A stretch of 62,763 nt of DNA from positions 1 to 62,763 of the forward strand of contig JAFXDE010000050.1 in the NCBI GenBank assembly GCA_017516315.1, written 5' to 3'. The number at the start of each line of letters is the position of its first letter. Position 1 is the first letter of the stretch. The stretch comes from Clostridia bacterium. GTDB lineage: Bacteria; Bacillota; Clostridia; Oscillospirales; Acutalibacteraceae. Below the pieces are notes generated by a model. It did not search any database, was not told the DNA's origin, and worked only from the letters and a program-made list of their open reading frames with translations. The translations under genes were made by a program, and so were the position numbers. Shown piece after piece: positions 1 to 62,763 of the stretch.

Positions 1-736
1 CACCTACCGTGATTTCGTTGGGAATTTTAACAGTAAGAGTTTTCTTTGCTCTTTCAGCGGCAATTCTCTTGAGTCTTTCAGCTTCTGTTTCTCTCTTGCT
101 TGAGCGTGTACCCTGCTGCTTTCTGTACTGCTGACTCTTCTGCTTTAATTTCTGCTTGGTTGAACCCATTTCGTGGTCGCGTCTGCCGCCCTGGGAAGCC
201 ATTTCATCGTATTTCTCATTGTACTTTTCCAGGTCAACATTACTGCTTCTGGTATCAACGTGTCTCTTTTCACCCTTGGTACGGGACTGGATAAGCTTTT
301 CCTTTTGTTCCTTTTTAGGCTGCTGTACAGGAGCCTGTGCCTTTTTCTCTTCGGCCTTCTTTTCAGCCTTGGGAGCTTCCTTTTTACCCTCGGGCTTTTT
401 GTCAGACTTTTTAGCCTTGGCGGGAGCCTTATTTTCAGCATCAGGAGCTTTTTCTTCCTTCTTTTCAGGCTCTGCCTTTACGGGTGCGTCTTCAGCTTTC
501 TTTGCCTCTGTCTTAGCGGCCTTCTGTGCTTCGCCTGCGGCGAAATAAGCGTCAAAGGAGGAAACCTCGTTTGCCTGCGTTATTGTTTCGAAAATATAAT
601 CCAGCTCTCTGTCTTCGAGAATAGTTGTATGCTTTTTGGGTTCATCAGAAATTTTTTCCAGAATTTCTATAACCTTTTTACTTGTGCTGCCGAAATCCTT
701 GGCAACCTCATGAATTCTGTATTTTTCTCTGGGCAT
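1..736 (-). CDS. infB: Translation initiation factor IF-2, N-terminal part (runs off the left edge)
   Basis: IF-2 delivers initiator tRNA to the 30S subunit as a GTPase. About 245 residues are visible. The protein starts at the ATG at 736 with an IF2_N-type helical domain (MPREKYRIHEVAKDFG...), continues with a low-complexity Lys/Ala/Glu-rich linker from about residue 60 to 215, and reaches the start of the conserved core (KIPNEITVG) at the window edge. The GTPase domain is outside the window. It is the last visible gene of the rimP-nusA-ylxR-ylxQ-infB operon and begins only a few bases after ylxQ. The long charged linker is normal for IF-2. Confidence 0.93.
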   Translation of the reverse strand, partial: MPREKYRIHEVAKDFGSTSKKVIEILEKISDEPKKHTTILEDRELDYIFETITQANEVSSFDAYFAAGEAQKAAKTEAKKAEDAPVKAEPEKKEEKAPDAENKAPAKAKKSDKKPEGKKEAPKAEKKAEEKKAQAPVQQPKKEQKEKLIQSRTKGEKRHVDTRSSNVDLEKYNEKYDEMASQGGRRDHEMGSTKQKLKQKSQQYRKQQGTRSSKRETEAERLKRIAAERAKKTLTVKIPNEITVG

Positions 737-740
737 AGTA

Positions 741-1067
741 TCAATCCTTTCTGTCTGAATTGTTCGTATATTTGTCTGCTGCGGCCTTAGCGAAGCCCTC
801 GTCATCGACGCTTATTACCGCCGCCTTTATTCCGATGGCCTGTGAAAGCCCGGATGTGGTGTAATGGGTCAGAAGCACAGGAATATTTTTCCCGCCGTAG
901 GTACAGGCGTGATTAATTTCTCTTTTCAGTCTTTCTGAGCCCTCCGCGGAAACAATAACGAGCTTCGCCTTGCTTTTAACTACGGAGGAGATAACCGCAT
1001 CGTGGCCTGTACTGAGCTTTCCTGACCGTCTCGCCATACCTAAAAGAGAAAGGAATTTATCGTTCAC
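741..1067 (-). CDS. ylxQ: L7Ae/L30e-family RNA-binding protein YlxQ
   Basis: A 108-residue single-domain protein of the L7Ae/L30e/Gadd45 fold. The N-terminus (LGMARRSGKLSTGHDAV) is the characteristic opening of YlxQ/RplGA proteins, which are thought to bind kink-turn RNA in or near the ribosome. Its start overlaps the end of ylxR by 11 bases and infB follows directly, which is the standard Firmicutes order. The exact cellular role of YlxQ is not settled. Length and position match the family. Confidence 0.9.
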   Translation of the reverse strand: MNDKFLSLLGMARRSGKLSTGHDAVISSVVKSKAKLVIVSAEGSERLKREINHACTYGGKNIPVLLTHYTTSGLSQAIGIKAAVISVDDEGFAKAAADKYTNNSDRKD

Positions 1068-1356
1068 CTTTTTCCATCTCCTGTCTCATCTTTTCTGTGA
1101 CCTCGTCGGGTATGGTGCAGGAAAGTGCCTTTTGAAATCTCTTTGCCTTGAGAGCCTTTTCGAAGCATTCGGTGCTTCTGCACACATAGGCGCCTCTGCC
1201 CGGCTTTTTACCTACTAAGTCAAGACTGATTTCATACTCTTCCTCAGCGTTTTCGCCGTCAGTCTTAATTTTTGTTTTGACCACTCTTACAAGCTCCTTC
1301 TGAAGGAACATTTCACCGCAGCCTAAGCATTTTCTCATGGGCATTTTTTTGTTCAT
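1057..1356 (-). CDS. ylxR: YlxR family protein (DUF448)
   Basis: A 99-residue YlxR protein. It shows the family signature RKCLGCGEM near the N-terminus (paired cysteines), then a basic strand and the GRGAYVCRS...C stretch followed by KAKRFQKAL. YlxR is an RNA-binding-like protein encoded between nusA and ylxQ; in some Firmicutes it has been linked to RNase P and to gene regulation, but no enzymatic role is established. A GGGGG-containing ribosome binding site sits 8-10 bases upstream of the ATG at 1356. It overlaps ylxQ and follows nusA by 38 bases. Confidence 0.92.
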   Translation of the reverse strand: MNKKMPMRKCLGCGEMFLQKELVRVVKTKIKTDGENAEEEYEISLDLVGKKPGRGAYVCRSTECFEKALKAKRFQKALSCTIPDEVTEKMRQEMEKGER

Positions 1357-1394
1357 TCTTTTGCCCCCTTATCTTTTCTTAATGAATCTTTATT

Positions 1395-2441
1395 TTATTC
1401 GCTTACTGCACTTAAAGGCTTGATGTCGATTTTCCAGCCTGTGAGTCTCGCGGCTAATCTTACATTCTGTCCCTTGTTACCGATAGCAAGAGAAAGCTGA
1501 CTGTCAGGAACGACAACTCTGCAGCTTTTGGGACTTTCGCTGATAATCTCAACGGAAAGAGCCTCTGCGGGAGCAAGAGAAGCGGAAATGTACTTTTCGG
1601 GCTCTTCGCTGTAAGAAACGATGTCAATTTTTTCGCCGCAGAGAGTTTCAACGATATTGCTTACACGCTGACCTCTGGGACCGATACATGCGCCTACTGC
1701 ATCTACGTTTTCATCGTTACTCATAACAGCAATCTTTGTTCTGGAGCCTGCTTCTCTGGAAACGGAGATAACCTGAACAGTACCGTCGTAAATTTCGGGA
1801 ACCTCTGTTTCGAAAAGTCTCTTTACAAGACCGGGATGCTTTCTGGAAATATTGGCATAGCTTGTGCCGCTTTCTTCCTTAATGGAAGCAACGAACACCT
1901 TGATAAGCTGACCGGGCTCGAGAACCTCACCGGGAATCTGCTCATTTTTGGGAAGAATAACGTTTGCTCTGCCGATTTCGATGGAGGCGTCGCCTGTGTC
2001 GGGATAAACGATGTTAACCTTTGCTGTGACAACTTCCTGGTCTCTTTCCTGAAGCTCTTTAGCCTTAAGCTCCTTTTCTGCCTCTCTGATACCCTGACGG
2101 ATAACACTCTTAGCTGTCTGTGCTACGATTCTGCCGAACCTTTTAGGCTCGAGGGTAATCTCAACGAAGGAGCCTACCTGTGCGTTTTCGTCATAATTTC
2201 TTGCCTGCTCGAGAGTCATCTCTGCGAGGGGCTCTTCGATTTCGTCTACTACGGCGATTCTTACATAAACCTCCATAGTCTGCTTCTCGGGGTCGATTTC
2301 ACATACTACATTGTCTCTGTTGCCGTAGCTGTTTTTGGTAGCGGAGATAATAGCGGCCTTGATTTTCTCGTACATATAATCCGCAGGGATACCGTTCTCC
2401 TTTTCCAGCAGTGCAATTGCCTCAAAAAATTCTTTGTTCAT
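1395..2441 (-). CDS. nusA: Transcription termination/antitermination factor NusA
   Basis: A 348-residue NusA. It has the N-terminal RNA-polymerase-binding domain (MNKEFFEAIALLEKENGI), an S1 domain from about residue 130 to 200 (VTAKVNIVYPDTGDASIEIG) and two KH domains (GACIGPRGQRVSNI and LAIGNKGQNVRLAARLTGWKIDI). The length is typical of Firmicutes NusA, which lacks the acidic C-terminal repeats of proteobacterial NusA. It modulates pausing, termination and antitermination. It lies 22 bases after rimP in the same operon. Confidence 0.96.
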   Translation of the reverse strand: MNKEFFEAIALLEKENGIPADYMYEKIKAAIISATKNSYGNRDNVVCEIDPEKQTMEVYVRIAVVDEIEEPLAEMTLEQARNYDENAQVGSFVEITLEPKRFGRIVAQTAKSVIRQGIREAEKELKAKELQERDQEVVTAKVNIVYPDTGDASIEIGRANVILPKNEQIPGEVLEPGQLIKVFVASIKEESGTSYANISRKHPGLVKRLFETEVPEIYDGTVQVISVSREAGSRTKIAVMSNDENVDAVGACIGPRGQRVSNIVETLCGEKIDIVSYSEEPEKYISASLAPAEALSVEIISESPKSCRVVVPDSQLSLAIGNKGQNVRLAARLTGWKIDIKPLSAVSE

Positions 2442-2463
2442 TTTTTCTGTTCATCCTTTCTTA

Positions 2464-2934
2464 TTACATTTCGAAATCGTCCGCTTTTATCCAGGAGGCT
2501 TCCTTCTTTGTGAAGGTGAAGCCGCTTTCATCGGACATTCTTATGGTTATATTACCGTCGTTATAGTCCTCGAGAATTCCGCTGAACTCTCTTTTACCGT
2601 CGACGGGACGTATCATTTTAACTTTAATTTTTTCACCCACATAGGCGGTGAAATGCTCGTCTCTTACGAGGTCTCTTTCCACTCCGGGAGAGCTTACCTC
2701 GAGGAAATAAGCCTGTTCGATGGGGTCGCTTTCGTCCAGGGGCTTATTGATGGCGTGCGTCATATCCACACAGTCATCGATGCTTACTCCGCCGTCCTTA
2801 TCGATGAAAATACGGAGATACCAATCAGCGCCTTCCTTAAGAAAACGGACATCCCAGATTTTAAGTCCGAGTTCTTCAGCATAAGGCTCGACAAGCTCCC
2901 ACACGACAGCGACGGTGTTCTTTCCCTTTGCCAT
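2464..2934 (-). CDS. rimP: Ribosome maturation factor RimP
   Basis: A 156-residue RimP, required for maturation of the 30S subunit. The first domain contains DWYLRIFIDKDGGVSIDDC and the VSSPGVERDL motif, followed by the C-terminal SH3-like domain. The ATG at 2934 is preferred over an upstream in-frame start at 2961 because AAGGAG lies 7 bases before it and RimP homologues begin here (MAKGKNTVAVV). It is the first gene of the operon that continues with nusA, ylxR, ylxQ and infB. The untranslated leader upstream contains a terminator-like hairpin (2988-3012). Confidence 0.95.
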   Translation of the reverse strand: MAKGKNTVAVVWELVEPYAEELGLKIWDVRFLKEGADWYLRIFIDKDGGVSIDDCVDMTHAINKPLDESDPIEQAYFLEVSSPGVERDLVRDEHFTAYVGEKIKVKMIRPVDGKREFSGILEDYNDGNITIRMSDESGFTFTKKEASWIKADDFEM

Positions 2935-2987
2935 AAAATCACTCCTTAAATAAATATTCAATTGTAACGCCGTAATGCAATAAAGAA

Positions 2988-3012
2988 GAGCGGACTTTTC
3001 GAAAGCCCACTC
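2988..3012 (-). terminator. Terminator-like hairpin in the rimP leader (possible attenuator)
   Basis: On the minus strand an 11-base-pair stem (GAGTGGGCTTT / AAAGTCCGCTC, loop of three bases) is followed by TTCTTTATT. Two of the pairs are G-U and form only in the minus-strand transcript, so the hairpin is meant for that strand. It lies between the promoter at 3036-3064 and the rimP start at 2934. An attenuation role is inference. Confidence 0.55.
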
Positions 3013-3035
3013 TAAACTACACTACAAACATCTGT

Positions 3036-3064
3036 ATAATATCATACTTTTCCCCGTAAATCAA
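3036..3064 (-). promoter_or_regulatory. Sigma-A promoter of the rimP-nusA-infB operon
   Basis: On the minus strand: -35 TTGATT (3059-3064), 17-base spacer, -10 TATTAT (3036-3041). It is the only good promoter upstream of rimP and would give a leader of about 95 bases. Confidence 0.6.
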
Positions 3065-3159
3065 GTATTATCCCATATTTTTTTCATTAAATTCCCTTTA
3101 CCTCAGCATACATTTATGTTATTATGATATTATAGTATAAAATTAAGGAGATTTTATTT

Positions 3160-3591
3160 ATGGAAACCTTATTCACTTCAATGAAAGAGCTCTTTTTCAC
3201 AAACGTACCTGCCTCGGTGGCAGTTATCGGTCTGGCCACATACTTTTTCGGTATGGCTGTAGTCTTTATCGCGTCTCCCATAAAGAACGCCGAAAGCTTT
3301 TCCGTAAAGCCTGTGGACAATGCCGGTAAGACAGAAATTCGTGTTTACTACGGCGGAATATCCTTCGCTTTAGGTGCATTCCTTGTTTACCTTACCGTAG
3401 CGCTCGGAACACCCGTTTACTCCCTCGTCGGCGGTCTTTTCTTCTCTACGACCGTTTTAGTTACAAGAACAATCTTCCTCTTTGTGGACAAGGGCTGGAA
3501 ATGTCCCTACACTAAGCTCGCCATCCCTGCAGAAAGCCTTTTCGTAATCGCTCTGTGGGTATGCTTCATCCTTTCAAAAAAGCTCTATTGA
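3160..3591 (+). CDS. Four-helix membrane protein, DUF4345-like
   Basis: A 143-residue integral membrane protein with four predicted membrane segments (about residues 17-37, 64-84, 88-108 and 121-140). The central RVYYGGISFALG stretch resembles the conserved element of DUF4345 proteins; I hold that assignment at moderate confidence and no function is known for the family. An AAGGAG site lies 7 bases before the ATG. The stop is only 18 bases before the start of the first GH20 gene, so it is probably the first gene of the hexosaminidase operon. Confidence 0.7.
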   Translation: METLFTSMKELFFTNVPASVAVIGLATYFFGMAVVFIASPIKNAESFSVKPVDNAGKTEIRVYYGGISFALGAFLVYLTVALGTPVYSLVGGLFFSTTVLVTRTIFLFVDKGWKCPYTKLAIPAESLFVIALWVCFILSKKLY

Positions 3592-3609
3592 TAAATGAAG
3601 GTGAAAGAT

Positions 3610-5202
3610 ATGATTTATCCCCTTATTCCCAAGCCCCAAAAAATCACCACGGGCGACACGGTGGTTTTTACTCTTACGAAATACTGCGAAATTATCGGTG
3701 AAGACAAATTCCCCAAGGCAGTAGGAAGCCTCAAAAAATTCCTCAGCGAAAGCTTTTCTCTCGAGCTTCTCGGCACGGGAAAGGAAAAGCTTTATCTTGA
3801 GCTCTCGGATGAAATAAACAGTGACGAGGGCTACACCCTTTCCGTAAAGGAAAACGAGGTCATTATCAAAGTTAAAACCGAGCAGGGTGTTTTCTACGGC
3901 ATACAGACCTTAAAGCAGATGCTTATGCACGGTGACCTTTCTCTTTGCAGTGCGGAGATAGAGGATGAGCCTGCCTTTTCCTACCGAGGCTTTATGCTTG
4001 ACTGCGGAAGATACTTTTTCACTAAGGAAGCTGTTTTTACCTTCCTCGAAATAATGGCTCTTCATAAGCTCAATTATTTCCATTGGCATCTTACCGAGGA
4101 CCAGGGCTGGAGATTTTACAGCGAAAAGTATCCCCTTCTCACGGAAATCGGCTCCTACAGAAGCCATACGAACTTTAACAGTGTTCCTCACAGCGGTTAT
4201 TATACCAAAGAGGATATGAAGGAAGTAGTGGAATACGCTCACTCCCTTTACATAAAGGTAATTCCCGAAATTGATACCCCGGGACATACAGTCAGTGCCA
4301 TCGCCGCCTATCCCTTCCTTTCCTGCTTCGACCGCAATATGGTAACAGCTACCAAATGGGGCGTAAAATATGATGTTCTCTGTGTAGGTAAGGAAAGCAC
4401 CTTCGACTTCGTTCAGTCAGTCTTCGACGAGGTTACTGAAATTTTTACCGACGGAATCGTCCATCTCGGCGGTGACGAGGTGCCCACTGCACGTTGGGAG
4501 CTCTGCCCTCACTGTCAGAAAAGAATGAAGGATGAGGGTCTTAAAGAAACAGGCGACCTTCACACCTATTATCTCGGAAGAATAGGTAAATATCTCCGTG
4601 ATAAGGGTATGGAGGTTATAATGTGGAATGACCGTGTAAAGGAATATATGCCCGACAGCTCACTGTGCTGGCAGTTCTGGAACACAGATATGGATAAAAA
4701 GGATATGGAGGGGGAAATAAAAAAAGGACGTTCCTTCATTATCTCTCCCGAAAAATCCTACTATCTTGACCTGCCCTACGGTCTGGTTGACCTTAAGACC
4801 TGCTACGAATACGACCCCTACATCGAAGGTCTCACCGAGGAAAACAGACATCTTCTGAAGGGTATCGAGGCATGTCTGTGGGCGGAGTTCGTTCCCGATA
4901 TGAAAAAGGCAGGCTACTGCACCTTCCCCCGTCTCGGTGCCATAAGCGAAAGTGCCTGGACTAAAAAAGAGAATAAAAGCTATGAGGATTTCTCCGAGAG
5001 ACTCGACGGCTATTATAAGCACATCAAGGCAATAAATATGAATTACGCCACAGTAAAACAGGCTATCCCCACAGGTATAAGAAAGACCGCTTCTAAGCTC
5101 TACTGGGAAAGACGCAGACTCTGCTGGGGCGGACTCGAAAATCTCATTACAAACAAAAAATTAGAAAAGATGTACGGAAAGAAGGACAAAAAAAATGATT
5201 AA
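3610..5202 (+). CDS. Beta-N-acetylhexosaminidase, GH20 family (first copy)
   Basis: A 530-residue GH20 glycosidase that removes terminal beta-linked GlcNAc or GalNAc. Visible features are an N-terminal GH20b-like domain, the HWHLTEDQGWRF strand, EIDTPGHT, and the catalytic Asp-Glu pair in HLGGDEVP near residue 300. There is no signal peptide, so it probably acts on imported oligosaccharides in the cytoplasm. The ATG at 3610 is preferred over 3595: AAGGTG lies 6 bases upstream, and the resulting start (MIYPLIPKPQKIT) aligns with that of the next gene (MINVIPKPNNIT). It overlaps the second GH20 gene by 8 bases. The Cys-x2-Cys pair after the catalytic motif is also found in the second copy. Confidence 0.93.
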   Translation: MIYPLIPKPQKITTGDTVVFTLTKYCEIIGEDKFPKAVGSLKKFLSESFSLELLGTGKEKLYLELSDEINSDEGYTLSVKENEVIIKVKTEQGVFYGIQTLKQMLMHGDLSLCSAEIEDEPAFSYRGFMLDCGRYFFTKEAVFTFLEIMALHKLNYFHWHLTEDQGWRFYSEKYPLLTEIGSYRSHTNFNSVPHSGYYTKEDMKEVVEYAHSLYIKVIPEIDTPGHTVSAIAAYPFLSCFDRNMVTATKWGVKYDVLCVGKESTFDFVQSVFDEVTEIFTDGIVHLGGDEVPTARWELCPHCQKRMKDEGLKETGDLHTYYLGRIGKYLRDKGMEVIMWNDRVKEYMPDSSLCWQFWNTDMDKKDMEGEIKKGRSFIISPEKSYYLDLPYGLVDLKTCYEYDPYIEGLTEENRHLLKGIEACLWAEFVPDMKKAGYCTFPRLGAISESAWTKKENKSYEDFSERLDGYYKHIKAINMNYATVKQAIPTGIRKTASKLYWERRRLCWGGLENLITNKKLEKMYGKKDKKND

Positions 5203-6940
5203 TGTAATTCCCAAGCCTAATAACATCACATTCAAAAAGGGTGACTGCTTCATCTATAAAGACAGAGTTCTTTTACATATCGACCCTGAGCTTGCCGACA
5301 TCGAAAAATTCGTCAGCAAATGTCTCGGCGTAAAAACAGAAAAAGCAGATGACGAAAGCCATATCGAGTTTATCTTCGACGATACTCTTCCCGAGGAAGT
5401 CTATACTCTCAGGGCTGAAGGCTACGAAGCTAAAATTTTCGCAGGCTCCTACAGCGGTGCCTTTTACGGTCTTATGACTCTGTCTCAGCTTCTTCTTTCC
5501 GATAGGGATGACAGCGAAACTCTCACCTGTCCTCAGCTTATCATCGAAAAGGATTCTCCCAAATACAGCTGGAGAGGCTTACAGCTCGACGAAAGCCGTC
5601 ACTTCTTCGGCAAGGAAACGGTCAAAAAATATCTTGACTTTATGGCTATGTATAAGCTCAACCGCTTCCATTGGCATCTTACCGACGACCAGGGCTGGAG
5701 AATCGAAATAGAGAAGTACCCCCTTCTCACCGAAATCGGCTCCTACAGAAAGGGCAGCCAGCTTCACGCATGGAATTGTCCCGAATACGAGGAAATCCCT
5801 CATTTCGGTTATTATACCAAGGATGACATAAGAGAAATCATCGCTTATGCCAAGGAAAGATGTATCGAAATCATCCCCGAAATCGACTTCCCCGCACACT
5901 GTGCTTCTGCCATAGCCGCATATAATGACCTTGCCTGCCGTAACATTCCCTGTGAGGTTTTCGATTTCTGCGGCGATGTTCTGGCTAAGGAAAAGGGACT
6001 CAAAAACTGGAACAGACCTCTTTGTCTCGGCAAGGACAAAACTCTCGATTTCGTTAAGGATGTCGTGGATGAGGTCGCTGACCTTTTCCCCTTCCCCTAT
6101 TTCCATATCGGCGGCGACGAGGCACCCACCAATGAATGGAAGAAGTGCCCTGACTGTCAGAAGCGTATCAAAGACAACAAGCTGAAAAATGAAGTAAATC
6201 TTCAGGCCTGGTTTACAAACGAAATCAATGCCTTCCTTAAAAGCAAGGGTAAGACCATGATAGGCTGGAACGAGGTTTTAGCTTCAAAGAGTACGGACAC
6301 AGATGTCATAGGTCAGTACTGGGTTAGCCAGAATGATAAAAATGTACTGAGACATCTCAAAAACGGCGGTAAGATTATCCTTTCCAAGCATAAGAGCTTC
6401 TACTTCGATATGGCTTATGACTACTGCACTCCCAAGGAGACCTACACCTACGAGCCCGAAAAGTCAAAAATCAAAAAAGAGCTCAAAAAGGGTGTTCTCG
6501 GTGTCGAAGGAGAGATGTGGACAGAATGGATTACTAACGAAGACCATGTTTTCTTTATGCTCTTTAACCGAGGTCTTGCCCTTAGTGAAAACGCCTGGAC
6601 AAACAGAAAGGATTTCAAGGATTTCAAAAGCCGTCTTCAGTCTCATAAGGCATTTATGGACAAGATGGGAATTTACTACGGTAATGACCACATAACCATG
6701 AAGAAAAATAAAGGCCTCAAAAAGAGACAGGCTAAAAAATACGGCTTCACCGTCAAGCACAACGATGCCGAATTCAGACTCGACGGAATCCATAACAAAA
6801 ATATGAGAGTCAAGGCAAAGCAGGCTCTGAAAGAAAAGAAAAAAAGAGAAGAATACGAAAAGAACGCCAAGGGCATCGACGAGCTTATCGATTCAGCACT
6901 TCTTAAAGCAGCAGGATACATTTTAGAAGAAGATGCGTAA
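5195..6940 (+). CDS. Beta-N-acetylhexosaminidase, GH20 family (second copy)
   Basis: A 581-residue GH20 enzyme that is clearly paralogous to its upstream neighbour. Shared landmarks are HWHLTDDQGWRIE, EIDFPAHC and the catalytic HIGGDEAP followed by a CPDCQKR pair. It has a longer, Lys-rich C-terminal tail of about 60 residues with predicted helix. No signal peptide is present. The start overlaps the preceding gene by 8 bases and the end overlaps the MATE gene by 8 bases, so all are co-translated. The two copies may differ in linkage preference (for example GlcNAc versus GalNAc, or chain position); the sequence alone does not show this. Confidence 0.93.
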   Translation: MINVIPKPNNITFKKGDCFIYKDRVLLHIDPELADIEKFVSKCLGVKTEKADDESHIEFIFDDTLPEEVYTLRAEGYEAKIFAGSYSGAFYGLMTLSQLLLSDRDDSETLTCPQLIIEKDSPKYSWRGLQLDESRHFFGKETVKKYLDFMAMYKLNRFHWHLTDDQGWRIEIEKYPLLTEIGSYRKGSQLHAWNCPEYEEIPHFGYYTKDDIREIIAYAKERCIEIIPEIDFPAHCASAIAAYNDLACRNIPCEVFDFCGDVLAKEKGLKNWNRPLCLGKDKTLDFVKDVVDEVADLFPFPYFHIGGDEAPTNEWKKCPDCQKRIKDNKLKNEVNLQAWFTNEINAFLKSKGKTMIGWNEVLASKSTDTDVIGQYWVSQNDKNVLRHLKNGGKIILSKHKSFYFDMAYDYCTPKETYTYEPEKSKIKKELKKGVLGVEGEMWTEWITNEDHVFFMLFNRGLALSENAWTNRKDFKDFKSRLQSHKAFMDKMGIYYGNDHITMKKNKGLKKRQAKKYGFTVKHNDAEFRLDGIHNKNMRVKAKQALKEKKKREEYEKNAKGIDELIDSALLKAAGYILEEDA

Positions 6941-8285
6941 GCTTAATTTCAGAATGCTTCCCCTTGTTTTCGCCCTTGCCTGGCCTACAATGCTCGAACA
7001 GCTTATGCAGACCGCAGTACAGTACATTGACACCGCCATGGTCGGCTCTCTCGGCACTGATGCTACGGCTGCTGTAGGCTCTACCACCACGGTGAACTGG
7101 CTGGTAGGCTCCTCTGTCTCTGCTTTAGGCGTAGGCTTTCTCGCCTTTATTTCCCAATCTCTCGGAGCAGGAAAAAGAGAGCTCGCCGTGCGTGCCTCGA
7201 GCCAGTCTATTTCGGCTGTACTCCTGTCGGGACTCTTCTTCACGGCAGTAACCTTAGCCGCAAGTCCCGCTGTCCCCTCTCTTATGCAGGTAGACGAAAG
7301 CATCCGTAAGCTCGCATCGGAATATTTCTTCATTCTCTATACCCCGATGCTTTTCCGCACTGCCACCATTATTTTCGGCGCGGTTCTCCGTGCTGCAGGC
7401 GATTCGAAAACACCGATGCTTGTAGGCTTTGCAGTAAACATTATCAATGTGGTGCTTAATTTTCTGCTTATTTATCCTACGAGAACGGTTAATCTTTTCG
7501 GAAGGGAAACAGTTCTTTACGGTGCGGATATGGGCGTAATCGGTGCCGCCACCGCCAGCTCTGTCGCTTTTACGGCAGGCGGCATACTTATCACCGCGGC
7601 TCTTTTAAGGCATAAAACCATAGCGCCTGAAAAGACCTTTCTCCGACCCGACAGAGAAATTCTCACTCCCTGTCTGAAAGTAGCTCTTCCGAATATGCTT
7701 CAACGCTTCGGAACCTCCTTCGGCTATGTGGTTTTCGCTTCGATGATAAATTCTCTCGGTGAAATTTCTACGGCAGCTCACACGGTAGCAAATACCGTCG
7801 AATCTGCCTTCTACATTCCCGGTTACGGAATGCAGGCGGCGGCAGCGACTCTTATGGGTAATGCCCACGGTGCAGGTGACAGGGAAAAGGCAAAGGAGCT
7901 CAGCAGACTTCTTATCTTTATAGAGGTAACTCTGATGATTCTTTCCGGCGGATTACTCTTTATCTTCGCCGAAAGGATGGCAGGACTTTTTTCCGACAGT
8001 GCCGAGGTAATTTCACTTTGCTCCGCAGTGCTTCGTATGGTCGCTCTCTCCGAGCCCTTCTACGGTGTCTCTCTTATTATAGAAGGTATGCTTCAGGGCA
8101 TCGGTAACACGAAAACACCCTTTATATTCAATATCGCCGGCATGTGGGGAATCAGAATAGCAGGAACCTTTATCTGTATAACGCTCCTTTCTATGGGACT
8201 TATCAGCGCATGGGCGTGTATGATAGGACATAACCTTATGCTGTTCACAGCATTTGCTTTATATTACAAAAAGAAATACCGATAA
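6933..8285 (+). CDS. MATE family multidrug/metabolite efflux transporter
   Basis: A 450-residue MATE (MatE) antiporter with about 12 membrane segments in two homologous halves. The N-terminus (LALAWPTMLEQLMQT...AMVGSLGTDATAAVG) and the start of the second half (VALPNMLQRFGTSFGYVVFASM) are family hallmarks. Such proteins export cationic drugs or metabolites using Na+ or H+ gradients. The start overlaps the second GH20 gene by 8 bases and a strong hairpin terminator follows. Why a MATE pump sits in a hexosaminidase operon is unclear; it could export a product or simply be co-transcribed. Confidence 0.92.
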   Translation: MRKLNFRMLPLVFALAWPTMLEQLMQTAVQYIDTAMVGSLGTDATAAVGSTTTVNWLVGSSVSALGVGFLAFISQSLGAGKRELAVRASSQSISAVLLSGLFFTAVTLAASPAVPSLMQVDESIRKLASEYFFILYTPMLFRTATIIFGAVLRAAGDSKTPMLVGFAVNIINVVLNFLLIYPTRTVNLFGRETVLYGADMGVIGAATASSVAFTAGGILITAALLRHKTIAPEKTFLRPDREILTPCLKVALPNMLQRFGTSFGYVVFASMINSLGEISTAAHTVANTVESAFYIPGYGMQAAAATLMGNAHGAGDREKAKELSRLLIFIEVTLMILSGGLLFIFAERMAGLFSDSAEVISLCSAVLRMVALSEPFYGVSLIIEGMLQGIGNTKTPFIFNIAGMWGIRIAGTFICITLLSMGLISAWACMIGHNLMLFTAFALYYKKKYR

Positions 8286-8294
8286 ATAAAGAAA

Positions 8295-8340
8295 CCGCCG
8301 TAAAGGGCAGATAACCTTTACGGCGGATATTCATTTTTTC
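8295..8340. terminator. Bidirectional terminator between the MATE gene and the ABC gene
   Basis: A perfect 12-base-pair stem CCGCCGTAAAGG/CCTTTACGGCGG (8295-8306 and 8315-8326). On the plus strand a T run follows at 8335-8339; on the minus strand TTTCTTTATTT follows. It separates two convergent operons. Confidence 0.85.
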
Positions 8341-8368
8341 AGACAGGTGTTATCCTCTGCCTTTACTC

Positions 8369-11116
8369 TTATTCTGTTCTCAATGCCTCAACAGGATCCT
8401 TATTAGCCGCCATCCGTGAGGGTACGAGACCAGCAATAAAGGTAAGGAATACACTTATTATGATAAGTCCTGCCGCCGCACCGAAGGGAAGAGTCGCCGC
8501 AGCATTAGTGGCCGTGAAATATCTGAGAAGGATATTGATGGGTATTTCGAGCAGAAGGGTTGTTATTATACCCAGCACACCCGCCGCAAGACCTATAGTG
8601 AAGGTTTCGGCATTAAATACACCGGAGACATCCTTTTTCGATGCACCGATAGCACGTAGAATACCGATTTCCTTTGTCCTTTCGAGAACGGAAATATAGG
8701 TGATAATACCTATCATAATCGAGGAAACCACCAAGGAAATAGCCACGAAGATAATAAGAACATAAGTAACGATGTCGATAATAAGCGTTATCGAAGAAAG
8801 AAGTGCGCCTACAGCGTCCGTCGGCTGTATGGAATATTCGGGATGATTATCTGCCGTTACCTGCTCGTTATAGTAAGCGAACATCTCCTTAAGCTTATCC
8901 TTGGCATCGAAGCTTTTCGGATAGAAGTAAATAGCCTTCGGTGTTTCGGCTGACTGATAGCCTAAGGTTTTCATCGTGCTGTCATAGGAGCGCTTTGAGG
9001 TTACGGTATCTATATAAGCCTCCTTAAGAGCTATTACCTGCTCGTCGGTGAGGAAGCCCTCCACTAACTTTTTCTGCAAATCACTCATAGAGCCGAAGCC
9101 GATGGTAGAGGAAAGATTTATGTTTGTGATGTCGATCTTAGTAATATCTATTCCGTCAACCAGGCTCATAAAGGGAGCAAGATTAAGATATTTGATGTCG
9201 ATATCGTTAAGGTCGATGTCGGCTAAATCAAAATCGTTTACATTAAGCTTTACGAAGTCGAGACCCGTAATAACATCCTTGTCAGGTGAAGCGAGCTGCT
9301 CCTGTACTACCTGGGAATTAAGTGTCTGCTGAAGAGCATAGCTCATAAGGTCAGAGGTATAGCCTACACCGCCCGTACCTACAGCGATAAGGTTGTCATC
9401 CTGAGGACGGATGATACCTACGATGCTGATATCCATACCCTGCTCGTCGATAACCTTTCTTACAAAGGATTTGCTGACACTCTTATCCTGCCAGAGACCG
9501 GTCTTTTTATCCTTGACCATATACTGATAATTAAGCACCAGCTTAAGCTTGATGTTACAGATTTCCTCGTAGGTGTATTTTTCCTGGAGATCATGCTCGA
9601 GATTACTGCCCGTACCGAGTGAGCCCATTACCTCTTCCATAAACTTGTTCTGGTCCTTAAGACCGATACCGTGCATAACAAGCTCATTTACCTCATTGTT
9701 TACGTCGAGAATTACAACAACCTCATTTTTATTTTCAGGAAGTCTGCCGTAAACAAGATTATAGTTTTCGAGGATTTCTTCACCCTCACCGATAAGCTCA
9801 TCCCATATATCGAAGCTGGTACCTGTAAAGTTTTCGAACATCTGTGCACTTTCGGGACTGCCTGCGATTTCGCCGATAACGGTATTGGGACTCACCTGGA
9901 TATAATCGGAAGTATCCACTCGGTAAACATTAAGAGGTGTTTCGTATATATACTGAATATCGTTACACAGCTCGTCAAAGGTTTCCTGGTTGTCCTGAAT
10001 GTACTTTTTAAAGGTGCGCAGATTATTTGAGGTAGCCTTCGAAACGAATGTGTTTACTATCTCCGCTATCATTCCGTTTACATAAACATGGTCTCTGTCA
10101 TGATCGAGATTTTTAAGGTTTACCATACCCGTCATAGAGTTCATAACCGACTCGATATCTACCGACTCATTCTCTACGGAAAGAGGAAACGCCATAAGAG
10201 TATCTGTCTGCACATTGTCTACGAAGTTCTGAATACCTGTAGACAAAGCGATAACAAGTGCGATACCTATGATGCCGATAGAGCCTGCGAAAGCAGTAAG
10301 GAAGGTTCTTCCCTTTTTGGTAGCAAGGTTACGCAGGCTGAGACCGAAGGCTGTCGAAAGACTCATAGAGGGCTTTTTACCCTTTTTCTTTTCTTCCTCT
10401 GCCTTACGCTTTTCGTATATGAAATCCTCCTGTGACGGCTCGAAGGGGTTGGTATCACCGATTACCTTGCCGTCTACAAAGCGTATTATACGGTTGGAAT
10501 AGGCTTCTGCAAGCTCCGGATTATGGGTAACCATAATAATAAGCTTATCCTTTGAAATTTCCTTAAGTATTTCCATAACCTGTACGCTGGTCTCGCTGTC
10601 AAGAGCACCTGTAGGCTCATCGGCTAAAAGAATGTCGGGATTATTGATAAGAGCTCGCGCGATAGCGACTCTCTGCATCTGACCGCCTGACATCTGATTA
10701 GGCTTTTTATTGATGTGATCCTTAAGCCCTACCTGCTCGAGAGCTGCGATAGCTCTTTCTCTTCTTTCCTTTTTGGATACACCCGAAAGAGTCAGAGCAA
10801 GCTCCACATTAGCCAGAACAGTCTGATGCGGAATAAGGTTATAGCTTTGGAAAACAAAGCCTATGGAATGGTTTCTGTAGGTATCCCAGTCCCCGTCTCT
10901 GAAGGTCTTTGTGGACTTACCGTTTATTATAAGATCACCGCTTGTATAACGGTCGAGACCGCCGATAAGATTAAGAAGAGTAGTCTTACCGCAGCCCGAG
11001 GGACCGAGAATGGAAACAAACTCGTTCTCTCTGAAATTTATGTTGATATTGCGAAGTGCTTTAACGGTGGTGTCACCGGTCAGATAATCTTTAACTATGT
11101 CCTTTAATATAAGCAT
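8369..11116 (-). CDS. ABC transporter, ATPase fused to FtsX-type permease with large ectodomain (MacB-like)
   Basis: A 915-residue fusion. Residues 1-230 are a MacB/LolD-type ATPase with Walker A (GPSGCGKTT), signature (MSGGQMQRVAIARAL) and Walker B (ILLADEPTGALD). A first membrane helix lies at about 265-290 (FAGSIGIIGIALVIALSTGI), followed by an extracytoplasmic domain of roughly 450 residues and three membrane helices at the C-terminus. This topology is that of mechanotransmitting MacB-like exporters or FtsX-type regulators of cell-envelope processes. AGGAGGTG precedes the ATG. It lies 3 bases behind the 874-residue ectodomain protein and is in the operon of the MarR gene at 13752. The substrate is unknown; a link to an envelope or peptide stress is inference. 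Confidence 0.9.
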   Translation of the reverse strand: MLILKDIVKDYLTGDTTVKALRNININFRENEFVSILGPSGCGKTTLLNLIGGLDRYTSGDLIINGKSTKTFRDGDWDTYRNHSIGFVFQSYNLIPHQTVLANVELALTLSGVSKKERRERAIAALEQVGLKDHINKKPNQMSGGQMQRVAIARALINNPDILLADEPTGALDSETSVQVMEILKEISKDKLIIMVTHNPELAEAYSNRIIRFVDGKVIGDTNPFEPSQEDFIYEKRKAEEEKKKGKKPSMSLSTAFGLSLRNLATKKGRTFLTAFAGSIGIIGIALVIALSTGIQNFVDNVQTDTLMAFPLSVENESVDIESVMNSMTGMVNLKNLDHDRDHVYVNGMIAEIVNTFVSKATSNNLRTFKKYIQDNQETFDELCNDIQYIYETPLNVYRVDTSDYIQVSPNTVIGEIAGSPESAQMFENFTGTSFDIWDELIGEGEEILENYNLVYGRLPENKNEVVVILDVNNEVNELVMHGIGLKDQNKFMEEVMGSLGTGSNLEHDLQEKYTYEEICNIKLKLVLNYQYMVKDKKTGLWQDKSVSKSFVRKVIDEQGMDISIVGIIRPQDDNLIAVGTGGVGYTSDLMSYALQQTLNSQVVQEQLASPDKDVITGLDFVKLNVNDFDLADIDLNDIDIKYLNLAPFMSLVDGIDITKIDITNINLSSTIGFGSMSDLQKKLVEGFLTDEQVIALKEAYIDTVTSKRSYDSTMKTLGYQSAETPKAIYFYPKSFDAKDKLKEMFAYYNEQVTADNHPEYSIQPTDAVGALLSSITLIIDIVTYVLIIFVAISLVVSSIMIGIITYISVLERTKEIGILRAIGASKKDVSGVFNAETFTIGLAAGVLGIITTLLLEIPINILLRYFTATNAAATLPFGAAAGLIIISVFLTFIAGLVPSRMAANKDPVEALRTE

Positions 11117-11119
11117 AGA

Positions 11120-13744
11120 TTACACCTCCTGTGAGCTTTCCGAAGAATATTCCTTAAGTCTCTGAAGCTTTATTTTATTTCTGACGATAACGCTTACGGG
11201 AATAAGCATCAGGCAGAATAAAATAACGAGCACGAAGGAATAGTCCGGTTTTTCTTTATAAATAATCGTAGGCATATAATCCTCATCGTCAGCGTAATTT
11301 ACCGTAGCTCTCTCTCTGAAGAAAAGGCGGTAAAGCCACTCTGTAGTCTCGTCAACACTCATTGCATTGATATCATTGATAACCGACTGCATAAAAGCCT
11401 CTGCCAAATCCTCGCTTCCTTCGGGAAGAGAAGCACCCCCCGCAGAGCCAAGGCCCGTATCCATAAGAGAGGATATAAGCTCACTGTTAGCGGGACTTTT
11501 TACAGTTTCAGCCATAACACGGAGAATACTTACACACAGAGCAGGCATATCGGACTGAATATATGTTACTGTGGCGAACTGACCGCCGACCGTTCTTTTA
11601 CTGGTCTTTTCCACCGATGTTCCGAGAGAGGCCAGATAAGCAAGATCAAGCTCGGGAAGAGTTATATCCAAATCAGCCGAAGCCATAAGCCCGTTCATAA
11701 CAGCACCTACATCAATTTCTCCCATCTCTGAAATATCTATAGCATTTTCCATACCGAGCTGTGATAAAAGAGAGGTAAAGGGATAAACAAGGTTTTTGAT
11801 ACAGATATCGAAGCCTCCGCTTTCAGCGAAATAGAGAAGATTCGGTAAAATCTGTAAAAGAGTGTAGGCAGGCTTATCCGTGAAGCGGTCAAGTAGAGAA
11901 AGTATCGGGTCAAGCAAAGCCTCGACTCCCTTTCCCCGGCTGTAAAGTGCCTTGAATTCCTCGTAGGTTCTTACGGTGGAATCCTCACAGCCCAGTGCTT
12001 CATAAATCGGAATAATCGCTGTGTTATATCCGTTGGAGCCGTAAAAATCCACGGCATCAAAAAGAACTATCTTGTCCTCGGCTAAAAGCATACCGAGTAT
12101 ATCCTCGAAGGGAGACATCACAGATGCCACGAGAGAAATAAACTGTCTCTCGTTACCGCTTTTAATACCAAGGTCTACACCCTTTTCTCCCACAGCACTC
12201 CATTTGTTATAAGCAGAAAGATTATCCGCCGCCTCGCTGAAGCCCTTACTGCGAAGAACTGCCGCTATACCCTTCGGTGAAGCGTCGAGTCCCAAAAGAG
12301 CAGTGACCGAGGAAAGCTCCTCGCTTTCAAAAGCACCAAAAAGATTTTTCATAAGAAGCGAAAGAGTTTTAGAAGAATAGATTTCCTTTTCAAGCAAAGC
12401 TCCGAGAGATTTTGCTTCACCTGTTTCGGCTACTATCTGGTCTAAAAGCTCATCTACTCCGTCGGCTACTCTCTGATATTTTTCAGCACCGAGATTAGGT
12501 GTATAAACTGCCTGGCCGGGAGTAAATTCCGGGAATGCCCACTGATTGTCGTTGATTACGGCTCCCGTCTGATTAAGAAGAGAAACCAGAAGAGAGATAA
12601 GAGAATCCGTCTCTTTTCCGAGAATACCCGAAAGCACCTGTCGGGTCTGTGCATCGAGCTCAGGAATAAGCTCCGAGGAAGAGGACTGATTCATTTTCAG
12701 AGTTTCGATTAACCACCGTAAAAGCACGATAAAGGTATCTGCCTTATCGGCGGTGATGCTTCCGTCCTCGTTTACCGTACCGAGAGATGCCAGAAGCTGT
12801 AAATCTACGGGAGCCATCGGCATACCGGTCTGAGAAAGCATATCGTTGATGTTAAGGGTGAAGCTCTGTGTAAAGCTTTCCGTATCGTTAAGGAAGGAGG
12901 TAAAGGATTCTATGGGAATAAGGGTAGCTATGTTAAGCACCTGCAGACGAAGAGGACTCATAAGAGTAGCTACCGCACTGTCAAATCCGCCGTTCAGGAA
13001 ATAATGTGCTATGGACGGAAGAGCTGATGTGAGTCTGTCAAAGGGTGCGTCAAGAATCCTTTCCATATAGGATACAAGGTCATAGGCTATGTTATATATC
13101 ATAGCTCCCTTATCCTCTTTTGCCTGAGCATAAAAGCTCTCCGGAGAAAGATATTCTCTGAAGCCTATAGCCTCAAAGGTGGGAATGACAGCGGTTTCAT
13201 AGCCGTTGGAGCCTTTGATACCGACTAAAACAACCGGAGAATATGACCCCGAGCATAAAAGAGCGTACATAAGGTCATTAAAGGGAGAAAACATAGATGC
13301 CACAGCTACGGAAAATTCGCTTTTATTGCTTACTCCCCACTTCGCTCCCGTAAGCTCAACCTCTGCCCAGGAGGAATAACCCGAAAGCTTTTCGGCTACA
13401 GAAGGGTACCTGGACAGCTCTTTGGCAAGACCGGATACGGAGGTCTCCACTCCCGCCGCAGAAAGAGAGCTTCCGCCCTCACTTTCCAGAGCTCTGTAAA
13501 TTTCTGTAAGTATCGCAGATAATGTGCTGTCGGAATAGACCTCCTTAAGAACAGCTTCCTTAAGAGAGGTATTCTGACTTTTCATAAAGCCGCCGATTAC
13601 CTTGTCGGCCTTCGTAATGGTCTGATATGCCTGTTCCTTTGAGACATTTCCGGGATAGTCAATGGCTAAACAGGGAAGAACGGAAAAGCTTATCAAAACG
13701 ACCGTCAGAAGCAATGAAAAAATGCCTCTGAATGCTTTATTCAT
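11120..13744 (-). CDS. Large membrane-anchored ectodomain protein with internal duplication, unknown function
   Basis: A protein of about 874 residues that I do not recognise. It has an N-terminal signal peptide (FSLLLTVVLISFSVLPCLA), a mostly helical ectodomain, and one C-terminal membrane helix (SFVLVILFCLMLIPVSVIV) with a short basic tail. The ectodomain is an internal duplication: the units near residues 25-290 and 430-690 share matched landmarks such as ASMFSPFNDLMYALL / ASVMSPFEDILGMLL and GSNGYETAVIPTFEAIG / GSNGYNTAIIPIYEALG. ATG 13744 is used here; an in-frame GTG at 13759 overlaps the marR stop but is too close to the AGGAG site. It sits between marR and a MacB-like ABC gene, which suggests it is the ABC transporter's extracellular partner. 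Confidence 0.82.
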   Translation of the reverse strand: MNKAFRGIFSLLLTVVLISFSVLPCLAIDYPGNVSKEQAYQTITKADKVIGGFMKSQNTSLKEAVLKEVYSDSTLSAILTEIYRALESEGGSSLSAAGVETSVSGLAKELSRYPSVAEKLSGYSSWAEVELTGAKWGVSNKSEFSVAVASMFSPFNDLMYALLCSGSYSPVVLVGIKGSNGYETAVIPTFEAIGFREYLSPESFYAQAKEDKGAMIYNIAYDLVSYMERILDAPFDRLTSALPSIAHYFLNGGFDSAVATLMSPLRLQVLNIATLIPIESFTSFLNDTESFTQSFTLNINDMLSQTGMPMAPVDLQLLASLGTVNEDGSITADKADTFIVLLRWLIETLKMNQSSSSELIPELDAQTRQVLSGILGKETDSLISLLVSLLNQTGAVINDNQWAFPEFTPGQAVYTPNLGAEKYQRVADGVDELLDQIVAETGEAKSLGALLEKEIYSSKTLSLLMKNLFGAFESEELSSVTALLGLDASPKGIAAVLRSKGFSEAADNLSAYNKWSAVGEKGVDLGIKSGNERQFISLVASVMSPFEDILGMLLAEDKIVLFDAVDFYGSNGYNTAIIPIYEALGCEDSTVRTYEEFKALYSRGKGVEALLDPILSLLDRFTDKPAYTLLQILPNLLYFAESGGFDICIKNLVYPFTSLLSQLGMENAIDISEMGEIDVGAVMNGLMASADLDITLPELDLAYLASLGTSVEKTSKRTVGGQFATVTYIQSDMPALCVSILRVMAETVKSPANSELISSLMDTGLGSAGGASLPEGSEDLAEAFMQSVINDINAMSVDETTEWLYRLFFRERATVNYADDEDYMPTIIYKEKPDYSFVLVILFCLMLIPVSVIVRNKIKLQRLKEYSSESSQEV

Positions 13745-13751
13745 TTTCAAA

Positions 13752-14189
13752 TCACTCACCTCTCCTTTCTTCCTTTTCCATAATTACAAAAAGCTTTTTC
13801 ATCAGTCTGAGAAACTCCTCAGAATCCTTTTCACCTAATTTATCTATAATTTCCAAAGAATTTCTCACAGCGGCTGTTTTAAGCTGTCCGCTGTATTCAG
13901 CGCCCTTTTCGGTAATTTCTATAATCGAGCATCTTTTATCGAGTTCATCCTGCTGTCTTACGATATATCCCTTATTCTCGAGAGATTTTATAATAGCCGA
14001 TAGTCTCGCGGGGGTAAAATCCGTATATTCGGAAAGCTTTGACGGAGAGCTGATGCCGCCGATTTCATTCAGCATAGCTAAAAGCCTGTCTTCGCCCTTA
14101 AGCAGGAAATTGCGCTTCGAAAGAATACTGTGCTTATCCATACGGTCGAGTATTTCCAGTATTTCCCTGGCAAGTATTGCCGTGCTCAT
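13752..14189 (-). CDS. MarR family transcriptional regulator (controls the ectodomain/ABC operon)
   Basis: A 145-residue winged-helix MarR protein: recognition region ISSPSKLSEYTDFTPARLSAIIKSLENKGYI and wing LDKRCSIIEITEKG. It is the first gene of a three-gene minus-strand operon. Two palindromic sites with related sequence (14211-14231 and 14366-14384) lie upstream; the nearer one follows the -10 box directly, so the protein probably represses itself and the two genes behind it. The ligand is not predictable. Confidence 0.9.
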   Translation of the reverse strand: MSTAILAREILEILDRMDKHSILSKRNFLLKGEDRLLAMLNEIGGISSPSKLSEYTDFTPARLSAIIKSLENKGYIVRQQDELDKRCSIIEITEKGAEYSGQLKTAAVRNSLEIIDKLGEKDSEEFLRLMKKLFVIMEKEERRGE

Positions 14190-14210
14190 AAAAAACCCCC
14201 TTTTACCCCA

Positions 14211-14231
14211 TTATTTAATACTGTTAAATAA
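14211..14231. promoter_or_regulatory. Palindromic operator, probable MarR site 1
   Basis: Perfect inverted repeat TTATTTAA-TACTG-TTAAATAA. It overlaps the -10 and start region of the marR promoter (-10 at 14230-14235). An 18-base stretch (14211-14228) recurs as an exact reverse complement at 14368-14385. Confidence 0.65.
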
Positions 14232-14258
14232 TATATCATACACTTGTTATTTAATCAA
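14230..14258 (-). promoter_or_regulatory. Promoter of the marR-ectodomain-ABC operon
   Basis: On the minus strand: -35 TTGATT (14253-14258), 17-base spacer, -10 TATATT (14230-14235), with the palindrome at 14211-14231 immediately downstream. A further inverted repeat ACTTG/CAAGT (14242-14260) covers the core promoter. Confidence 0.65.
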
Positions 14259-14365
14259 GTCCTATTTTCTCTTTAAAATAAAATTTACACTGTAAAATAA
14301 ACGTAAATATAGTCTTATTTCTGTTTCCTCTTATTCTACTCCCTCACCATAAATCAAGCTTAAAA

Positions 14366-14384
14366 TATTTAACAGTATTAAATA
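14366..14384. promoter_or_regulatory. Palindromic operator, probable MarR site 2
   Basis: Inverted repeat TATTTAA-CAGTA-TTAAATA. Together with flanking bases it matches site 1 (14211-14231) as a reverse complement over 18 bases. It lies 20 bases upstream of the -35 box of the divergent marR-ABC exporter promoter, so the first MarR may act on both transcription units. Confidence 0.55.
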
Positions 14385-14403
14385 ATTAACTGTCCCGTAT
14401 ATC

Positions 14404-14432
14404 TTGACAGAAGCTGCACCTGTGCATATAAT
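14404..14432 (+). promoter_or_regulatory. Consensus sigma-A promoter of the second marR-ABC exporter operon
   Basis: Exact consensus boxes: TTGACA (14404-14409), 17-base spacer, TATAAT (14427-14432). Such a strong promoter fits a gene set that is normally held off by a repressor. Confidence 0.85.
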
Positions 14433-14439
14433 AAATAAT

Positions 14440-14453
14440 GTTAGCAAACTAAC
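14440..14453. promoter_or_regulatory. Operator at the start site of the second marR operon
   Basis: Perfect inverted repeat GTTAG-CAAA-CTAAC placed just downstream of the -10 box, where a bound repressor would block initiation. A further CTAAC half-site lies at about 14464. The downstream MarR protein is the likely ligand. Confidence 0.65.
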
Positions 14454-14482
14454 AGTTCGCACACTAACAAAAGGAGGCTACT

Positions 14483-14935
14483 ATGAATAAAAGAAAGCTC
14501 GGTTTCGAAATTCACCGCACCTCGCGCATAGTCAAAAGATATATGGATAAGGACGCTTCCAAAAGCTATGTAGAAAATATTACGGGCACTCACGGATGGG
14601 TAATCGGCTATCTTTACAATAACCGCCACCGGGATATTTTCCAGAAGGACTTCGAAAAGGAGTTCGATATAAGACGCTCCACGGCCAGTAAAATTCTCTC
14701 CCTTATGGAAAGTAATGACCTTATCGTCAGAGAAAGCGTACCCTACGATGCGAGACTCAAAAGAATAGTACTCACCGAAAAAGCTATAGAGGTACAAGGT
14801 GTAATGGAAAAGGCCTTCGGAAAAATGGAAGAAAAAATCAAAGAAGGTATTTCCGAAGAGGAGCTTGCGGTGTTTTTCCGTGTCCTCGATAAGGTAAATA
14901 AAAATATGGAAAGGAATGACAGCGAAAATGATTAA
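14483..14935 (+). CDS. MarR family transcriptional regulator (controls ABC exporter pair A)
   Basis: A 150-residue MarR-type regulator with helix-turn-helix region EKEFDIRRSTASKILSLMESNDLI and wing PYDARLKRIVLTEKA. It is preceded by AGGAGG and a consensus promoter with a GTTAG/CTAAC operator at the start site, which suggests autorepression. The gene end overlaps the first ABC exporter gene by 8 bases. MarR proteins next to LmrCD-like heterodimeric exporters usually derepress them in response to toxic compounds; the effector here is unknown. Confidence 0.92.
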   Translation: MNKRKLGFEIHRTSRIVKRYMDKDASKSYVENITGTHGWVIGYLYNNRHRDIFQKDFEKEFDIRRSTASKILSLMESNDLIVRESVPYDARLKRIVLTEKAIEVQGVMEKAFGKMEEKIKEGISEEELAVFFRVLDKVNKNMERNDSEND

Positions 14936-15542
14936 AAGACTCGCTAAATGCATAAGAGAATATAAGGCTCTTACTATGCTTACTCCCCTCTTTATGTCTC
15001 TCGAGGTTACCATGGAGGTTTTAATCCCTATGCTTATGGGTAAGCTCATCGATAACGGTATTTATAAAACCGACACAGGCTATGTAGTTAAAATCGGTCT
15101 GCTCCTGCTCGTGCTCTGCTCCTTCAGCCTTTTCGCAGGCGTAGCAGGCGGCGTTACGGCAGCGAAGGCATCCTCGGGCTTTGCTAAAAATCTCCGCCAC
15201 GATATGTTCCATAACATACAGAGCTTCTCCTTCGCGAACATAGATAAATTCTCTACCTCGGGTCTGGTAACAAGACTTACTACCGATGTTACGAATCTGC
15301 AGAATTCATTTCAGATGATTATAAGAATCGCCGTGCGCTCTCCCGCTATGCTTCTTTTTTCTCTCGGTATGGCTCTTTCCATAAACGGCAAGGTTTCTCT
15401 CGTTTTCGTGGCAATAGTTCCCCTTCTCGGTCTCGCTCTCGGTTTTATCGTTTCCAAGGCACATCCCAACTTCAAAAAGCTTTTCAAAACCTATGATAAG
15501 CTTAACAGCGTAGTAAACGAAAACCTCCACGGCATATGGTAG
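14928..15542 (+). CDS. ABC exporter pair A, subunit 1, N-terminal fragment (frameshifted)
   Basis: This fragment carries the transmembrane domain of a heterodimeric multidrug-type ABC exporter subunit, roughly residues 1-204, and ends at a TAG after ...NENLHGIW. The reading frame continues in the -1 frame from 15536, where the expected sequence (VVKSFVREDEEEKKFG) resumes. One missing base near 15534-15540 explains the break. ATG 14928 is chosen because it overlaps the marR stop by 8 bases, as other gene joins here do, and gives the family-typical start MIKRLAKCIREYKAL. Either the gene is inactive or the base was lost in sequencing or assembly. No canonical slippery heptamer is visible. Confidence 0.8.
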   Translation: MIKRLAKCIREYKALTMLTPLFMSLEVTMEVLIPMLMGKLIDNGIYKTDTGYVVKIGLLLLVLCSFSLFAGVAGGVTAAKASSGFAKNLRHDMFHNIQSFSFANIDKFSTSGLVTRLTTDVTNLQNSFQMIIRIAVRSPAMLLFSLGMALSINGKVSLVFVAIVPLLGLALGFIVSKAHPNFKKLFKTYDKLNSVVNENLHGIW

Positions 15543-16669
15543 TAAAATCCTTCGTGAGAGAGGACGAGGAGGAGAAAAAATTCGGTGCAGTTTCCGATAA
15601 AATCTATTCCTACAGTAAAAAAGCCGAGGGCATAATCGCCTTCAACGCTCCCGTAATGCAGTTCAGCTCATACCTTTGTATGATCCTTATTGCCTGGTTC
15701 GGTGCTAATATCATCATAAAAACCAACGCTGTAGATATGACTACGGGCGAGCTCTTCTCTCTTATCAATTATACTATGCAGATACTGATGAACCTGATGT
15801 CTCTTTCCATGATTTTCGTTATGCTCACTATGTCCAGAGCCTCGGGCGAAAGAGTATGCGAGGTTCTCGACGAAAAGAGCGACCTTCACAGTCCTGAAAA
15901 TGCTGTCTTTGAGGTAGCCGACGGCAGCATCGAATTCATCGATGCAGGCTTCAGCTACTCCTCGGACAAGGATAAGCTCTGTCTCAAAAATGTAAACGTA
16001 AAAATAAAAAGCGGCGAAACCGTAGGCATTATCGGCTCTACAGGCTCATCGAAAACCACCTTCGTACAGCTCATCCCCCGACTCTACGATATTACCTCAG
16101 GTACGGTAAAGGTCGGCGGAAGAGATGTAAGAGAATATGACCTTGATACTCTCAGAAACGAAGTGGCTATAGTCCTTCAGAAAAATGTTCTCTTCTCCGG
16201 CACTATCAAGGATAATCTTCGCTGGGGTAACGAAAACGCCACCGACGAAGAAATGGCTCAGGCATGCAGACTCGCCCAGGCTGACCCCTTCATAAGAGAA
16301 ATGGAGGAGGGCTATGATACCTATATCGAGCAGGGCGGCACCAATGTCTCGGGCGGACAGAAGCAAAGACTTTGTATCGCTCGCTCACTTCTTAAAAAGC
16401 CGAAAATTCTCATTCTTGACGACTCTACGAGCGCCGTAGACACGAAAACCGACGCCCTCATAAGGCAGGCCTTCAAAGAATTTATCCCCGAAACCACTAA
16501 AATTATTATCGCGCAGAGAATCTCCTCCATCGAGGGTGCAGATAAAATTATCGTACTCGATGACGGTGAGGTAACCGCCTTCGGTACCCACGCCGAGCTT
16601 CTCGAAAGCAGCGAAATCTACCGTGAGGTTTATCTTTCACAGACGAAAGGAGGAGAAAATAATGAGTAA
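15536..16669 (+). CDS. ABC exporter pair A, subunit 1, C-terminal fragment with degenerate ATPase site
   Basis: A 377-codon continuation of the subunit that starts at 14928: the last transmembrane helices, then the nucleotide-binding domain. Walker A is unusual (GSTGSSKTT, Ser instead of the third Gly), the signature is VSGGQKQR, and Walker B ends LDDSTSAVD, with Asp in place of the catalytic Glu. That degeneracy is typical of one half of heterodimeric exporters such as LmrC or TM287, so it is not by itself decay. The ATG at 15536 lies inside the transmembrane domain and has no good ribosome binding site; it is not a natural start. The end overlaps the next gene by 8 bases. Confidence 0.8.
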   Translation: MVVKSFVREDEEEKKFGAVSDKIYSYSKKAEGIIAFNAPVMQFSSYLCMILIAWFGANIIIKTNAVDMTTGELFSLINYTMQILMNLMSLSMIFVMLTMSRASGERVCEVLDEKSDLHSPENAVFEVADGSIEFIDAGFSYSSDKDKLCLKNVNVKIKSGETVGIIGSTGSSKTTFVQLIPRLYDITSGTVKVGGRDVREYDLDTLRNEVAIVLQKNVLFSGTIKDNLRWGNENATDEEMAQACRLAQADPFIREMEEGYDTYIEQGGTNVSGGQKQRLCIARSLLKKPKILILDDSTSAVDTKTDALIRQAFKEFIPETTKIIIAQRISSIEGADKIIVLDDGEVTAFGTHAELLESSEIYREVYLSQTKGGENNE

Positions 16670-17261
16670 TCCCCGTCCGGCACCCGGAAAAATGCCTCCC
16701 CCACCCGTTGGGCGTCACGGAGGTACGCCCGTAAGAATAAAGGGTGAAAAGCTTGATTATAAAGTAATAAAAAGAATACTCTCCTATCTCGGTACGAAGC
16801 AGAAAATACTTATGGCTGTGGTGGTTTTGTGTATTTTCCTTTCCAGCATCGCCACTATCTTTTCATCGCGCTTCGTGGGCGCCGTTATCGATGATCATAT
16901 CACGCCTATGCTGCAAAGCGGCTCTACGGATTTCGGTCCCTTCATAGCTATGCTTTTTAAAATGGCCGGTGTTTTCCTCATCGGTATCATCGCTACCTTT
17001 GCACAGAACCGTATTATGGTAGTAGTGGCTCAGTCTGTACTCAAAGAAATCCGCGACGAAATGTTCGCACACATGCAAACTCTCCCCATAAAATACTTCG
17101 ACACAAACAGCCACGGAGATATTATGAGCCGTTACACTAACGACATAGACACTCTCCGTCAGATGATTTCTATGACCATTCCTCAGGTTATCTCCTCCAT
17201 AGTTACGATCGTATCCACCTTATCGCTATGCTTACTGAAAGCATACCTCTGCTTTTTGTAG
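16662..17261 (+). CDS. ABC exporter pair A, subunit 2, N-terminal fragment (frameshifted)
   Basis: About 199 residues: a Pro-rich N-terminal extension followed by the first three membrane helices. It ends ...VSTLSLCLLKAYLCFL, but the -1 frame continues as IAMLTESIPLLFVVLVCIF from about 17222, the expected fourth helix. A single missing base near 17216-17224 accounts for this. The start ATG at 16662 has AGGAGG upstream and overlaps the previous gene by 8 bases. This is the second one-base loss in the same operon, in the same direction. Confidence 0.8.
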   Translation: MSNPRPAPGKMPPPPVGRHGGTPVRIKGEKLDYKVIKRILSYLGTKQKILMAVVVLCIFLSSIATIFSSRFVGAVIDDHITPMLQSGSTDFGPFIAMLFKMAGVFLIGIIATFAQNRIMVVVAQSVLKEIRDEMFAHMQTLPIKYFDTNSHGDIMSRYTNDIDTLRQMISMTIPQVISSIVTIVSTLSLCLLKAYLCFL

Positions 17262-18637
17262 TTCTTGTCTGCATTTTCATTATGATTACCGTAACGGGCA
17301 AGGTAGCCGGAAACAGCGGCAAGTTCTTTATGAAGCAGCAGAGATCCATCGGCGATGTAAACGGCTACATCGAAGAAATGATAACAGGACAGAAGGTTAT
17401 CAAGGTTTTCTGTCACGAAGAAAAGACAAAGGAAGAATTTGACAAAAAGAATGAGGAGCTTTACCTTAACGCCTTCTCAGCAAATAAATTCGTCAATATG
17501 CTCGGCCCCATCAATAACAACCTCGGACATCTTCAGTATGTTATCCTCGCCATAGTCGGCTGCTTCCTCGCTGTTATGACGGCGCAGAACATATTCCCCG
17601 AAAGCGGCTTTATGAGCATTTTCTCGCTGACAGCAGGCTCTGTCGCCACCTTCCTCGGCTACTCTAAATCCTTTACTATGCCTATTAACCAGATTTCTCA
17701 GCAGCTCAACTCCGTAGTTATGGCTATGGCCGGTGCAAAGAGAATTTTCGAGGTCATTGACACTCCGAGCGAGCAGGACGAAGGCTATGTAACCCTCGTA
17801 AACGCGAAAGAAACCGACGGAGAGCTTACGGAAACTCCCGAGCATACTGGACTTTGGGCATGGAAGCATCCTCATCAGGACGGCACTGTTACCTATCAGA
17901 AATTAGAGGGTGAGGTCCGTATGTTCGATGTGGACTTCGGCTATACAGAAGAAAAGACCGTGCTTAAAAATATAACTCTTTACGCTGAGCCGGGACAGAA
18001 GGTAGCCTTTGTAGGTGCCACCGGTGCAGGTAAAACCACCATAACCAACCTCATTAACCGCTTTTACGATATCGCTGACGGTAAAATAAGATACGACGGC
18101 ATCAACATCAATAAAATAAGAAAAAGGGATCTTCGCCGTTCACTCGGTATCGTATTACAGGACACAAATCTTTTCACGGGTACCGTAAAGGAAAACATAC
18201 GCTACGGAAATCTCGACGCAACAGATGAAGAAATCATCGAAGCAGCTAAGAAGGCCAACGCCCACTCCTTTATTTCCCGTCTTCCTCAGGGCTATGACAC
18301 TATGCTGACGGGTAACGGAGCAAATCTTTCACAGGGTCAGCGTCAGCTCATTTCCATCGCCCGTGCCGCAGTAGCAGACCCGCCCGTAATGATTCTCGAC
18401 GAGGCTACCTCCTCCATCGATACCCGTACGGAGGCTCTCGTTCAAAGAGGTATGGATGCTCTTATGCACGGAAGAACGGTTTTCGTTATCGCACACCGCC
18501 TTTCCACCGTAAGAAACAGCGATGTTATTATGGTGCTCGAAAAGGGAGAGATAATCGAAAGAGGCACTCACGAGGACCTCATAGCTAAAAAAGGCAAATA
18601 CTATCAGCTTTATACAGGTGCATTTGAGCTGGAGTAA
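17228..18637 (+). CDS. ABC exporter pair A, subunit 2, C-terminal fragment with canonical ATPase
   Basis: A 469-codon continuation of the subunit beginning at 16662. It holds the remaining membrane helices and a complete nucleotide-binding domain: Walker A GATGAGKTT, signature LSQGQRQL, Walker B VMILDEATSSID with the catalytic Glu, and the H-loop IAHRLST. With subunit 1 (degenerate site) it would form an LmrCD/BmrCD-type heterodimer with one catalytic site. The ATG at 17228 lies mid-helix and is unlikely to be a natural start. A strong terminator follows the stop codon. Confidence 0.82.
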   Translation: MLTESIPLLFVVLVCIFIMITVTGKVAGNSGKFFMKQQRSIGDVNGYIEEMITGQKVIKVFCHEEKTKEEFDKKNEELYLNAFSANKFVNMLGPINNNLGHLQYVILAIVGCFLAVMTAQNIFPESGFMSIFSLTAGSVATFLGYSKSFTMPINQISQQLNSVVMAMAGAKRIFEVIDTPSEQDEGYVTLVNAKETDGELTETPEHTGLWAWKHPHQDGTVTYQKLEGEVRMFDVDFGYTEEKTVLKNITLYAEPGQKVAFVGATGAGKTTITNLINRFYDIADGKIRYDGININKIRKRDLRRSLGIVLQDTNLFTGTVKENIRYGNLDATDEEIIEAAKKANAHSFISRLPQGYDTMLTGNGANLSQGQRQLISIARAAVADPPVMILDEATSSIDTRTEALVQRGMDALMHGRTVFVIAHRLSTVRNSDVIMVLEKGEIIERGTHEDLIAKKGKYYQLYTGAFELE

Positions 18638-18643
18638 GGAAAA

Positions 18644-18674
18644 GCCGTGACTCGATGTCACGGCTCCTTTTTTT
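18644..18674. terminator. Terminator between the two convergent ABC exporter operons
   Basis: Perfect 8-base-pair stem GCCGTGAC/GTCACGGC (18644-18651 and 18657-18664) followed by a T run on the plus strand. It ends exporter operon A and abuts the stop codon of operon B on the other strand. Confidence 0.85.
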
Positions 18675-20469
18675 ATTTTTTATACTTTTCCGCCTGCAAA
18701 TTAAACATATAGGCATAGGTTCCGTTCTGCTTCATAAGCTCGTCATGGCTTCCGCTTTCGATAATTCTTCCCTTTTCCATAACATAGATTCTGTCTGCTC
18801 CTACGGTAGTAGAAAGTCTGTGAGAAATGAAGATAACGGTCTTATTCTTTGCCGCCTTAATCATCGCCTGATTCAGATTATATTCTGCTATGGGATCAAG
18901 ATTTGCCGAAGGCTCGTCAAGTATTACATAAGGGCAGTTTTTATAAAAAGCACGGGCTATTGCCACCTTCTGTGCCTCACCGCCCGAAAGCATCTTGCCT
19001 TCATTGTCAAATTCTCTGAGAAGCTCTGTGTCAGTACCCTTGTCGAGCTTTTTATCGAAGCCGCTGTGACGGAGTGCTTCCTCGACCTTTTCTCTGTCGA
19101 AGGTATCGCTGAGAGCTACATTTTCACCGGTTTTACAGGCAAAAAGCTGGAAATCCTGAAATACCGCCGCAAACCGGTCACGGTGAGAAGCAACGGTTAC
19201 CTCTCTTATATCCTCACCGTCGATGAGAATCTGTCCGTCAGTCACATCGTAAAGGCGGAGAAGCAGATTTGTAAGAGTAGTCTTGCCTGCACCGTTATAG
19301 CCTACGAGAGCGATTTTTTCATAAGGCTTTACGGTGAGATTGATGTCCTGCAGGGTAGGCTCGCTGTTACCGGGATAGGTAAAATCCAAGCCTTTAATCA
19401 CTATCTCCTTCGGCTCTTTACATTCAGCCCTTCCTTCTCCGTCCTTTATTTTCGGCTCGTACTTTAAGAATTCACGATACTTCTCTATCATCTTGCCTCT
19501 TTCGGAGAAAATAGCTACAGCCCACACCGTAAGAAAATTTACGGACACGGCGATAGAATAAGCGCCGTTAAAAGCCGCAACGAAATCACCAGCCGAAAGA
19601 GTTTCCCTGACGAGAACACAGTAGCCGAGATACAGAGGAAGCACAAACATAAAGCCGAATATCTGTATACCCGCATCCTGCACGAAGGAAACAGCGGAAA
19701 TCTTTTTCCAATATCTTTTCTGATTGTCGATAACATCATCTGCCGCGTCGTTGTAGCGGTCAATAAGAATAGGATGGATGTTATTCATCCTGACCTCCTT
19801 GGCATAATCCTGAAGGTAAAAAACACGCTGAAAATAGTCGCTTCTGCGATGGTATTCCGTATTATCCCTTCTTCTTGCCATCTGGAGATCGCCCCTCTTT
19901 CTGCTCAAGGGCAGAAAAGCACCGATAATACCGAGAATTATCAGAAGACACACCGGGTCAATGGTAAGAAGCACACCGCCGATAGTAAGAAAGGAAACAA
20001 GGTTACCCACATAGTTTCTCACAAGGCCTAAAAGGTTTGCGATGTTATCGGAGGAGGATTCGATAGTGAGAATAAAGCTGTTATAAAATTCGGGGTCATC
20101 GTAATTCGAAAGATCTACGGCTTTGGCTTTTTCATAAAGAGTTTTATTCAGTCCGTAGTAGACTTTTTCCCTCGCCGCATTCCAGTAGAATTCCTGGAAA
20201 AGCCAGCTGAACACCTTGCTGCCGACTAAAACTACGGCAATAAAAGCTACGGCTGTGAATATTCTTTCCAGTCTCTCACCCTCGCTGACCACATCTATGA
20301 TATATTTAAGACCTACCACACTGATAAGCCTTGTAGGAACGGTGGTAAGAATACCCATTAAAAAGTCACCGATAACCAGCACAGGAGAAATCTTAAAGAG
20401 CAATTTAACGAAAAAGAAGATATTTGAGAAGGTGGAGTGGGCTGTCTCTCTTTTTTTCTTATCAGACAT
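18673..20469 (-). CDS. ABC exporter pair B, subunit 2 (ATPase/permease)
   Basis: A 598-residue half-transporter: six membrane helices, then a nucleotide-binding domain with Walker A (GYNGAGKTT), signature (LSGGEAQKVAIARAF), Walker B (YVILDEPSANLD) and H-loop (ISHRLST). All catalytic residues are intact. The ATG at 20469 is preferred over 20490 because GGAGG lies 9 bases before it and it overlaps the upstream gene by 8 bases. Together with the gene at 20462 it should form a heterodimer; the SGGE(A/N)QK signatures resemble those of clostridial peptide or drug exporters. The substrate is unknown. Confidence 0.9.
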   Translation of the reverse strand: MSDKKKRETAHSTFSNIFFFVKLLFKISPVLVIGDFLMGILTTVPTRLISVVGLKYIIDVVSEGERLERIFTAVAFIAVVLVGSKVFSWLFQEFYWNAAREKVYYGLNKTLYEKAKAVDLSNYDDPEFYNSFILTIESSSDNIANLLGLVRNYVGNLVSFLTIGGVLLTIDPVCLLIILGIIGAFLPLSRKRGDLQMARRRDNTEYHRRSDYFQRVFYLQDYAKEVRMNNIHPILIDRYNDAADDVIDNQKRYWKKISAVSFVQDAGIQIFGFMFVLPLYLGYCVLVRETLSAGDFVAAFNGAYSIAVSVNFLTVWAVAIFSERGKMIEKYREFLKYEPKIKDGEGRAECKEPKEIVIKGLDFTYPGNSEPTLQDINLTVKPYEKIALVGYNGAGKTTLTNLLLRLYDVTDGQILIDGEDIREVTVASHRDRFAAVFQDFQLFACKTGENVALSDTFDREKVEEALRHSGFDKKLDKGTDTELLREFDNEGKMLSGGEAQKVAIARAFYKNCPYVILDEPSANLDPIAEYNLNQAMIKAAKNKTVIFISHRLSTTVGADRIYVMEKGRIIESGSHDELMKQNGTYAYMFNLQAEKYKK

Positions 20470-22288
20470 TTTCATCCGCCTCCTTTGCACTCTGATAGCT
20501 GGAAGCCTGCAGAGTAAACATCTCTCTGTATTTACCGTCTCTTTTCATAAGCTCCTCATGAGTTCCCTGCTCGTAAATTCTTCCTTCACCGATAACGATG
20601 ATTCTGTCAGAAAGGACAGCCGAGGAAAGTCGGTGGGAAATATAAAGGACAGCCTTGTTTTCCGTAGCTCTGATAAGCTCCTCGTACATTTTATACTCGG
20701 CTATGGGGTCAAGAGCAGAGGAGGGCTCGTCGAGTACGGCAAACTGAAAATCCTTCGCGAAAAGTCTCGCAGCGGAAACCTTCTGATTTTCACCGCCGGA
20801 CAGACCTATACCGTCCTTACGGAACTCCTTGGTGATTACCGTATCACCGCCGTCGGGAAGCTCGGAAATCTTTTCCCAAATACCGCTTTGCTTAAGAGCT
20901 TCTCTCGCCCTTTCCTTGTCACCTTTATCGCAGTCGTGTCCGATAACATTTTCGAAAACAGAAAGAGCGAAATTTTTATAATCCTGGAAAACGGCGCCGA
21001 AGCTGTTACGGTAAGCCTCCGTGTCATATTCCTTTATGTTTACTCCGTTATAAAGTATCTCGCCCTCGGTGGGATCGTAAAATCTCAGAAGGAGCTTTAC
21101 GAGAGTAGATTTACCTGCCCCGTTAACACCTACGAGAGCTAAGGTTTCGCCCTTATTTATCTTAAAGGAAACGTTTTCGAGAGAATTTTTCTTTGCCGAG
21201 GGATAACGGAAGGTCACATTTCTGAACTCTATGCTTTCGAAATCATCGGGTATTCTTTCTCCCGGCTTTATTTTCGGCTCATATTCGAAAAATTCACGGA
21301 GATTCTGGAAATAAAGCGCCATCTGTACCAGAACATCGAAATTTCTTGCCACGGATAAGGTGCCCTCCTTAACGGAGTTGATGGCGGCAAGAACAACGGA
21401 GAAGCCCGATACAGTCAAAGAGGAGCCGAAAACGAACTGAAAAGCCGCATAGGCATAGGTACCGATAACGGGAATGAATTCACTGAAAAGAGAGCTTACG
21501 GTAGAATAGATAAAAAGCTTCAGACCGTATTTTCTGAGTATCTCCACATTAGCATCGATAGCCGCCTTAAAGCGGTACATAAGCACGGCAAAGATATTCG
21601 AGGTTCGCATATCCTTGGAGAAATCCTTAAGAAAAACAGTTCTCTGTATGTATGCCTTGACTCTGTTATTCTTCGTCATTTCCAGGTCGCGCTTGTAAAC
21701 GAGCTTGCTTTTTACTGTCTCCACGATAAAGACAAGCACCACGGGAAGAAGGAAAAGAAGATAAACAGGGTCGATAGAGGTTACCGTACCGATAACCATA
21801 CAAAGGGTGATTATACTGCCTACGATGGAGGCTACGGAACCGCATACCTGGTCGAAATAGCTCCAGGCAAGCACATTGGTGGCTCTCTGATACTTATCGT
21901 AAAATTCGGGATTTTCGTAGCAGTCCACATCAAGTGTGAGAGCTTTTTCGAAAATCTGATTATTAAGAACCTTAAGCACATATTTATTCGAGGCACTTAC
22001 CATATAGCTTGACAGCCACTGAGTCCCGTTCACTAAAAGGCAGACGCCTAAAAAAGCAAGAAGAGTAAATAAATACTCTTTGAAATCTCCGTCACCGTCC
22101 AGTATACCTAACAGCACCTTAAGAAAAAGAATATTCTGAATGAAATTTCCGAAAAGAAAAGCCGTCAGACTGTTAAGCAGATGTCCTATCATCAGCTTTT
22201 TATCGCATTTCCATACGAGCTTTACCGCATAGACTATGTTTTTAAATACAGGTACGCTTCTGGCCTCTTCGAGAGGAATACGTCTCAT
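20462..22288 (-). CDS. ABC exporter pair B, subunit 1 (ATPase/permease)
   Basis: A 608-residue half-transporter with an N-terminal transmembrane domain and a C-terminal nucleotide-binding domain: Walker A GVNGAGKST, signature LSGGENQKVSAARLF, Walker B FAVLDEPSSALD, H-loop ISHRLSS. Both subunits of this pair have canonical ATPase motifs, unlike pair A. It is the first gene of a two-gene minus-strand operon. An AGGTG site precedes the ATG. The roughly 110-base leader carries an intrinsic terminator with an overlapping short reading frame, which suggests transcriptional attenuation (see the findings). Confidence 0.9.
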   Translation of the reverse strand: MRRIPLEEARSVPVFKNIVYAVKLVWKCDKKLMIGHLLNSLTAFLFGNFIQNILFLKVLLGILDGDGDFKEYLFTLLAFLGVCLLVNGTQWLSSYMVSASNKYVLKVLNNQIFEKALTLDVDCYENPEFYDKYQRATNVLAWSYFDQVCGSVASIVGSIITLCMVIGTVTSIDPVYLLFLLPVVLVFIVETVKSKLVYKRDLEMTKNNRVKAYIQRTVFLKDFSKDMRTSNIFAVLMYRFKAAIDANVEILRKYGLKLFIYSTVSSLFSEFIPVIGTYAYAAFQFVFGSSLTVSGFSVVLAAINSVKEGTLSVARNFDVLVQMALYFQNLREFFEYEPKIKPGERIPDDFESIEFRNVTFRYPSAKKNSLENVSFKINKGETLALVGVNGAGKSTLVKLLLRFYDPTEGEILYNGVNIKEYDTEAYRNSFGAVFQDYKNFALSVFENVIGHDCDKGDKERAREALKQSGIWEKISELPDGGDTVITKEFRKDGIGLSGGENQKVSAARLFAKDFQFAVLDEPSSALDPIAEYKMYEELIRATENKAVLYISHRLSSAVLSDRIIVIGEGRIYEQGTHEELMKRDGKYREMFTLQASSYQSAKEADENV

Positions 22289-22314
22289 TTTTTCACCTCA
22301 TTCTTATTCATCCT

Positions 22315-22353
22315 TTAAAAAAGCCCCGGATTTCTCCGAAGCTGAAAAGTCAT
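22315..22353 (-). CDS. Candidate 12-codon leader peptide in front of ABC pair B
   Basis: On the minus strand an ATG at 22353 opens a 12-codon frame (MTFQLRRNPGLF) that runs through the whole terminator stem-loop and stops at the end of its T run. A ribosome on this frame would disturb the terminator, as in known leader-peptide attenuators. There is no clear ribosome binding site, so translation is uncertain. Confidence 0.3.
   Translation of the reverse strand: MTFQLRRNPGLF
22316..22343 (-). terminator. Leader terminator (attenuator) of ABC pair B
   Basis: Minus-strand hairpin AGCTTCGGA-GAAA-TCCGGGGCT, nine base pairs with two G-U pairs and a GAAA tetraloop, followed directly by six Ts. It lies between the promoter (22402-22429) and the start codon at 22288, so it must be read through for the exporter to be expressed. 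Confidence 0.7.
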
Positions 22354-22401
22354 TGATGTATTTTCTGAGTGCAACGCCTGTATGAGTACAACCGCTTTTT
22401 T

Positions 22402-22429
22402 ATAATAACATATTTTTATTTTTTGTCAA
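22402..22429 (-). promoter_or_regulatory. Promoter of ABC exporter pair B
   Basis: On the minus strand: -35 TTGACA (22424-22429), 16-base A-rich spacer, -10 TATTAT (22402-22407). The transcript starts about 105 bases before the ABC gene. Confidence 0.65.
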
Positions 22430-22571
22430 TATAAGTAATATTTTTTAATCATCGGCTGAACAGGATATCAAAACACCTGTTGATTTCGTTTATATCTGAC
22501 TTTTTGTTATTATTGCACAAATTTTTTCGCCTTACATCGGGGTTTTTCTCTGCAAAATAATTCATATCTGC

Positions 22572-22600
22572 TTGCTATGAATTAAAAAGCGTGATATACT
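22572..22600 (+). promoter_or_regulatory. Promoter of the isc operon
   Basis: -35 TTGCTA (22572-22577), 17-base spacer, -10 TATACT (22595-22600). The -10 box overlaps the palindrome at 22599-22613. Confidence 0.65.
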
Positions 22601-22613
22601 ACTTACAAAGTAG
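22599..22613. promoter_or_regulatory. Palindromic operator, probable Rrf2/IscR binding site
   Basis: Perfect palindrome CTACTT-ACA-AAGTAG covering the transcription start of iscR-iscS-iscU. Its position predicts repression of the operon, most simply by the Rrf2 protein encoded first. Confidence 0.65.
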
Positions 22614-22650
22614 GAATTCTTTTTGAATCCTTAAAGAAAGGAGTGCTGAA

Positions 22651-23094
22651 ATGAAAATTTCCACCAAAGGCAGATACGGTCTTCGTGTAATGACGGATAT
22701 TGCTGTCAATACTGAAAAGGGCGGTCTCGTCTCCCTTAAGGACATCGCCGAAAGAGAGCACCTGTCGGAAAAATATCTCGAGCAGATAGTCGGCGCTCTT
22801 GTCAGAGAGGGACTTCTCAAATCCGTCAGAGGCGCTAAGGGCGGTTATCATCTCACGGCTGAGCCCGAAAATATCACCGTCGAGCAAATACTAAAGGCCA
22901 CAGAGGGCAGTCTTGCCCCCGTCGCCTGTGCAGAGGATAACGGCAGATGCGAAAATTACGGCGACTGCGTAACCTCATTTATATGGACTGAGATCTACAA
23001 GGCAACTATTTCCGTTGTCAGCAGAATCACCCTCAAGGACCTCGCAGAAAGAAGCAATACATTGGAAAAAACAGAAATGGAGTGTTTGAAATGA
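22651..23094 (+). CDS. iscR: Rrf2 family regulator, IscR-like Fe-S sensor
   Basis: A 147-residue Rrf2 protein. The start [18 protein letters not shown] is a family hallmark, the helix-turn-helix spans about residues 28-50 ([19 protein letters not shown]), and three cysteines spaced C-x6-C-x5-C near residues 91-104 can bind an Fe-S cluster as in IscR. It heads the iscR-iscS-iscU operon and probably represses it through the palindrome at 22599-22613, sensing Fe-S or cysteine status. AAAGGAG lies upstream of the ATG. A CymR-like cysteine regulator is the alternative, but the cysteine triad favours IscR. Confidence 0.88.
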
Positions 23095-24272
23095 GATATG
23101 TTTATGCGGACAATGCGGCAACAACTCCCGTTTCCCCGAAGGTTGTTGAAGCAGTTCTTCCCTATATGACCGAATTCTACGGAAACCCTTCGAGCCTTTA
23201 TCAGACAGGTCAGAAGGCCTTCAAAGCCGTAGACAAAGCAAGACAGCAGGTAGCTGATGCTCTCGGTGCCGAAAAGGATGAAATCTTTTTCACCTCAGGC
23301 GGCTCCGAGGCTGATAACTGGGCTATCAAGGGTGCGGCAGCTCTCGGCGCAAAGAAGGGTAAAAAGCATCTGATTACCACAAAAATTGAGCATCACGCTG
23401 TTCTTCATACTATGCAGACCTTAGAAAAGCAGGGCTTCACAGTTACTTACCTCGATGTTTACGATAACGGAATCGTAAGAGTAGAGGATGTAGAAAAGGC
23501 TATCACCGACGAAACCTGCCTGGTTACCATAATGTATGCAAATAACGAAATCGGTACCATTCAGCCTATCCCCGAAATCGGTAAGCTTTGTAAGGAAAAG
23601 GGCGTCCTCTTCCACACAGACGCCGTACAGGCCGTAGGCCATGTAGCTATCGACGTAAAGGAGCAGAACATCGATATGCTCTCCCTTTCAGGTCATAAAT
23701 TCCACGCTGTCAAGGGCATCGGCGCCCTCTACTGCAGAAAAGGCATCCGTCTTCCTAACCTTATTGAGGGCGGCGGACAGGAAAAGGGCAGAAGAGCAGG
23801 TACGGAAAATGTTCCCGGTATCGTTGGTCTCGGCGTAGCAATCACAGATATGTGTGCCGACATAGAAGAAAACGCGAAAAAGGTTTCTGCTCTTCGTGAC
23901 AGACTTTTCGAGGGTGCAAGTAAAATCTCCCACTCGAGAATAAACGGTGACAGAGAAAAGAGACTTCCCGGTAACTTCAGTATGTGCTTCGAGGGTATCG
24001 AGGGTGAAAGCTTACTTCTTATGCTGGATATGCAGGGTGTATGCGCCTCCAGCGGCAGCGCCTGTACCTCAGGCTCTCTTGACCCGAGCCATGTTCTTTT
24101 AGCTATCGGCCTCAAGCATGAGGTAGCACACGGCTCACTGAGACTTTCCTTAAGCGAAAGCAATACCGTCGAGGATGTAGACTATATTCTCGAGGTTCTT
24201 CCTCCCATCGTTGACAGACTCCGTCAGATGTCACCTCTTTGGGAGCATATATTAGAAAACGAAAAAGCATAA
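23091..24272 (+). CDS. iscS: Cysteine desulfurase IscS/NifS
   Basis: A 393-residue PLP-dependent enzyme that takes sulfur from cysteine for Fe-S cluster assembly. Visible motifs: [14 protein letters not shown] at the N-terminus, the PLP lysine in [12 protein letters not shown], and the sulfur-carrying Cys in [17 protein letters not shown]. The ATG at 23091 is chosen over an upstream GTG: GGAG lies 8 bases before it and it overlaps the iscR stop by 4 bases. The scaffold gene iscU follows. Confidence 0.95.
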
Positions 24273-24286
24273 AGGAGACAGGACAA

Positions 24287-24718
24287 ATGGAATACAGCGC
24301 AAAAGTAATGGAGCATTTTACTAATCCTCACAATGTAGGCGAGATTCCCGACGCCAACGGTATCGGCGAAATCGGCAATGCAAAGTGCGGTGACATAATG
24401 AAAATGTACCTCAAAATCGAAAATGATGTGGTAATAGATGTCAAGTTCAAAACCTATGGCTGTGCATCAGCTATCGCAACAAGCTCAATCGCTACCGATA
24501 TGATCAAGGGTCAGCCCATAAGCGAGGTTCTCAAGCTCACAAACAGTGCAGTAGTCGAAGCTCTCGACGGTCTTCCCGCAGTAAAGATTCACTGCAGCGT
24601 TCTCGCCGAGCAGGCTGTAAAGGCAGCACTCGCAGACTACTATAAGAGACAGGGCATTGATCCCGAGCCTATCGTAGGTAAGCTCGAAGACCATGACCAC
24701 GATGCTTGTCATATATAA
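24287..24718 (+). CDS. iscU: Fe-S cluster scaffold protein IscU/NifU-N
   Basis: A 143-residue scaffold for Fe-S cluster assembly. The three cluster-ligand cysteines are in GNAKCGD, TYGCASAIA and IHCSVLAEQA, with the conserved Asp next to the first. It ends in a His/Asp-rich tail (EDHDHDACHI) with a fourth cysteine, common in clostridial NifU-like proteins. AAAGGAG precedes the ATG at 24287; an upstream in-frame start at 24239 would lie within iscS and is rejected. A strong terminator follows. Confidence 0.94.
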   Translation: MEYSAKVMEHFTNPHNVGEIPDANGIGEIGNAKCGDIMKMYLKIENDVVIDVKFKTYGCASAIATSSIATDMIKGQPISEVLKLTNSAVVEALDGLPAVKIHCSVLAEQAVKAALADYYKRQGIDPEPIVGKLEDHDHDACHI

Positions 24719-24736
24719 AATTTAAAAGCTTAAAAA

Positions 24737-24792
24737 GAGGGTACCTTTAACGCCTACACTCCATAAGGCGAAAGAGGTACCCTCTTTTTTTT
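24737..24792 (+). terminator. Terminator of the isc operon
   Basis: Outer stem GAGGGTACCT/AGGTACCCTC (24737-24746 and 24775-24784), inner stem CGCC/GGCG, followed by a T run of eight. Confidence 0.88.
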
Positions 24793-24862
24793 ACTATAAT
24801 AATCCACAAAAAAGCCTTCCGTTTTTTGGATTCCGATATACTTCAATATAACTGCTATTCAA

Positions 24863-24891
24863 TTGACAAATATCTTATAAATTGTTATTAT
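24863..24891 (+). promoter_or_regulatory. Promoter of the large secreted protein gene
   Basis: -35 TTGACA (24863-24868), 17-base spacer, -10 TATTAT (24886-24891). It leaves a leader of about 50 bases. Confidence 0.65.
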
Positions 24892-24948
24892 TATATGGGG
24901 AATTTTCTGCAAAGAAGCCTTAATTTTTTTTAAAAAGGAATGATTAAA

Positions 24949-27900
24949 ATGAAGAAAAGCATTTTTAAAAGGCTGAGTATATTTTTAGCCTGTGTGCTGA
25001 TGCTTACAGCAGCATTAACCATGGCCTTTTCGGTTCAGGCGAAAGCCTCCGTCGTAAAGGTAGCTACAGCTGCTCAGCTGGAAAATGCACTTAAAAGCTC
25101 GGCAAAATCTATCTGTATTACTGCCGACTTCGAGCTTGACAGAACATTTTATGTTTACGGCAAAACTACGATTTATGCCGACAGCAAGCATACTCTTAAG
25201 AGAAGCATAAGCTTCGGCGGCGACATTTTTGTCGTAGGAGAGAACGCAAAGGGAAAAAGCTCTCTGCTCGGAAAAGGAAACGCTGAGCTTACCTTAGGTA
25301 AATCCGATGCCAAAAATGAAAATGTACTTATTTTCGACGGTAATAAAGCAAATATGAAAACGCAGGTAAAGGGCTCATTCCTTTTCATTGCAAACAGCTC
25401 TGTGGTAAATGTTTATAAGGATATCAGCTTCATAAACGCAAAAAAAGAAGGAAACAGCAAAACCTTCAATGCAGATTATGCCTTATCTTATCCCGGACGC
25501 ATCGGCGGTGCTGTTTCAGTTATCGCAAGCGGTACTATGAATATTTACGGCGGTAATTTCACCGGTAATACCGTAAAGGATGAAGCCAAGGTGGAAAACC
25601 CCACCGAAGAACAGCTCGTAAGCACGATGGGCGGTGCTATCTATAACTTCGGTAATCTTAAAATCTACGGCGGTAACTTTTCGGATAATCGTGCCGGACG
25701 AGGCGGTGTTATCTATAATTACCGCACCTTAAAAATCACGGCAGGCACCTTCAGCTCAAACCGTGCAACCACTCACGGCGGTGTAGTATGCCAGCCTGCT
25801 TCACAGTATGCACGCATTTATCTGGGCAAGGACGGTTCAAAGGAAGGCAATAAAATCACCTTCAAAAATAACTCAGCCACAGAAAATGCAGGTGCAATTT
25901 ACACAAGACCTCAATCGTCGCTCATTATTTACGGTGACACTACCTTCGATTCGAACAAGGCCTCAGGCGGTAACGGCGGCGCTATCTGCTCCTACGGTGT
26001 AGTAAAGCTTTATAACACCGTTTTCAAAAACAACTCTGCAGTAACACGAGGCGGCGCTATTTACCTTTCGAACTCCAGCGAAGAGCTTACAACCCGTCTT
26101 TCATCGATCGATAACTGTACCTTCACATCCAACTCCGCAAAAAACGGCGGCGCTCTTTCCGCTTATGCCTCTGACGAAACCTTGGATGAAGGTGCAATCG
26201 TAACCGTAAACAGCTGTAAATTCAAAGCAAATACTGCCACGGAAAACGGCGGTGCTGCCTATGCGGGAAGAAAAAGTAAGGTAACATTGAAAAACTCTTC
26301 TCTCGAAGAAAACAGTGCCTCTGAGGGCGGTGCTTTCTACATTGTAGGTGAAAGCAAGATTAACATCGAAAATACCGATTTCATTTCAAACAAGGCCTGT
26401 ACTTCCTCCGACAGCAGCGGCGGTGCCATTACCGTAAGAAGCTCTGAGCTTAACATTAAAAAATCGGAGTTCAGTAAAAATCTTGCATCAAAGAACGGCG
26501 GCGCTCTTTACATTTCTTATGTGGGAGACAGCAAAAAGGATGCAGAAGTCAAAATCACCTCAACCCTTTTCGAGGAAAATACCGCAAATAACTACGGCGG
26601 TGCCGTTTACGCTACGAAGCATACCGACTCCGAAAAGAATCAGCTTGACGGTGACGGCTGTAAATTCGTAAAGAACGGAGCTGTCAAAGGCGGCGCTCTT
26701 TATCTCACTTCCGGCACAAGCTCATACTTTGAGGATTGCGATTTCGAATATAACACCAACTCAACCGTAAGCGGCGGTAAGGCTGATGCCTATAACGGCG
26801 GTGCTGTTTATCTTTCGGAAAGCACACTTGAAATCAACGGGGCAACCTTCAAGGGCAACAGCGCTGAATATAACGGCGGTGCCTTCGGTGTTTATTCTGA
26901 CAGTAAGGCTATCCTTAACAAGATAACAGCTACAGAAAATTCTGCCGTTCATGCAGGCGGCTTCCTTTACAACAGCGGCTCTGATGTAAAAATCTATAAC
27001 AGCAAGCTTACAAAGAACTCCTCTGAGGAAACAGGCGGTGCGCTTTCTCTTCACTCACTCGGAACTACGAGCGTTTATAAAACTGCCTTCGAAGAAAACT
27101 CTGCAGGAACTCACGGCGGCGGCGCTTATGTTTACACCGAGGAGTCTGCTACTCTTTTCCAGGACTGTACCTTTACTAAAAACAAGGCAGTAAAATACGG
27201 CGGTGCCTTATATGCTTCAAAGGCAAGTATTCTGAATCTTTACAGCCTTACCGCCACAGATAACAGTGCAGGCAGCGGCGGCTTCCTTTATGAAACCACT
27301 ACAGCTACCACCGTTACTCTTAACGGCGTAACCGTAAAGGGAAACACCGCATCCTCAGGTCCCATCATTTACGGTAACACTAATAAGGCTATACTGAATC
27401 TTAACAAGACTAACTATAAGGACAGCGACCTTACCTCAGCTCCCGACTCGGCTTACTGGAAAAAAGCTGTCGCAAATAAGCTGACGGTAAATGAAATTAC
27501 CGACCCTATCCCCTCTTATACAAATTACAAGGAAAATAAAGCCGACAAAAAGACCGAGTCTGCTAAAAAGAAGGCCGTTCCCGTAACGGATGTGTTTAAC
27601 CTCGGCAAAAGCTCGAGCGATGCAGATATAAACGAAGATTATGCAAAGCTTAAAAAGCTCGACAACAGCTCTAACTTTATGAGCCGTAACACAACCACCT
27701 TCAATAATATCAACGGAAAAGATGTTAATGTTGATACCTTTGTGTACATCGCCGGTCATAAGGGCAACAACGTAAGCGTCGGTGAAGGACTTCTCATTTA
27801 TCAGGCTCTTCTTTATAAAAAAGCTCACCCGAAAGAGGAAGTAAGCATCGACATTTCTTCCTTCCGTTTTTCAATAGAAGCAGCGGTAAACATAAACAGA

Positions 27901-30900
27901 AACAGCCGTTACTTCGGTTATATGCGTAACCTTGTAGGTATGGAGTACGATAAATACGGCTTCGTAAGAATCTCCTATCTTCTCGTTACAGCCGCAAAAA
28001 TGGGTATAAATGTTACTGTAATAGGTCAGATGGACGGATATCCCATTTCCTCCTCCGACCCTAATCTCAAAGAATATTTTACTCAGAAGCTGAACGATCC
28101 CTGTGACCCCGCTTATGTAAAAAACGGAGTTATAGGTGATTATCTCAACTTCAACTACTGCTACTGGACCGCTTATGACGATAATGCCGCTACAGATATG
28201 ATGCACACAAAGCTCTGCGCTGTTTCCCATTATCTTGATATGAACGGTGTCTCACATAAAAATGCAGTATGGTCATCAAGCTCCAACATTGACGGTATCA
28301 AGGACTCGGGTGCTAACGGAAACAGCAAAATGCAGACAGCCACCCTCGTTTCAGACCACGAAAAAATTTACCGTGCATCATCTAACTATCTGAGACTTAT
28401 TTCAAAGTATTGTGCCCAGGAAGATGTTCTTTTTTTCCGTGACCTTGTAAACGAAAGAACCACTGAGCAGATTCAGCTTATTCTCGCAGGTAAGGAAAGC
28501 AAGATTCCGAAAAACGAGCAGATTGTTTACCTCGGCGGTGAAAATGACAAGGTCTTTGAGCTGTACTTTGCTCCCTTCGGCGGTGACGCTGCCGTATGGG
28601 ATGAGGTAAATAACCCCTACTGCAAATATATGAGAAAAATGTATAATTCCGATGACTACATTATTTTAACCTGGAATAATGCAAACTATCTTAACACCTT
28701 CCCTCTCGGCAAGCAGATGGAAAGCGTGTATATTTCAGCCTTTAAGCAGAACACGAACCCCCGTAACAAAATTTACCTTAACCTTGAAAGCTTCCCCGAC
28801 AATTCCTTTGACAGTCTTGTCACCGGTAAAACTGTAGGCTTCAAATCTGTAAACCAGAAGGATTTCGGTGCTATCCACAGCAAGGATATACAGATTTCCT
28901 ATTCGGAAAACGGACAGAGACATTATGTTTCCATCCTTAATTCACTGAATATCCACGGCGGCTCAATGAGCTATCAGTCAAACAATCTTCTTGTCATCAA
29001 GGAAGATAATATGGACAAGGGCAGTGTATTCCATACTATTGCCGACCTTACGACAAAGGGCATTACCGAAAACGAGCTCACCGAAGCAGGCGACCTCGGA
29101 AGACAGTTCAGCAAAAGCGAGAAATTCTCCGTAGGCAAGCTTTCCGCTGTTCCCTATACACTCGAGGCTACCGTTCAGGTACCCGAAAGCGTAACGGGTG
29201 CTGCAGGAGTAATTATCGGCAACTATAACGGCTCTAAAAATAAGCAGCTCAACCTCGAAATAGCCTCAGGCGGCAGAGTTAAGCTCTTCTATAATAACGG
29301 CAAAAATAAGGTTTCCTGCATCTTCAAAAAGGATATACGCTCAGATTCAGCCGTACACATTGCCGTTACCGTAAGCGATAATAAGGCCACCCTTTATGTA
29401 AACGGCAGCGCCGTCGAAACAAAAACCCTCAAATATGCCTACAGCACCTCGAAAACAAAGTATGTTATCGGCGGTGACAACAGAAAGAATAACACCAAAT
29501 ACTTCAAGGGTACGATCTATTCAGTAAGCCTCTTTAACGATGTCAGAACAAAAAGTGAAATAAAGCGTGACTCAAGAGGCGTTTCTGCCACCGCAGCAGG
29601 TCTTATCTATACTAAAGAATTTCTGACGGCAGACCGCACATATTCCGCCGTTAACCTTAACGGAAGAACCTTCTCCAAATCAAAGGCTTATTCTCTCGGT
29701 AAGCTCTCTGCTACACCCTACACTATCGAATCCACAATCTCTGTTCCCAAAAAGCTCAGCGGACGCGGCGGCGTAATCGTAGGTAACTATAACGGTAAAA
29801 ACGGCAAGCAGCTTAACCTGGAGCTTTATACCGAGGGCAGAATAAGACTGTTCTTCAATAACGGCAAGAAAAAGGTTTCCTGCATTTTCAAAAAGGACCT
29901 TCGTACAGGTGCCCCCGTTGATATCGCCGTAACCGTAGACAAGAAAACAGCTACCCTTTATGTAAACGGCAAGGCAGTAGAAACCAAAAAGCTTTCAGCT
30001 ACCTATTCGGGAATCAAGGGCAGCTTCAAAATCGGCGGTGACAACAGAAAGGGCAACCCCGAATATTTCAAGGGTACTATCTATTCTGTCCGTCTCTTCT
30101 CCGATGTCAGAACAAAAGCTGAAATCAAAAAAGACTATGTATATATCGAAGGAACGGAAAAGGGTCTTATCAGCTCGAGATACTTTGCTTCTCAAAGCTC
30201 TGTTTACCCGAGCAAAAAGCTTAACGGCATCGAATTTACCGAAGCTACTCCTTTCACATTAGGAAAGCTTAAAGCCTCTCCGAAAACTATCGAAGCAGTA
30301 ATCAGCCTTCCGAAAAAGTTTACCTCCCGTGCCGGTGTAATCGTCGGCAACTACAGCTTCGACGGCAAACAGCTTAATCTCGAAATAGCAGCCGGCGGCA
30401 AAGTAAAGCTTTACTATAATAACGGCTCGAAATATTCCTCTGTTACCTTCTCGAAGGATGTTCGCTCATCAAGACCTGTCCATATCGCTGTTACCTTAGA
30501 CGGTAAAAAAGCCACACTTTATGTTGACGGTAAAAAGACACAGACTCTTTCGATCGGTATAAAATACAGCGGTGCTACCGGAAGCTTCAGAATCGGCGGA
30601 GATAACAGACCCGGAAATACCAAATACTTCAAAGGAAAGATTTATTCCGTAAATCTCTTCTCCTCAGTCCGCAGCGAAAAGCAAATCAAGCGTGACATTA
30701 CCGCTGTAAAGAAAGGCGCGTCCTCACTTATTTGGTCCGGCAATCTTATTACAGCAAAGCCCGTATATGATTCAGGCAGCTTAGGGGGAGCGAAATTTGA
30801 GGCAGACAAATACACCACGCTCAATCCTCTCAACGATACGCCCAAAACAATAGAGGCACTCATAAATGTTTCTCAGAAAACTACGGGCAAAGCAGGCGTA

Positions 30901-31323
30901 ATCCTCGGTAACTGCTACGGTGCTGAAAGCAAGCAGATGAATCTCGAGGTAATAGACGACGGAAAGATAAAGCTTTTATACCGTAACGGCTCTAAAGAGG
31001 ATTACTGTGTATTCTCGAGAGACATCCGTTCTTCGACTCCCGTTCATATTGCCGTTACCGTAAACGGACGAACAGCTACACTTTATGTTAACGGTGAAAA
31101 GGCTGACAACAGAACGCTCAAGGCTTCCTACAGCGGAATTACCGACGGCTTTAAAATAGGCTCAGATAACAGAGCTGACGGTGCAGGTTATTTCAAGGGT
31201 ACTGTCTACAGCGTAAGCCTCTTCTCCGATGTGAGAACACAAAAGGAGATAAAGACTGACAGCATAAATGTAAATGCAAACGAGCCTGCACTTCTGTATT
31301 CGGGCCGTTATCTCAGTAAATAA
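24949..31323 (+). CDS. Giant secreted protein: beta-helix repeats, phospholipase-D-like domain, four LamG-like domains
   Basis: A 2124-residue protein with a Sec signal peptide (LSIFLACVLMLTAALTMAF). Residues about 30-870 are a right-handed beta-helix built of many units with GG-A-(I/V/L)-Y and N-x-A motifs, like chlamydial Pmp or adhesin repeats. Residues about 890-1350 resemble a phospholipase-D-superfamily domain: H1086-x-K followed by SSSSN near 1113, and H1310-x-K followed by S-x-N1334 and QSNN near 1346. The usual Asp of the HKD motif is not obvious in either half. From about 1381 to the end come four LamG/concanavalin-like repeats of about 188 residues. No LPXTG, SLH or membrane anchor is visible at the C-terminus. 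ATG 24949 is 8 bases after AAGGA; ATG 24940 is too close. A surface or secreted enzyme acting on host or dietary polymers or lipids is inference. Confidence 0.85.
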   Translation: MKKSIFKRLSIFLACVLMLTAALTMAFSVQAKASVVKVATAAQLENALKSSAKSICITADFELDRTFYVYGKTTIYADSKHTLKRSISFGGDIFVVGENAKGKSSLLGKGNAELTLGKSDAKNENVLIFDGNKANMKTQVKGSFLFIANSSVVNVYKDISFINAKKEGNSKTFNADYALSYPGRIGGAVSVIASGTMNIYGGNFTGNTVKDEAKVENPTEEQLVSTMGGAIYNFGNLKIYGGNFSDNRAGRGGVIYNYRTLKITAGTFSSNRATTHGGVVCQPASQYARIYLGKDGSKEGNKITFKNNSATENAGAIYTRPQSSLIIYGDTTFDSNKASGGNGGAICSYGVVKLYNTVFKNNSAVTRGGAIYLSNSSEELTTRLSSIDNCTFTSNSAKNGGALSAYASDETLDEGAIVTVNSCKFKANTATENGGAAYAGRKSKVTLKNSSLEENSASEGGAFYIVGESKINIENTDFISNKACTSSDSSGGAITVRSSELNIKKSEFSKNLASKNGGALYISYVGDSKKDAEVKITSTLFEENTANNYGGAVYATKHTDSEKNQLDGDGCKFVKNGAVKGGALYLTSGTSSYFEDCDFEYNTNSTVSGGKADAYNGGAVYLSESTLEINGATFKGNSAEYNGGAFGVYSDSKAILNKITATENSAVHAGGFLYNSGSDVKIYNSKLTKNSSEETGGALSLHSLGTTSVYKTAFEENSAGTHGGGAYVYTEESATLFQDCTFTKNKAVKYGGALYASKASILNLYSLTATDNSAGSGGFLYETTTATTVTLNGVTVKGNTASSGPIIYGNTNKAILNLNKTNYKDSDLTSAPDSAYWKKAVANKLTVNEITDPIPSYTNYKENKADKKTESAKKKAVPVTDVFNLGKSSSDADINEDYAKLKKLDNSSNFMSRNTTTFNNINGKDVNVDTFVYIAGHKGNNVSVGEGLLIYQALLYKKAHPKEEVSIDISSFRFSIEAAVNINRNSRYFGYMRNLVGMEYDKYGFVRISYLLVTAAKMGINVTVIGQMDGYPISSSDPNLKEYFTQKLNDPCDPAYVKNGVIGDYLNFNYCYWTAYDDNAATDMMHTKLCAVSHYLDMNGVSHKNAVWSSSSNIDGIKDSGANGNSKMQTATLVSDHEKIYRASSNYLRLISKYCAQEDVLFFRDLVNERTTEQIQLILAGKESKIPKNEQIVYLGGENDKVFELYFAPFGGDAAVWDEVNNPYCKYMRKMYNSDDYIILTWNNANYLNTFPLGKQMESVYISAFKQNTNPRNKIYLNLESFPDNSFDSLVTGKTVGFKSVNQKDFGAIHSKDIQISYSENGQRHYVSILNSLNIHGGSMSYQSNNLLVIKEDNMDKGSVFHTIADLTTKGITENELTEAGDLGRQFSKSEKFSVGKLSAVPYTLEATVQVPESVTGAAGVIIGNYNGSKNKQLNLEIASGGRVKLFYNNGKNKVSCIFKKDIRSDSAVHIAVTVSDNKATLYVNGSAVETKTLKYAYSTSKTKYVIGGDNRKNNTKYFKGTIYSVSLFNDVRTKSEIKRDSRGVSATAAGLIYTKEFLTADRTYSAVNLNGRTFSKSKAYSLGKLSATPYTIESTISVPKKLSGRGGVIVGNYNGKNGKQLNLELYTEGRIRLFFNNGKKKVSCIFKKDLRTGAPVDIAVTVDKKTATLYVNGKAVETKKLSATYSGIKGSFKIGGDNRKGNPEYFKGTIYSVRLFSDVRTKAEIKKDYVYIEGTEKGLISSRYFASQSSVYPSKKLNGIEFTEATPFTLGKLKASPKTIEAVISLPKKFTSRAGVIVGNYSFDGKQLNLEIAAGGKVKLYYNNGSKYSSVTFSKDVRSSRPVHIAVTLDGKKATLYVDGKKTQTLSIGIKYSGATGSFRIGGDNRPGNTKYFKGKIYSVNLFSSVRSEKQIKRDITAVKKGASSLIWSGNLITAKPVYDSGSLGGAKFEADKYTTLNPLNDTPKTIEALINVSQKTTGKAGVILGNCYGAESKQMNLEVIDDGKIKLLYRNGSKEDYCVFSRDIRSSTPVHIAVTVNGRTATLYVNGEKADNRTLKASYSGITDGFKIGSDNRADGAGYFKGTVYSVSLFSDVRTQKEIKTDSINVNANEPALLYSGRYLSK
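29089..31310 (+). repeat. Four tandem LamG-like coding repeats
   Basis: Coding repeats of about 560-570 bases begin near 29089, 29650, 30220 and 30780. Each encodes LGKL-type entry, VI(V/L)GN(Y/C), a K(Q)LNLE strand, AVTV-x-ATLYV(N/D)G, GGDNR/GSDNR and YFKGT(I/V)YSV-LFS-VR. Repeats 1 and 2 are most alike and repeat 4 is most diverged, which points to stepwise duplication. Confidence 0.8.
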
Positions 31324-31340
31324 AACGAACACCAAAAACT

Positions 31341-31365
31341 AATCCCCCGACAATGTCGGGGGATT
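31341..31365. terminator. Hairpin between the giant protein gene and the Ntn-hydrolase gene
   Basis: Perfect 11-base-pair stem AATCCCCCGAC/GTCGGGGGATT with a three-base loop. A T run follows on the minus strand (AGTTTTTGG), so it best serves the minus-strand gene but can stop both convergent transcripts. Confidence 0.75.
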
Positions 31366-31412
31366 CTGCTGTATAGGCTTAAAAATCATTCGTACTTTTT
31401 AGCTGTAATGCT

Positions 31413-32459
31413 TTAAACTCTCTCTATTACTCCCGGTGCATCCACGGAAAGTCTGTACTTTTTGTCGTAATCCATACCGGCACATAATAAAACTTCCTTT
31501 TTACTGCAGTTATAAACAGCGCTCCAGAGAGTAATAACCTGATGCTTGAGGCGCTTATGCTGATAATTGAGCACGACATTTGAAAGAAGATGCATAGCCT
31601 CATCCTCTGTGATTATACCGTCTGCTTCAGCGAGAGTTGCCTTGATTTTTTCATATCTGTCCATACCTCTGCCGTCGTGATTATCACCGCCGGGAGTGAG
31701 GAAATAGTTCGTCAGTGCCAGACACTCCTCTTTCTTTTCCTGCCTGATTACGTGCATTTTATTATCCACATATTCGATAATGGCGCTGTTACCCTCGGCA
31801 TCAGCGAGCTGATAATGATAGTTGATAAAAATGGAGTCGTGCATATCGTAGGATGCAAAAAGCTCTATAGCCTCGTCTACGGTAGCGCATTTATCCAGCA
31901 CGGCGCGAAGAGCGACTGTAGTAATAATCGGTTTTTTACCTGTATTCTGCTTCGTAGCCTTGGTTTTGATTTCCAGAATACCGCAGGCAAAGCCCTTTTC
32001 ATTGATACCGTCCATGGAGGTGTAGGGTGAGCCCATAACTCGCAGCGGTCTTTTCGCATTTTTAAGCGGCATATATTTAGTGCCGTGAATAAAGAAGGTA
32101 GTGTCAACCACTGCTACGCTTCTGTAGCCCTTTTCGGGATTAGTCCAGAGTACAAGACAGGGAGCAGCCTTATAGTCGAAATTTCTGCCCAGAATATAGC
32201 CGCCGTCGGGTGTCCTGGCGTTAAAGGTACTGCAGGCAAAGCCGCTGTGGTCGGGATTGACAGAAAGAGGAGGCATATTAACCTCGTTCTGAAGGAACCT
32301 TACCGCATCCATAATGTTACTGCAGCCCTTTTCCAAAAGAGCGTCGAGACCATAAGAGCTTTTATAAACGAGAGTCCAGATATTGTCGTCTATCTGCTTA
32401 AGAGTGGAGAGTGTTTCTTCGATTTTCTGTACTGCAAGAGCATCTTTTTTATCTTTCAT
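31413..32459 (-). CDS. Choloylglycine hydrolase / penicillin V acylase family Ntn-hydrolase
   Basis: A 348-residue linear-amide C-N hydrolase of the CBAH (PF02275-like) family. The likely nucleophile is the Cys in GFACSTFNARTPDGGYILGR, at about residue 76, followed by the family's GRNFDY. Other conserved features are MGSPYTSMDGINEKGFA and the ALTNYFLTPGG region. The Cys is not at the N-terminus, so the protein would need to cut off a propeptide of about 75 residues, as some relatives do. There is no signal peptide. Substrates could be conjugated bile acids, N-acyl amino acids or penicillin V; the sequence does not decide. ATG 32459 is used; a GTG at 32468 is the alternative. Confidence 0.82.
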   Translation of the reverse strand: MKDKKDALAVQKIEETLSTLKQIDDNIWTLVYKSSYGLDALLEKGCSNIMDAVRFLQNEVNMPPLSVNPDHSGFACSTFNARTPDGGYILGRNFDYKAAPCLVLWTNPEKGYRSVAVVDTTFFIHGTKYMPLKNAKRPLRVMGSPYTSMDGINEKGFACGILEIKTKATKQNTGKKPIITTVALRAVLDKCATVDEAIELFASYDMHDSIFINYHYQLADAEGNSAIIEYVDNKMHVIRQEKKEECLALTNYFLTPGGDNHDGRGMDRYEKIKATLAEADGIITEDEAMHLLSNVVLNYQHKRLKHQVITLWSAVYNCSKKEVLLCAGMDYDKKYRLSVDAPGVIERV

Positions 32460-32492
32460 TTTTAACACCGCTTTAATAATTTATTTTGTTAA

Positions 32493-32521
32493 AGTATATC
32501 ATAGCATAAACCGCTTTACAA
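32493..32521 (-). promoter_or_regulatory. Promoter of the Ntn-hydrolase gene
   Basis: On the minus strand: -35 TTGTAA (32516-32521), 17-base spacer, -10 TATACT (32493-32498), about 30 bases before the start codon. Confidence 0.6.
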
Positions 32522-32606
32522 GTAAAATAAAAATTTTCGCAAAACTATTTATTTATAGAGAAAATTATGGTAAACTCAAAAAAAAAGAAAAAAGGAGAAC
32601 TCTCTT

Positions 32607-33686
32607 ATGACTATGATGTCTTTTCTTCGTGTAGTTATGGCAATATTTATGATAGGCTATAACCTTTTCAACTATGTTTTCAACGATTACGCTTTCCCGG
32701 CCGTAAGCACAGAGGGCGCTTATGTTTTCTGCTATTTTGTCGGTAATGAGCCTGACGAGCAGACTGTTCATCTTGCCGTAAGCACCGACGGTTATAATTT
32801 TGCTGCGCTTAATAATAACGAGTCCGTCATCAACCAGACCAAGGGTACAGGTTGTATACGCGATCCCTATATTTTCTCCGCCAAGGACGAAAACGGTAAG
32901 GACTGCTATTACATAGTGGCTACAGATATGGATGCAGGTCTCGGCTGGACCTCAAATCACGCAGTAATTTTCTGGAAATCCTATGACCTTATTAACTGGG
33001 AAGACGAATATGTTCTCGATTTCCGTGATTTTGACGGATGGGAAAACTGTAACAGAGCCTGGGCACCTCAGGTAATATGGGATGCTGAGGAAGGAAAATA
33101 TATGCTTTATCTTGCCCTTTCCGAATCCGATGACCCCGCTACGGAGGAAAACGAGGATATCGCACAGCACTATTATCTTTACACCGATGACTTCAGAAGC
33201 TTCACCGAGCCCGAGTATCTCTACGGCAGAAGAACCGAAGCCTTTACCCGCGATGACGGCTGGTCAGGCGTAGGTGTTCAGTGCATCGACGGCGATATGA
33301 TTTACAATGAAAATGACGGTTACTACTATCTTTATTTCAAAGAAGACCTCACCCAGAAAATCGCTTATGTGAAATCAAAGAGCGCCTCGGGTCCCTTTGA
33401 GGGTGATTATACGATATGCTCTCTTAACTACTGGGGTGTAGAGGGCAGTACCATGTACCGTATAACAGGTACCAATGCCTGGGTAATGCTTATGGATGAA
33501 TACAGCGAGGGTACCTTTTTCCCTCAGATGACGAGAGATTTTGAGTCCTTCCGCCGTATACGCCGTGCAGGTATGTCAGTGGATCACTTAAATCCCCGTC
33601 ATGGCTCTGTCGTAGCTATCAGCGAGGATGAATACTTCGCACTATGCGACCATTACGGCGTGTCGGAGATACCGAAAAGTAAGTAA
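32607..33686 (+). CDS. Secreted or membrane-anchored GH43-like glycosidase
   Basis: A 359-residue protein with an N-terminal hydrophobic segment (FLRVVMAIFMIGYNLFNYVF) that may be a signal peptide or anchor. The rest is a five-bladed beta-propeller of the GH43/GH62/GH32-like superfamily: CIRDPYIF (general base Asp), NRAWAPQVIWD, GPFEG, and WGVEGSTMYRI (candidate catalytic acid Glu). Members remove arabinose or xylose side chains from plant polysaccharides or act on other furanosides. AAGGAG precedes the ATG. It is a single-gene unit followed by a strong terminator, divergent from the Ntn-hydrolase gene. Confidence 0.8.
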   Translation: MTMMSFLRVVMAIFMIGYNLFNYVFNDYAFPAVSTEGAYVFCYFVGNEPDEQTVHLAVSTDGYNFAALNNNESVINQTKGTGCIRDPYIFSAKDENGKDCYYIVATDMDAGLGWTSNHAVIFWKSYDLINWEDEYVLDFRDFDGWENCNRAWAPQVIWDAEEGKYMLYLALSESDDPATEENEDIAQHYYLYTDDFRSFTEPEYLYGRRTEAFTRDDGWSGVGVQCIDGDMIYNENDGYYYLYFKEDLTQKIAYVKSKSASGPFEGDYTICSLNYWGVEGSTMYRITGTNAWVMLMDEYSEGTFFPQMTRDFESFRRIRRAGMSVDHLNPRHGSVVAISEDEYFALCDHYGVSEIPKSK

Positions 33687-33699
33687 CAAAAACACAAAA

Positions 33700-33743
33700 A
33701 ATCAGTCCGTCAAAACCTGAGCTGACGGACTGATTACTTTTTT
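33700..33743. terminator. Terminator between the GH43-like gene and the P-type ATPase gene
   Basis: 13-base-pair stem AATCAGTCCGTCA/TGACGGACTGATT (33700-33712 and 33723-33735) followed by a T run of six on the plus strand; A-rich on the other side, so it works in both directions. Confidence 0.88.
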
Positions 33744-33769
33744 ATTCAGTTATTTACGGGACTTGCGTA

Positions 33770-36565
33770 TTATTTCTTGATTGCTCTCTGAATCGCCTTT
33801 ACGATTTCAACTACGGGAACAGTAGAAATACCGAGAGCGACACATACGCCGTATTCCTTAAGGCTGATAGGAGTAAATTCGAAGGCATCAGCAAGGAAGG
33901 GAACATAGATAACCGCTGTGGTGAGAATGAGTGTGAGTGCCATAGCGCCGAAGAGCCACTTATTGTGATTACCGAGAGTGAATACTGACTTTCTCTGTGA
34001 GCGCATATTGAAGGAGTGGAATACCTCTGCAAGGCTCATGGTAAGGAATGCCATAGTCATACCGTTACCGTGAATAAGCTCGTAAACATTATCGTAAACG
34101 CCGTGACCTGTTACTGCTATTGCTTCAAGTGAAGCTCTGACAGCTTCACTTTCTACGGCGAAGAAGGTCATAGAGAATTCACTGATTTTAGTCATAAGGT
34201 CAGCTGAAATAATTCCTGATGCGAAAAGCTCGTTTACACTCATAAGATTACCGAGGAAGTACGCAGCGACCGTAAAGATTGTTACCATCGCGCCCTGATA
34301 TACTACATCGATACCGAGTCCGCCTGCGAAGATACCGTCCTTAGAGGAACGGGGCTTTCTCTGCATAATGTCCTTCTCTCCCTTTTCCATACCGAGAGAA
34401 AGTGCAGGGAAGGTGTCTGTTATAAGGTTAATCCATAAAAGGTGTGTAGGCTTAAGAATGGTAAAGCCGAGCATAGTGGCTGTGAAGATAGAGAGAACCT
34501 CGGAAAGATTCGAGGAAAGAAGGAACTGAATAGCCTTTCTGATGTTATCGTAAATTCTTCTGCCCTGTGCTACAGCAGCTACGATGGTGGCGAAGTTATC
34601 GTCTGCCAGAACCATATCGGCTACATTCTTAGTAACATCGGTACCTGTAATACCCATACCCACGCCGATATCTGCACTCTTTATGGAGGGAGCATCGTTA
34701 ACACCGTCGCCTGTCATAGCAGTAACCATACCGTTATCCTTCCAGGCGTTGACTATTCTTACCTTATGCTCGGGCTGTACACGGGCATAAACGTGGTACT
34801 GCTTTACCTTTTCCTTGAAGTCCTCGTCGCTTATATTGTCGAGCTCTGCACCTGTAATAGCCTCATCTGCTGACTGAATAATACCGAGCTCCTTAGCGAT
34901 AGCTACGGCAGTATCCTTATGGTCACCGGTAATCATAATAGCTGTGATGCCTGCGCTCTTACATTCATCGATAGCGAGCTTAACCTCGGGACGGACAGGG
35001 TCAATCATACCGCAAAGACCTACGAAAACAAGATCATTTTCCAAAGCTTCACTTGTTTCCTCGGAGGGCTTACCGGAAAGAACCTTCATAGAAAGAGCGA
35101 GAACACGCAAAGCCTTGTCTGCCATTTCCTTATTCTTTTCAGCGATAACTGCTCTTACCTCGTCGGTCATGGGAACCTCTTTACCGCCGATAACAGCAGT
35201 CTTACATCTGCCTAAAACCACATCGGGAGCACCCTTGGTAAACTGATAGATGTTATCTCCGAGGCTGTGAACGGTGGTCATCATCTTTCTCGAGGAGTCA
35301 AAGGGTACCTCAGCGATACGGGGATAGCTTGCTTTAAGGTCATTTTTATTGAGATTATTCTTAAGAGCATGGTAAACGAGAGCAGCTTCAGTAGGCTCGC
35401 CGATAACTGTCTCTCCCTCTACCTCTGCATCGGTACAAAGAGCCATACCCGTAGCGAAAAGCTCTTCATTATCACAGAAGGTTTCTACTACTGTCATTTT
35501 ATTCTGAGTGAGAGTACCTGTCTTGTCTGAGCATATAATCTGAGCGCAGCCGAGAGTTTCTACAGCTGTAAGCTTACGGATGATAGCGTTATTCTTTGAC
35601 ATTTTGGTAACGCCCATGGAAAGAAGAATGGTAACTACAGCGGCAAGACCCTCGGGAATAGCAGCAACAGCGAGAGAAATCGCTACCATAAAGGTATCAA
35701 GAGCCAATGTAAGGGAGAAGCCTTCCTTGCTTGTGAGGATCGAAAAAGCGAAGATAAATATACAAATACCGATAACAAGGAAGGAAAGAATTTTACTAAG
35801 CTGTGCCAGCTTAAGCTGTAAGGGAGTCTGTCCCTCCTCAGCAGCCTCGATAGCACCTGCTATCTTGCCCATCTCCGTGTTCATACCCGTACCTGTTACC
35901 ACAGCTATGCCTCTGCCGTATACCACATTGGAGCCCATATAAACCATATTCTTTCTGTCACCGAGAGGAACATCACCGTTTTCGGCAGCAGTAAGAGCAT
36001 TCACCTTTTTGTTTACAGGAACACTTTCACCTGTGAGTGAAGCCTCCTCGACCTGCATAGTGGCACATTCGATAATTCTCGCATCAGCGGGAATAGCGTC
36101 GCCTGCCTCGAGATGAATGATATCACCTACTACCAGCTCCTCGCTCTTAACATGGCAAAGCTTACCGTCTCTTACTACCTTGGAGGTGGCAGCAGCCATT
36201 TCCTGGAGCGCTTCGATAGCCGCTTCTGCCTTGCTTTCCTGAACTACGCCGAGAACAGCATTGAGAATGACAACGAAGAGGATGATAATGACATCAGTGG
36301 GGAATTCCATCTGTCCGTTCTGTACACCCTCGAGAACACCTGTAACGGCTGAAATCACGGCCGCCACGATGAGAATAATAATCATCGGGTCCTTAAGCTG
36401 GTCCATAAAACGGGCAAGAGTGGATTTTTTCTTTGCTTCGTTGAGCTTATTTTTACCGTCGCGCTCGAGACGTGCCTGTGCTTCGGCTGAAGAAAGACCT
36501 GCCGCTGAGGATTTTACCTCAGAGAATACTTCCTCTGCCGAATGAAGATAATGTTTCATAGTCAT
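33770..36565 (-). CDS. P-type cation ATPase (Ca2+-type fold), probable Mn2+ exporter
   Basis: A 931-residue PII-type ATPase: N-terminal cation-ATPase domain, actuator motif TGESVPV, ion-binding PEGL in the fourth membrane helix (AAIPEGLAAVV), phosphorylation site ICSDKTGTLTQNKM, nucleotide-binding region and MTGDGVNDAPSIK, then six C-terminal membrane helices. By sequence alone it would be called a Ca2+ ATPase. Its 5' leader is a yybP-ykoY riboswitch, which senses Mn2+ and commonly controls Mn2+ efflux, so Mn2+ export is the better guess. The start is ATG 36565, with ATG 36559 possible. It is a single-gene unit. Confidence 0.92.
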   Translation of the reverse strand: MTMKHYLHSAEEVFSEVKSSAAGLSSAEAQARLERDGKNKLNEAKKKSTLARFMDQLKDPMIIILIVAAVISAVTGVLEGVQNGQMEFPTDVIIILFVVILNAVLGVVQESKAEAAIEALQEMAAATSKVVRDGKLCHVKSEELVVGDIIHLEAGDAIPADARIIECATMQVEEASLTGESVPVNKKVNALTAAENGDVPLGDRKNMVYMGSNVVYGRGIAVVTGTGMNTEMGKIAGAIEAAEEGQTPLQLKLAQLSKILSFLVIGICIFIFAFSILTSKEGFSLTLALDTFMVAISLAVAAIPEGLAAVVTILLSMGVTKMSKNNAIIRKLTAVETLGCAQIICSDKTGTLTQNKMTVVETFCDNEELFATGMALCTDAEVEGETVIGEPTEAALVYHALKNNLNKNDLKASYPRIAEVPFDSSRKMMTTVHSLGDNIYQFTKGAPDVVLGRCKTAVIGGKEVPMTDEVRAVIAEKNKEMADKALRVLALSMKVLSGKPSEETSEALENDLVFVGLCGMIDPVRPEVKLAIDECKSAGITAIMITGDHKDTAVAIAKELGIIQSADEAITGAELDNISDEDFKEKVKQYHVYARVQPEHKVRIVNAWKDNGMVTAMTGDGVNDAPSIKSADIGVGMGITGTDVTKNVADMVLADDNFATIVAAVAQGRRIYDNIRKAIQFLLSSNLSEVLSIFTATMLGFTILKPTHLLWINLITDTFPALSLGMEKGEKDIMQRKPRSSKDGIFAGGLGIDVVYQGAMVTIFTVAAYFLGNLMSVNELFASGIISADLMTKISEFSMTFFAVESEAVRASLEAIAVTGHGVYDNVYELIHGNGMTMAFLTMSLAEVFHSFNMRSQRKSVFTLGNHNKWLFGAMALTLILTTAVIYVPFLADAFEFTPISLKEYGVCVALGISTVPVVEIVKAIQRAIKK

Positions 36566-36618
36566 TTCCTTCCTTTAAATATGTCTGTATTATTGACAGA
36601 CAAAGATTATTTTAACAG

Positions 36619-36745
36619 AAAAGACCTCTAACAGCACCGCACGGAACTGCCAAAGGTCTTGCTACCAAAGTTATTACCCGGCCTGCAAACCAGCCTGAAG
36701 GCGTGTGTTGATTTACAGCGAGAGCTACTCCCCTTTATTTGTAAA
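36619..36745 (-). ncRNA. yybP-ykoY manganese riboswitch
   Basis: On the minus strand the leader holds the family's 5' hallmark AAAGGGGAGTAGC (36724-36736), internal GCCTTCAGGCTGG and GCCGGGT helices, and the 3' element ACCTTTGGCAG that closes P1. A competing hairpin, AAGACCT...AGGTCTT followed by TTCTG, uses the same ACCTTT bases and looks like the terminator. Ligand binding would stabilise P1 and free the transcript, the known ON mode for Mn2+. Confidence 0.85.
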
Positions 36746-36762
36746 GGTTTTTTCTTAGTATT

Positions 36763-36791
36763 ATTTTAACACAACAGGAAATTTTTGTCAA
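36763..36791 (-). promoter_or_regulatory. Promoter of the riboswitch-controlled ATPase gene
   Basis: On the minus strand: -35 TTGACA (36786-36791), 17-base spacer, -10 TAAAAT (36763-36768). The -35 box overlaps the stop codon of the upstream gene. Confidence 0.7.
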
Positions 36792-38248
36792 CAGGTGACT
36801 TTATCTTTTTCCTTTAGGTGAAGGCTGCTCTTTTTTCTTCTGTACTCCAGAAAGATATAAAGCAGCACAAAGGTGATAACTGTGGTCACCATAGCTAAAA
36901 GCACATCGTATACTGTGTCGAAAAGGAAATAAAGCTGAGTGTTTCCTACGCCGTGGCCGAACACCTTAAAGAAAAAGCTTTCCTCCGCGGGCCCCCAGTA
37001 AAATCCCTGATTTGATGTACCCCAGATGAAATCTCCGATAAATTCGCTGACCTCCCAGGCAGGCATAATAAAGCAGGAAAAGGCTAAAGCGAAAAGAGAG
37101 ATAAGCAGACTGTCCTTACGGCTTTTATGCTTTACGAGAGTAAGAGCTATGTAATAGCCTGCCAGCACACACAGTACACCGGAAATGAAATGAAGGAAAA
37201 GGTCAAATCTCGGAACTATGTAGTAAATTTCGCAGTAGTTACCGCCGTATGAGCCAAGGAAAACGATTACCGTGATAAGGCTCTGAGTTTTATAGCTTAC
37301 CTTAGAAAGCACCGAATCTCTCGGAAATACGAGATGCACCAAAGTGATGGCAAAGGTGCCGATAAGGTTAGCCAGCATAAGAATAGCCTCCGGGCGGTTA
37401 TCCCACTCGATAAAGGCATAAAACATAGCCGCACGCACAGACCACCAGAAAAGACGGTCGAAAATGCTCGTATCCTCACTTACCTTTTTAATTTCCAGCT
37501 CTATCTTTTCACGAAGGTGGGGAAGAGCATTTCTAAACAGAGCAGACAGCTCTGTTTTTTTATGTACGAAAAACTCCTTACTTTTAAGACGGAATTTAAG
37601 ATAAACCATCGCTGCAGATAAAACTCCGCCCACTATAGAAAAGAAAAAATCCTCATCCGTGTCAAGCAAAGGTCTCTGCTCATAGGGACTCATAGCGAAG
37701 CCGAAGACCTGATAAAGCCAATGATTATCCTCGACGAATTCCACATGGCAAAGATCAGTGCCGAAAAGGAAATCGCTGAAAAACTCCGTAAGCTTACGGA
37801 AAATGGTTACCGTACCCGAAAAGCAGAAGGTAAAAAAGGTAACGAAAAGGCTTTCGTTTTTATTTTTCGGTATTCTTAGTGCCATAGCGATGTAATAGCC
37901 TAAAGCGCCGCTGAAAATACCGCCGACCAGCTGAATAAAAAGGTCATAGTCGGGAAAGGTCTTCAGCACACCGAAGCCCAGACCTGCCACAGTGCTCACC
38001 AGAGCGAGGACACAGATAAAGCTTTGCAGACGGCAGGAAAGATTAAGCCTCGGAAAGGCCGCCTTTAAAGCGTCCGCAATAAAGGTAAGAGCGAAAACTG
38101 CCAGATAAAAGACCGCCTCACTCTTATTCATAAAAGCACAGGAAAGAAGCAGTCCTCTCGTAAGCCACCACAGAGACATTTCAGCAGCAGAGGTCTCTTC
38201 CTTTATTCTGCCGCAGAAAGCTCTGAGACGGCAGGAAAAATTATTCAT
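36788..38248 (-). CDS. Polytopic membrane protein with internal duplication, unknown function
   Basis: A protein of about 486 residues with 11-12 membrane segments. It is an internal duplication: DLFIQLVGGIFSGALGYYIA in the first half matches DLFLHFISGVLCVLAGYYIA in the second, each followed by a Lys/Arg-rich loop, a membrane helix, an acidic E-F-x2-D-F-(L/I)-(F/W)-GT motif and another helix. The halves resemble DUF2238/YjdF-like membrane proteins, but I am not certain of that family. ATG 38248 (5 bases after AAGGTG) is preferred over ATG 38251 and a TTG at 38266. It has its own promoter and no obvious operon partner. Confidence 0.75.
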   Translation of the reverse strand: MNNFSCRLRAFCGRIKEETSAAEMSLWWLTRGLLLSCAFMNKSEAVFYLAVFALTFIADALKAAFPRLNLSCRLQSFICVLALVSTVAGLGFGVLKTFPDYDLFIQLVGGIFSGALGYYIAMALRIPKNKNESLFVTFFTFCFSGTVTIFRKLTEFFSDFLFGTDLCHVEFVEDNHWLYQVFGFAMSPYEQRPLLDTDEDFFFSIVGGVLSAAMVYLKFRLKSKEFFVHKKTELSALFRNALPHLREKIELEIKKVSEDTSIFDRLFWWSVRAAMFYAFIEWDNRPEAILMLANLIGTFAITLVHLVFPRDSVLSKVSYKTQSLITVIVFLGSYGGNYCEIYYIVPRFDLFLHFISGVLCVLAGYYIALTLVKHKSRKDSLLISLFALAFSCFIMPAWEVSEFIGDFIWGTSNQGFYWGPAEESFFFKVFGHGVGNTQLYFLFDTVYDVLLAMVTTVITFVLLYIFLEYRRKKSSLHLKEKDKVTC

Positions 38249-38277
38249 CATATCACCTTCAACCAAATATAAAAGGT

Positions 38278-38306
38278 ATTATAATCTTATTATTTGTTTT
38301 TGTAAA
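38278..38306 (-). promoter_or_regulatory. Promoter of the duplicated membrane protein gene
   Basis: On the minus strand: -35 TTTACA (38301-38306), 17-base spacer, -10 TATAAT (38278-38283). Confidence 0.65.
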
Positions 38307-38340
38307 CAGAACAGAGCAAAATGTCATTTTTTCGTAATAT

Positions 38341-38922
38341 TTACACATTCTGCTCGTCAAGACTCAGATAAAAGCTCGGAATAAAGTCTCTTAGAAAGTC
38401 CTCACATTCGGGCATAGCCATCTCCTCGATAGCCTTTTTCGTGCTTTCGAAGGCCTTCACGAATTCCTTGTTCCCTGCTTTTTCTTCCTGGATACATTTA
38501 ATGAGAGCAGAGATTTTATCGGCTGCCTTGATAATTTTCCAAAGGTATTCGTCTTCCTTTTCGGGGAAAAATGCGTCCCTGTAATAATCCTTCATATCCT
38601 CAGGAAGCATAGACAGGAGCCTTTCACTGGCCATATTCTCTACCTCGGCGAAGGCCTGTCGGAGATCCTTACTGTGATATTTGACGGGAGTCGGCATATC
38701 ACCCGTGATAATCTCGGGCATATCGTGATAGAGACCTAAAAAAGCAGCTCTCTCACAGTTAAGCCTTCCGCCGTAACGGACATTTTTTATCACTGCCAGA
38801 GCGTGGGCTATGGCGGCCACATCGTTACTGTGCTCACTGATGTTTTCACTGCTGGTGTTTCTCATCAGCGCCCAGCGGTTTATGTACTTCATCCGTGAGT
38901 GCATGGCAAAAAAATGATTCAT
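38341..38922 (-). CDS. HD-domain 5'-deoxynucleotidase, YfbR-like
   Basis: A 193-residue HD-superfamily phosphohydrolase. It shows the metal-binding residues expected for YfbR (SEHSNDVAAIAHAL, LYHDMPEIITGDMPTPVK, and a C-terminal Asp in KAADKISA). YfbR dephosphorylates deoxyribonucleoside 5'-monophosphates. ATG 38922 is preferred over 38955: AAGGAG lies 8 bases before it and the start (MNHFFAMHSRMKYINRW) matches the family. It lies behind pduL with a hairpin between them. Confidence 0.88.
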   Translation of the reverse strand: MNHFFAMHSRMKYINRWALMRNTSSENISEHSNDVAAIAHALAVIKNVRYGGRLNCERAAFLGLYHDMPEIITGDMPTPVKYHSKDLRQAFAEVENMASERLLSMLPEDMKDYYRDAFFPEKEDEYLWKIIKAADKISALIKCIQEEKAGNKEFVKAFESTKKAIEEMAMPECEDFLRDFIPSFYLSLDEQNV

Positions 38923-38960
38923 AGTTTTCTCCTTTTTAATAAATCGAATCCGCAATTAAT

Positions 38961-38991
38961 AAAGGCTTAACGGTACCACCGAAAAGCCTTT
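38961..38991 (-). terminator. Hairpin downstream of pduL
   Basis: Outer stem AAAGGCTT/AAGCCTTT (38961-38968 and 38984-38991) with inner stem CGGT/ACCG (38971-38974 and 38978-38981); ATTAATT follows on the minus strand. It probably ends the pduL transcript ahead of the YfbR-like gene. Confidence 0.6.
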
Positions 38992-39014
38992 ACTGTTATT
39001 AGGTTGCTCTTAAA

Positions 39015-39587
39015 TCAGATAATGTCGCCCATCATACCGGGTGTGCAGGAGGCTGCATTGCTCTCGTCGGTATCGATATGCATGGCGAGTGCATAAGCAG
39101 GGTTAACTCTTACGATAACATCTCCGAAAATGAGGCTTCTGCCGTCAGTGTCAGCCTTAACAGAAACGATCTGCTTGTCAACAAGATTATACTTTTCGGC
39201 ATCCTCGGGAGTCATGTGGATATGTCTCTTAGCGATGATAACGCCGTCCTTAAGCTCTACCTCACCCTTGGGGCCTACGATCTTACAGCCGCCGCTGCCC
39301 TCGAGGTCACCGCTTTCACGGATGGGAGCCTTAACGCCGATGCTTCTTGCATCACCTGCTGAAAGCTCAACCTGTGTTTCGGGACGAACGGGTCCGAGGA
39401 TAGATACACCGGGGAAGCTTCCCTTGGGGCCGATAACCTGGATTCTTTCCTCACAAGCGTACTGACCGGGCTGAGAGAGGTCCTTTTTCTTAGTAAGCTC
39501 ATAGCCTTCACCGAAGAGTATGTCAAGAACTCTGCGGCTGACATGAGCGTGTCTTGCTGATGTTTCAATTAAAACGGGTCTGTTCAT
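39015..39587 (-). CDS. pduL: Phosphate propanoyltransferase / phosphotransacetylase PduL
   Basis: A 190-residue PduL: two beta-barrel halves with the paired His motifs ETSARHAHVS near the N-terminus and AKRHIHMTPEDA near residue 120, which bind zinc. The enzyme exchanges CoA and phosphate on acetyl or propionyl groups. There is no N-terminal microcompartment-targeting helix and no shell gene nearby, so it probably serves as the housekeeping phosphotransacetylase for acetate or propionate formation, as in many Clostridia lacking Pta. No acetate kinase gene is in the window. A good promoter lies upstream. Confidence 0.92.
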   Translation of the reverse strand: MNRPVLIETSARHAHVSRRVLDILFGEGYELTKKKDLSQPGQYACEERIQVIGPKGSFPGVSILGPVRPETQVELSAGDARSIGVKAPIRESGDLEGSGGCKIVGPKGEVELKDGVIIAKRHIHMTPEDAEKYNLVDKQIVSVKADTDGRSLIFGDVIVRVNPAYALAMHIDTDESNAASCTPGMMGDII

Positions 39588-39630
39588 TTTAATTTCCTCC
39601 GTAATTTACTTGTTTAATTTTTGCCTTTCT

Positions 39631-39659
39631 ATTTTACAACATATTTTCCCGAATTTCAA
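39631..39659 (-). promoter_or_regulatory. Promoter of pduL
   Basis: On the minus strand: -35 TTGAAA (39654-39659), 17-base spacer, -10 TAAAAT (39631-39636). Confidence 0.65.
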
Positions 39660-39728
39660 CATTCATACTGTACTTTTTTTATTTTTATGGTAAAATAACT
39701 ACAGATATTACTTAAGGAGGGAGAAAAT

Positions 39729-40295
39729 ATGTACTCTGCCGAATTTGAAAGCATAAAGGATGCTTGTACTCTCTGTAAAAAATGCCCCTTTTACGAGGAA
39801 AGACTTAATACGGTTTTCGGTGAAGGAAGCGAAAAAGCAGACATTCTTTTCGTAGGTGACTTTCCCCGCGGCAAGGATGATCTGAAGGGGATGCCCTTTA
39901 CGGGAAAGGAGGGAGAAATCCTGCGTAAGCTTCTTACCCTCTGCGATATAAGCAACGAAAAGTATTTTCTTACGAATATACTTAAATGCCGTCCCGCTGA
40001 CGGTGAAAATCCCGAAGTCAGCCATTATGAAAGCTGTATGGATTATCTGCGAAATCAGGTGCGCCACATAAAGCCTAAAATAATCGTATGCCTCGGTGAA
40101 GGCCCTGCTAAAAGAATGATCGATCCCTCCTTTGATTCTTTAAAGGATCGGGGCAAATTCATAAAAAAAGGTAAGCTTTTCTTTCTCGCAACCCATCACC
40201 CCTCGGAGGTAATCGATAATGAAGACAAACGAATCGAGCTTCTTTCCGATTTTCAGCTACTCCGTGAAACGGCAAAAAAAGGAAATCTGTTATGA
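39729..40295 (+). CDS. Uracil-DNA glycosylase superfamily protein (family 4-like, divergent active site)
   Basis: A 188-residue protein of the family 4 UDG fold. Cysteines that would hold a 4Fe-4S cluster are present (CTLCKKC at the N-terminus, LKCRPADGENPE, and YESCMDYL), as is the C-terminal HHPS. However, the first catalytic motif, normally GEAPGxxED, reads GDFPRGKDD here, followed by the expected GMPFTGKEG. Activity on uracil in DNA is therefore uncertain; it may have another base specificity. AGGAGG precedes the ATG. It overlaps the MocR gene by 4 bases (ATGA), so the two are co-translated. Confidence 0.85.
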   Translation: MYSAEFESIKDACTLCKKCPFYEERLNTVFGEGSEKADILFVGDFPRGKDDLKGMPFTGKEGEILRKLLTLCDISNEKYFLTNILKCRPADGENPEVSHYESCMDYLRNQVRHIKPKIIVCLGEGPAKRMIDPSFDSLKDRGKFIKKGKLFFLATHHPSEVIDNEDKRIELLSDFQLLRETAKKGNLL

Positions 40296-41377
40296 AATAT
40301 AAAATAGATAATTTTTCAAAGGAAAAAGCCTACATCCAGCTTTACCGACAGCTCAGACAGGACATTACCGACGGTATCTTCAAATACGGCTCAAAGCTTC
40401 CGTCAAAAAGGCTGTTGGCAGAGGAAGCTGGAGTCAGCGTAATAACCGTAGAACACAGCTACTCTCTTCTCTGCGACGAGGGTTATACCGAGGCAAAAGA
40501 GAGAAAGGGCTACTTCGTAATATATAAGGAAAAGGATTTTCTGTCTATAAACGAAAGGAACGAAGAGGAAAAAATTCACGAAAAATCCCTTCACGGCACC
40601 GAAAGCATCTTCCCCTTTTCCGTTCTTTCCAAAACTATGAGAAGGGTTCTTTCCGTATACGGTGAGGACATTTTGGTCAAATCCCCTAATCTCGGCTGTA
40701 ATGAGCTGAGAAGAGCCATCGCCGATTATCTTTCGCGGAATACGGGCATAATCACCAGACCCGAATGTATCATAATCGGCTCCGGTGCCGAATATCTTTA
40801 CAGCCTTATCGTTATGCTTCTGGGAAGAGACAGAATTTTCGCTCTCGAGAATCCCTCCTACGAAAAAATCCATAAGGTTTACTCTGCCTGCGAGGTTGAG
40901 TGCCGTATGCTTTCTATGGGAAGAGACGGCATAAAAACCGAGGAGCTTGAAGACACCGATGCCGATGTTCTTCATATAACACCCTTTAACAGCTATCCCA
41001 GCGGAATTACCGCCACCGCCTCAAAAAGAATGGAGTATCTCTCCTGGGCGAAGGAAAGGAATGCGGTTATAATCGAGGATAACTATGACTCGGAACTGAC
41101 TGTTTCCACTAAGCACGAGGATACTGTTTTTTCTCTGGACAAAGATGGCTGTGTGATTTATCTTAATACCTTTTCGAAAACCGTAGCTCCCTCTATGAGA
41201 GTCGGATATATGATTTTACCCGAAAAAATGCTGCAGGATTTCGAATCGAGACTCGGCTTTTACTCCTGCACGGTGCCCGTTTTCGAGCAGTATGTTCTGA
41301 GCGAGCTTATAGAAAAGGGTGACTTCGAAAGACACATAAACAGAACGAGAAGAATCAGAAGAAAGGTTATGGAATAA
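40292..41377 (+). CDS. MocR/GntR-type PLP-dependent transcriptional regulator, C-terminally short
   Basis: A 361-residue MocR-like protein: GntR winged helix (residues about 10-80: SKLPSKRLLAEEAGVSVITVEHSYSLL) and an aminotransferase-fold domain with the PLP lysine in NTFSKTVAPSMRVGYM and EDNYDSE. Family members are usually 450-490 residues. This one stops right after HINRTRRIRRKVME, so the small C-terminal domain of roughly 90-110 residues is missing, and no frame downstream continues it. It may be truncated or a short variant. Regulators of this family often control PLP, GABA or peptidoglycan-precursor genes; no such target is adjacent. Confidence 0.85.
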   Translation: MKYKIDNFSKEKAYIQLYRQLRQDITDGIFKYGSKLPSKRLLAEEAGVSVITVEHSYSLLCDEGYTEAKERKGYFVIYKEKDFLSINERNEEEKIHEKSLHGTESIFPFSVLSKTMRRVLSVYGEDILVKSPNLGCNELRRAIADYLSRNTGIITRPECIIIGSGAEYLYSLIVMLLGRDRIFALENPSYEKIHKVYSACEVECRMLSMGRDGIKTEELEDTDADVLHITPFNSYPSGITATASKRMEYLSWAKERNAVIIEDNYDSELTVSTKHEDTVFSLDKDGCVIYLNTFSKTVAPSMRVGYMILPEKMLQDFESRLGFYSCTVPVFEQYVLSELIEKGDFERHINRTRRIRRKVME

Positions 41378-41425
41378 AGCCCCTATCCGAAGAAAAAAAG
41401 AATTCTAATATAAAAAATATAAGCT

Positions 41426-41477
41426 TACGCCGACATCTCATAAGAAAACTCCTTATGGGACATCGGCGTATTTTTTC
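41426..41477. terminator. Terminator between the MocR gene and the chromate-transporter genes
   Basis: Outer stem TACGCCGA/TCGGCGTA (41426-41433 and 41463-41470) and inner CATAAG/CTTATG, followed by a T run on the plus strand. It separates convergent genes. Confidence 0.85.
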
Positions 41478-41507
41478 CTTTTTGCCGTCGGCGATGCGAG
41501 CTGAGGA

Positions 41508-42098
41508 CTAAAACTTAAACAGAATACCCACAGCTGCCGCTATGAGAATAAATACAATGGGATGTATCTTTTTAAATTTCTTTACACCTAAAAAAATCAG
41601 TACCGACAGAATAATGCTTTTATAATCCACGGCAGCGAAAAAATCCGCTGACTGCGAAAAAGCATCTGCTGAGAAAAAGGCTATCCTTGCCACACCGAGG
41701 CAGGCCGAAGCGATAAGACCGAGAGAAGCGGCACGGAGTCCGTAGAATACCCACTCGACATATTTAGAAGAACGGAACCTTAAAAGCATCTTCGAAATAG
41801 CCAGAACTATAATAAGAGCAGGTGCCGTAAGGCCGAGAGGTGCTATCAATGCGCCTAAAAATCCGCCTGCCGTACCAGCGAAGCCTTCACCTGTCTGAAA
41901 GCCTACATAGGTCGCCATATTGATACCGATAGGCCCGGGCGTTGACTCGGAAATTGCTATCATATTGGAAATGTCCGTCTGCGTAAACCAGCCGGTCACC
42001 TCAGCCATTTCCGTAAGGAAGGGAAGAGTCGCCAGACCTCCGCCGACAGAGAAAAGTCCTACGAAAAAAAATCGGAAGAACAGCTCAAAAAATATCAT
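41508..42098 (-). CDS. Chromate transporter family protein, C-terminal half-type subunit
   Basis: A 196-residue single-domain CHR protein with about six membrane segments and the family signature (FFVGLFSVGGGLATLPFLTEM ... SESTPGPIGINMATYVGF). It is encoded next to a second single-domain CHR protein; such pairs together make the equivalent of one full ChrA transporter. Substrates may be chromate, sulfate or another anion; in this setting the physiological substrate is unknown. It overlaps its partner by 4 bases. Confidence 0.9.
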   Translation of the reverse strand: MIFFELFFRFFFVGLFSVGGGLATLPFLTEMAEVTGWFTQTDISNMIAISESTPGPIGINMATYVGFQTGEGFAGTAGGFLGALIAPLGLTAPALIIVLAISKMLLRFRSSKYVEWVFYGLRAASLGLIASACLGVARIAFFSADAFSQSADFFAAVDYKSIILSVLIFLGVKKFKKIHPIVFILIAAAVGILFKF

Positions 42099-42655
42099 TT
42101 TTCTTCTCCTCCCTTCATTTTCTTCGCCTTAATCATATTTATTCCGAGAGAAATAAATGCCACAGCTATTATAAAAAGCACGGGAGAAATATCCGTAAAG
42201 AAGGAAAGAAGCGCTACGAGAACGAAAATGACAGCAGTTATTTTGTCCACTATGCTCTTTTTGGAAAGCTTGATTACGGAAGAGAGGATAAGCGCTACTA
42301 CCGCTGCCCTGATACCGTTAAAGGCATGAGTAACCGCTTCGATATCCTGAAAGCCGCTGACAAATGCAGCTATAATCATAATAATTATTATCGAAGGAGT
42401 GATTACGCCTAAGGTAGCAAAAAGCGCTCCCCAAAAGCCCTTAAGCTTCGTACCGATAAAGGTGGCCACATTGACGGCAATAATACCCGGGGTACACTGA
42501 CCGATGGCATAATAATCCATCAGCTCATCCTGAGTCGCCCATTTACGCTTATCCACTATTTCTTTCTGAAGCATCGGAAGCATAGCATAGCCGCCGCCGA
42601 AGGTAAAGCCGCCTATACGGGCGAAGATATAAAACAAATCCAAAAGAAGCTTCAT
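42095..42655 (-). CDS. Chromate transporter family protein, N-terminal half-type subunit
   Basis: A 186-residue CHR-domain membrane protein with the signature (FARIGGFTFGGGYAMLPMLQKEI ... GQCTPGIIAVNVATFIG). It is the first gene of the two-gene CHR unit and probably works as a heterodimer with the 41508-42098 product. AGGAGG precedes the ATG. A terminator hairpin lies only 21 bases upstream (42676-42697), so expression from the esterase promoter would need read-through. Confidence 0.9.
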   Translation of the reverse strand: MKLLLDLFYIFARIGGFTFGGGYAMLPMLQKEIVDKRKWATQDELMDYYAIGQCTPGIIAVNVATFIGTKLKGFWGALFATLGVITPSIIIIMIIAAFVSGFQDIEAVTHAFNGIRAAVVALILSSVIKLSKKSIVDKITAVIFVLVALLSFFTDISPVLFIIAVAFISLGINMIKAKKMKGGEEK

Positions 42656-42675
42656 TTTGTCCTCCTTTACTCGTC

Positions 42676-42697
42676 AAAAAAGGGCTGAAAACAGCCC
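42676..42697 (-). terminator. Terminator downstream of the esterase gene
   Basis: On the minus strand: GGGCTG-TTTT-CAGCCC followed by six Ts. It lies between the esterase stop (42705) and the CHR pair start (42655). Confidence 0.8.
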
Positions 42698-42704
42698 CTA
42701 ATAA

Positions 42705-43616
42705 TTATATATGAGTTTTGCTGTGCTTTTTAAAGAAAGCGAGCATAGCGTCGATGTTTTCCGCCGCCGGCTCAGATTCGGGATAAAGAATGGAGAAAAC
42801 GTGAGGAAGAGCCTTGCCCTGACGCTCACCGAAGTTCATCATTTCTACCTCTACTCCTTTTTTTCTGAAGTCCTCTGCAGCACGGATAACCTGCTTCATA
42901 GCGAGAGTGTCACCCGTAGAGGTAACCATAAATGTAGGTATCATTTCGCCGAGCTCAAGCACCTTGTCGATATTGACATAGGGGGCCCATTTTTCTTTTT
43001 TATATTTATTTCCGCCGAGCATAATTTTAGTGTAGAAGGAGATAGGTGTGCCGTCATCCATATATGCTACGGCTGAGGTAAGTCCTACTGCATCGAACTT
43101 AAGAGAAAAATCGGGAACAGAGAAAAGCTCCCTCATTTTTTCACTTTGGGAAAGCATGGCAGTAAAGGCAGCAAGCATACCGCCTGCCGAGTCGCCCGTA
43201 AGACAGATACTGCTTCTGTCGCAGGGGAAGGAGTCTAAATTATCATTTATCCATTTAAGTGCAGCCGCTACATCGCGAAGCTGCTCATCAGCAGTAACCT
43301 CCGGATAAAGACGGTAGCTCATATTAAAAACCACATTACCTCTTTTGGCAAGAGTAAGACAGTAGTTTTTGTTAAGCTCCTTATCACCGTACATCCAGCC
43401 TCCGCCGTGAACATCGATAATCACGGGAAGCTTTCCCTCGGTATTTTCGGGATAGTATACATCGATAAGGTGATGCTTGTGTCCGTCGGGGAGATAAGGG
43501 TGGTTATTGCTTTCATAAACACCCTCGGGGAAATGAAGAGTAGCTATTCTGTTATTATCCATTCTTTCGGTGTTTTTCCAGAAAAGCTTAAGGACAGGAT
43601 CCAAAAACATACTCAT
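42705..43616 (-). CDS. Alpha/beta-hydrolase, HSL-type esterase
   Basis: A 303-residue esterase or lipase of the hormone-sensitive-lipase type. The oxyanion-hole motif is HGGGWMYGDK, the nucleophile Ser lies in GDSAGGMLA near residue 140, and the catalytic Asp and His are likely in TSTGDTLA and LPHVFSILY. There is no signal peptide. AAGGAG precedes the ATG; a second ATG two codons in is also possible. It follows the 44540 gene by 33 bases and is probably co-transcribed with it. The ester substrate is unknown. Confidence 0.88.
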   Translation of the reverse strand: MSMFLDPVLKLFWKNTERMDNNRIATLHFPEGVYESNNHPYLPDGHKHHLIDVYYPENTEGKLPVIIDVHGGGWMYGDKELNKNYCLTLAKRGNVVFNMSYRLYPEVTADEQLRDVAAALKWINDNLDSFPCDRSSICLTGDSAGGMLAAFTAMLSQSEKMRELFSVPDFSLKFDAVGLTSAVAYMDDGTPISFYTKIMLGGNKYKKEKWAPYVNIDKVLELGEMIPTFMVTSTGDTLAMKQVIRAAEDFRKKGVEVEMMNFGERQGKALPHVFSILYPESEPAAENIDAMLAFFKKHSKTHI

Positions 43617-43649
43617 ACTCTCCTTTTACATAAAGTCGGAATCATTTAA

Positions 43650-44540
43650 TTACATAGCCGGAGGTGTCATACCGCCGCCACTCTGCGCCATAGCCTGAGC
43701 GAACATACCGGGCTTCTTTTCCTTTTTAGGCTTATATGCAGGAGGATTCTCGAGAAGCTTTCTTGCCTTCTTTGACTTGGCGAGAAGCTTATTGACCTCG
43801 ATTACGGGAGGAGCCATAGTTGTACTCATATAATCCACGCAGCGTGCGAGAAGAATCTGGTCATTATTAAGAGAACCGAGAATAGTTACGGCGATAACGT
43901 CCTGAACCTCGCTTGTGCCGTCCTCATAAATTTCGTTGAGAACCTGGAAAAGCTTTTTCATAGTCTGGGGATCGTTTGCCTTTATAGCATCGATAACCTT
44001 GGCTGTGCCGTAATCATCGAAGAACTTTTCAGCTAAAAACTCACCGTATACGGCAAGATTATCCTTATAGTAGGGACGAAGCTCGGGGAAAACGAGGCAA
44101 AGCTTGCTTGTGAGTGTGTTCGGGTCATAGAAAGAGCCGTGCTTTACCGCAGCCTTTGAAACAGTCTGAGTGGCCTTCTGCTGTACAGCCTTTTTGGGAG
44201 CAACGGTCTTCTTGGAATATTTGCTGTGAAGAGTGTCATTAAGCTCGTTTACCACATATTTTACATCTCTGCTGTCAGCCTCCTCGCCGAGAAGAGAGGC
44301 AGAAAGCTTTTTAGGTGTTTCTTCGGGTGCTTCGATATCCTCACCTGCATAAAGAATAACCTTTCCGTCCTCATAGCTTACTGCGATAACACCCTTTTCA
44401 CCGGTATATCTTGCAGTAATTTTTTCGTCAGCCTCGGTAATGAATTCACCGTTTTCGTTTTTGTAAGCACTGAAGCCGAGATTTGTAAGCTCCTGACCGA
44501 TTCCGTCAAGAATACTTCTGAAATTTTCATTGATAGCCAT
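43650..44540 (-). CDS. Uncharacterised protein with two conserved-looking domains and an Ala/Lys-rich linker
   Basis: A 296-residue cytoplasmic protein that I do not recognise. An N-terminal alpha/beta segment of about 75 residues (INENFRSILDGIGQELTNLGF...VISYEDGKVILYAG-like) is followed by an Ala/Lys/Thr-rich linker near residues 110-140, then a helical domain (DPNTLTSKLCLVFPELRPYYKDNLAVYGEFLAE), and a Lys/Pro-rich tail ending GGGMTPPAM. The tail resembles the flexible ends of RNA- or chaperone-associated proteins, but this is only a resemblance. ATG 44540 is chosen from AAGGAG 10 bases upstream. It has a strong promoter and leads into the esterase gene. Confidence 0.7.
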   Translation of the reverse strand: MAINENFRSILDGIGQELTNLGFSAYKNENGEFITEADEKITARYTGEKGVIAVSYEDGKVILYAGEDIEAPEETPKKLSASLLGEEADSRDVKYVVNELNDTLHSKYSKKTVAPKKAVQQKATQTVSKAAVKHGSFYDPNTLTSKLCLVFPELRPYYKDNLAVYGEFLAEKFFDDYGTAKVIDAIKANDPQTMKKLFQVLNEIYEDGTSEVQDVIAVTILGSLNNDQILLARCVDYMSTTMAPPVIEVNKLLAKSKKARKLLENPPAYKPKKEKKPGMFAQAMAQSGGGMTPPAM

Positions 44541-44600
44541 TTCAGGATAACTCCTTTTCATAAATCACAAAGTGAATTTTATATTTTTATACATTATGAA

Positions 44601-44629
44601 AGTATAACACAAAATAAAGAAAGTGTCAA
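44601..44629 (-). promoter_or_regulatory. Promoter of the 44540 gene
   Basis: On the minus strand: -35 TTGACA (44624-44629), 17-base spacer, -10 TATACT (44601-44606), about 60 bases before the start codon. Confidence 0.7.
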
Positions 44630-44709
44630 CTGCGCGACAGGCCTATAAGCATATTTTTCTTTTCTGCCCCTAAAGCTTTTTATTTGAAATAAGCATCCTA
44701 TATCAGCCT

Positions 44710-44760
44710 TTCCGAAAAACGAAATCCGTCATAAAGTCCACAGACCCTTACAACGGATTT
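44710..44760 (-). terminator. Terminator of the DUF5685/J-domain cassette
   Basis: On the minus strand: stem AAATCCGT/ACGGATTT (44753-44760 and 44722-44729) enclosing further pairing, followed by CGTTTTTCGG. It follows the last gene of the cassette. Confidence 0.65.
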
Positions 44761-44770
44761 TATTACATTT

Positions 44771-45328
44771 TTATTTAAAAGGAAAAAGCTTTCTGAATTT
44801 CTTCTGCCATACACGGAGATAGACCGTAATTATTCTCGTAGTAGCTACATCGAAAAGAATGAATGCGATGTTTCCGAGACCGAGCATCAGAGGAAGCATA
44901 TACTTAGCCAAAAAGCCTGTCTCGCCCTCGATACCCATAAGCTCATCGAAGGGCATACCGAGTATTTTTACTAATATGGCATAAGAAGCTATAATTGCTG
45001 CATTGAAAACAGCGAACTTGATAATATATTCGGGTATTTTCGGAAGCCTGCTTTCGAGAATAGCTTTAAGTATGGGATAATAGCCGAAAAATGCCGCATA
45101 TAATATAGCCGCTTCCTTATTCGGTACAAGCATAAGCGAAAGCACACTTACCGCCGCATAAATACCGAATGCCCACTTTTTACCAAGCTCTACCACACTG
45201 AACATAATCAGCATACCCGCAAAGGCAGGAAGAGCATAAACGAACAGTTCAAGTGCAGTAGGCATAAGAATCACCACAGACAATGCCGTTATCATTCCGC
45301 CTATGGCGGTTTTTCCACTCTGACTCAT
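44771..45328 (-). CDS. Integral membrane protein of the DUF5685/J-domain cassette
   Basis: A 185-residue protein with five or six hydrophobic segments (for example ITALSVVILMPTALELFVYALPAF and YMLPLMLGLGNIAFILFDVATT) and a basic C-terminus. I do not recognise a family with certainty; its layout resembles small transporter subunits such as ECF S-components, but no ligand motif is visible. It follows the J-domain gene by 9 bases and is the last gene of a three-gene operon. Confidence 0.75.
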   Translation of the reverse strand: MSQSGKTAIGGMITALSVVILMPTALELFVYALPAFAGMLIMFSVVELGKKWAFGIYAAVSVLSLMLVPNKEAAILYAAFFGYYPILKAILESRLPKIPEYIIKFAVFNAAIIASYAILVKILGMPFDELMGIEGETGFLAKYMLPLMLGLGNIAFILFDVATTRIITVYLRVWQKKFRKLFPFK

Positions 45329-45337
45329 CCTATCACC

Positions 45338-45952
45338 TCAGCAGCAGGGAATAAGGTCTCCGCCCATACACTCACAGCAGCAATCGGCACATATAAGGCC
45401 CTGACAGATATCACAGCCGTCACAGTTATCGCCTGAACGGTGGCCGCCTCTTCCCTGAGCAGTACGGAAGCCGCCGCTTCTCTGCTGATTCATATTTTCA
45501 TAGGCGTGACGGTATTCGGCATTTGAGGGGTCCATTTTATAGGCCATAGAAAAATAGGTGTATGCCTGGTCAGTCCAGCCGCGCTTATAATTAATCTGCC
45601 CCTTAAGGTAATACCACTGTGCATCACGGAAGCTTCTGTCCATTCTTTCGAGAGCCTCCTCGGCCTCCTGAAGCTTATTCCTTTGCATCAGATCTCTTAC
45701 CTGCTGATAGGTGCTATAGCTGTACTGACTGCTGTAGCCGGGTCCGGAATAGGATGAATCGCTTCTGTTACCCGAGATAATAGCATCGTAAGCCTCATTG
45801 ATTTCCTGCATTTTCTTATTGGCATTTTCAGCTAAAGGACTGTCGATAAAGCGGTCGGGATGGTATTTTTTCGCAAGCTCTCTGTAGGCTGCCTTTACCT
45901 GCTCCTGAGTAGCGCTTCTGGGTACTCCCAGCACTTCGTAAGGATCTCTCAT
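45338..45952 (-). CDS. J-domain protein with TPR-like region and cysteine-rich tail
   Basis: A 204-residue protein. Residues 1-70 are a DnaJ domain (DPYEVLGVPRSATQEQVKAAY...KKYHPDRF, with the HPD tripeptide that stimulates Hsp70). Residues about 90-155 look like two TPR-type helical pairs (WYYLKGQINYKRGWTDQAYTYF). The last 30 residues hold about ten cysteines (CDGCDICQG...CADCCCEC...CC), suggesting zinc or Fe-S binding. It is not a canonical DnaJ; it is probably a specialised Hsp70 partner for its two neighbours. It overlaps the DUF5685 gene by 4 bases. Confidence 0.88.
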   Translation of the reverse strand: MRDPYEVLGVPRSATQEQVKAAYRELAKKYHPDRFIDSPLAENANKKMQEINEAYDAIISGNRSDSSYSGPGYSSQYSYSTYQQVRDLMQRNKLQEAEEALERMDRSFRDAQWYYLKGQINYKRGWTDQAYTYFSMAYKMDPSNAEYRHAYENMNQQRSGGFRTAQGRGGHRSGDNCDGCDICQGLICADCCCECMGGDLIPCC

Positions 45953-46800
45953 TTTTTCACTTTTCCTTTCAGTATTTCATTCATAGTGTTTTCAGTTCCC
46001 TCATAGATTATGTTTTCCATAACGGGAGAAAGACTTTTATTTTCAGCTTTTCCGTAAGCCTCACCTACCATGGCAAGACACATATTAAGACTCATTTTTA
46101 TTTCTTCTCTTACCTGCCCGTCAGGTGTCGAGTCAAGATTATATTTTTTTACAAATACATTATAATTTTTCTTTTTTATATCCTTTTCGATGTCATCGAG
46201 AGCATCACAAAGGTAAACGAATTTACCTGTTCCGTAACCGAAGCGGTAAATGTTTTCATTACCGAAGCCTAAATCGAGAAGCCTTCCCAGAGCATCGGCC
46301 GAGCAGTGAGCCGCCCTGTCCGGAGAGTCCGTACCGCTTTTTTCCGTAGCAGACTGCTCCTCCATCGCTTTTTCTATTATCAGCGCCGCCTCTTTGTAAA
46401 GCTTTTTCGCTTTTTTGTACTTAATCAGAGCATAGGGTAGCACAAGGTACATAATCAGTTTTCTGAGTAAAGAGCCGTCTGATATATTATCCCTTACCTT
46501 GAAGTAAAACATCATCATCGAAACAGCGGCAGAATACCTGAGTTCCTCCTCACCGTTCTGACAGTAATTACATTTTTTAGAGGGATTGTAGGGACATCTT
46601 CCACTCCTGAAGGATGGAATTTTTCCGCCGAAGGATAATCTTGCCAAAGCGAAAAAGGTAAGGTCGTAGCTCAGAGTAAGCGCAGACAGCATACCGAAGC
46701 TTTTACGCATACTCCTGCAAAGAGAGCAGTAAATACCGCGGTAGGCCTCATATTCCTTTACCTTCATTTCGGGCTTGTTCACCCTTACATAACCGAACAT
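45949..46800 (-). CDS. DUF5685 family protein
   Basis: A 283-residue protein of the DUF5685 family, common in Clostridia and without known function. The N-terminus carries the family's cysteine motif YRGIYCSLCRSMRKSFG, and a second set appears as CPYNPSKKCNYCQN, so metal binding is likely. Mostly helical, no signal peptide. The gene heads an operon with the J-domain protein and a membrane protein; the order suggests the three work together, perhaps in protein assembly at the membrane, which is inference. Confidence 0.85.
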   Translation of the reverse strand: MFGYVRVNKPEMKVKEYEAYRGIYCSLCRSMRKSFGMLSALTLSYDLTFFALARLSFGGKIPSFRSGRCPYNPSKKCNYCQNGEEELRYSAAVSMMMFYFKVRDNISDGSLLRKLIMYLVLPYALIKYKKAKKLYKEAALIIEKAMEEQSATEKSGTDSPDRAAHCSADALGRLLDLGFGNENIYRFGYGTGKFVYLCDALDDIEKDIKKKNYNVFVKKYNLDSTPDGQVREEIKMSLNMCLAMVGEAYGKAENKSLSPVMENIIYEGTENTMNEILKGKVKK

Positions 46801-46832
46801 CTTTTTCCCTCTCGAATTAACCTTTAAAGATT

Positions 46833-46861
46833 ATTATACACTAAAATTAAAATATTGTAAA
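46833..46861 (-). promoter_or_regulatory. Promoter of the DUF5685/J-domain operon
   Basis: On the minus strand: -35 TTTACA (46856-46861), 17-base spacer, -10 TATAAT (46833-46838). Confidence 0.7.
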
Positions 46862-46896
46862 CCATATTATGCGCTTAACTTTAAAATTAAATAAGG

Positions 46897-46925
46897 TTGA
46901 TTATTTTTATTTTATATATTATAAT
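46897..46925 (+). promoter_or_regulatory. Promoter of the monoacylglycerol-lipase-like gene
   Basis: -35 TTGATT (46897-46902), 17-base spacer, -10 TATAAT (46920-46925); divergent from the promoter at 46833-46861. Confidence 0.7.
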
Positions 46926-46958
46926 GATATCAAAGAAAATTAAAGTGAGGTTAACATT

Positions 46959-47879
46959 ATGTCAATTACAAAAAAAGAAGCCTACTTCCTTTCCTCTACG
47001 GGAATAAATAAAATCCGCACCTGTATCTGGCAGAAGGATGATACAGAATATAAGGGCGTTTTCCAGATCGCTCACGGCGTCAGCGAGCATATCGACCGCT
47101 ATGACGGATTTGCACGCTTTTTGGCAGAGGAAGGCTATGTGGTATGCGGTAACGACCATCTCGGCCACGGCAAAAGCGTAGATTCCTCCGATGATTTCGG
47201 CTTCTTCGCAGAGGAAGACGGCGACAACCGTATGATCGATGATATGCATATTCTTTACTCTATTATGCACAAAAGATATCCTAAGCTTCCCTACTATCTT
47301 TTCGGCCACAGCATGGGCTCCTTCTGTGCGAGAGTTTACGCTTCTGCCTTCGGAAACGAGCTTTCAGGTCTCGTCATCTGCGGTACGGGTGATATGCCTC
47401 AGGCTATGGCTGTGCTTGAAGAGCCCGTTAAGCTTCTTTGTAAAAAGCTCGGCGCAAGAGCTACCATCCCCGCTTCTCTTCTCGATAAGGTAAGCACCAT
47501 CGGTATCAGCGGTGCCGAAACTCCAAAGGACTGGCTCAGCTGTAATAAGGAAAATGTTATGGCTTATATAAACGATCCTCTCTGCGGAAACGATATGAAG
47601 CTCGGCGGTGTCAGAGATATTCTCTCCCTTGCTAACACCTGCAGCAGTGCTGACTGGGCCTCCTGTCTTCCCACAGAGCTTCCCGTTCTCGTTATTTCCG
47701 GAGCAAAGGACCCCATCGGACTTAACGGCAAGGGCGTAATCGCTGTCTGCGATAAGCTCGAAGAAGCAGGAATAGAGCCGAAGGTTATCCTCTATCCCGG
47801 TATGAGACACGAAATCCTCAACGAGGATGAAAAAGAAAAGGTTTATGCCGATATCCTCGACTGGCTTAATGCTATCTGA
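46959..47879 (+). CDS. Alpha/beta-hydrolase, monoacylglycerol lipase-like
   Basis: A 306-residue hydrolase of the Hydrolase_4/lysophospholipase group. HGVSEHIDRY forms the oxyanion region, GNDHLGHGKS is family-typical, the nucleophile Ser is in GHSMGSF, and Asp and His are in SGAKDPIG and PGMRHEIL. Likely substrates are monoacylglycerols or lysophospholipids. No signal peptide. The gene is followed after 23 bases by a secreted esterase gene, so they may form an operon. Confidence 0.9.
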   Translation: MSITKKEAYFLSSTGINKIRTCIWQKDDTEYKGVFQIAHGVSEHIDRYDGFARFLAEEGYVVCGNDHLGHGKSVDSSDDFGFFAEEDGDNRMIDDMHILYSIMHKRYPKLPYYLFGHSMGSFCARVYASAFGNELSGLVICGTGDMPQAMAVLEEPVKLLCKKLGARATIPASLLDKVSTIGISGAETPKDWLSCNKENVMAYINDPLCGNDMKLGGVRDILSLANTCSSADWASCLPTELPVLVISGAKDPIGLNGKGVIAVCDKLEEAGIEPKVILYPGMRHEILNEDEKEKVYADILDWLNAI

Positions 47880-47902
47880 TTACATCTACGGAGGAAATAT
47901 TT

Positions 47903-48958
47903 ATGAAAGCAAAGAAATTTTTATCCCTTGCTATGACTGTTCTGATGCTTACGGGAATTTTATCTGCCGTATCCTTCGCCAAAGAGCCTCTTGCTCTCGA
48001 GGCAGGTCTTGACGAGCTCTGCGAACAGTTCGAAAAGGGTAAAGGCCCCGAAGCTGACGGCTACTCTATCGACTACCGCTACTTTTCACCCGTAAAGGAA
48101 GACGATACCACGAAATATCCTCTCGTTGTCTGGCTTCACGGTATGGGTGACGGCGAATACGAGGGCAAGCAGTTAACCGAACAGGAAATCGCTCTCTGGT
48201 CAAGCGCCGAATATCAGAGCCGTTTTAAAAATTCGGGCGGTGCCTTTATCATCGCTCCCCGTTCCGTCGAGGAGGAGGAGCTTTACTGGGACGACTGCCT
48301 TATTTATCCTCTCCGTGCCGCCCTCGACGATTTCATCGAACAGCACAGAGAAAATATCGATGTAAGCCGAATTTATGTAGGCGGTTATTCCATGGGCGGT
48401 AAGATGACTCTTAAAATGGCTGTAGCTTATCCTGAATTTTTCGCAGCCGCCTTCCCTATCTGTCCTGCCTGGGCTCCCGACAAAGAGGCTGCCGCCAGAC
48501 TTAAGGATATGCCCCTGTGGCTTACCTCGGGAAAAACAGACCCACTCGTAAGCTATTCCTGTCTGGTTATGCCTACCTGGAGAAACATCCTTTCACAAAG
48601 TAACGTACCCGACCTTTGCCGTTTATCCTCTCTTTCAGTCACCGCAGATGAAAAGGGTATCCCCTTTTTAAGCGCACATTTCTCCTGGATAGCCGTAAAC
48701 CACGATATGTTCTCTCATAAAAACGGAGATTATCCCTTTATGACTACCGTAAACGGTAACGGCGAGGAGCTTACACTCACCTACCCCGACGGTATGATAA
48801 GCTGGCTTTCATCCTTCAGCGGAAGCTATGACGGTACTCCTGCCGATGACAGCGGAAACCCCGAAGCTACTAACCCGAGCGCTCATATTTCCTTCTTCGA
48901 GGCAATTAAGCTATGGTTATGTGAGCTTTTAGAAATGATAAAAGGAATGTTTAAATAA
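47903..48958 (+). CDS. Secreted esterase (phospholipase/carboxylesterase or Esterase_PHB type)
   Basis: A 351-residue secreted alpha/beta-hydrolase. A signal peptide (LSLAMTVLMLTGILSAVSFA) is followed by WLHGMGDGEYEG, the nucleophile motif GGYSMGGKMT, PLWLTSGKTDP and AVNHDMFSHK with the likely catalytic His. Family members include feruloyl/acetyl esterases and depolymerase-like enzymes. After the catalytic domain comes a short Pro/Asn/Ser linker and an amphipathic Trp/Leu-rich C-terminal helix (ISFFEAIKLWLCELLEMI), a tail type I associate with secreted proteins of Ruminococcaceae; its role is not known. GGAGG precedes the ATG. Confidence 0.88.
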   Translation: MKAKKFLSLAMTVLMLTGILSAVSFAKEPLALEAGLDELCEQFEKGKGPEADGYSIDYRYFSPVKEDDTTKYPLVVWLHGMGDGEYEGKQLTEQEIALWSSAEYQSRFKNSGGAFIIAPRSVEEEELYWDDCLIYPLRAALDDFIEQHRENIDVSRIYVGGYSMGGKMTLKMAVAYPEFFAAAFPICPAWAPDKEAAARLKDMPLWLTSGKTDPLVSYSCLVMPTWRNILSQSNVPDLCRLSSLSVTADEKGIPFLSAHFSWIAVNHDMFSHKNGDYPFMTTVNGNGEELTLTYPDGMISWLSSFSGSYDGTPADDSGNPEATNPSAHISFFEAIKLWLCELLEMIKGMFK

Positions 48959-49092
48959 TTTTTTCTGCATAAAATGAGAAGCTGTTGCAGTAAGATGCAG
49001 AAGGCCTATGATTATACTCCGAGAGGGCGAAAAAACGTCTAAAAAAGCAAAAATTTATTATATGCAACACCATATTATTCTATATAACAATT

Positions 49093-49140
49093 AAAACAGG
49101 TGTGTTTCAGAAGTAACTTAAACACACCTGTTTTTTGTTT
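49093..49140 (+). terminator. Terminator after the secreted esterase gene
   Basis: 14-base-pair perfect stem AAAACAGGTGTGTT/AACACACCTGTTTT (49093-49106 and 49121-49134) followed by TTTTGTTTT. Confidence 0.88.
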
Positions 49141-49148
49141 TGATTTTT

Positions 49149-49179
49149 GGGTCTGCGCTTAGTGCAACAGACCCTTTTT
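49149..49179. terminator. Second terminator, between esterase and galE
   Basis: Stem GGGTCTG/CAGACCC (49149-49155 and 49168-49174) followed by five Ts on the plus strand and CAAAAATC on the other. With the previous hairpin it forms a tandem stop in front of convergent galE. Confidence 0.75.
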
Positions 49180-49205
49180 CACATATTCAGATTATATTTC
49201 CCTAA

Positions 49206-50222
49206 TCAGTCCGGATAGCCGTTAGGATTCTGACTCTGCCATCTCCAGGAGTCGGCACACATTTCGTCGATGCCTCTTTCAGCCTTCCAGCCGAGCTCCT
49301 CATAGGCCTTGGTGGGATCGGAGTAGCATACAGCTACATCACCGGGACGGCGGTCTACGATTTTATAATTAATCTTTACACCGCTTGCCTTTTCGAAAGC
49401 CTTGACTACATCGAGAACGCTGTAGCCTGTACCTGTACCAAGGTTGTAAACATCGAGGCCGCTTTTACCGAGAACTCTCTGAAGAGCCTTTACATGGCCT
49501 GCAGCAAGGTCAACTACATGGATATAGTCTCTTACGCCTGTACCGTCATGGGTATCGTAGTCAGAGCCGAAAACACTGAGACACTCTCTTTTTCCGATAG
49601 CAACCTGAGTGATGAAGGGCATAAGATTATTGGGAATACCGTTGGGATCTTCACCGATTCTTCCGCTTTCGTGAGCACCGATAGGATTGAAATAACGGAG
49701 AAGACAGATAGACCATTCCTTATCAGATTTGAAGAGGTCGGAAAGGATAATTTCTATCATAAACTTTGTAGTGCCGTAGGGGTTGGTGGTGCCGCCCGTA
49801 GGCATAGACTCCTTAAGAGGAGAAACATTATTACTGCCGTAAACTGTAGCAGAAGAGCTGAAAACGATTTTCTTACAGCCGTTCTTTCTCATAACATCAC
49901 AGAGAACAAGAGTACCTGCAATATTGTTATCATAATATTCGAGGGGCTTCTGACAGCTTTCGCCTACAGCCTTAAGACCTGCAAAATGGATAACTGCGTC
50001 GATTTTTTCTTCCTTGAAGATTTTATCAAGACCCTTTTCATCTCTGATGTCGCACTCATAGAATGTGACAGGCTTACCGCTGAGATCAGCAGTTCTTTTA
50101 AGAGCTTCTCTCTTGCTGTTGTAGAAATTGTCCACTACGACTACATCATAGCCTGCCTTGATGAGTTCGATACATGTGTGTGAGCCGATATATCCGGCGC
50201 CGCCTGTAACAAGAATTGACAT
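49206..50222 (-). CDS. galE: UDP-glucose 4-epimerase GalE
   Basis: A 338-residue extended short-chain dehydrogenase: NAD-binding [13 protein letters not shown] at the N-terminus, catalytic Ser in FSSSATVYG, and the Tyr/Lys pair in NPYGTTKFM. It interconverts UDP-glucose and UDP-galactose for galactose use and surface-glycan synthesis. AGGTGAAGG precedes the ATG. It is a single-gene unit with its own promoter. Confidence 0.96.
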
Positions 50223-50264
50223 ATTCCTTCACCTCGTTTATAATATAAAAAGATTTACCCTATA

Positions 50265-50293
50265 AGTATACAACAAAAAAATTCAACTTTCAA
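50265..50293 (-). promoter_or_regulatory. Promoter of galE
   Basis: On the minus strand: -35 TTGAAA (50288-50293), 17-base spacer, -10 TATACT (50265-50270). Confidence 0.6.
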
Positions 50294-50320
50294 TAGTTTT
50301 AAGATAAGGAGAATGATTTT

Positions 50321-51169
50321 ATGGAAAATTTATCAGATATTTCCGTTATCAGAGGAGTAATGGAAAGACACGGCTTTAATTTCTCCAAGGCTCTCGGACA
50401 AAACTTTCTCATCAATCCTACCGTGTGTCCCCGAATGGCTGAAATGTGCGGTGCCGACGAAAACACAGGTGTTATCGAGGTAGGTGCAGGTGTAGGTGTT
50501 CTCACCGCAGAATTAGCCAAAAGAGCAAAAAAGGTAGTTTGTATCGAGCTGGATACGAGGCTTCTCCCCGTCCTCGACGAAACCCTCGCAGAATTTGATA
50601 ATATCGAGATTATAAATGCCGATGTTATGAAAACTGATCTCCGTGCGCTCATCGAAGAAAAATTCAGTGGTATGAAGGTAGTAGTCTGCGCCAACCTCCC
50701 CTACTACATCACCTCTCCCGTTATCACTCTGCTCCTCGAAAGCAATCTGCCGATAAAAGCGGTTACGGTTATGATTCAGAAAGAGGCAGCCGACAGACTC
50801 TGTACACCCGTAGGCTCGAGAGATTCGGGTGCCATCACTGTATGCACGAACTATTATGCAGTACCCGAAACCCTCTTTCATGTGTCAAGAGGCTCCTTTA
50901 TGCCCGCACCGAATGTAGACAGCACCGTTATCAGACTTAATATAAGAAAAGAGCCTGCCGTTTCCGTCAGCGATGAAAAGAAATTTTTCAAAATGGTAAA
51001 GGCCGCCTTTGCGCAGAGAAGAAAGACAGCCGTAAACTCCATAGCAAGCGGGATGTCACTTCCTAAGGATAAGGTAGCCGAGGCTATCACAGCCGCAGGT
51101 CTCGATGTAAATGTAAGAGCAGAAAAGCTCTCTATGGAAGAGCTGGCCGATATTTGCGAAAAGCTCTGA
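50321..51169 (+). CDS. rsmA: 16S rRNA dimethyladenosine transferase RsmA/KsgA
   Basis: A 282-residue methyltransferase that dimethylates two adjacent adenosines near the 3' end of 16S rRNA. SAM-binding motif VIEVGAGVGVLTAEL, catalytic NLPYYIT, and the C-terminal domain with FAQRRKT. KALGQNFLIN at the N-terminus is a family hallmark. AAGGAG precedes the ATG. Loss of this gene gives kasugamycin resistance in other bacteria. It is a single-gene unit followed by two terminators. Confidence 0.96.
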   Translation: MENLSDISVIRGVMERHGFNFSKALGQNFLINPTVCPRMAEMCGADENTGVIEVGAGVGVLTAELAKRAKKVVCIELDTRLLPVLDETLAEFDNIEIINADVMKTDLRALIEEKFSGMKVVVCANLPYYITSPVITLLLESNLPIKAVTVMIQKEAADRLCTPVGSRDSGAITVCTNYYAVPETLFHVSRGSFMPAPNVDSTVIRLNIRKEPAVSVSDEKKFFKMVKAAFAQRRKTAVNSIASGMSLPKDKVAEAITAAGLDVNVRAEKLSMEELADICEKL

Positions 51170-51253
51170 AATCCGTAATATAAAAGTCAAAACAGCAGAT
51201 TCCTTTCGTAAATAAAGAATAGCATCCCGTCAGATAAAACGGATATACCACGG

Positions 51254-51280
51254 GGCGGAATAAAGAATTCCGCCTTTTTC
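51254..51280 (+). terminator. Terminator of rsmA
   Basis: Perfect stem GGCGGAAT/ATTCCGCC (51254-51261 and 51267-51274) followed by five Ts. Confidence 0.85.
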
Positions 51281-51322
51281 TCTATCAGAATGTATAAAAA
51301 TATGAAATATTCCGTAAAGTAT

Positions 51323-51365
51323 AAAACCTTTACAGCAAAAGCAGTGCTGTAAAGGTTTTTTCTTT
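51323..51365. terminator. Second hairpin terminator after rsmA
   Basis: 15-base-pair perfect stem AAAACCTTTACAGCA/TGCTGTAAAGGTTTT (51323-51337 and 51345-51359) followed by TTCTTT on the plus strand and by ATACTTT on the minus. It probably also ends the tsaE-tsaB-rodA transcript. Confidence 0.8.
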
Positions 51366-51369
51366 ACTA

Positions 51370-51503
51370 TGTGGAAAACGCGGTTGAAAATGTTAAACTC
51401 CGCAAATAAAGCTACCGTAAATCCTGTTAAAAGGACTTTAAACTGTGAAAAACTGTAAAGTTTTCAACTTTACTGACAGAGTTTTCCACATTTTTGTTGA
51501 AAA
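51370..51503. repeat. Cluster of DnaA-box-like words
   Basis: In 134 bases six related words occur in both orientations: TGTGGAAAA (51370), GGTTGAAAA (51382), TGTGAAAAA (51444), TTTTCAAC (51461), TTTTCCACA (51482) and TGTTGAAAA (51495). Two differ from the DnaA box TTATCCACA by one base (TTTTCCACA and its complement). The region is AT-rich and gene-free. DnaA binding is an inference. Confidence 0.4.
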
Positions 51504-51555
51504 CTTATGAGGATTATTCATTATACATTATTTTTTGTATATACAAAAGCACGAA

Positions 51556-52719
51556 TTAATATTCTCTGGCTATTCTGGCGAAGCGATAGTCATTTTCGTA
51601 GCTGATAGTACCCGATGAACGGTAAATGCTGAGCACCAGACCGATGGCTAAATATACACAAACCGTCGAAGATCCGCCTGCACTTATAAAAGGAAGAGTA
51701 ATACCGATAACAGGCAAAAGTCTCGTACACATACCGATATTGATAACAGCCTGCGCCATAAGCATAAAGGCTACGCCGTAGCACATCATTTCAGCGGCGA
51801 AATTTTTAGAGCGTCTACCTACGGCTACTATTCTGATAGCGAGTAAAAGGAAGAGACTCAGAAGGATAAGAGCGCCGATAAAGCCGAACTCCTCGCATAT
51901 AGCCGAGAATATCATATCGTTCTGCTTTTCGGGTAAAAGAGTGCTTTGGGTAAGCTCACCCTTGTAAATTCCCATACCCGTAAAGCCGCCGTTCTGTATT
52001 GCCTTGAGTGCCTGGTTCTGCTGATAGATTTCAGTAGGATAAGCCTCGGGATTAAACAGGGCAAGAATACGGTTACGCTGAATATTATCGAAAACCTTAA
52101 GCCAGATTACGGGCGAGGCAGCAGCGATAACGAGAGCGCCTGCAGGGAAATATGCCCAATGAACACCGGAAACGAGCATCATTCCTACGAACATAAGACA
52201 GAAGATAAGAGCAGAGCCCATATCACCTGTAGCTATGACCAGAACTATGGGAATCATAGCGTGAACACAGAGAAAAAAGACGGTCTTAAGTGAGGAGATA
52301 TCATTTTTTACCTTGCTTAAATGAAAGGAGAAGGTAACGATGAAGCCTATCTTTACTATTTCCGAGGGCTGAAAGTAAAGCTGTCCGGGAAGCTTCAGCC
52401 AGGAGATAGCATCGCTTCGTCCGTCAGGCGAAACACCGATAGCGAAAAGTGACAGCATAAGTCCGATTCCTGCCACACCGATAAGAGGCCACAGCTTTAA
52501 AATAATATCATAATCTATGACCGATATGATAAATGCCGCCACTATGCCCAGGCAAAAGGCAAGTATCATAACTCTAGTGTCACGGGAAATAAATGTACCT
52601 GCATCGGCATCAAAGGTAGCACTGCTTACAGCTACTGTACCAAAAACCGAAAGTGCCGTACAGAGAAAGAACGTTATCAGATCCGTTCCCTTTAAAAAGT
52701 TTTTAAGGGTTTTAAGCAT
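51556..52719 (-). CDS. SEDS peptidoglycan glycosyltransferase, RodA/FtsW/SpoVE family
   Basis: A 387-residue SEDS protein with about ten membrane segments. Hallmarks are KLPGQLYFQPSEIVKIGFI, GDMGSALIFCLMFVGMML, and the C-terminal PVIGITLPFISAGGSS. SEDS proteins polymerise glycan strands with a class B PBP. Because it sits with tsaE and tsaB and not in a division cluster, I cannot decide between RodA and FtsW; the extended GQLYFQPSE version slightly favours RodA. The start overlaps tsaB by 8 bases. Confidence 0.92.
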   Translation of the reverse strand: MLKTLKNFLKGTDLITFFLCTALSVFGTVAVSSATFDADAGTFISRDTRVMILAFCLGIVAAFIISVIDYDIILKLWPLIGVAGIGLMLSLFAIGVSPDGRSDAISWLKLPGQLYFQPSEIVKIGFIVTFSFHLSKVKNDISSLKTVFFLCVHAMIPIVLVIATGDMGSALIFCLMFVGMMLVSGVHWAYFPAGALVIAAASPVIWLKVFDNIQRNRILALFNPEAYPTEIYQQNQALKAIQNGGFTGMGIYKGELTQSTLLPEKQNDMIFSAICEEFGFIGALILLSLFLLLAIRIVAVGRRSKNFAAEMMCYGVAFMLMAQAVINIGMCTRLLPVIGITLPFISAGGSSTVCVYLAIGLVLSIYRSSGTISYENDYRFARIAREY

Positions 52720-53410
52720 TTTTCAGTTCCCCTTTTTTAGCTTTAAGCTCCCTTTCCGCCTGAGGAAGACGGAGATAGGTGGGCATAAGCTCCGCACCCG
52801 AAAGAAGCTTGTCCTCGCTGAAATTCTTTTCAGCTGTAAAAGCGACAGAGGAGCCCTTCTGATAAACACAGGCTGCTCCTGCCTTTTTATAGCCTAAAGC
52901 TCTGTGACATATCTCTGCACCGTCACCGACGAAGATGATTTCTCCGCCGTAGCTTTTCAGTATTTCACCGAGGTCGTCGATTTTAAGAGCCGAGTCCTCC
53001 ATAAGTCTTGTCACCGTACCGCCCTCATTTTTAAACAGAGCACAGTAAACCTGCTGACAGCGTGCATCCATAACGGAAACAGCCACACAGTCTCTGTCGG
53101 AAAGATTATAGGCGAGAGCCTCCAAGGTAGAGACAGACATCGCCTTTTTATTAAGACCGTCGCACAGACCCTTGACCGCCGCTACACCGATTCTTACACC
53201 CGTAAATGATCCGGGCCCCACACTGCAGGCGAAAAAGTCGATGTCATTAAGCTCTATTTCTGCATTTTTGAGGGTGCTGTCAATCATAGGAAGAAGGGTA
53301 CGGGAATGGGTAAGACCCGTGTTTACGGAGCTTTCACTCAGCACCTTACCGTTTTCCGTAACGGCCACAGAGGCGCATACTGCGCTGGTATCAACAGCTA
53401 AAATTTTCAT
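52712..53410 (-). CDS. tsaB: tRNA threonylcarbamoyladenosine biosynthesis protein TsaB
   Basis: A 232-residue ASKHA-fold protein, the partner that activates TsaD for the t6A37 modification of tRNA. Conserved segments: ILAVDTSAVCASVAV, LTHSRTLLPMI, SVGPGSFTGVRIGVAAVKGL. ATG 53410 is preferred to the adjacent GTG. It overlaps tsaE by 20 bases and rodA/ftsW by 8 bases. TsaD is not in the window. Confidence 0.94.
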   Translation of the reverse strand: MKILAVDTSAVCASVAVTENGKVLSESSVNTGLTHSRTLLPMIDSTLKNAEIELNDIDFFACSVGPGSFTGVRIGVAAVKGLCDGLNKKAMSVSTLEALAYNLSDRDCVAVSVMDARCQQVYCALFKNEGGTVTRLMEDSALKIDDLGEILKSYGGEIIFVGDGAEICHRALGYKKAGAACVYQKGSSVAFTAEKNFSEDKLLSGAELMPTYLRLPQAERELKAKKGELKNA

Positions 53411-53834
53411 CACATTCCACTCCTTCCACCTTTATAATCCTGCTGTTTTCGTCGTCGTATTTTTCTATGGTAACTCTGACCGTAGAGTCGGGCAGAGCGT
53501 TTTCGATGTTTTCACTCCACTCCACGGCTAAGATTGCTCCCATATCGAGATAATCGAAAAAGCCGCTGGAGTAAAGGTCATCCCAGCTCTCAACCTTATA
53601 CATATCAAAATGCACTAAAGGAGGCTTTCCGCCGTAGTCATTCACTATGGCGAAGGTAGGACTCGAAACGTGGCAGTCGATTCCCATTCCTCGGGCAAGA
53701 CCTCGGGTGAAGGCTGTTTTACCCATACCGAGACCGCCGAAAAAGGCTACCACGGTGCCGCCCTTGAGATGCTTTGCCAAACGGGAGGCAAGCTCCTCCG
53801 TTTCTTCTGTGCTGTGAGTTATGCGGGTAATCAC
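53391..53834 (-). CDS. tsaE: tRNA threonylcarbamoyladenosine biosynthesis ATPase TsaE
   Basis: A 147-residue P-loop ATPase of the t6A pathway. THSTEETEELASRLA at the N-terminus, Walker A GGLGMGKTAF, SPTFAIVNDY and the acidic VEWSENIENALP are typical. The GTG at 53834 is preferred to the ATG at 53879 because AAGGTG lies 5 bases before it and homologues begin here. It heads the tsaE-tsaB-rodA operon. Confidence 0.93.
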   Translation of the reverse strand: MITRITHSTEETEELASRLAKHLKGGTVVAFFGGLGMGKTAFTRGLARGMGIDCHVSSPTFAIVNDYGGKPPLVHFDMYKVESWDDLYSSGFFDYLDMGAILAVEWSENIENALPDSTVRVTIEKYDDENSRIIKVEGVECDENFSC

Positions 53835-53955
53835 GCTTTCACCTTCTTTACGAAAATAATTTACATAATATAATACCACGAAAAGAGAATGAGGTCAAGA
53901 GAGAAAAGAGGCCAATCCCATATCTTAAATTTTTCTTACATCTCCCCTTTTTCTG

Positions 53956-53984
53956 TTGTAAAAAAATGCCTCATAAGCTAAAAT
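53956..53984 (+). promoter_or_regulatory. Promoter of the PstS-like membrane protein gene
   Basis: -35 TTGTAA (53956-53961), 17-base spacer, -10 TAAAAT (53979-53984). Confidence 0.6.
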
Positions 53985-54008
53985 GAAAGAGTAAAGGAGC
54001 TGATTTAA

Positions 54009-55436
54009 ATGAAGAAGGAAAAGATTAAAAAGTCATTATCGGTTATTCTGTTTACCGCCGCCTATGCCTTCGGTGCTTTAGTGCTGATGAGCGAATTTTA
54101 CGACGAATATCTTCTCTGGTTTATCTTTTCTGCGGTAATGTACATAGGGGAAATAATTATTTCCAAATTTACGAGGGTCAGTCCCTTCATCTTTTTCTTC
54201 TGTGTTCTGTTTTTGTCTCTCGTTGCAATTGTATGTGACCTGATTTATCCTAATAATTATTTTTTACTTATTACCTATGCCCTTGTCTTTCTTGCCTTCA
54301 GAGCAGGATTTTTGCTCATTGATTTCATAAGAACAAAGAAATACAAGCTTATTCCTCTTTCACTCTTGCTGTGTATCTGCTTCTTTTTCGTTTCCTCAAA
54401 CACAGAAATCCTGTACCGGGAATATAAGGAATTAGTTGTAGGCACTGCTGACCGCACCTCCTCCTGGGGCGCCATAAATCAGATAATTGAAAAGCAGGAG
54501 GGTTGGAAGCAAATAGTAGAGAATTCACACTTCACACTCGGAGAAATAGCCGAAGAAACCGATGAGGACGGATGGGTCAGGCAGTACAGTATCGGAAAAA
54601 CCTACCCCGAAATCGACGGCTCGACCGTCTGCGTACCTATGGCTATAGAATTTGCACGGCAGCATATCGGCTTTAACGATGAAGCTGTCTATGATTTCGT
54701 GGATTTTTCCACTACGCACTATGCCTATGAAAATCTCATAACAGCCGCTGAGCTTTACGGTGCCTTCACATATAACGGCAGATATATGACCGATTATAAA
54801 AGAGACTCCGTTGACTTAGTCATAGCCACCCATCCATCTGAGGAGGAGCTGAAAATGGCAGAGGATGCAGGTATAGAGTTAATTCTCGAGCCCGTCTGCT
54901 ACGATGCCTTCGTTTTCATCACCCATAAGGACAACCCCGTGGAAAGCCTTACCGTTCAGCAGGTAAAGGACATCTACTCAGGCAAGATTAAAAACTGGAA
55001 GGATGTAGGCGGCAACAACGAAAAAATACGAGCATTCCAGAGAGAAAAGAATTCGGGCAGTCAGACGGCTATGGAGAGACTGATTATGGGCGGTGCAGGT
55101 ATGATTGACCCCATCGAAATCAAGGTAATAGAGGGAATGGGTGCATTAGTGGATGCGGTAGCAGAATATGAAAACCAAACCGCAAGCCTCGGCTACACCT
55201 ACCGCTACTACATCGATAACCTTTACAAAAACGATGAAATCAAAGCTATAGCCATAGAGGGCATTTACCCCACCGACGAAAACATAAGAAACGGAAGCTA
55301 TCCCTACACCACAAACTACTACGGTGTTATCAGAAAGGAAGACGAAGCAGGAAGAGCCGGTCAGTTCCTTAAATGGATTTTATCCGAAGAAGGTCAGAAG
55401 TGCGTCGGTCAGGCAGGATATATAACTATGAAATAA
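54009..55436 (+). CDS. Membrane-anchored PstS-like substrate-binding protein
   Basis: A 475-residue protein. The first 125 residues hold five membrane segments, which would place the C-terminus outside. From about residue 140 on it is a periplasmic-binding-protein fold of the PstS type: DLVIATHPSEEE, VFITHKDNPVESLTVQQVKDIYSG, NWKDVGG, and the phosphate-site-like REKNSGSQTAMERL. No Pst permease, ATPase or PhoU gene is nearby, so it does not look like a normal transport component; a sensor or a phosphate-scavenging surface protein is more likely. AAGGAG precedes the ATG and a terminator follows the stop. Confidence 0.85.
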   Translation: MKKEKIKKSLSVILFTAAYAFGALVLMSEFYDEYLLWFIFSAVMYIGEIIISKFTRVSPFIFFFCVLFLSLVAIVCDLIYPNNYFLLITYALVFLAFRAGFLLIDFIRTKKYKLIPLSLLLCICFFFVSSNTEILYREYKELVVGTADRTSSWGAINQIIEKQEGWKQIVENSHFTLGEIAEETDEDGWVRQYSIGKTYPEIDGSTVCVPMAIEFARQHIGFNDEAVYDFVDFSTTHYAYENLITAAELYGAFTYNGRYMTDYKRDSVDLVIATHPSEEELKMAEDAGIELILEPVCYDAFVFITHKDNPVESLTVQQVKDIYSGKIKNWKDVGGNNEKIRAFQREKNSGSQTAMERLIMGGAGMIDPIEIKVIEGMGALVDAVAEYENQTASLGYTYRYYIDNLYKNDEIKAIAIEGIYPTDENIRNGSYPYTTNYYGVIRKEDEAGRAGQFLKWILSEEGQKCVGQAGYITMK

Positions 55437-55444
55437 ACAAGTAC

Positions 55445-55480
55445 AATCAGGGGAGCAATTTAACTGTCCCCTGATTTTAT
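55445..55480 (+). terminator. Terminator after the PstS-like gene
   Basis: 10-base-pair stem AATCAGGGGA/TCCCCTGATT (55445-55454 and 55467-55476) followed by TTATT. Confidence 0.8.
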
Positions 55481-55487
55481 TCTCATC

Positions 55488-55516
55488 TTGCTTTTTATGT
55501 TTTTTAGGAATATAAT
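55488..55516 (+). promoter_or_regulatory. Promoter of the FN3 protein gene
   Basis: -35 TTGCTT (55488-55493), 17-base spacer, -10 TATAAT (55511-55516). Confidence 0.65.
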
Positions 55517-55546
55517 GGAGAAAGAAACAAAAAAGGAAGTGTGACT

Positions 55547-56839
55547 ATGAACAGAAAAATCATACAAGCCTTCACTGCCGCTTTTTCCGTACTGCTTATC
55601 GCTCTTTGCCTTTCGGTAAGCGTAACAGCGGCAAAGGGTACCGTAGGAACAGTCTCCAAGCTTAAGGCTACCGCCACCTCCTCCACGGCAACACTCAAAT
55701 GGAGCAAGGCGAAAAACGCCAAGGGCTATCAGATTTCCGTAAAAAGCGGTAAGAAATGGAAAACCGTAGCTACGGTTACATCCACCACCTGTAAAATAGA
55801 CTCTCTTAAAGCGGGTAAAAAGTACACCTACCGTGTCAAGGCCTACGGCAAAAACGGCAAGAAAAAGGTATGGGCAAAAAAGGCGAAGGACATTTCAGTT
55901 CTGACAGCACCGAAAAAGGTAAGCTCTCTCAAAGGAAGTATCAGCGGTAAAACCGCTACCCTGAAATGGAAAAAGACTACCGGTGCCACAGGATACATAA
56001 TTTATCGGTATAATTCGAAAAAAAAGAATTGGGTGGAACTTAAAAAGACCACCTCACTCAAAACAACAATCAAAAACCTCGAATCAGGTAAAACCTATAA
56101 ATTTGCCGTTAAAGCTTACTGTAAAAAAGAGAAAACGACCACTCTTTCCACCATTTATTCAAAAGCAACCGTTACAGTTAATCCTGATAATGTTTCTTCC
56201 CTTAAAATTACAGAAAAAACCGACAGCAGTATTTCTATAAGCTGGGCAAAAGCAAAAGGCGCTTCTGCTTATGCTGTTTATAAATACGATACCGCCAAAG
56301 GCAAATGGGTAACACTTATAAGTAACACAAAAAACACAACCGCCACCATAAATAAACTTTCAGCAGACACCTCTTATATTTTCTCTGTAAGAGCAATTGA
56401 GAAGGTAAGCAATAAGACTTATTACAGCAGTAAGTATATCCTTGTTTCAGGCTCTACAGAAAACAAGATTGTGACCACAGAATCCGAATCAACAGTAACT
56501 AGTGATAAAACGGCTGAACCTGTCAAGCTTATTGTAAACTCTACTAGCTACGGTGATAGTATAATTTATATTGAGATTGACCCGTCTAACTGGAACGGAA
56601 ATTTCGTAAGCGCAAGTCAGAATATTACTCTTAAAGTTAACGGAACCGCTCTTGCCACCACAGCAACCTGTACCGTTCCTTCAAATAAAACGGGCAGTGT
56701 TTACGAAATACAAATAGAAGTTCCCGAAAAGTCTGTAAAACCAGGAGATATGATTTCATTCACCATTCCAACAGGTATTGTAAAAAACCAAGCAGGTTCA
56801 CAGTACAATTTAAGTTACAACTCATCCGTAACAGTATAA
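55547..56839 (+). CDS. Secreted protein with three fibronectin type III domains
   Basis: A 430-residue secreted protein: signal peptide (FTAAFSVLLIALCLSVSVTA), three FN3 domains at roughly residues 35-125, 126-217 and 218-310 (each with a W-x-K/A core and Y-x-Y/F-x-V-x-A-Y/I), and a C-terminal beta-rich domain of about 110 residues. The Lys-rich first two domains and the more neutral third differ in base composition; from about 56160 the DNA is clearly more AT-rich. Such proteins are usually adhesive or spacer modules of surface proteins. ATG 55547 is chosen by distance to AAGGAAG. No anchor motif is visible. Confidence 0.85.
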   Translation: MNRKIIQAFTAAFSVLLIALCLSVSVTAAKGTVGTVSKLKATATSSTATLKWSKAKNAKGYQISVKSGKKWKTVATVTSTTCKIDSLKAGKKYTYRVKAYGKNGKKKVWAKKAKDISVLTAPKKVSSLKGSISGKTATLKWKKTTGATGYIIYRYNSKKKNWVELKKTTSLKTTIKNLESGKTYKFAVKAYCKKEKTTTLSTIYSKATVTVNPDNVSSLKITEKTDSSISISWAKAKGASAYAVYKYDTAKGKWVTLISNTKNTTATINKLSADTSYIFSVRAIEKVSNKTYYSSKYILVSGSTENKIVTTESESTVTSDKTAEPVKLIVNSTSYGDSIIYIEIDPSNWNGNFVSASQNITLKVNGTALATTATCTVPSNKTGSVYEIQIEVPEKSVKPGDMISFTIPTGIVKNQAGSQYNLSYNSSVTV

Positions 56840-56852
56840 CAATTCATCCGCA

Positions 56853-56885
56853 CCCGTCAGGACTCCCCTCCCGACGGGGATTTTT
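56853..56885 (+). terminator. Terminator of the FN3 protein gene
   Basis: Stem CCCGTC/GACGGG (56853-56858 and 56873-56878) followed by GATTTTT. Confidence 0.7.
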
Positions 56886-56898
56886 CTGTCTTGCCTCA

Positions 56899-56929
56899 CA
56901 AAAAAAGAGAACAGTCTTAACTGTCCTCT
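56899..56929 (-). terminator. Terminator of the small secreted peptide gene
   Basis: On the minus strand: AGAGGACAG/CTGTTCTCT stem (56921-56929 and 56906-56914) followed by a run of seven Ts. Confidence 0.8.
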
Positions 56930-56935
56930 CATCTA

Positions 56936-57076
56936 TTATTTATATTCACTTATACTGATAATCTTTTTTACATCCTTTAATTCCGTTTCATCATCTGCAG
57001 CTACGGCGGCTAATGCAAAAGCTACCATCATCACAGCCGTCAGAAGCAGTGAAATTATTCTTCTCGGTCTGTTCAT
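56936..57076 (-). CDS. Small secreted peptide, 46 residues, unknown function
   Basis: A complete small gene: promoter at 57109-57136, a near-perfect ribosome binding site (AGGAGGTG, 6 bases before ATG 57076), 46 codons and a dedicated terminator. The product starts MNRPRRIISLLLTAVMMVAF, a classical signal peptide with a basic N-region, likely cut after AAVAA. The released part would be about 20 residues (DDETELKDVKKIISISEYK). No family is recognised. It could be a signalling peptide, a small secreted effector or the remnant of a larger protein; the intact signals favour a real gene. Confidence 0.65.
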   Translation of the reverse strand: MNRPRRIISLLLTAVMMVAFALAAVAADDETELKDVKKIISISEYK

Positions 57077-57108
57077 TATACACCTCCTGTTTTCTGCTTT
57101 CACTAATG

Positions 57109-57136
57109 ATAATACTACTTTTTCTCCTTCCGTCAA
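57109..57136 (-). promoter_or_regulatory. Promoter of the small secreted peptide gene
   Basis: On the minus strand: -35 TTGACG (57131-57136), 16-base spacer, -10 TATTAT (57109-57114). Confidence 0.6.
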
Positions 57137-57231
57137 GGCAAGACAGATAATATTAACTTTTTATTTATCTTTCTGTAATAAGAACGGAGAAATTTTTTTC
57201 ATTTTATCTGTCATAATCTTCCTTAAACTTA

Positions 57232-57260
57232 TTGCAAATTTTTATATATTATAGTATACT
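57232..57260 (+). promoter_or_regulatory. Promoter of ileS
   Basis: -35 TTGCAA (57232-57237), 17-base spacer, -10 TATACT (57255-57260). The leader is about 60 bases with a weak GGTATC/GGTACC hairpin near 57279-57301; it is too short for a T-box. Confidence 0.6.
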
Positions 57261-57326
57261 GTTTGAGTATGTAAATTGGTATCGTGTTTTTTATGGTACC
57301 TAAAAAATCTACGGAGGAAAAGAACT

Positions 57327-60300
57327 ATGGCAGAAATCGAAAAAAGCAACAGTTTTATCGACATGGAACACGAAGTTCTGAAGTTCTGGGAAGATAACGA
57401 TTGCTACAATAAGCGTACAGAAAAAAATAAAGACAAACCCCGCTTCCGTTTCATCGACGGGCCTATCACAGCAAATAACCCTATGGGTATCCACCACGCA
57501 TGGGGACGCACCCTTAAGGATACCTTTATCAGATATAAGTCAATGAGAGGCTACTCCTGCCGCTGTCAGAACGGCTTCGACAGCCAGGGACTCTGGGTTG
57601 AGGTAGGCGTAGAAAAGGAGCTCGGCTTCGAATCAAAGAAGGATATCGAGGATTACGGTATCGACAAATTTACAAAGAACTGCGTTGACCGTGTAAAGCA
57701 GTATTCGGGCGTTATCACCGAGCAGTCAAAAAGACTCGGCCAGTGGATGCAGTGGGATAATTCATACTACACAAACACAGACCTCAACATCACCAGCATC
57801 TGGCACTTCCTTAAGACTTGCGACGAAAACGGCTGGATTAAGAGAGAATACAAGCCTATGCCCTGGTGTCCCCGCTGCGGTACATCACTTTCAGAGCACG
57901 AAATGACAGGTTCTTATAAGACCGTTACTCATAACTCTGTTTTCTTCAAGCTTCCCATCGAGGGTACAGACAGCAAAATCATCGTCTGGACCACTACTCC
58001 CTGGACCCTTTCTTCTAACGTAGCACTTGCAGTTAACCCTGAAATTGACTATGTCGAGGTTAAGGTAAAGAGTGACGAGAAAACTCTCATCCTCGCTAAA
58101 AATGCTATCAAATATCTCGGCGACGATAAGCTCGAGGTTCTCCGTATGTTCAAGGGTGAAGAGCTTGTAGGTAAAAAGTATGACACCTGCTTCCCCGAAT
58201 TAGAGGCTCAGCAGGGCTTCGAGCATAAGATTGTAGCCTGGGAGGATGTAGACGCCGAAGAAGGTACAGGTGTAGTTCACATCGCACCCGGCTGCGGTGC
58301 AGAGGATAACGAGCTCGGTAAGAGACTCGGCCTTCCCGAAATTATGCCCGTAGACGATATGGGTATCTTCCTCAAGGGCTTCGGCTTCTTTACAGGTAAG
58401 AACTCAAAAACTATCGCTGATGAGGTATTCGAAGAGCTCAAAAAGAGAGACAAGCTCTATCTCGTTAAACCTCACGAACACAGCTACCCCGTATGCTGGA
58501 GATGTAAGGAGGAGCTTATCTACAGACTCGTTCCCTCCTGGTTCATCGAAACGAGCGAGCTTAAGCCCCGACTTATCAGAAACGCAATGAGCGTTAAGTG
58601 GGAGCCTGAATCAAACGGCAAAAGAATGCTTGACTGGCTCAACAATATGGGCAACTGGAATATTTCCCGTAAGAGATATTACGGTATGCCTCTCCCCTTC
58701 TATGTATGTGAGGATTGCGGTAATGTTCATGTAGTAGGCTCTATCGACGAGCTTAAGAAATTAGCTGTTGATCCTGCTAAGGTTGATGCTCTTCCCGAGC
58801 TTCACAGACCCTGGATCGACGAAGCAGAAATCAAATGCCCCAAGTGCGGCAAAAATGTAAAGAGAATTACCGATGTCGGTGACGTATGGCTCGACGCCGG
58901 TATCGTTCCCTTCTCAACCACAGGCTATTTCACCGACAAGGAAGAATGGAAAAAGAACTTCCCTGCAGAGTGGGTTGTTGAAATGCGCGAGCAGGTTCGT
59001 CTCTGGTTCTACTCTCTTCTCTTTATGAGTACCGTTCTCGAGGACAGAGCTCCCTACGAAAGAGTTCTCTGCCATTCAAGCGTTGTTCAGGAAAGCGGTG
59101 AGAAATTCTCAAAGACAGGCTTTATGATCCGCTTCGACGAGGCAGCAGAAAAAATCGGTGCCGACACTGTCCGTTATCTCTATGCAGGCGGCCCCGTAGC
59201 CAACGATGTACGCTTCGGCTTCAATCTTGGCGACGAAGCAAGAAGAAAGCTTCTCTCCTTCTGGAACATCTACACCTTCTTTGAAACCTACGCCCGTATC
59301 GACAAGCCTAACTTCGAAGGCTACACTCCCGATAAGAGCAAAATGACAGTAACAGACAAATGGCTCGTAGTAAGAACCAATGACTTCATCAAAAAGGCAA
59401 CTGCCCAGATGGATGACTACAAGGCATACAATGTTATCAAGGACTTTGAAATCTTCGTTGACGATATCTCCAATTGGTACATCAGAACTAACCGCCGCCG
59501 CTTCTGGAAGACAGGCGACGAGAGTGACAAGATGATCGCCTACTGGACACTCTTCAACGCTCTCAATACCTGCGTGAAGGTAATGGCTCCCATCATTCCC
59601 TTTATGACAGAAAGCATCTGGCAGAACCTCACAAGACGCGTTCTTCCCTCCAGCGAGCTTTCAGTTCACCTCAGCGACTGGCCTACAGTTTTAGAGGGCT
59701 TCGAGGATGACGGCATCATCGCTGACACAGCCTTTGCCCGTGATGTTATCGCTGTAGCTCTTAAGCTTCGTAACGAGCATCAGATCAAGGTAAGACAGCC
59801 TCTCAGCAAGCTCTTTGTTTGCGCTGAAGCAAATAAGACAGATAAAATCAAGGTTTACGAAAAGAATATTCTCGACGAGCTTAACATCAAAGCTCTCGAA
59901 TACATCACCGACAGCAGTGTTCTCGAGGATAACTACCTTATGGTTAACTTCAAGGTTGCAGGTGCTGTTCTCAAGCAGAATGTAAACAAAATGAAGCAGG
60001 CTCTCGAAGCTGCTACCAAGGAAGAAATGACTGAATACACTGCTAAGGTCAAGGCAGGCGAAAAGGTACTCGTCAAAGGCTTCGACGAAGAATATGACGG
60101 CGGTATCTTCACCGTAATGTCAAAGACCAAGGACGGTATCGTTTCCGCTGAGGGTCAGGAAGGCACCGTAATCGGACTCGATGTAGTTCTCACAGACGAG
60201 CTCATCAGAGAAGGTACAGTCCGTGATGTTATCCGTCAGTGTCAGCTCATCCGTAAGGAAGCAGGCTACGAGGTAGAGCAGAGAGTAGTAATGGCTATCA

Positions 60301-60467
60301 GCACCGCTGACGAAGCTGTTAACGCTGCTCTTAAGGAAAGCAAGGAGCACATGGCTTCCGAGCTTCTCGCTGATGACATCCTCTTCGGTGAAGAAATCAC
60401 AGCTGACCTTACAAAGACTGTTTCACTCGGCGACGCTGAGCTTACTCTTGCAGTTAAAAAAGCTTAA
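57327..60467 (+). CDS. ileS: Isoleucine-tRNA ligase, variant with HHAW in place of the HIGH motif
   Basis: A 1046-residue class Ia synthetase. The ATP-binding signature reads MGIHHAWGRT instead of a HIGH-type motif and is followed by RYKSMRGY and NGFDSQGLWVEVGVEKELG; the second signature is KFSKTG (KMSKS equivalent). The editing domain contains WTTTPWTLSSNVALAVNP, and an anticodon-binding domain follows (DDISNWYIRTNRRRFWK). Cys-x2-Cys pairs occur at CPRCG, CWRCK, CEDCG and CPKCG. This is the distinct IleRS lineage in which HIGH is replaced. ATG 57327 is preferred (GGAGG 10 bases upstream) over 57276. Confidence 0.93.
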   Translation: MAEIEKSNSFIDMEHEVLKFWEDNDCYNKRTEKNKDKPRFRFIDGPITANNPMGIHHAWGRTLKDTFIRYKSMRGYSCRCQNGFDSQGLWVEVGVEKELGFESKKDIEDYGIDKFTKNCVDRVKQYSGVITEQSKRLGQWMQWDNSYYTNTDLNITSIWHFLKTCDENGWIKREYKPMPWCPRCGTSLSEHEMTGSYKTVTHNSVFFKLPIEGTDSKIIVWTTTPWTLSSNVALAVNPEIDYVEVKVKSDEKTLILAKNAIKYLGDDKLEVLRMFKGEELVGKKYDTCFPELEAQQGFEHKIVAWEDVDAEEGTGVVHIAPGCGAEDNELGKRLGLPEIMPVDDMGIFLKGFGFFTGKNSKTIADEVFEELKKRDKLYLVKPHEHSYPVCWRCKEELIYRLVPSWFIETSELKPRLIRNAMSVKWEPESNGKRMLDWLNNMGNWNISRKRYYGMPLPFYVCEDCGNVHVVGSIDELKKLAVDPAKVDALPELHRPWIDEAEIKCPKCGKNVKRITDVGDVWLDAGIVPFSTTGYFTDKEEWKKNFPAEWVVEMREQVRLWFYSLLFMSTVLEDRAPYERVLCHSSVVQESGEKFSKTGFMIRFDEAAEKIGADTVRYLYAGGPVANDVRFGFNLGDEARRKLLSFWNIYTFFETYARIDKPNFEGYTPDKSKMTVTDKWLVVRTNDFIKKATAQMDDYKAYNVIKDFEIFVDDISNWYIRTNRRRFWKTGDESDKMIAYWTLFNALNTCVKVMAPIIPFMTESIWQNLTRRVLPSSELSVHLSDWPTVLEGFEDDGIIADTAFARDVIAVALKLRNEHQIKVRQPLSKLFVCAEANKTDKIKVYEKNILDELNIKALEYITDSSVLEDNYLMVNFKVAGAVLKQNVNKMKQALEAATKEEMTEYTAKVKAGEKVLVKGFDEEYDGGIFTVMSKTKDGIVSAEGQEGTVIGLDVVLTDELIREGTVRDVIRQCQLIRKEAGYEVEQRVVMAISTADEAVNAALKESKEHMASELLADDILFGEEITADLTKTVSLGDAELTLAVKKA

Positions 60468-60479
60468 ACTAAACCACCT

Positions 60480-60505
60480 CAACCCACAGTTTGTTCTGTG
60501 GGTTG
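60480..60505 (+). terminator. Hairpin after ileS
   Basis: Perfect 10-base-pair stem CAACCCACAG/CTGTGGGTTG (60480-60489 and 60496-60505), loop of six. The T-rich tail is poor, so termination may be incomplete. Confidence 0.6.
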
Positions 60506-60530
60506 ATTAGTCCGAATTTTTGAAAATCTC

Positions 60531-60604
60531 TATACTATTATATATATGTATTTTTGCATAGCCTTATATATGCATTTTCGTATACTATTATATATAGTAT
60601 AATG
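60531..60604. repeat. AT-rich direct repeats in the proS promoter region
   Basis: TATACTATTATATATA occurs at 60531-60546 and again at 60581-60596; between them ATATATG(T/C)ATTTT occurs twice. Several -10-like words are present, the last being TATAAT at 60598-60603. The region should contain the proS promoter, but no good -35 box can be assigned. Confidence 0.5.
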
Positions 60605-60622
60605 AAAGGAAGATAATCCAAA

Positions 60623-62065
60623 ATGGCAAATGATAAAAAAATGGTCGAGGATATTACCTCGATGGAAGAAGACTTTGCTAAATGGTATACCGATATCGTA
60701 AAAAAAGCAGAGCTTATCGAGTATACGAGCGTAAAGGGCTGTATGGTAATCCGTCCCTACGGCTACGCTATATGGGAAAACATCCAGAGAATCCTCGACG
60801 GTATGTTCAAAGCTACAGGTCACGAAAATGTTTGTATGCCTATGTTCATTCCCGAGTCACTTCTTCAGAAGGAAAAGGACCATGTAGAAGGCTTCGCACC
60901 CGAGGTAGCCTGGGTAACACACGGCGGTACGGAAAAATTAGAGGAGAAGCTCTGTGTCCGTCCTACCTCCGAAACTCTCTTCTGTGAGCATTATGTTAAC
61001 ATCATCCATTCTCACAGAGACCTTCCCAAGCTTTACAATCAGTGGGTAAGCGTAGTACGCTGGGAAAAAACTACCCGTCCCTTCCTCCGTTCCAGAGAAT
61101 TCCTCTGGCAGGAGGGTCACACCATCCACGCTACTGCTGAGGAAGCTGTTGAAGAGACAGAAAGGATGCTCAACGTCTATGCGGACTTCTGTGAAAAATA
61201 TCTTGCTATGCCCGTAATCAAGGGTAAGAAGACCGAAAGCGACAAATTCGCAGGTGCAGTTTCCACCTACGCTATCGAAGCACTTATGCACGACGGCAAG
61301 GCTTTACAGGCAGGTACATCCCACTACTTCGGTGACGGCTTCGCAAAGGCCTTCGGTATCCAGTATCAGAGCAAGGAAAACAAGCTCGAATATCCCCACC
61401 AGACCTCTTGGGGCGTTACAACCCGTCTCATCGGTGCTATCATTATGACTCACGGCGACGATAACGGTCTCGTTCTCCCCCCCGCTGTAGCTCCCATTCA
61501 GGCAGTTATTATCCCCGTAGCACAGCATAAGCCCGGTGTTCTCGAAAAGGCTGAGGAGATAAGACAGGCGCTTGCTGACGCAGGTATCAGAGTCAAGCTC
61601 GACGATTCAAATAACTCCGCAGGCTGGAAATACTCCGAATACGAAATGAAGGGTGTTCCCGTAAGAATCGAGCTCGGTCCCCGTGATATCGAAAACGGTC
61701 AGTGCGTAACCGTTACCCGTCACAACAGAGAAAAGGAATTCGTTTCTCTCGAGGGTCTCGCAGATACAGTTAAGGCTAAGCTCGAGGAAGTAAACAAGGG
61801 TATCTACGAAAAAGCTCTCGCAAACAGAGAAAAGAGAACCTATGCGTGTACCACTCTCGACGAAATTACTGCTGCTCTCGAAGAAAACGGTGACGGCTTC
61901 ATCAAGGCTATGTGGTGCGGTGACGAGGAATGTGAGGACAAGGTCAAGGAAATTACCGGCGTAGGCTCACGCTGCATGCCCCTCAAGCAGGAAGAAATTT
62001 CCGATAAATGCGTTTGCTGCGGTAAGAAAGCACAGCATTTAGTTTACTGGGGTAAAGCGTATTAA
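60623..62065 (+). CDS. proS: Proline-tRNA ligase, archaeal/eukaryotic-type
   Basis: A 480-residue class II synthetase of the short ProRS type that lacks the bacterial INS editing domain. Motif 2 is [12 protein letters not shown], and [17 protein letters not shown] and [14 protein letters not shown] are typical. The C-terminal domain has a set of cysteines ([18 protein letters not shown]) likely to bind zinc and ends in Tyr, as in archaeal-type ProRS. Many Clostridia use this type. AAGGAAG precedes the ATG. It follows ileS by 155 bases. Confidence 0.95.
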
Positions 62066-62100
62066 TCGAAAAAAGAAAAAATATTTGTGTTTTCTCTCCG

Positions 62101-62135
62101 AAATCTCCAAAAAACGAGGTTTAGGAGATTTTTTA
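62101..62135 (+). terminator. Terminator of proS
   Basis: Stem AAATCTCC/GGAGATTT (62101-62108 and 62124-62131) running into a T run. Confidence 0.75.
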
Positions 62136-62274
62136 CTTGTGCAGAATAGTCAAAAAACGCTATTTTCACGAAAATCATCATTTTTGTCTCAATATACACA
62201 TAAGACAAAATGAGACAAAGTTTTTTGTATATCTTGCACAATAAATAGGCTTTTTTCGTCATTTTTCATCTTCC

Positions 62275-62302
62275 AAAACAGAAATATAATTTCTGTTTTT
62301 TG
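62275..62302. terminator. Hairpin upstream of the last promoter
   Basis: Perfect 11-base-pair stem AAAACAGAAAT/ATTTCTGTTTT with a three-base loop and T-rich end; insulates the next promoter from proS transcription. Confidence 0.65.
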
Positions 62303-62310
62303 TTTAAAAT

Positions 62311-62339
62311 TTGACAAACAGGTCAAAAATCTATATAAT
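62311..62339 (+). promoter_or_regulatory. Consensus sigma-A promoter of the right-edge gene
   Basis: TTGACA (62311-62316), 17-base spacer, TATAAT (62334-62339): both boxes match the consensus exactly. Confidence 0.85.
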
Positions 62340-62345
62340 ACCCCC

Positions 62346-62638
62346 TGTTGCCTATACGGAAAAGTAAAAAAATGAATCCTCACGGGTTCATTCAGGCAGG
62401 TAAAAGACGGCTGAGATTCGCATCTGCACGGTCAGAGACACGAACGAGGCACCGCAAAAACCCAATAACAAAAGACAAACTATATTTTTAAGAAAGTGTA
62501 TTTTGTGTTTCGTTACGGTCTATGCAAATTCAAAATGCGGATCCTTATTTAGTTTAATTTTGAGCAGTCAGCCTGCCGCGGTGAGTTTCTTGAAAAAAAT
62601 CAAGACGCCTTCCGCAAAAAAATATTAGAGGTGATTAA
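62346..62638 (+). promoter_or_regulatory. Long structured 5' leader, possible riboswitch or RNA element of unknown class
   Basis: About 295 bases lie between the consensus promoter and the ATG at 62639. Visible pairing: TGCCT (62350s) with AGGCA (62390s) enclosing the hairpin TGAATCC/GGGTTCA; AGAT-TCGC-ATCT; and near the end TCTTGA/TCAAGA nested in GCGG...CCGC. I cannot match it to the ydaO, SAM, TPP, lysine, cobalamin or c-di-GMP classes. No reading frame with a ribosome binding site is present. Confidence 0.45.
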
Positions 62639-62763
62639 ATGAAAAAGGCCTTAACAAAGGTGATGCTCACAGCATTTACTCTTGTTATTTTAGCCGCAAT
62701 CGTACCACTCTCAGCAAATGCAAGTTCCAGCAACAAAGACAATTTAAAAACAGAAATCTTCTC
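62639..62763 (+). CDS. Secreted protein, N-terminal part (runs off the right edge)
   Basis: The first 41 residues are visible: a signal peptide (MKKALTKVMLTAFTLVIL...PLSANA) followed by SSSNKDNLKTEIF. AGAGGTGA precedes the ATG. The strong promoter and long leader suggest an abundantly expressed and post-transcriptionally controlled envelope or cell-wall protein, but the domain content is outside the window. Confidence 0.8.
   Translation, partial: MKKALTKVMLTAFTLVILAAIVPLSANASSSNKDNLKTEIF

Follow-up and report, generated by a model that had tools for sequence, protein, structure and literature searches.

The closest described systems for the protein reported here are the two-motif enzymes of the phospholipase D (PLD) superfamily, tyrosyl-DNA phosphodiesterase 1 (TDP1), the Pmp proteins of chlamydiae together with gut adhesin-like proteins that have right-handed β-helices, and LamG/concanavalin A-like modules. 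The active site of PLD3 is described as H201, K203, N218, H416, K418 and N432, with Asp208 and Glu423 lying 20 Å away from it (PMC10783504). According to the same source, the E423A mutant of PLD3 fully loses exonuclease activity and is retained in the ER, from which its authors infer a role in stability or folding. TDP1 is described as naturally lacking the HKD aspartate and as active as an HKN enzyme (PMC6895789, PMC11405833). Chlam_PMP repeats are also reported for a few methanogen adhesin-like proteins (PMC11532034).

We analysed a 62,763-nucleotide stretch of DNA from a Clostridia bacterium (contig JAFXDE010000050.1 of assembly GCA_017516315.1; the window), in which one gene combines Pmp repeats, a PLD-like middle domain and LamG-like modules. 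Like PssA, PLD3/PLD4 and F13, the middle domain is predicted to adopt a two-lobed fold, and it shares paired HxK and paired Asn motifs with PLD3. Unlike the two-motif PLD enzymes, it carries Ser at one HKD Asp position and Ser or Asn at the other, and the protein is predicted to be secreted with Pmp and LamG modules. The domain family also differs from canonical HKD enzymes, as it lacks Asp at position 8 of HxKx4D. The likeness to TDP1, the HKN class as described in PMC6895789, is at the motif level (HxK(n)N twice, without Asp); the domain profile has no sequence match to solved TDP1 chains and, unlike TDP1, the window protein would be an extracellular bacterial multidomain protein. The GGA(I/L/V)/FxxN repeats of chlamydial Pmp proteins are present (Chlam_PMP and POMP over cut-off). 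In contrast to the chlamydial autotransporters, the C-terminus consists of LamG modules rather than a barrel, and the Pfam scan gives no match in the window protein to an autotransporter or C-terminal outer-membrane β-barrel model. Unlike chlamydial Pmp and gut adhesin-like proteins, the Pmp region here carries or adjoins an enzyme domain, and the four LamG modules are ordinary members of the LamG/concanavalin A-like group (PF13385). The fold family is known; the PLD branch, the replaced aspartate and the constant pairing with Pmp seem to be without precedent in the libraries searched, and no open-access paper about the Pmp and PLD combination was found, as judged by title and the start of the abstract.

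The gene and its product

The longest open reading frame starts at 24940, and the ATG at 24949 is preferred for the gene; the frame is free of stops, which confirms the product length given by the first-pass annotation (Table 1). A consensus scan finds 19 promoter-like sites in the stretch scanned against a shuffle mean of 9.4, and the site preceding this gene is the best match. A terminator-like hairpin lies upstream of the gene at 24770–24788 and the gene that follows is encoded on the opposite strand, which, together with the gene's own promoter-like site, leads us to reject an operon with the neighbours. These are an Rrf2 regulator and a class-V aminotransferase upstream, and on the other side a CBAH-like hydrolase (other strand) and a GH43-like gene downstream; they give no hint at the function of the protein.

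The Sec signal claimed earlier is recognized by eye at the N-terminus. The suggested HMM search of the whole protein yields Chlam_PMP (2e-27) and four Laminin_G_3 stretches (4.4e-70) over the Pfam cut-off, the latter bearing out the four tandem LamG-like modules already proposed, and POMP_repeat in NCBIfam (1.6e-21). Residues 181–845 contain 20 GG[AVF]x motifs, whereas 2000 shuffles give 0.8 on average and never more than 5. The repeats of the putative β-helix, which had been estimated at about 840 residues, therefore stand, whereas their length is reduced to about 660 residues following the non-repeat segment. In P0002, a fused homologue, a similar non-repeat segment is seen by eye ahead of the Pmp blocks. 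The four LamG modules share 49–64% identity among themselves, and the relatives scanned have one to six LamG modules per protein.

Table 1. Positions of features of the gene in the window
Feature	Positions	Strand	Basis or remark
Whole ORF	24949..31323	+	2124 aa, predicted secreted Pmp/PLD-fold/LamG x4 protein; no internal stop
Promoter-like site TTGACA-17-TATTAT	24863..24891	+	consensus scan, 11/12; TG before second hexamer
Likely ribosome-binding site AAGGA	24935..24939	+	sequence; 9 nt before ATG 24949
Sec-type signal peptide, about residues 1–32	24949..25044	+	by eye
N-terminal non-repeat segment, residues 36–180	25054..25488	+	precedes Pmp units
Pmp-type repeats (putative β-helix), residues ~181–845	25489..27483	+	Chlam_PMP, POMP_repeat, motif count
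PLD-superfamily two-lobed domain, residues 884–1372 as modelled	27598..29064	+	predicted fold
Candidate catalytic motif 1, H1086-x-K1088	28204..28212	+	S1093 replaces HKD Asp; invariant 20/20
N1113, Asn of motif 1	28285..28287	+	invariant 20/20
Candidate catalytic motif 2, H1310-x-K1312	28876..28884	+	invariant 20/20
N1334, Asn of motif 2	28948..28950	+	invariant 20/20
LamG-like module 1, residues ~1386–1545	29104..29583	+	Laminin_G_3; bounds chosen by hand
LamG-like module 2	29665..30138	+	Laminin_G_3; bounds chosen by hand
LamG-like module 3	30226..30693	+	Laminin_G_3; bounds chosen by hand
LamG-like module 4	30793..31272	+	Laminin_G_3; bounds chosen by hand

Motifs and predicted fold of the middle domain

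The middle domain was compared with family models, with solved structures and with its own homologues. Neither Pfam nor NCBIfam gives a PLD match in the window protein; PLDc_2 appears in three of 20 homologues (Pfam, best 5.6e-4), and the PLD model reaches 19.6 bits in L084, below its cut-off of 27. NANM, DUF5121, ACBP and other weak Pfam matches are rejected because each concerns one member of the 20, and fumarate reductase (E 0.33 and 0.73), the profiles' one sequence match to a solved structure, is regarded as noise. Profile-profile comparison with PLD by hhalign is weak (probability 16.9% and 1.2%), the cardiolipin-synthase profile match having negative controls only and the polyphosphate-kinase profile being too poor for a positive control, with L058, which resembles a helicase, in its first row. 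The fold search of the predicted structure matches two-lobed PLD-superfamily enzymes, which agrees with the PLD-like assignment of the first-pass annotation; the best matches include the transferase PssA, and the structural alignments to PssA, PLD3/PLD4 and F13 have 10–14% identity. Another fold is rejected, as none appears among the 50 matches listed; TDP1 has no entry among the same 50, which excludes nothing.

The alignment contains 20 homologues, including the window protein and two copies from one genome (L081 and L083 of G757), with pairwise domain identities down to 36%; a 21st homologue, L018 from genome G450, was left out owing to an in-frame stop. The window protein has four H-x-K strings (960, 1086, 1137 and 1310), and only at 1086 and 1310 are both His and Lys kept in all 20 homologues, the Lys being kept in one at 960 and in two at 1137. 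A chance pair of strings is therefore rejected, and the pair picked out in the first-pass annotation is the right one, as is its statement that an Asn follows each motif. The invariant residues are H1086, K1088, N1113, D1115 and Q1129 in lobe 1, and H1310, K1312, D1313, N1334, N1345 and E1352 in lobe 2. The HKD aspartate, earlier noted as missing, is absent at both sites throughout the alignment: Ser occupies the first position in every homologue, and the second is Ser in 17 and Asn in three. A PLD-superfamily fold with paired HxK and paired Asn is thus supported for the predicted domain.

Many PLDs have a Glu after the motif Asn, and TDP1 has Gln at the position matching Q1129. The cardiolipin-synthase template has Glu at N1345 and, in an earlier alignment, at Q1129 too. 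As Q1129 and N1345 stand, by alignment, in place of the usual Glu, the chemistry could differ from that of PLDs. Because the loss of activity in PLD3 E423A is ascribed to folding and TDP1 is active without the Asp, we take the missing HKD Asp to mean that the family must stabilise its fold by other means, rather than that the site is dead.

Occurrence and pairing with Pmp repeats

The middle domain (residues 884–1372) is rare among the genomes searched. It is found in five of 98 relatives' genomes, or six with a chance match in G051 (E 0.003), which is rejected because the ORF at that locus is a MurD-like ligase by eye. Within the genus it occurs in 4 of 34 genomes, and the family, order and phylum samples yield it in 8 of 398, 7 of 394 and 1 of 398 genomes, respectively. 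The single genome of the phylum sample is the window's own, which is counted in each of these overlapping samples. A scan of genome contigs gives 11 named loci; with a single sequence it gives no relative. Seven of the 11 have a source in the title, in all cases ruminant hindgut (goat rectum or cecum, sheep rectum, water deer cecum), and the titles of the other four (SIG isolates) name no source. No relative is found in plasmids or viral contigs, on which ground a mobile origin is rejected.

The proposed genome survey for the same domain order finds the Pmp region fused to or adjoining the PLD domain in all 20 homologues. Pmp is fused N-terminally in eight (the window protein, L016, L017, L019, L026, L035, L079 and L080) and is encoded by the gene immediately upstream, on the same strand, in 12 (L020–L025, L033 and L081–L085), as judged by motif count, with Pfam run on L009 (the same as L020) and L085. 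The intergenic gap of the split pairs ranges from −4 to +20 bp (11 computed), and that of L033 is 14 bp if translation begins at the ATG at 1454. The broken homologue L018 is fused too. All four Chlam_PMP matches of the window's own genome lie inside the 24949–31323 ORF. The matches listed for 14 further genomes with the PLD domain fall in linked ORFs, apart from four in G413 that lie on a separate contig; in this genome the linked Pmp gene is truncated by a contig end. The Chlam_PMP model (19 residues, E 0.001) is insensitive and may miss weaker Pmp genes. A Chlam_PMP match is present in 16 of 396 genomes of the family sample, eight of which are the PLD genomes. At the Pmp loci of the other eight, classed as PLD-less, no PLD domain is present in the stretch taken, which is cut by the contig end at L088 and ends 112 bases from one at L092. 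Pmp thus occurs without the PLD domain, and the PLD domain is never seen without Pmp among the homologues examined.

In a tree of the 20 domains, the eight fused members lie on one side of a branch (100/99), and the fused or split state changes once, compared with a shuffled mean of 6.5. Of the four holders in its genus, the window species has the fused type and the other three have the split type, which suggests replacement or transfer.

The modules downstream of the PLD domain vary. LamG arrays are found by Pfam in the window protein, L016, L017 (as L007), L019 and L080, and a single LamG in L079; in L026 and L035 LamG is judged by motif only. LamG together with a metallophosphoesterase is found by Pfam in eight of the 12 split members (L020 as L009, L023 as L010, L024 as L011, L021, L022, L081, L082 and L083). 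Pfam also detects a dockerin in L021 and, both at the C-terminal end of L080 and in the gene that follows the L033 domain, a GDSL esterase; it shows no further domain in L084 and L085. The domain proteins of L025 and L033 (559–598 aa) have little room for an extra domain. A relative's metallophosphoesterase has no match to solved chains at 0.01 (phmmer) and, in NCBIfam, matches far below cut-off only. Neither the metallophosphoesterase nor the GDSL module, which underpin the substrate proposal below, is present in the window member.

Proposed function and alternatives

We infer that the protein is probably a secreted, catalytically competent PLD-superfamily phosphodiesterase, carried on a Pmp fibre and docked by LamG. 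In the model, the two lobes would join H1086/K1088/N1113 with H1310/K1312/N1334, and hydrolysis or phosphoryl transfer would proceed via phosphohistidine, as for other enzymes of the superfamily. The Pmp β-helix may serve as a dedicated fibre that presents the enzyme, while the LamG array, in a lectin role, would dock it on a glycan-bearing target. Given that a metallophosphoesterase and a GDSL esterase accompany the domain in relatives, we consider a phosphodiester of a phospholipid, wall polymer or surface glycoconjugate the most likely substrate, with extracellular nucleic acid in second place.

With this family the PLD superfamily gains a branch that has no model in the Pfam and NCBIfam copies searched and whose constant partner is unusual. 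It raises the question of which extracellular phosphodiester of the ruminant gut a Pmp-borne enzyme would encounter. Were the substrate a lipid or wall polymer, the Pmp repeats here would be enzyme-targeting fibres and not adhesins alone. Since the pairing exists as two genes or as one fused gene, the dependence of the enzyme on the fibre is directly testable.

Under another, tentative reading, which we regard as unlikely but as a serious competitor, the PLD domain would be a secreted nuclease that degrades extracellular DNA or RNA like PLD3/PLD4 or Nuc, and the metallophosphoesterase of the relatives would strip the released phosphates. The first-pass annotation also asked whether the domain is an inactive binder. 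A dead PLD fold kept to bind phosphorylated ligands would be consistent with the missing HKD Asp at both sites, the Q and N where Glu is usual, the flanking binding modules and the inactivation of PLD3, through folding, on loss of an acidic residue at its second site (PMC10783504). However, all six active-site residues are invariant in all 20 homologues, although a binder should have lost some of them, and TDP1 is described as active and also without the Asp (PMC6895789); we consider such a binder improbable.

The constant Pmp-PLD coupling and the rank of PssA in the fold search would also fit a phosphoryl transferase rather than a hydrolase, which would move a phosphatidyl or similar group to an alcohol and might, for instance, attach the Pmp fibre to a surface in this way; we rate this as very improbable. 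Equally improbable in our estimate is its extension to a two-part surface system, in which an HKN-type PLD would tie the Pmp fibre covalently to a phosphodiester-bearing surface by phosphoryl transfer, giving sortase-independent adhesin display with exchangeable lectin, phosphatase or esterase heads. An LPxTG-like end is recognized by eye in three of the eight PLD-less Pmp loci (L089, L090 and L093) and is present in none of the 32 PLD-linked ORFs, which favours a transferase, but the other five PLD-less loci likewise lack such an end. Against a transferase, both genes at the distant locus L085 have lipobox-like signals, and the Pmp gene of L084 is similar by eye; anchoring by other means therefore occurs.

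Other genes in the window and in its own genome

A whole-genome search of the window's own genome (82% complete) returned zero PLDc_2 matches at E 0.1, so a PLD-type cardiolipin synthase is not seen in this genome at that completeness. A neighbouring gene in the window and two further large ORFs are listed in the table.

Other genes in the window, with strand and Pfam matches
Gene	Position	Strand	Pfam matches
Choloylglycine-hydrolase-like enzyme, neighbour gene	31413-32468	-	AAT (2.6e-21), CBAH (1.1e-13)
Large ORF, 879 aa	11120-13759	-	zero at 0.001
Large ORF, 492 aa	36788-38266	-	zero at 0.001

Variation among the homologues

The fused homologue L018 (G450, 5998-7434) contains an in-frame TAA inside the PLD domain, which probably reflects a pseudogene or an assembly error. 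Among the homologues whose Pmp and PLD parts lie in two neighbouring genes, L021:9770-14413 has a type I dockerin at its C-terminal end, which suggests that this protein is attached to a scaffoldin; the MAG that encodes it bears the title Ruminococcus sp. Genome G757 carries two separate split pairs (L081 and L083), each composed of its own Pmp gene and a PLD-LamG-metallophosphoesterase gene.

Pmp proteins of PLD-less genomes

In genomes of the same family that are devoid of the PLD domain, very large Pmp-repeat proteins (L089, L090 and L093) terminate in LPxTG-like sorting signals, as identified by eye. Judged from these termini, the three proteins constitute a second class of Pmp proteins, one that is probably anchored by sortase.
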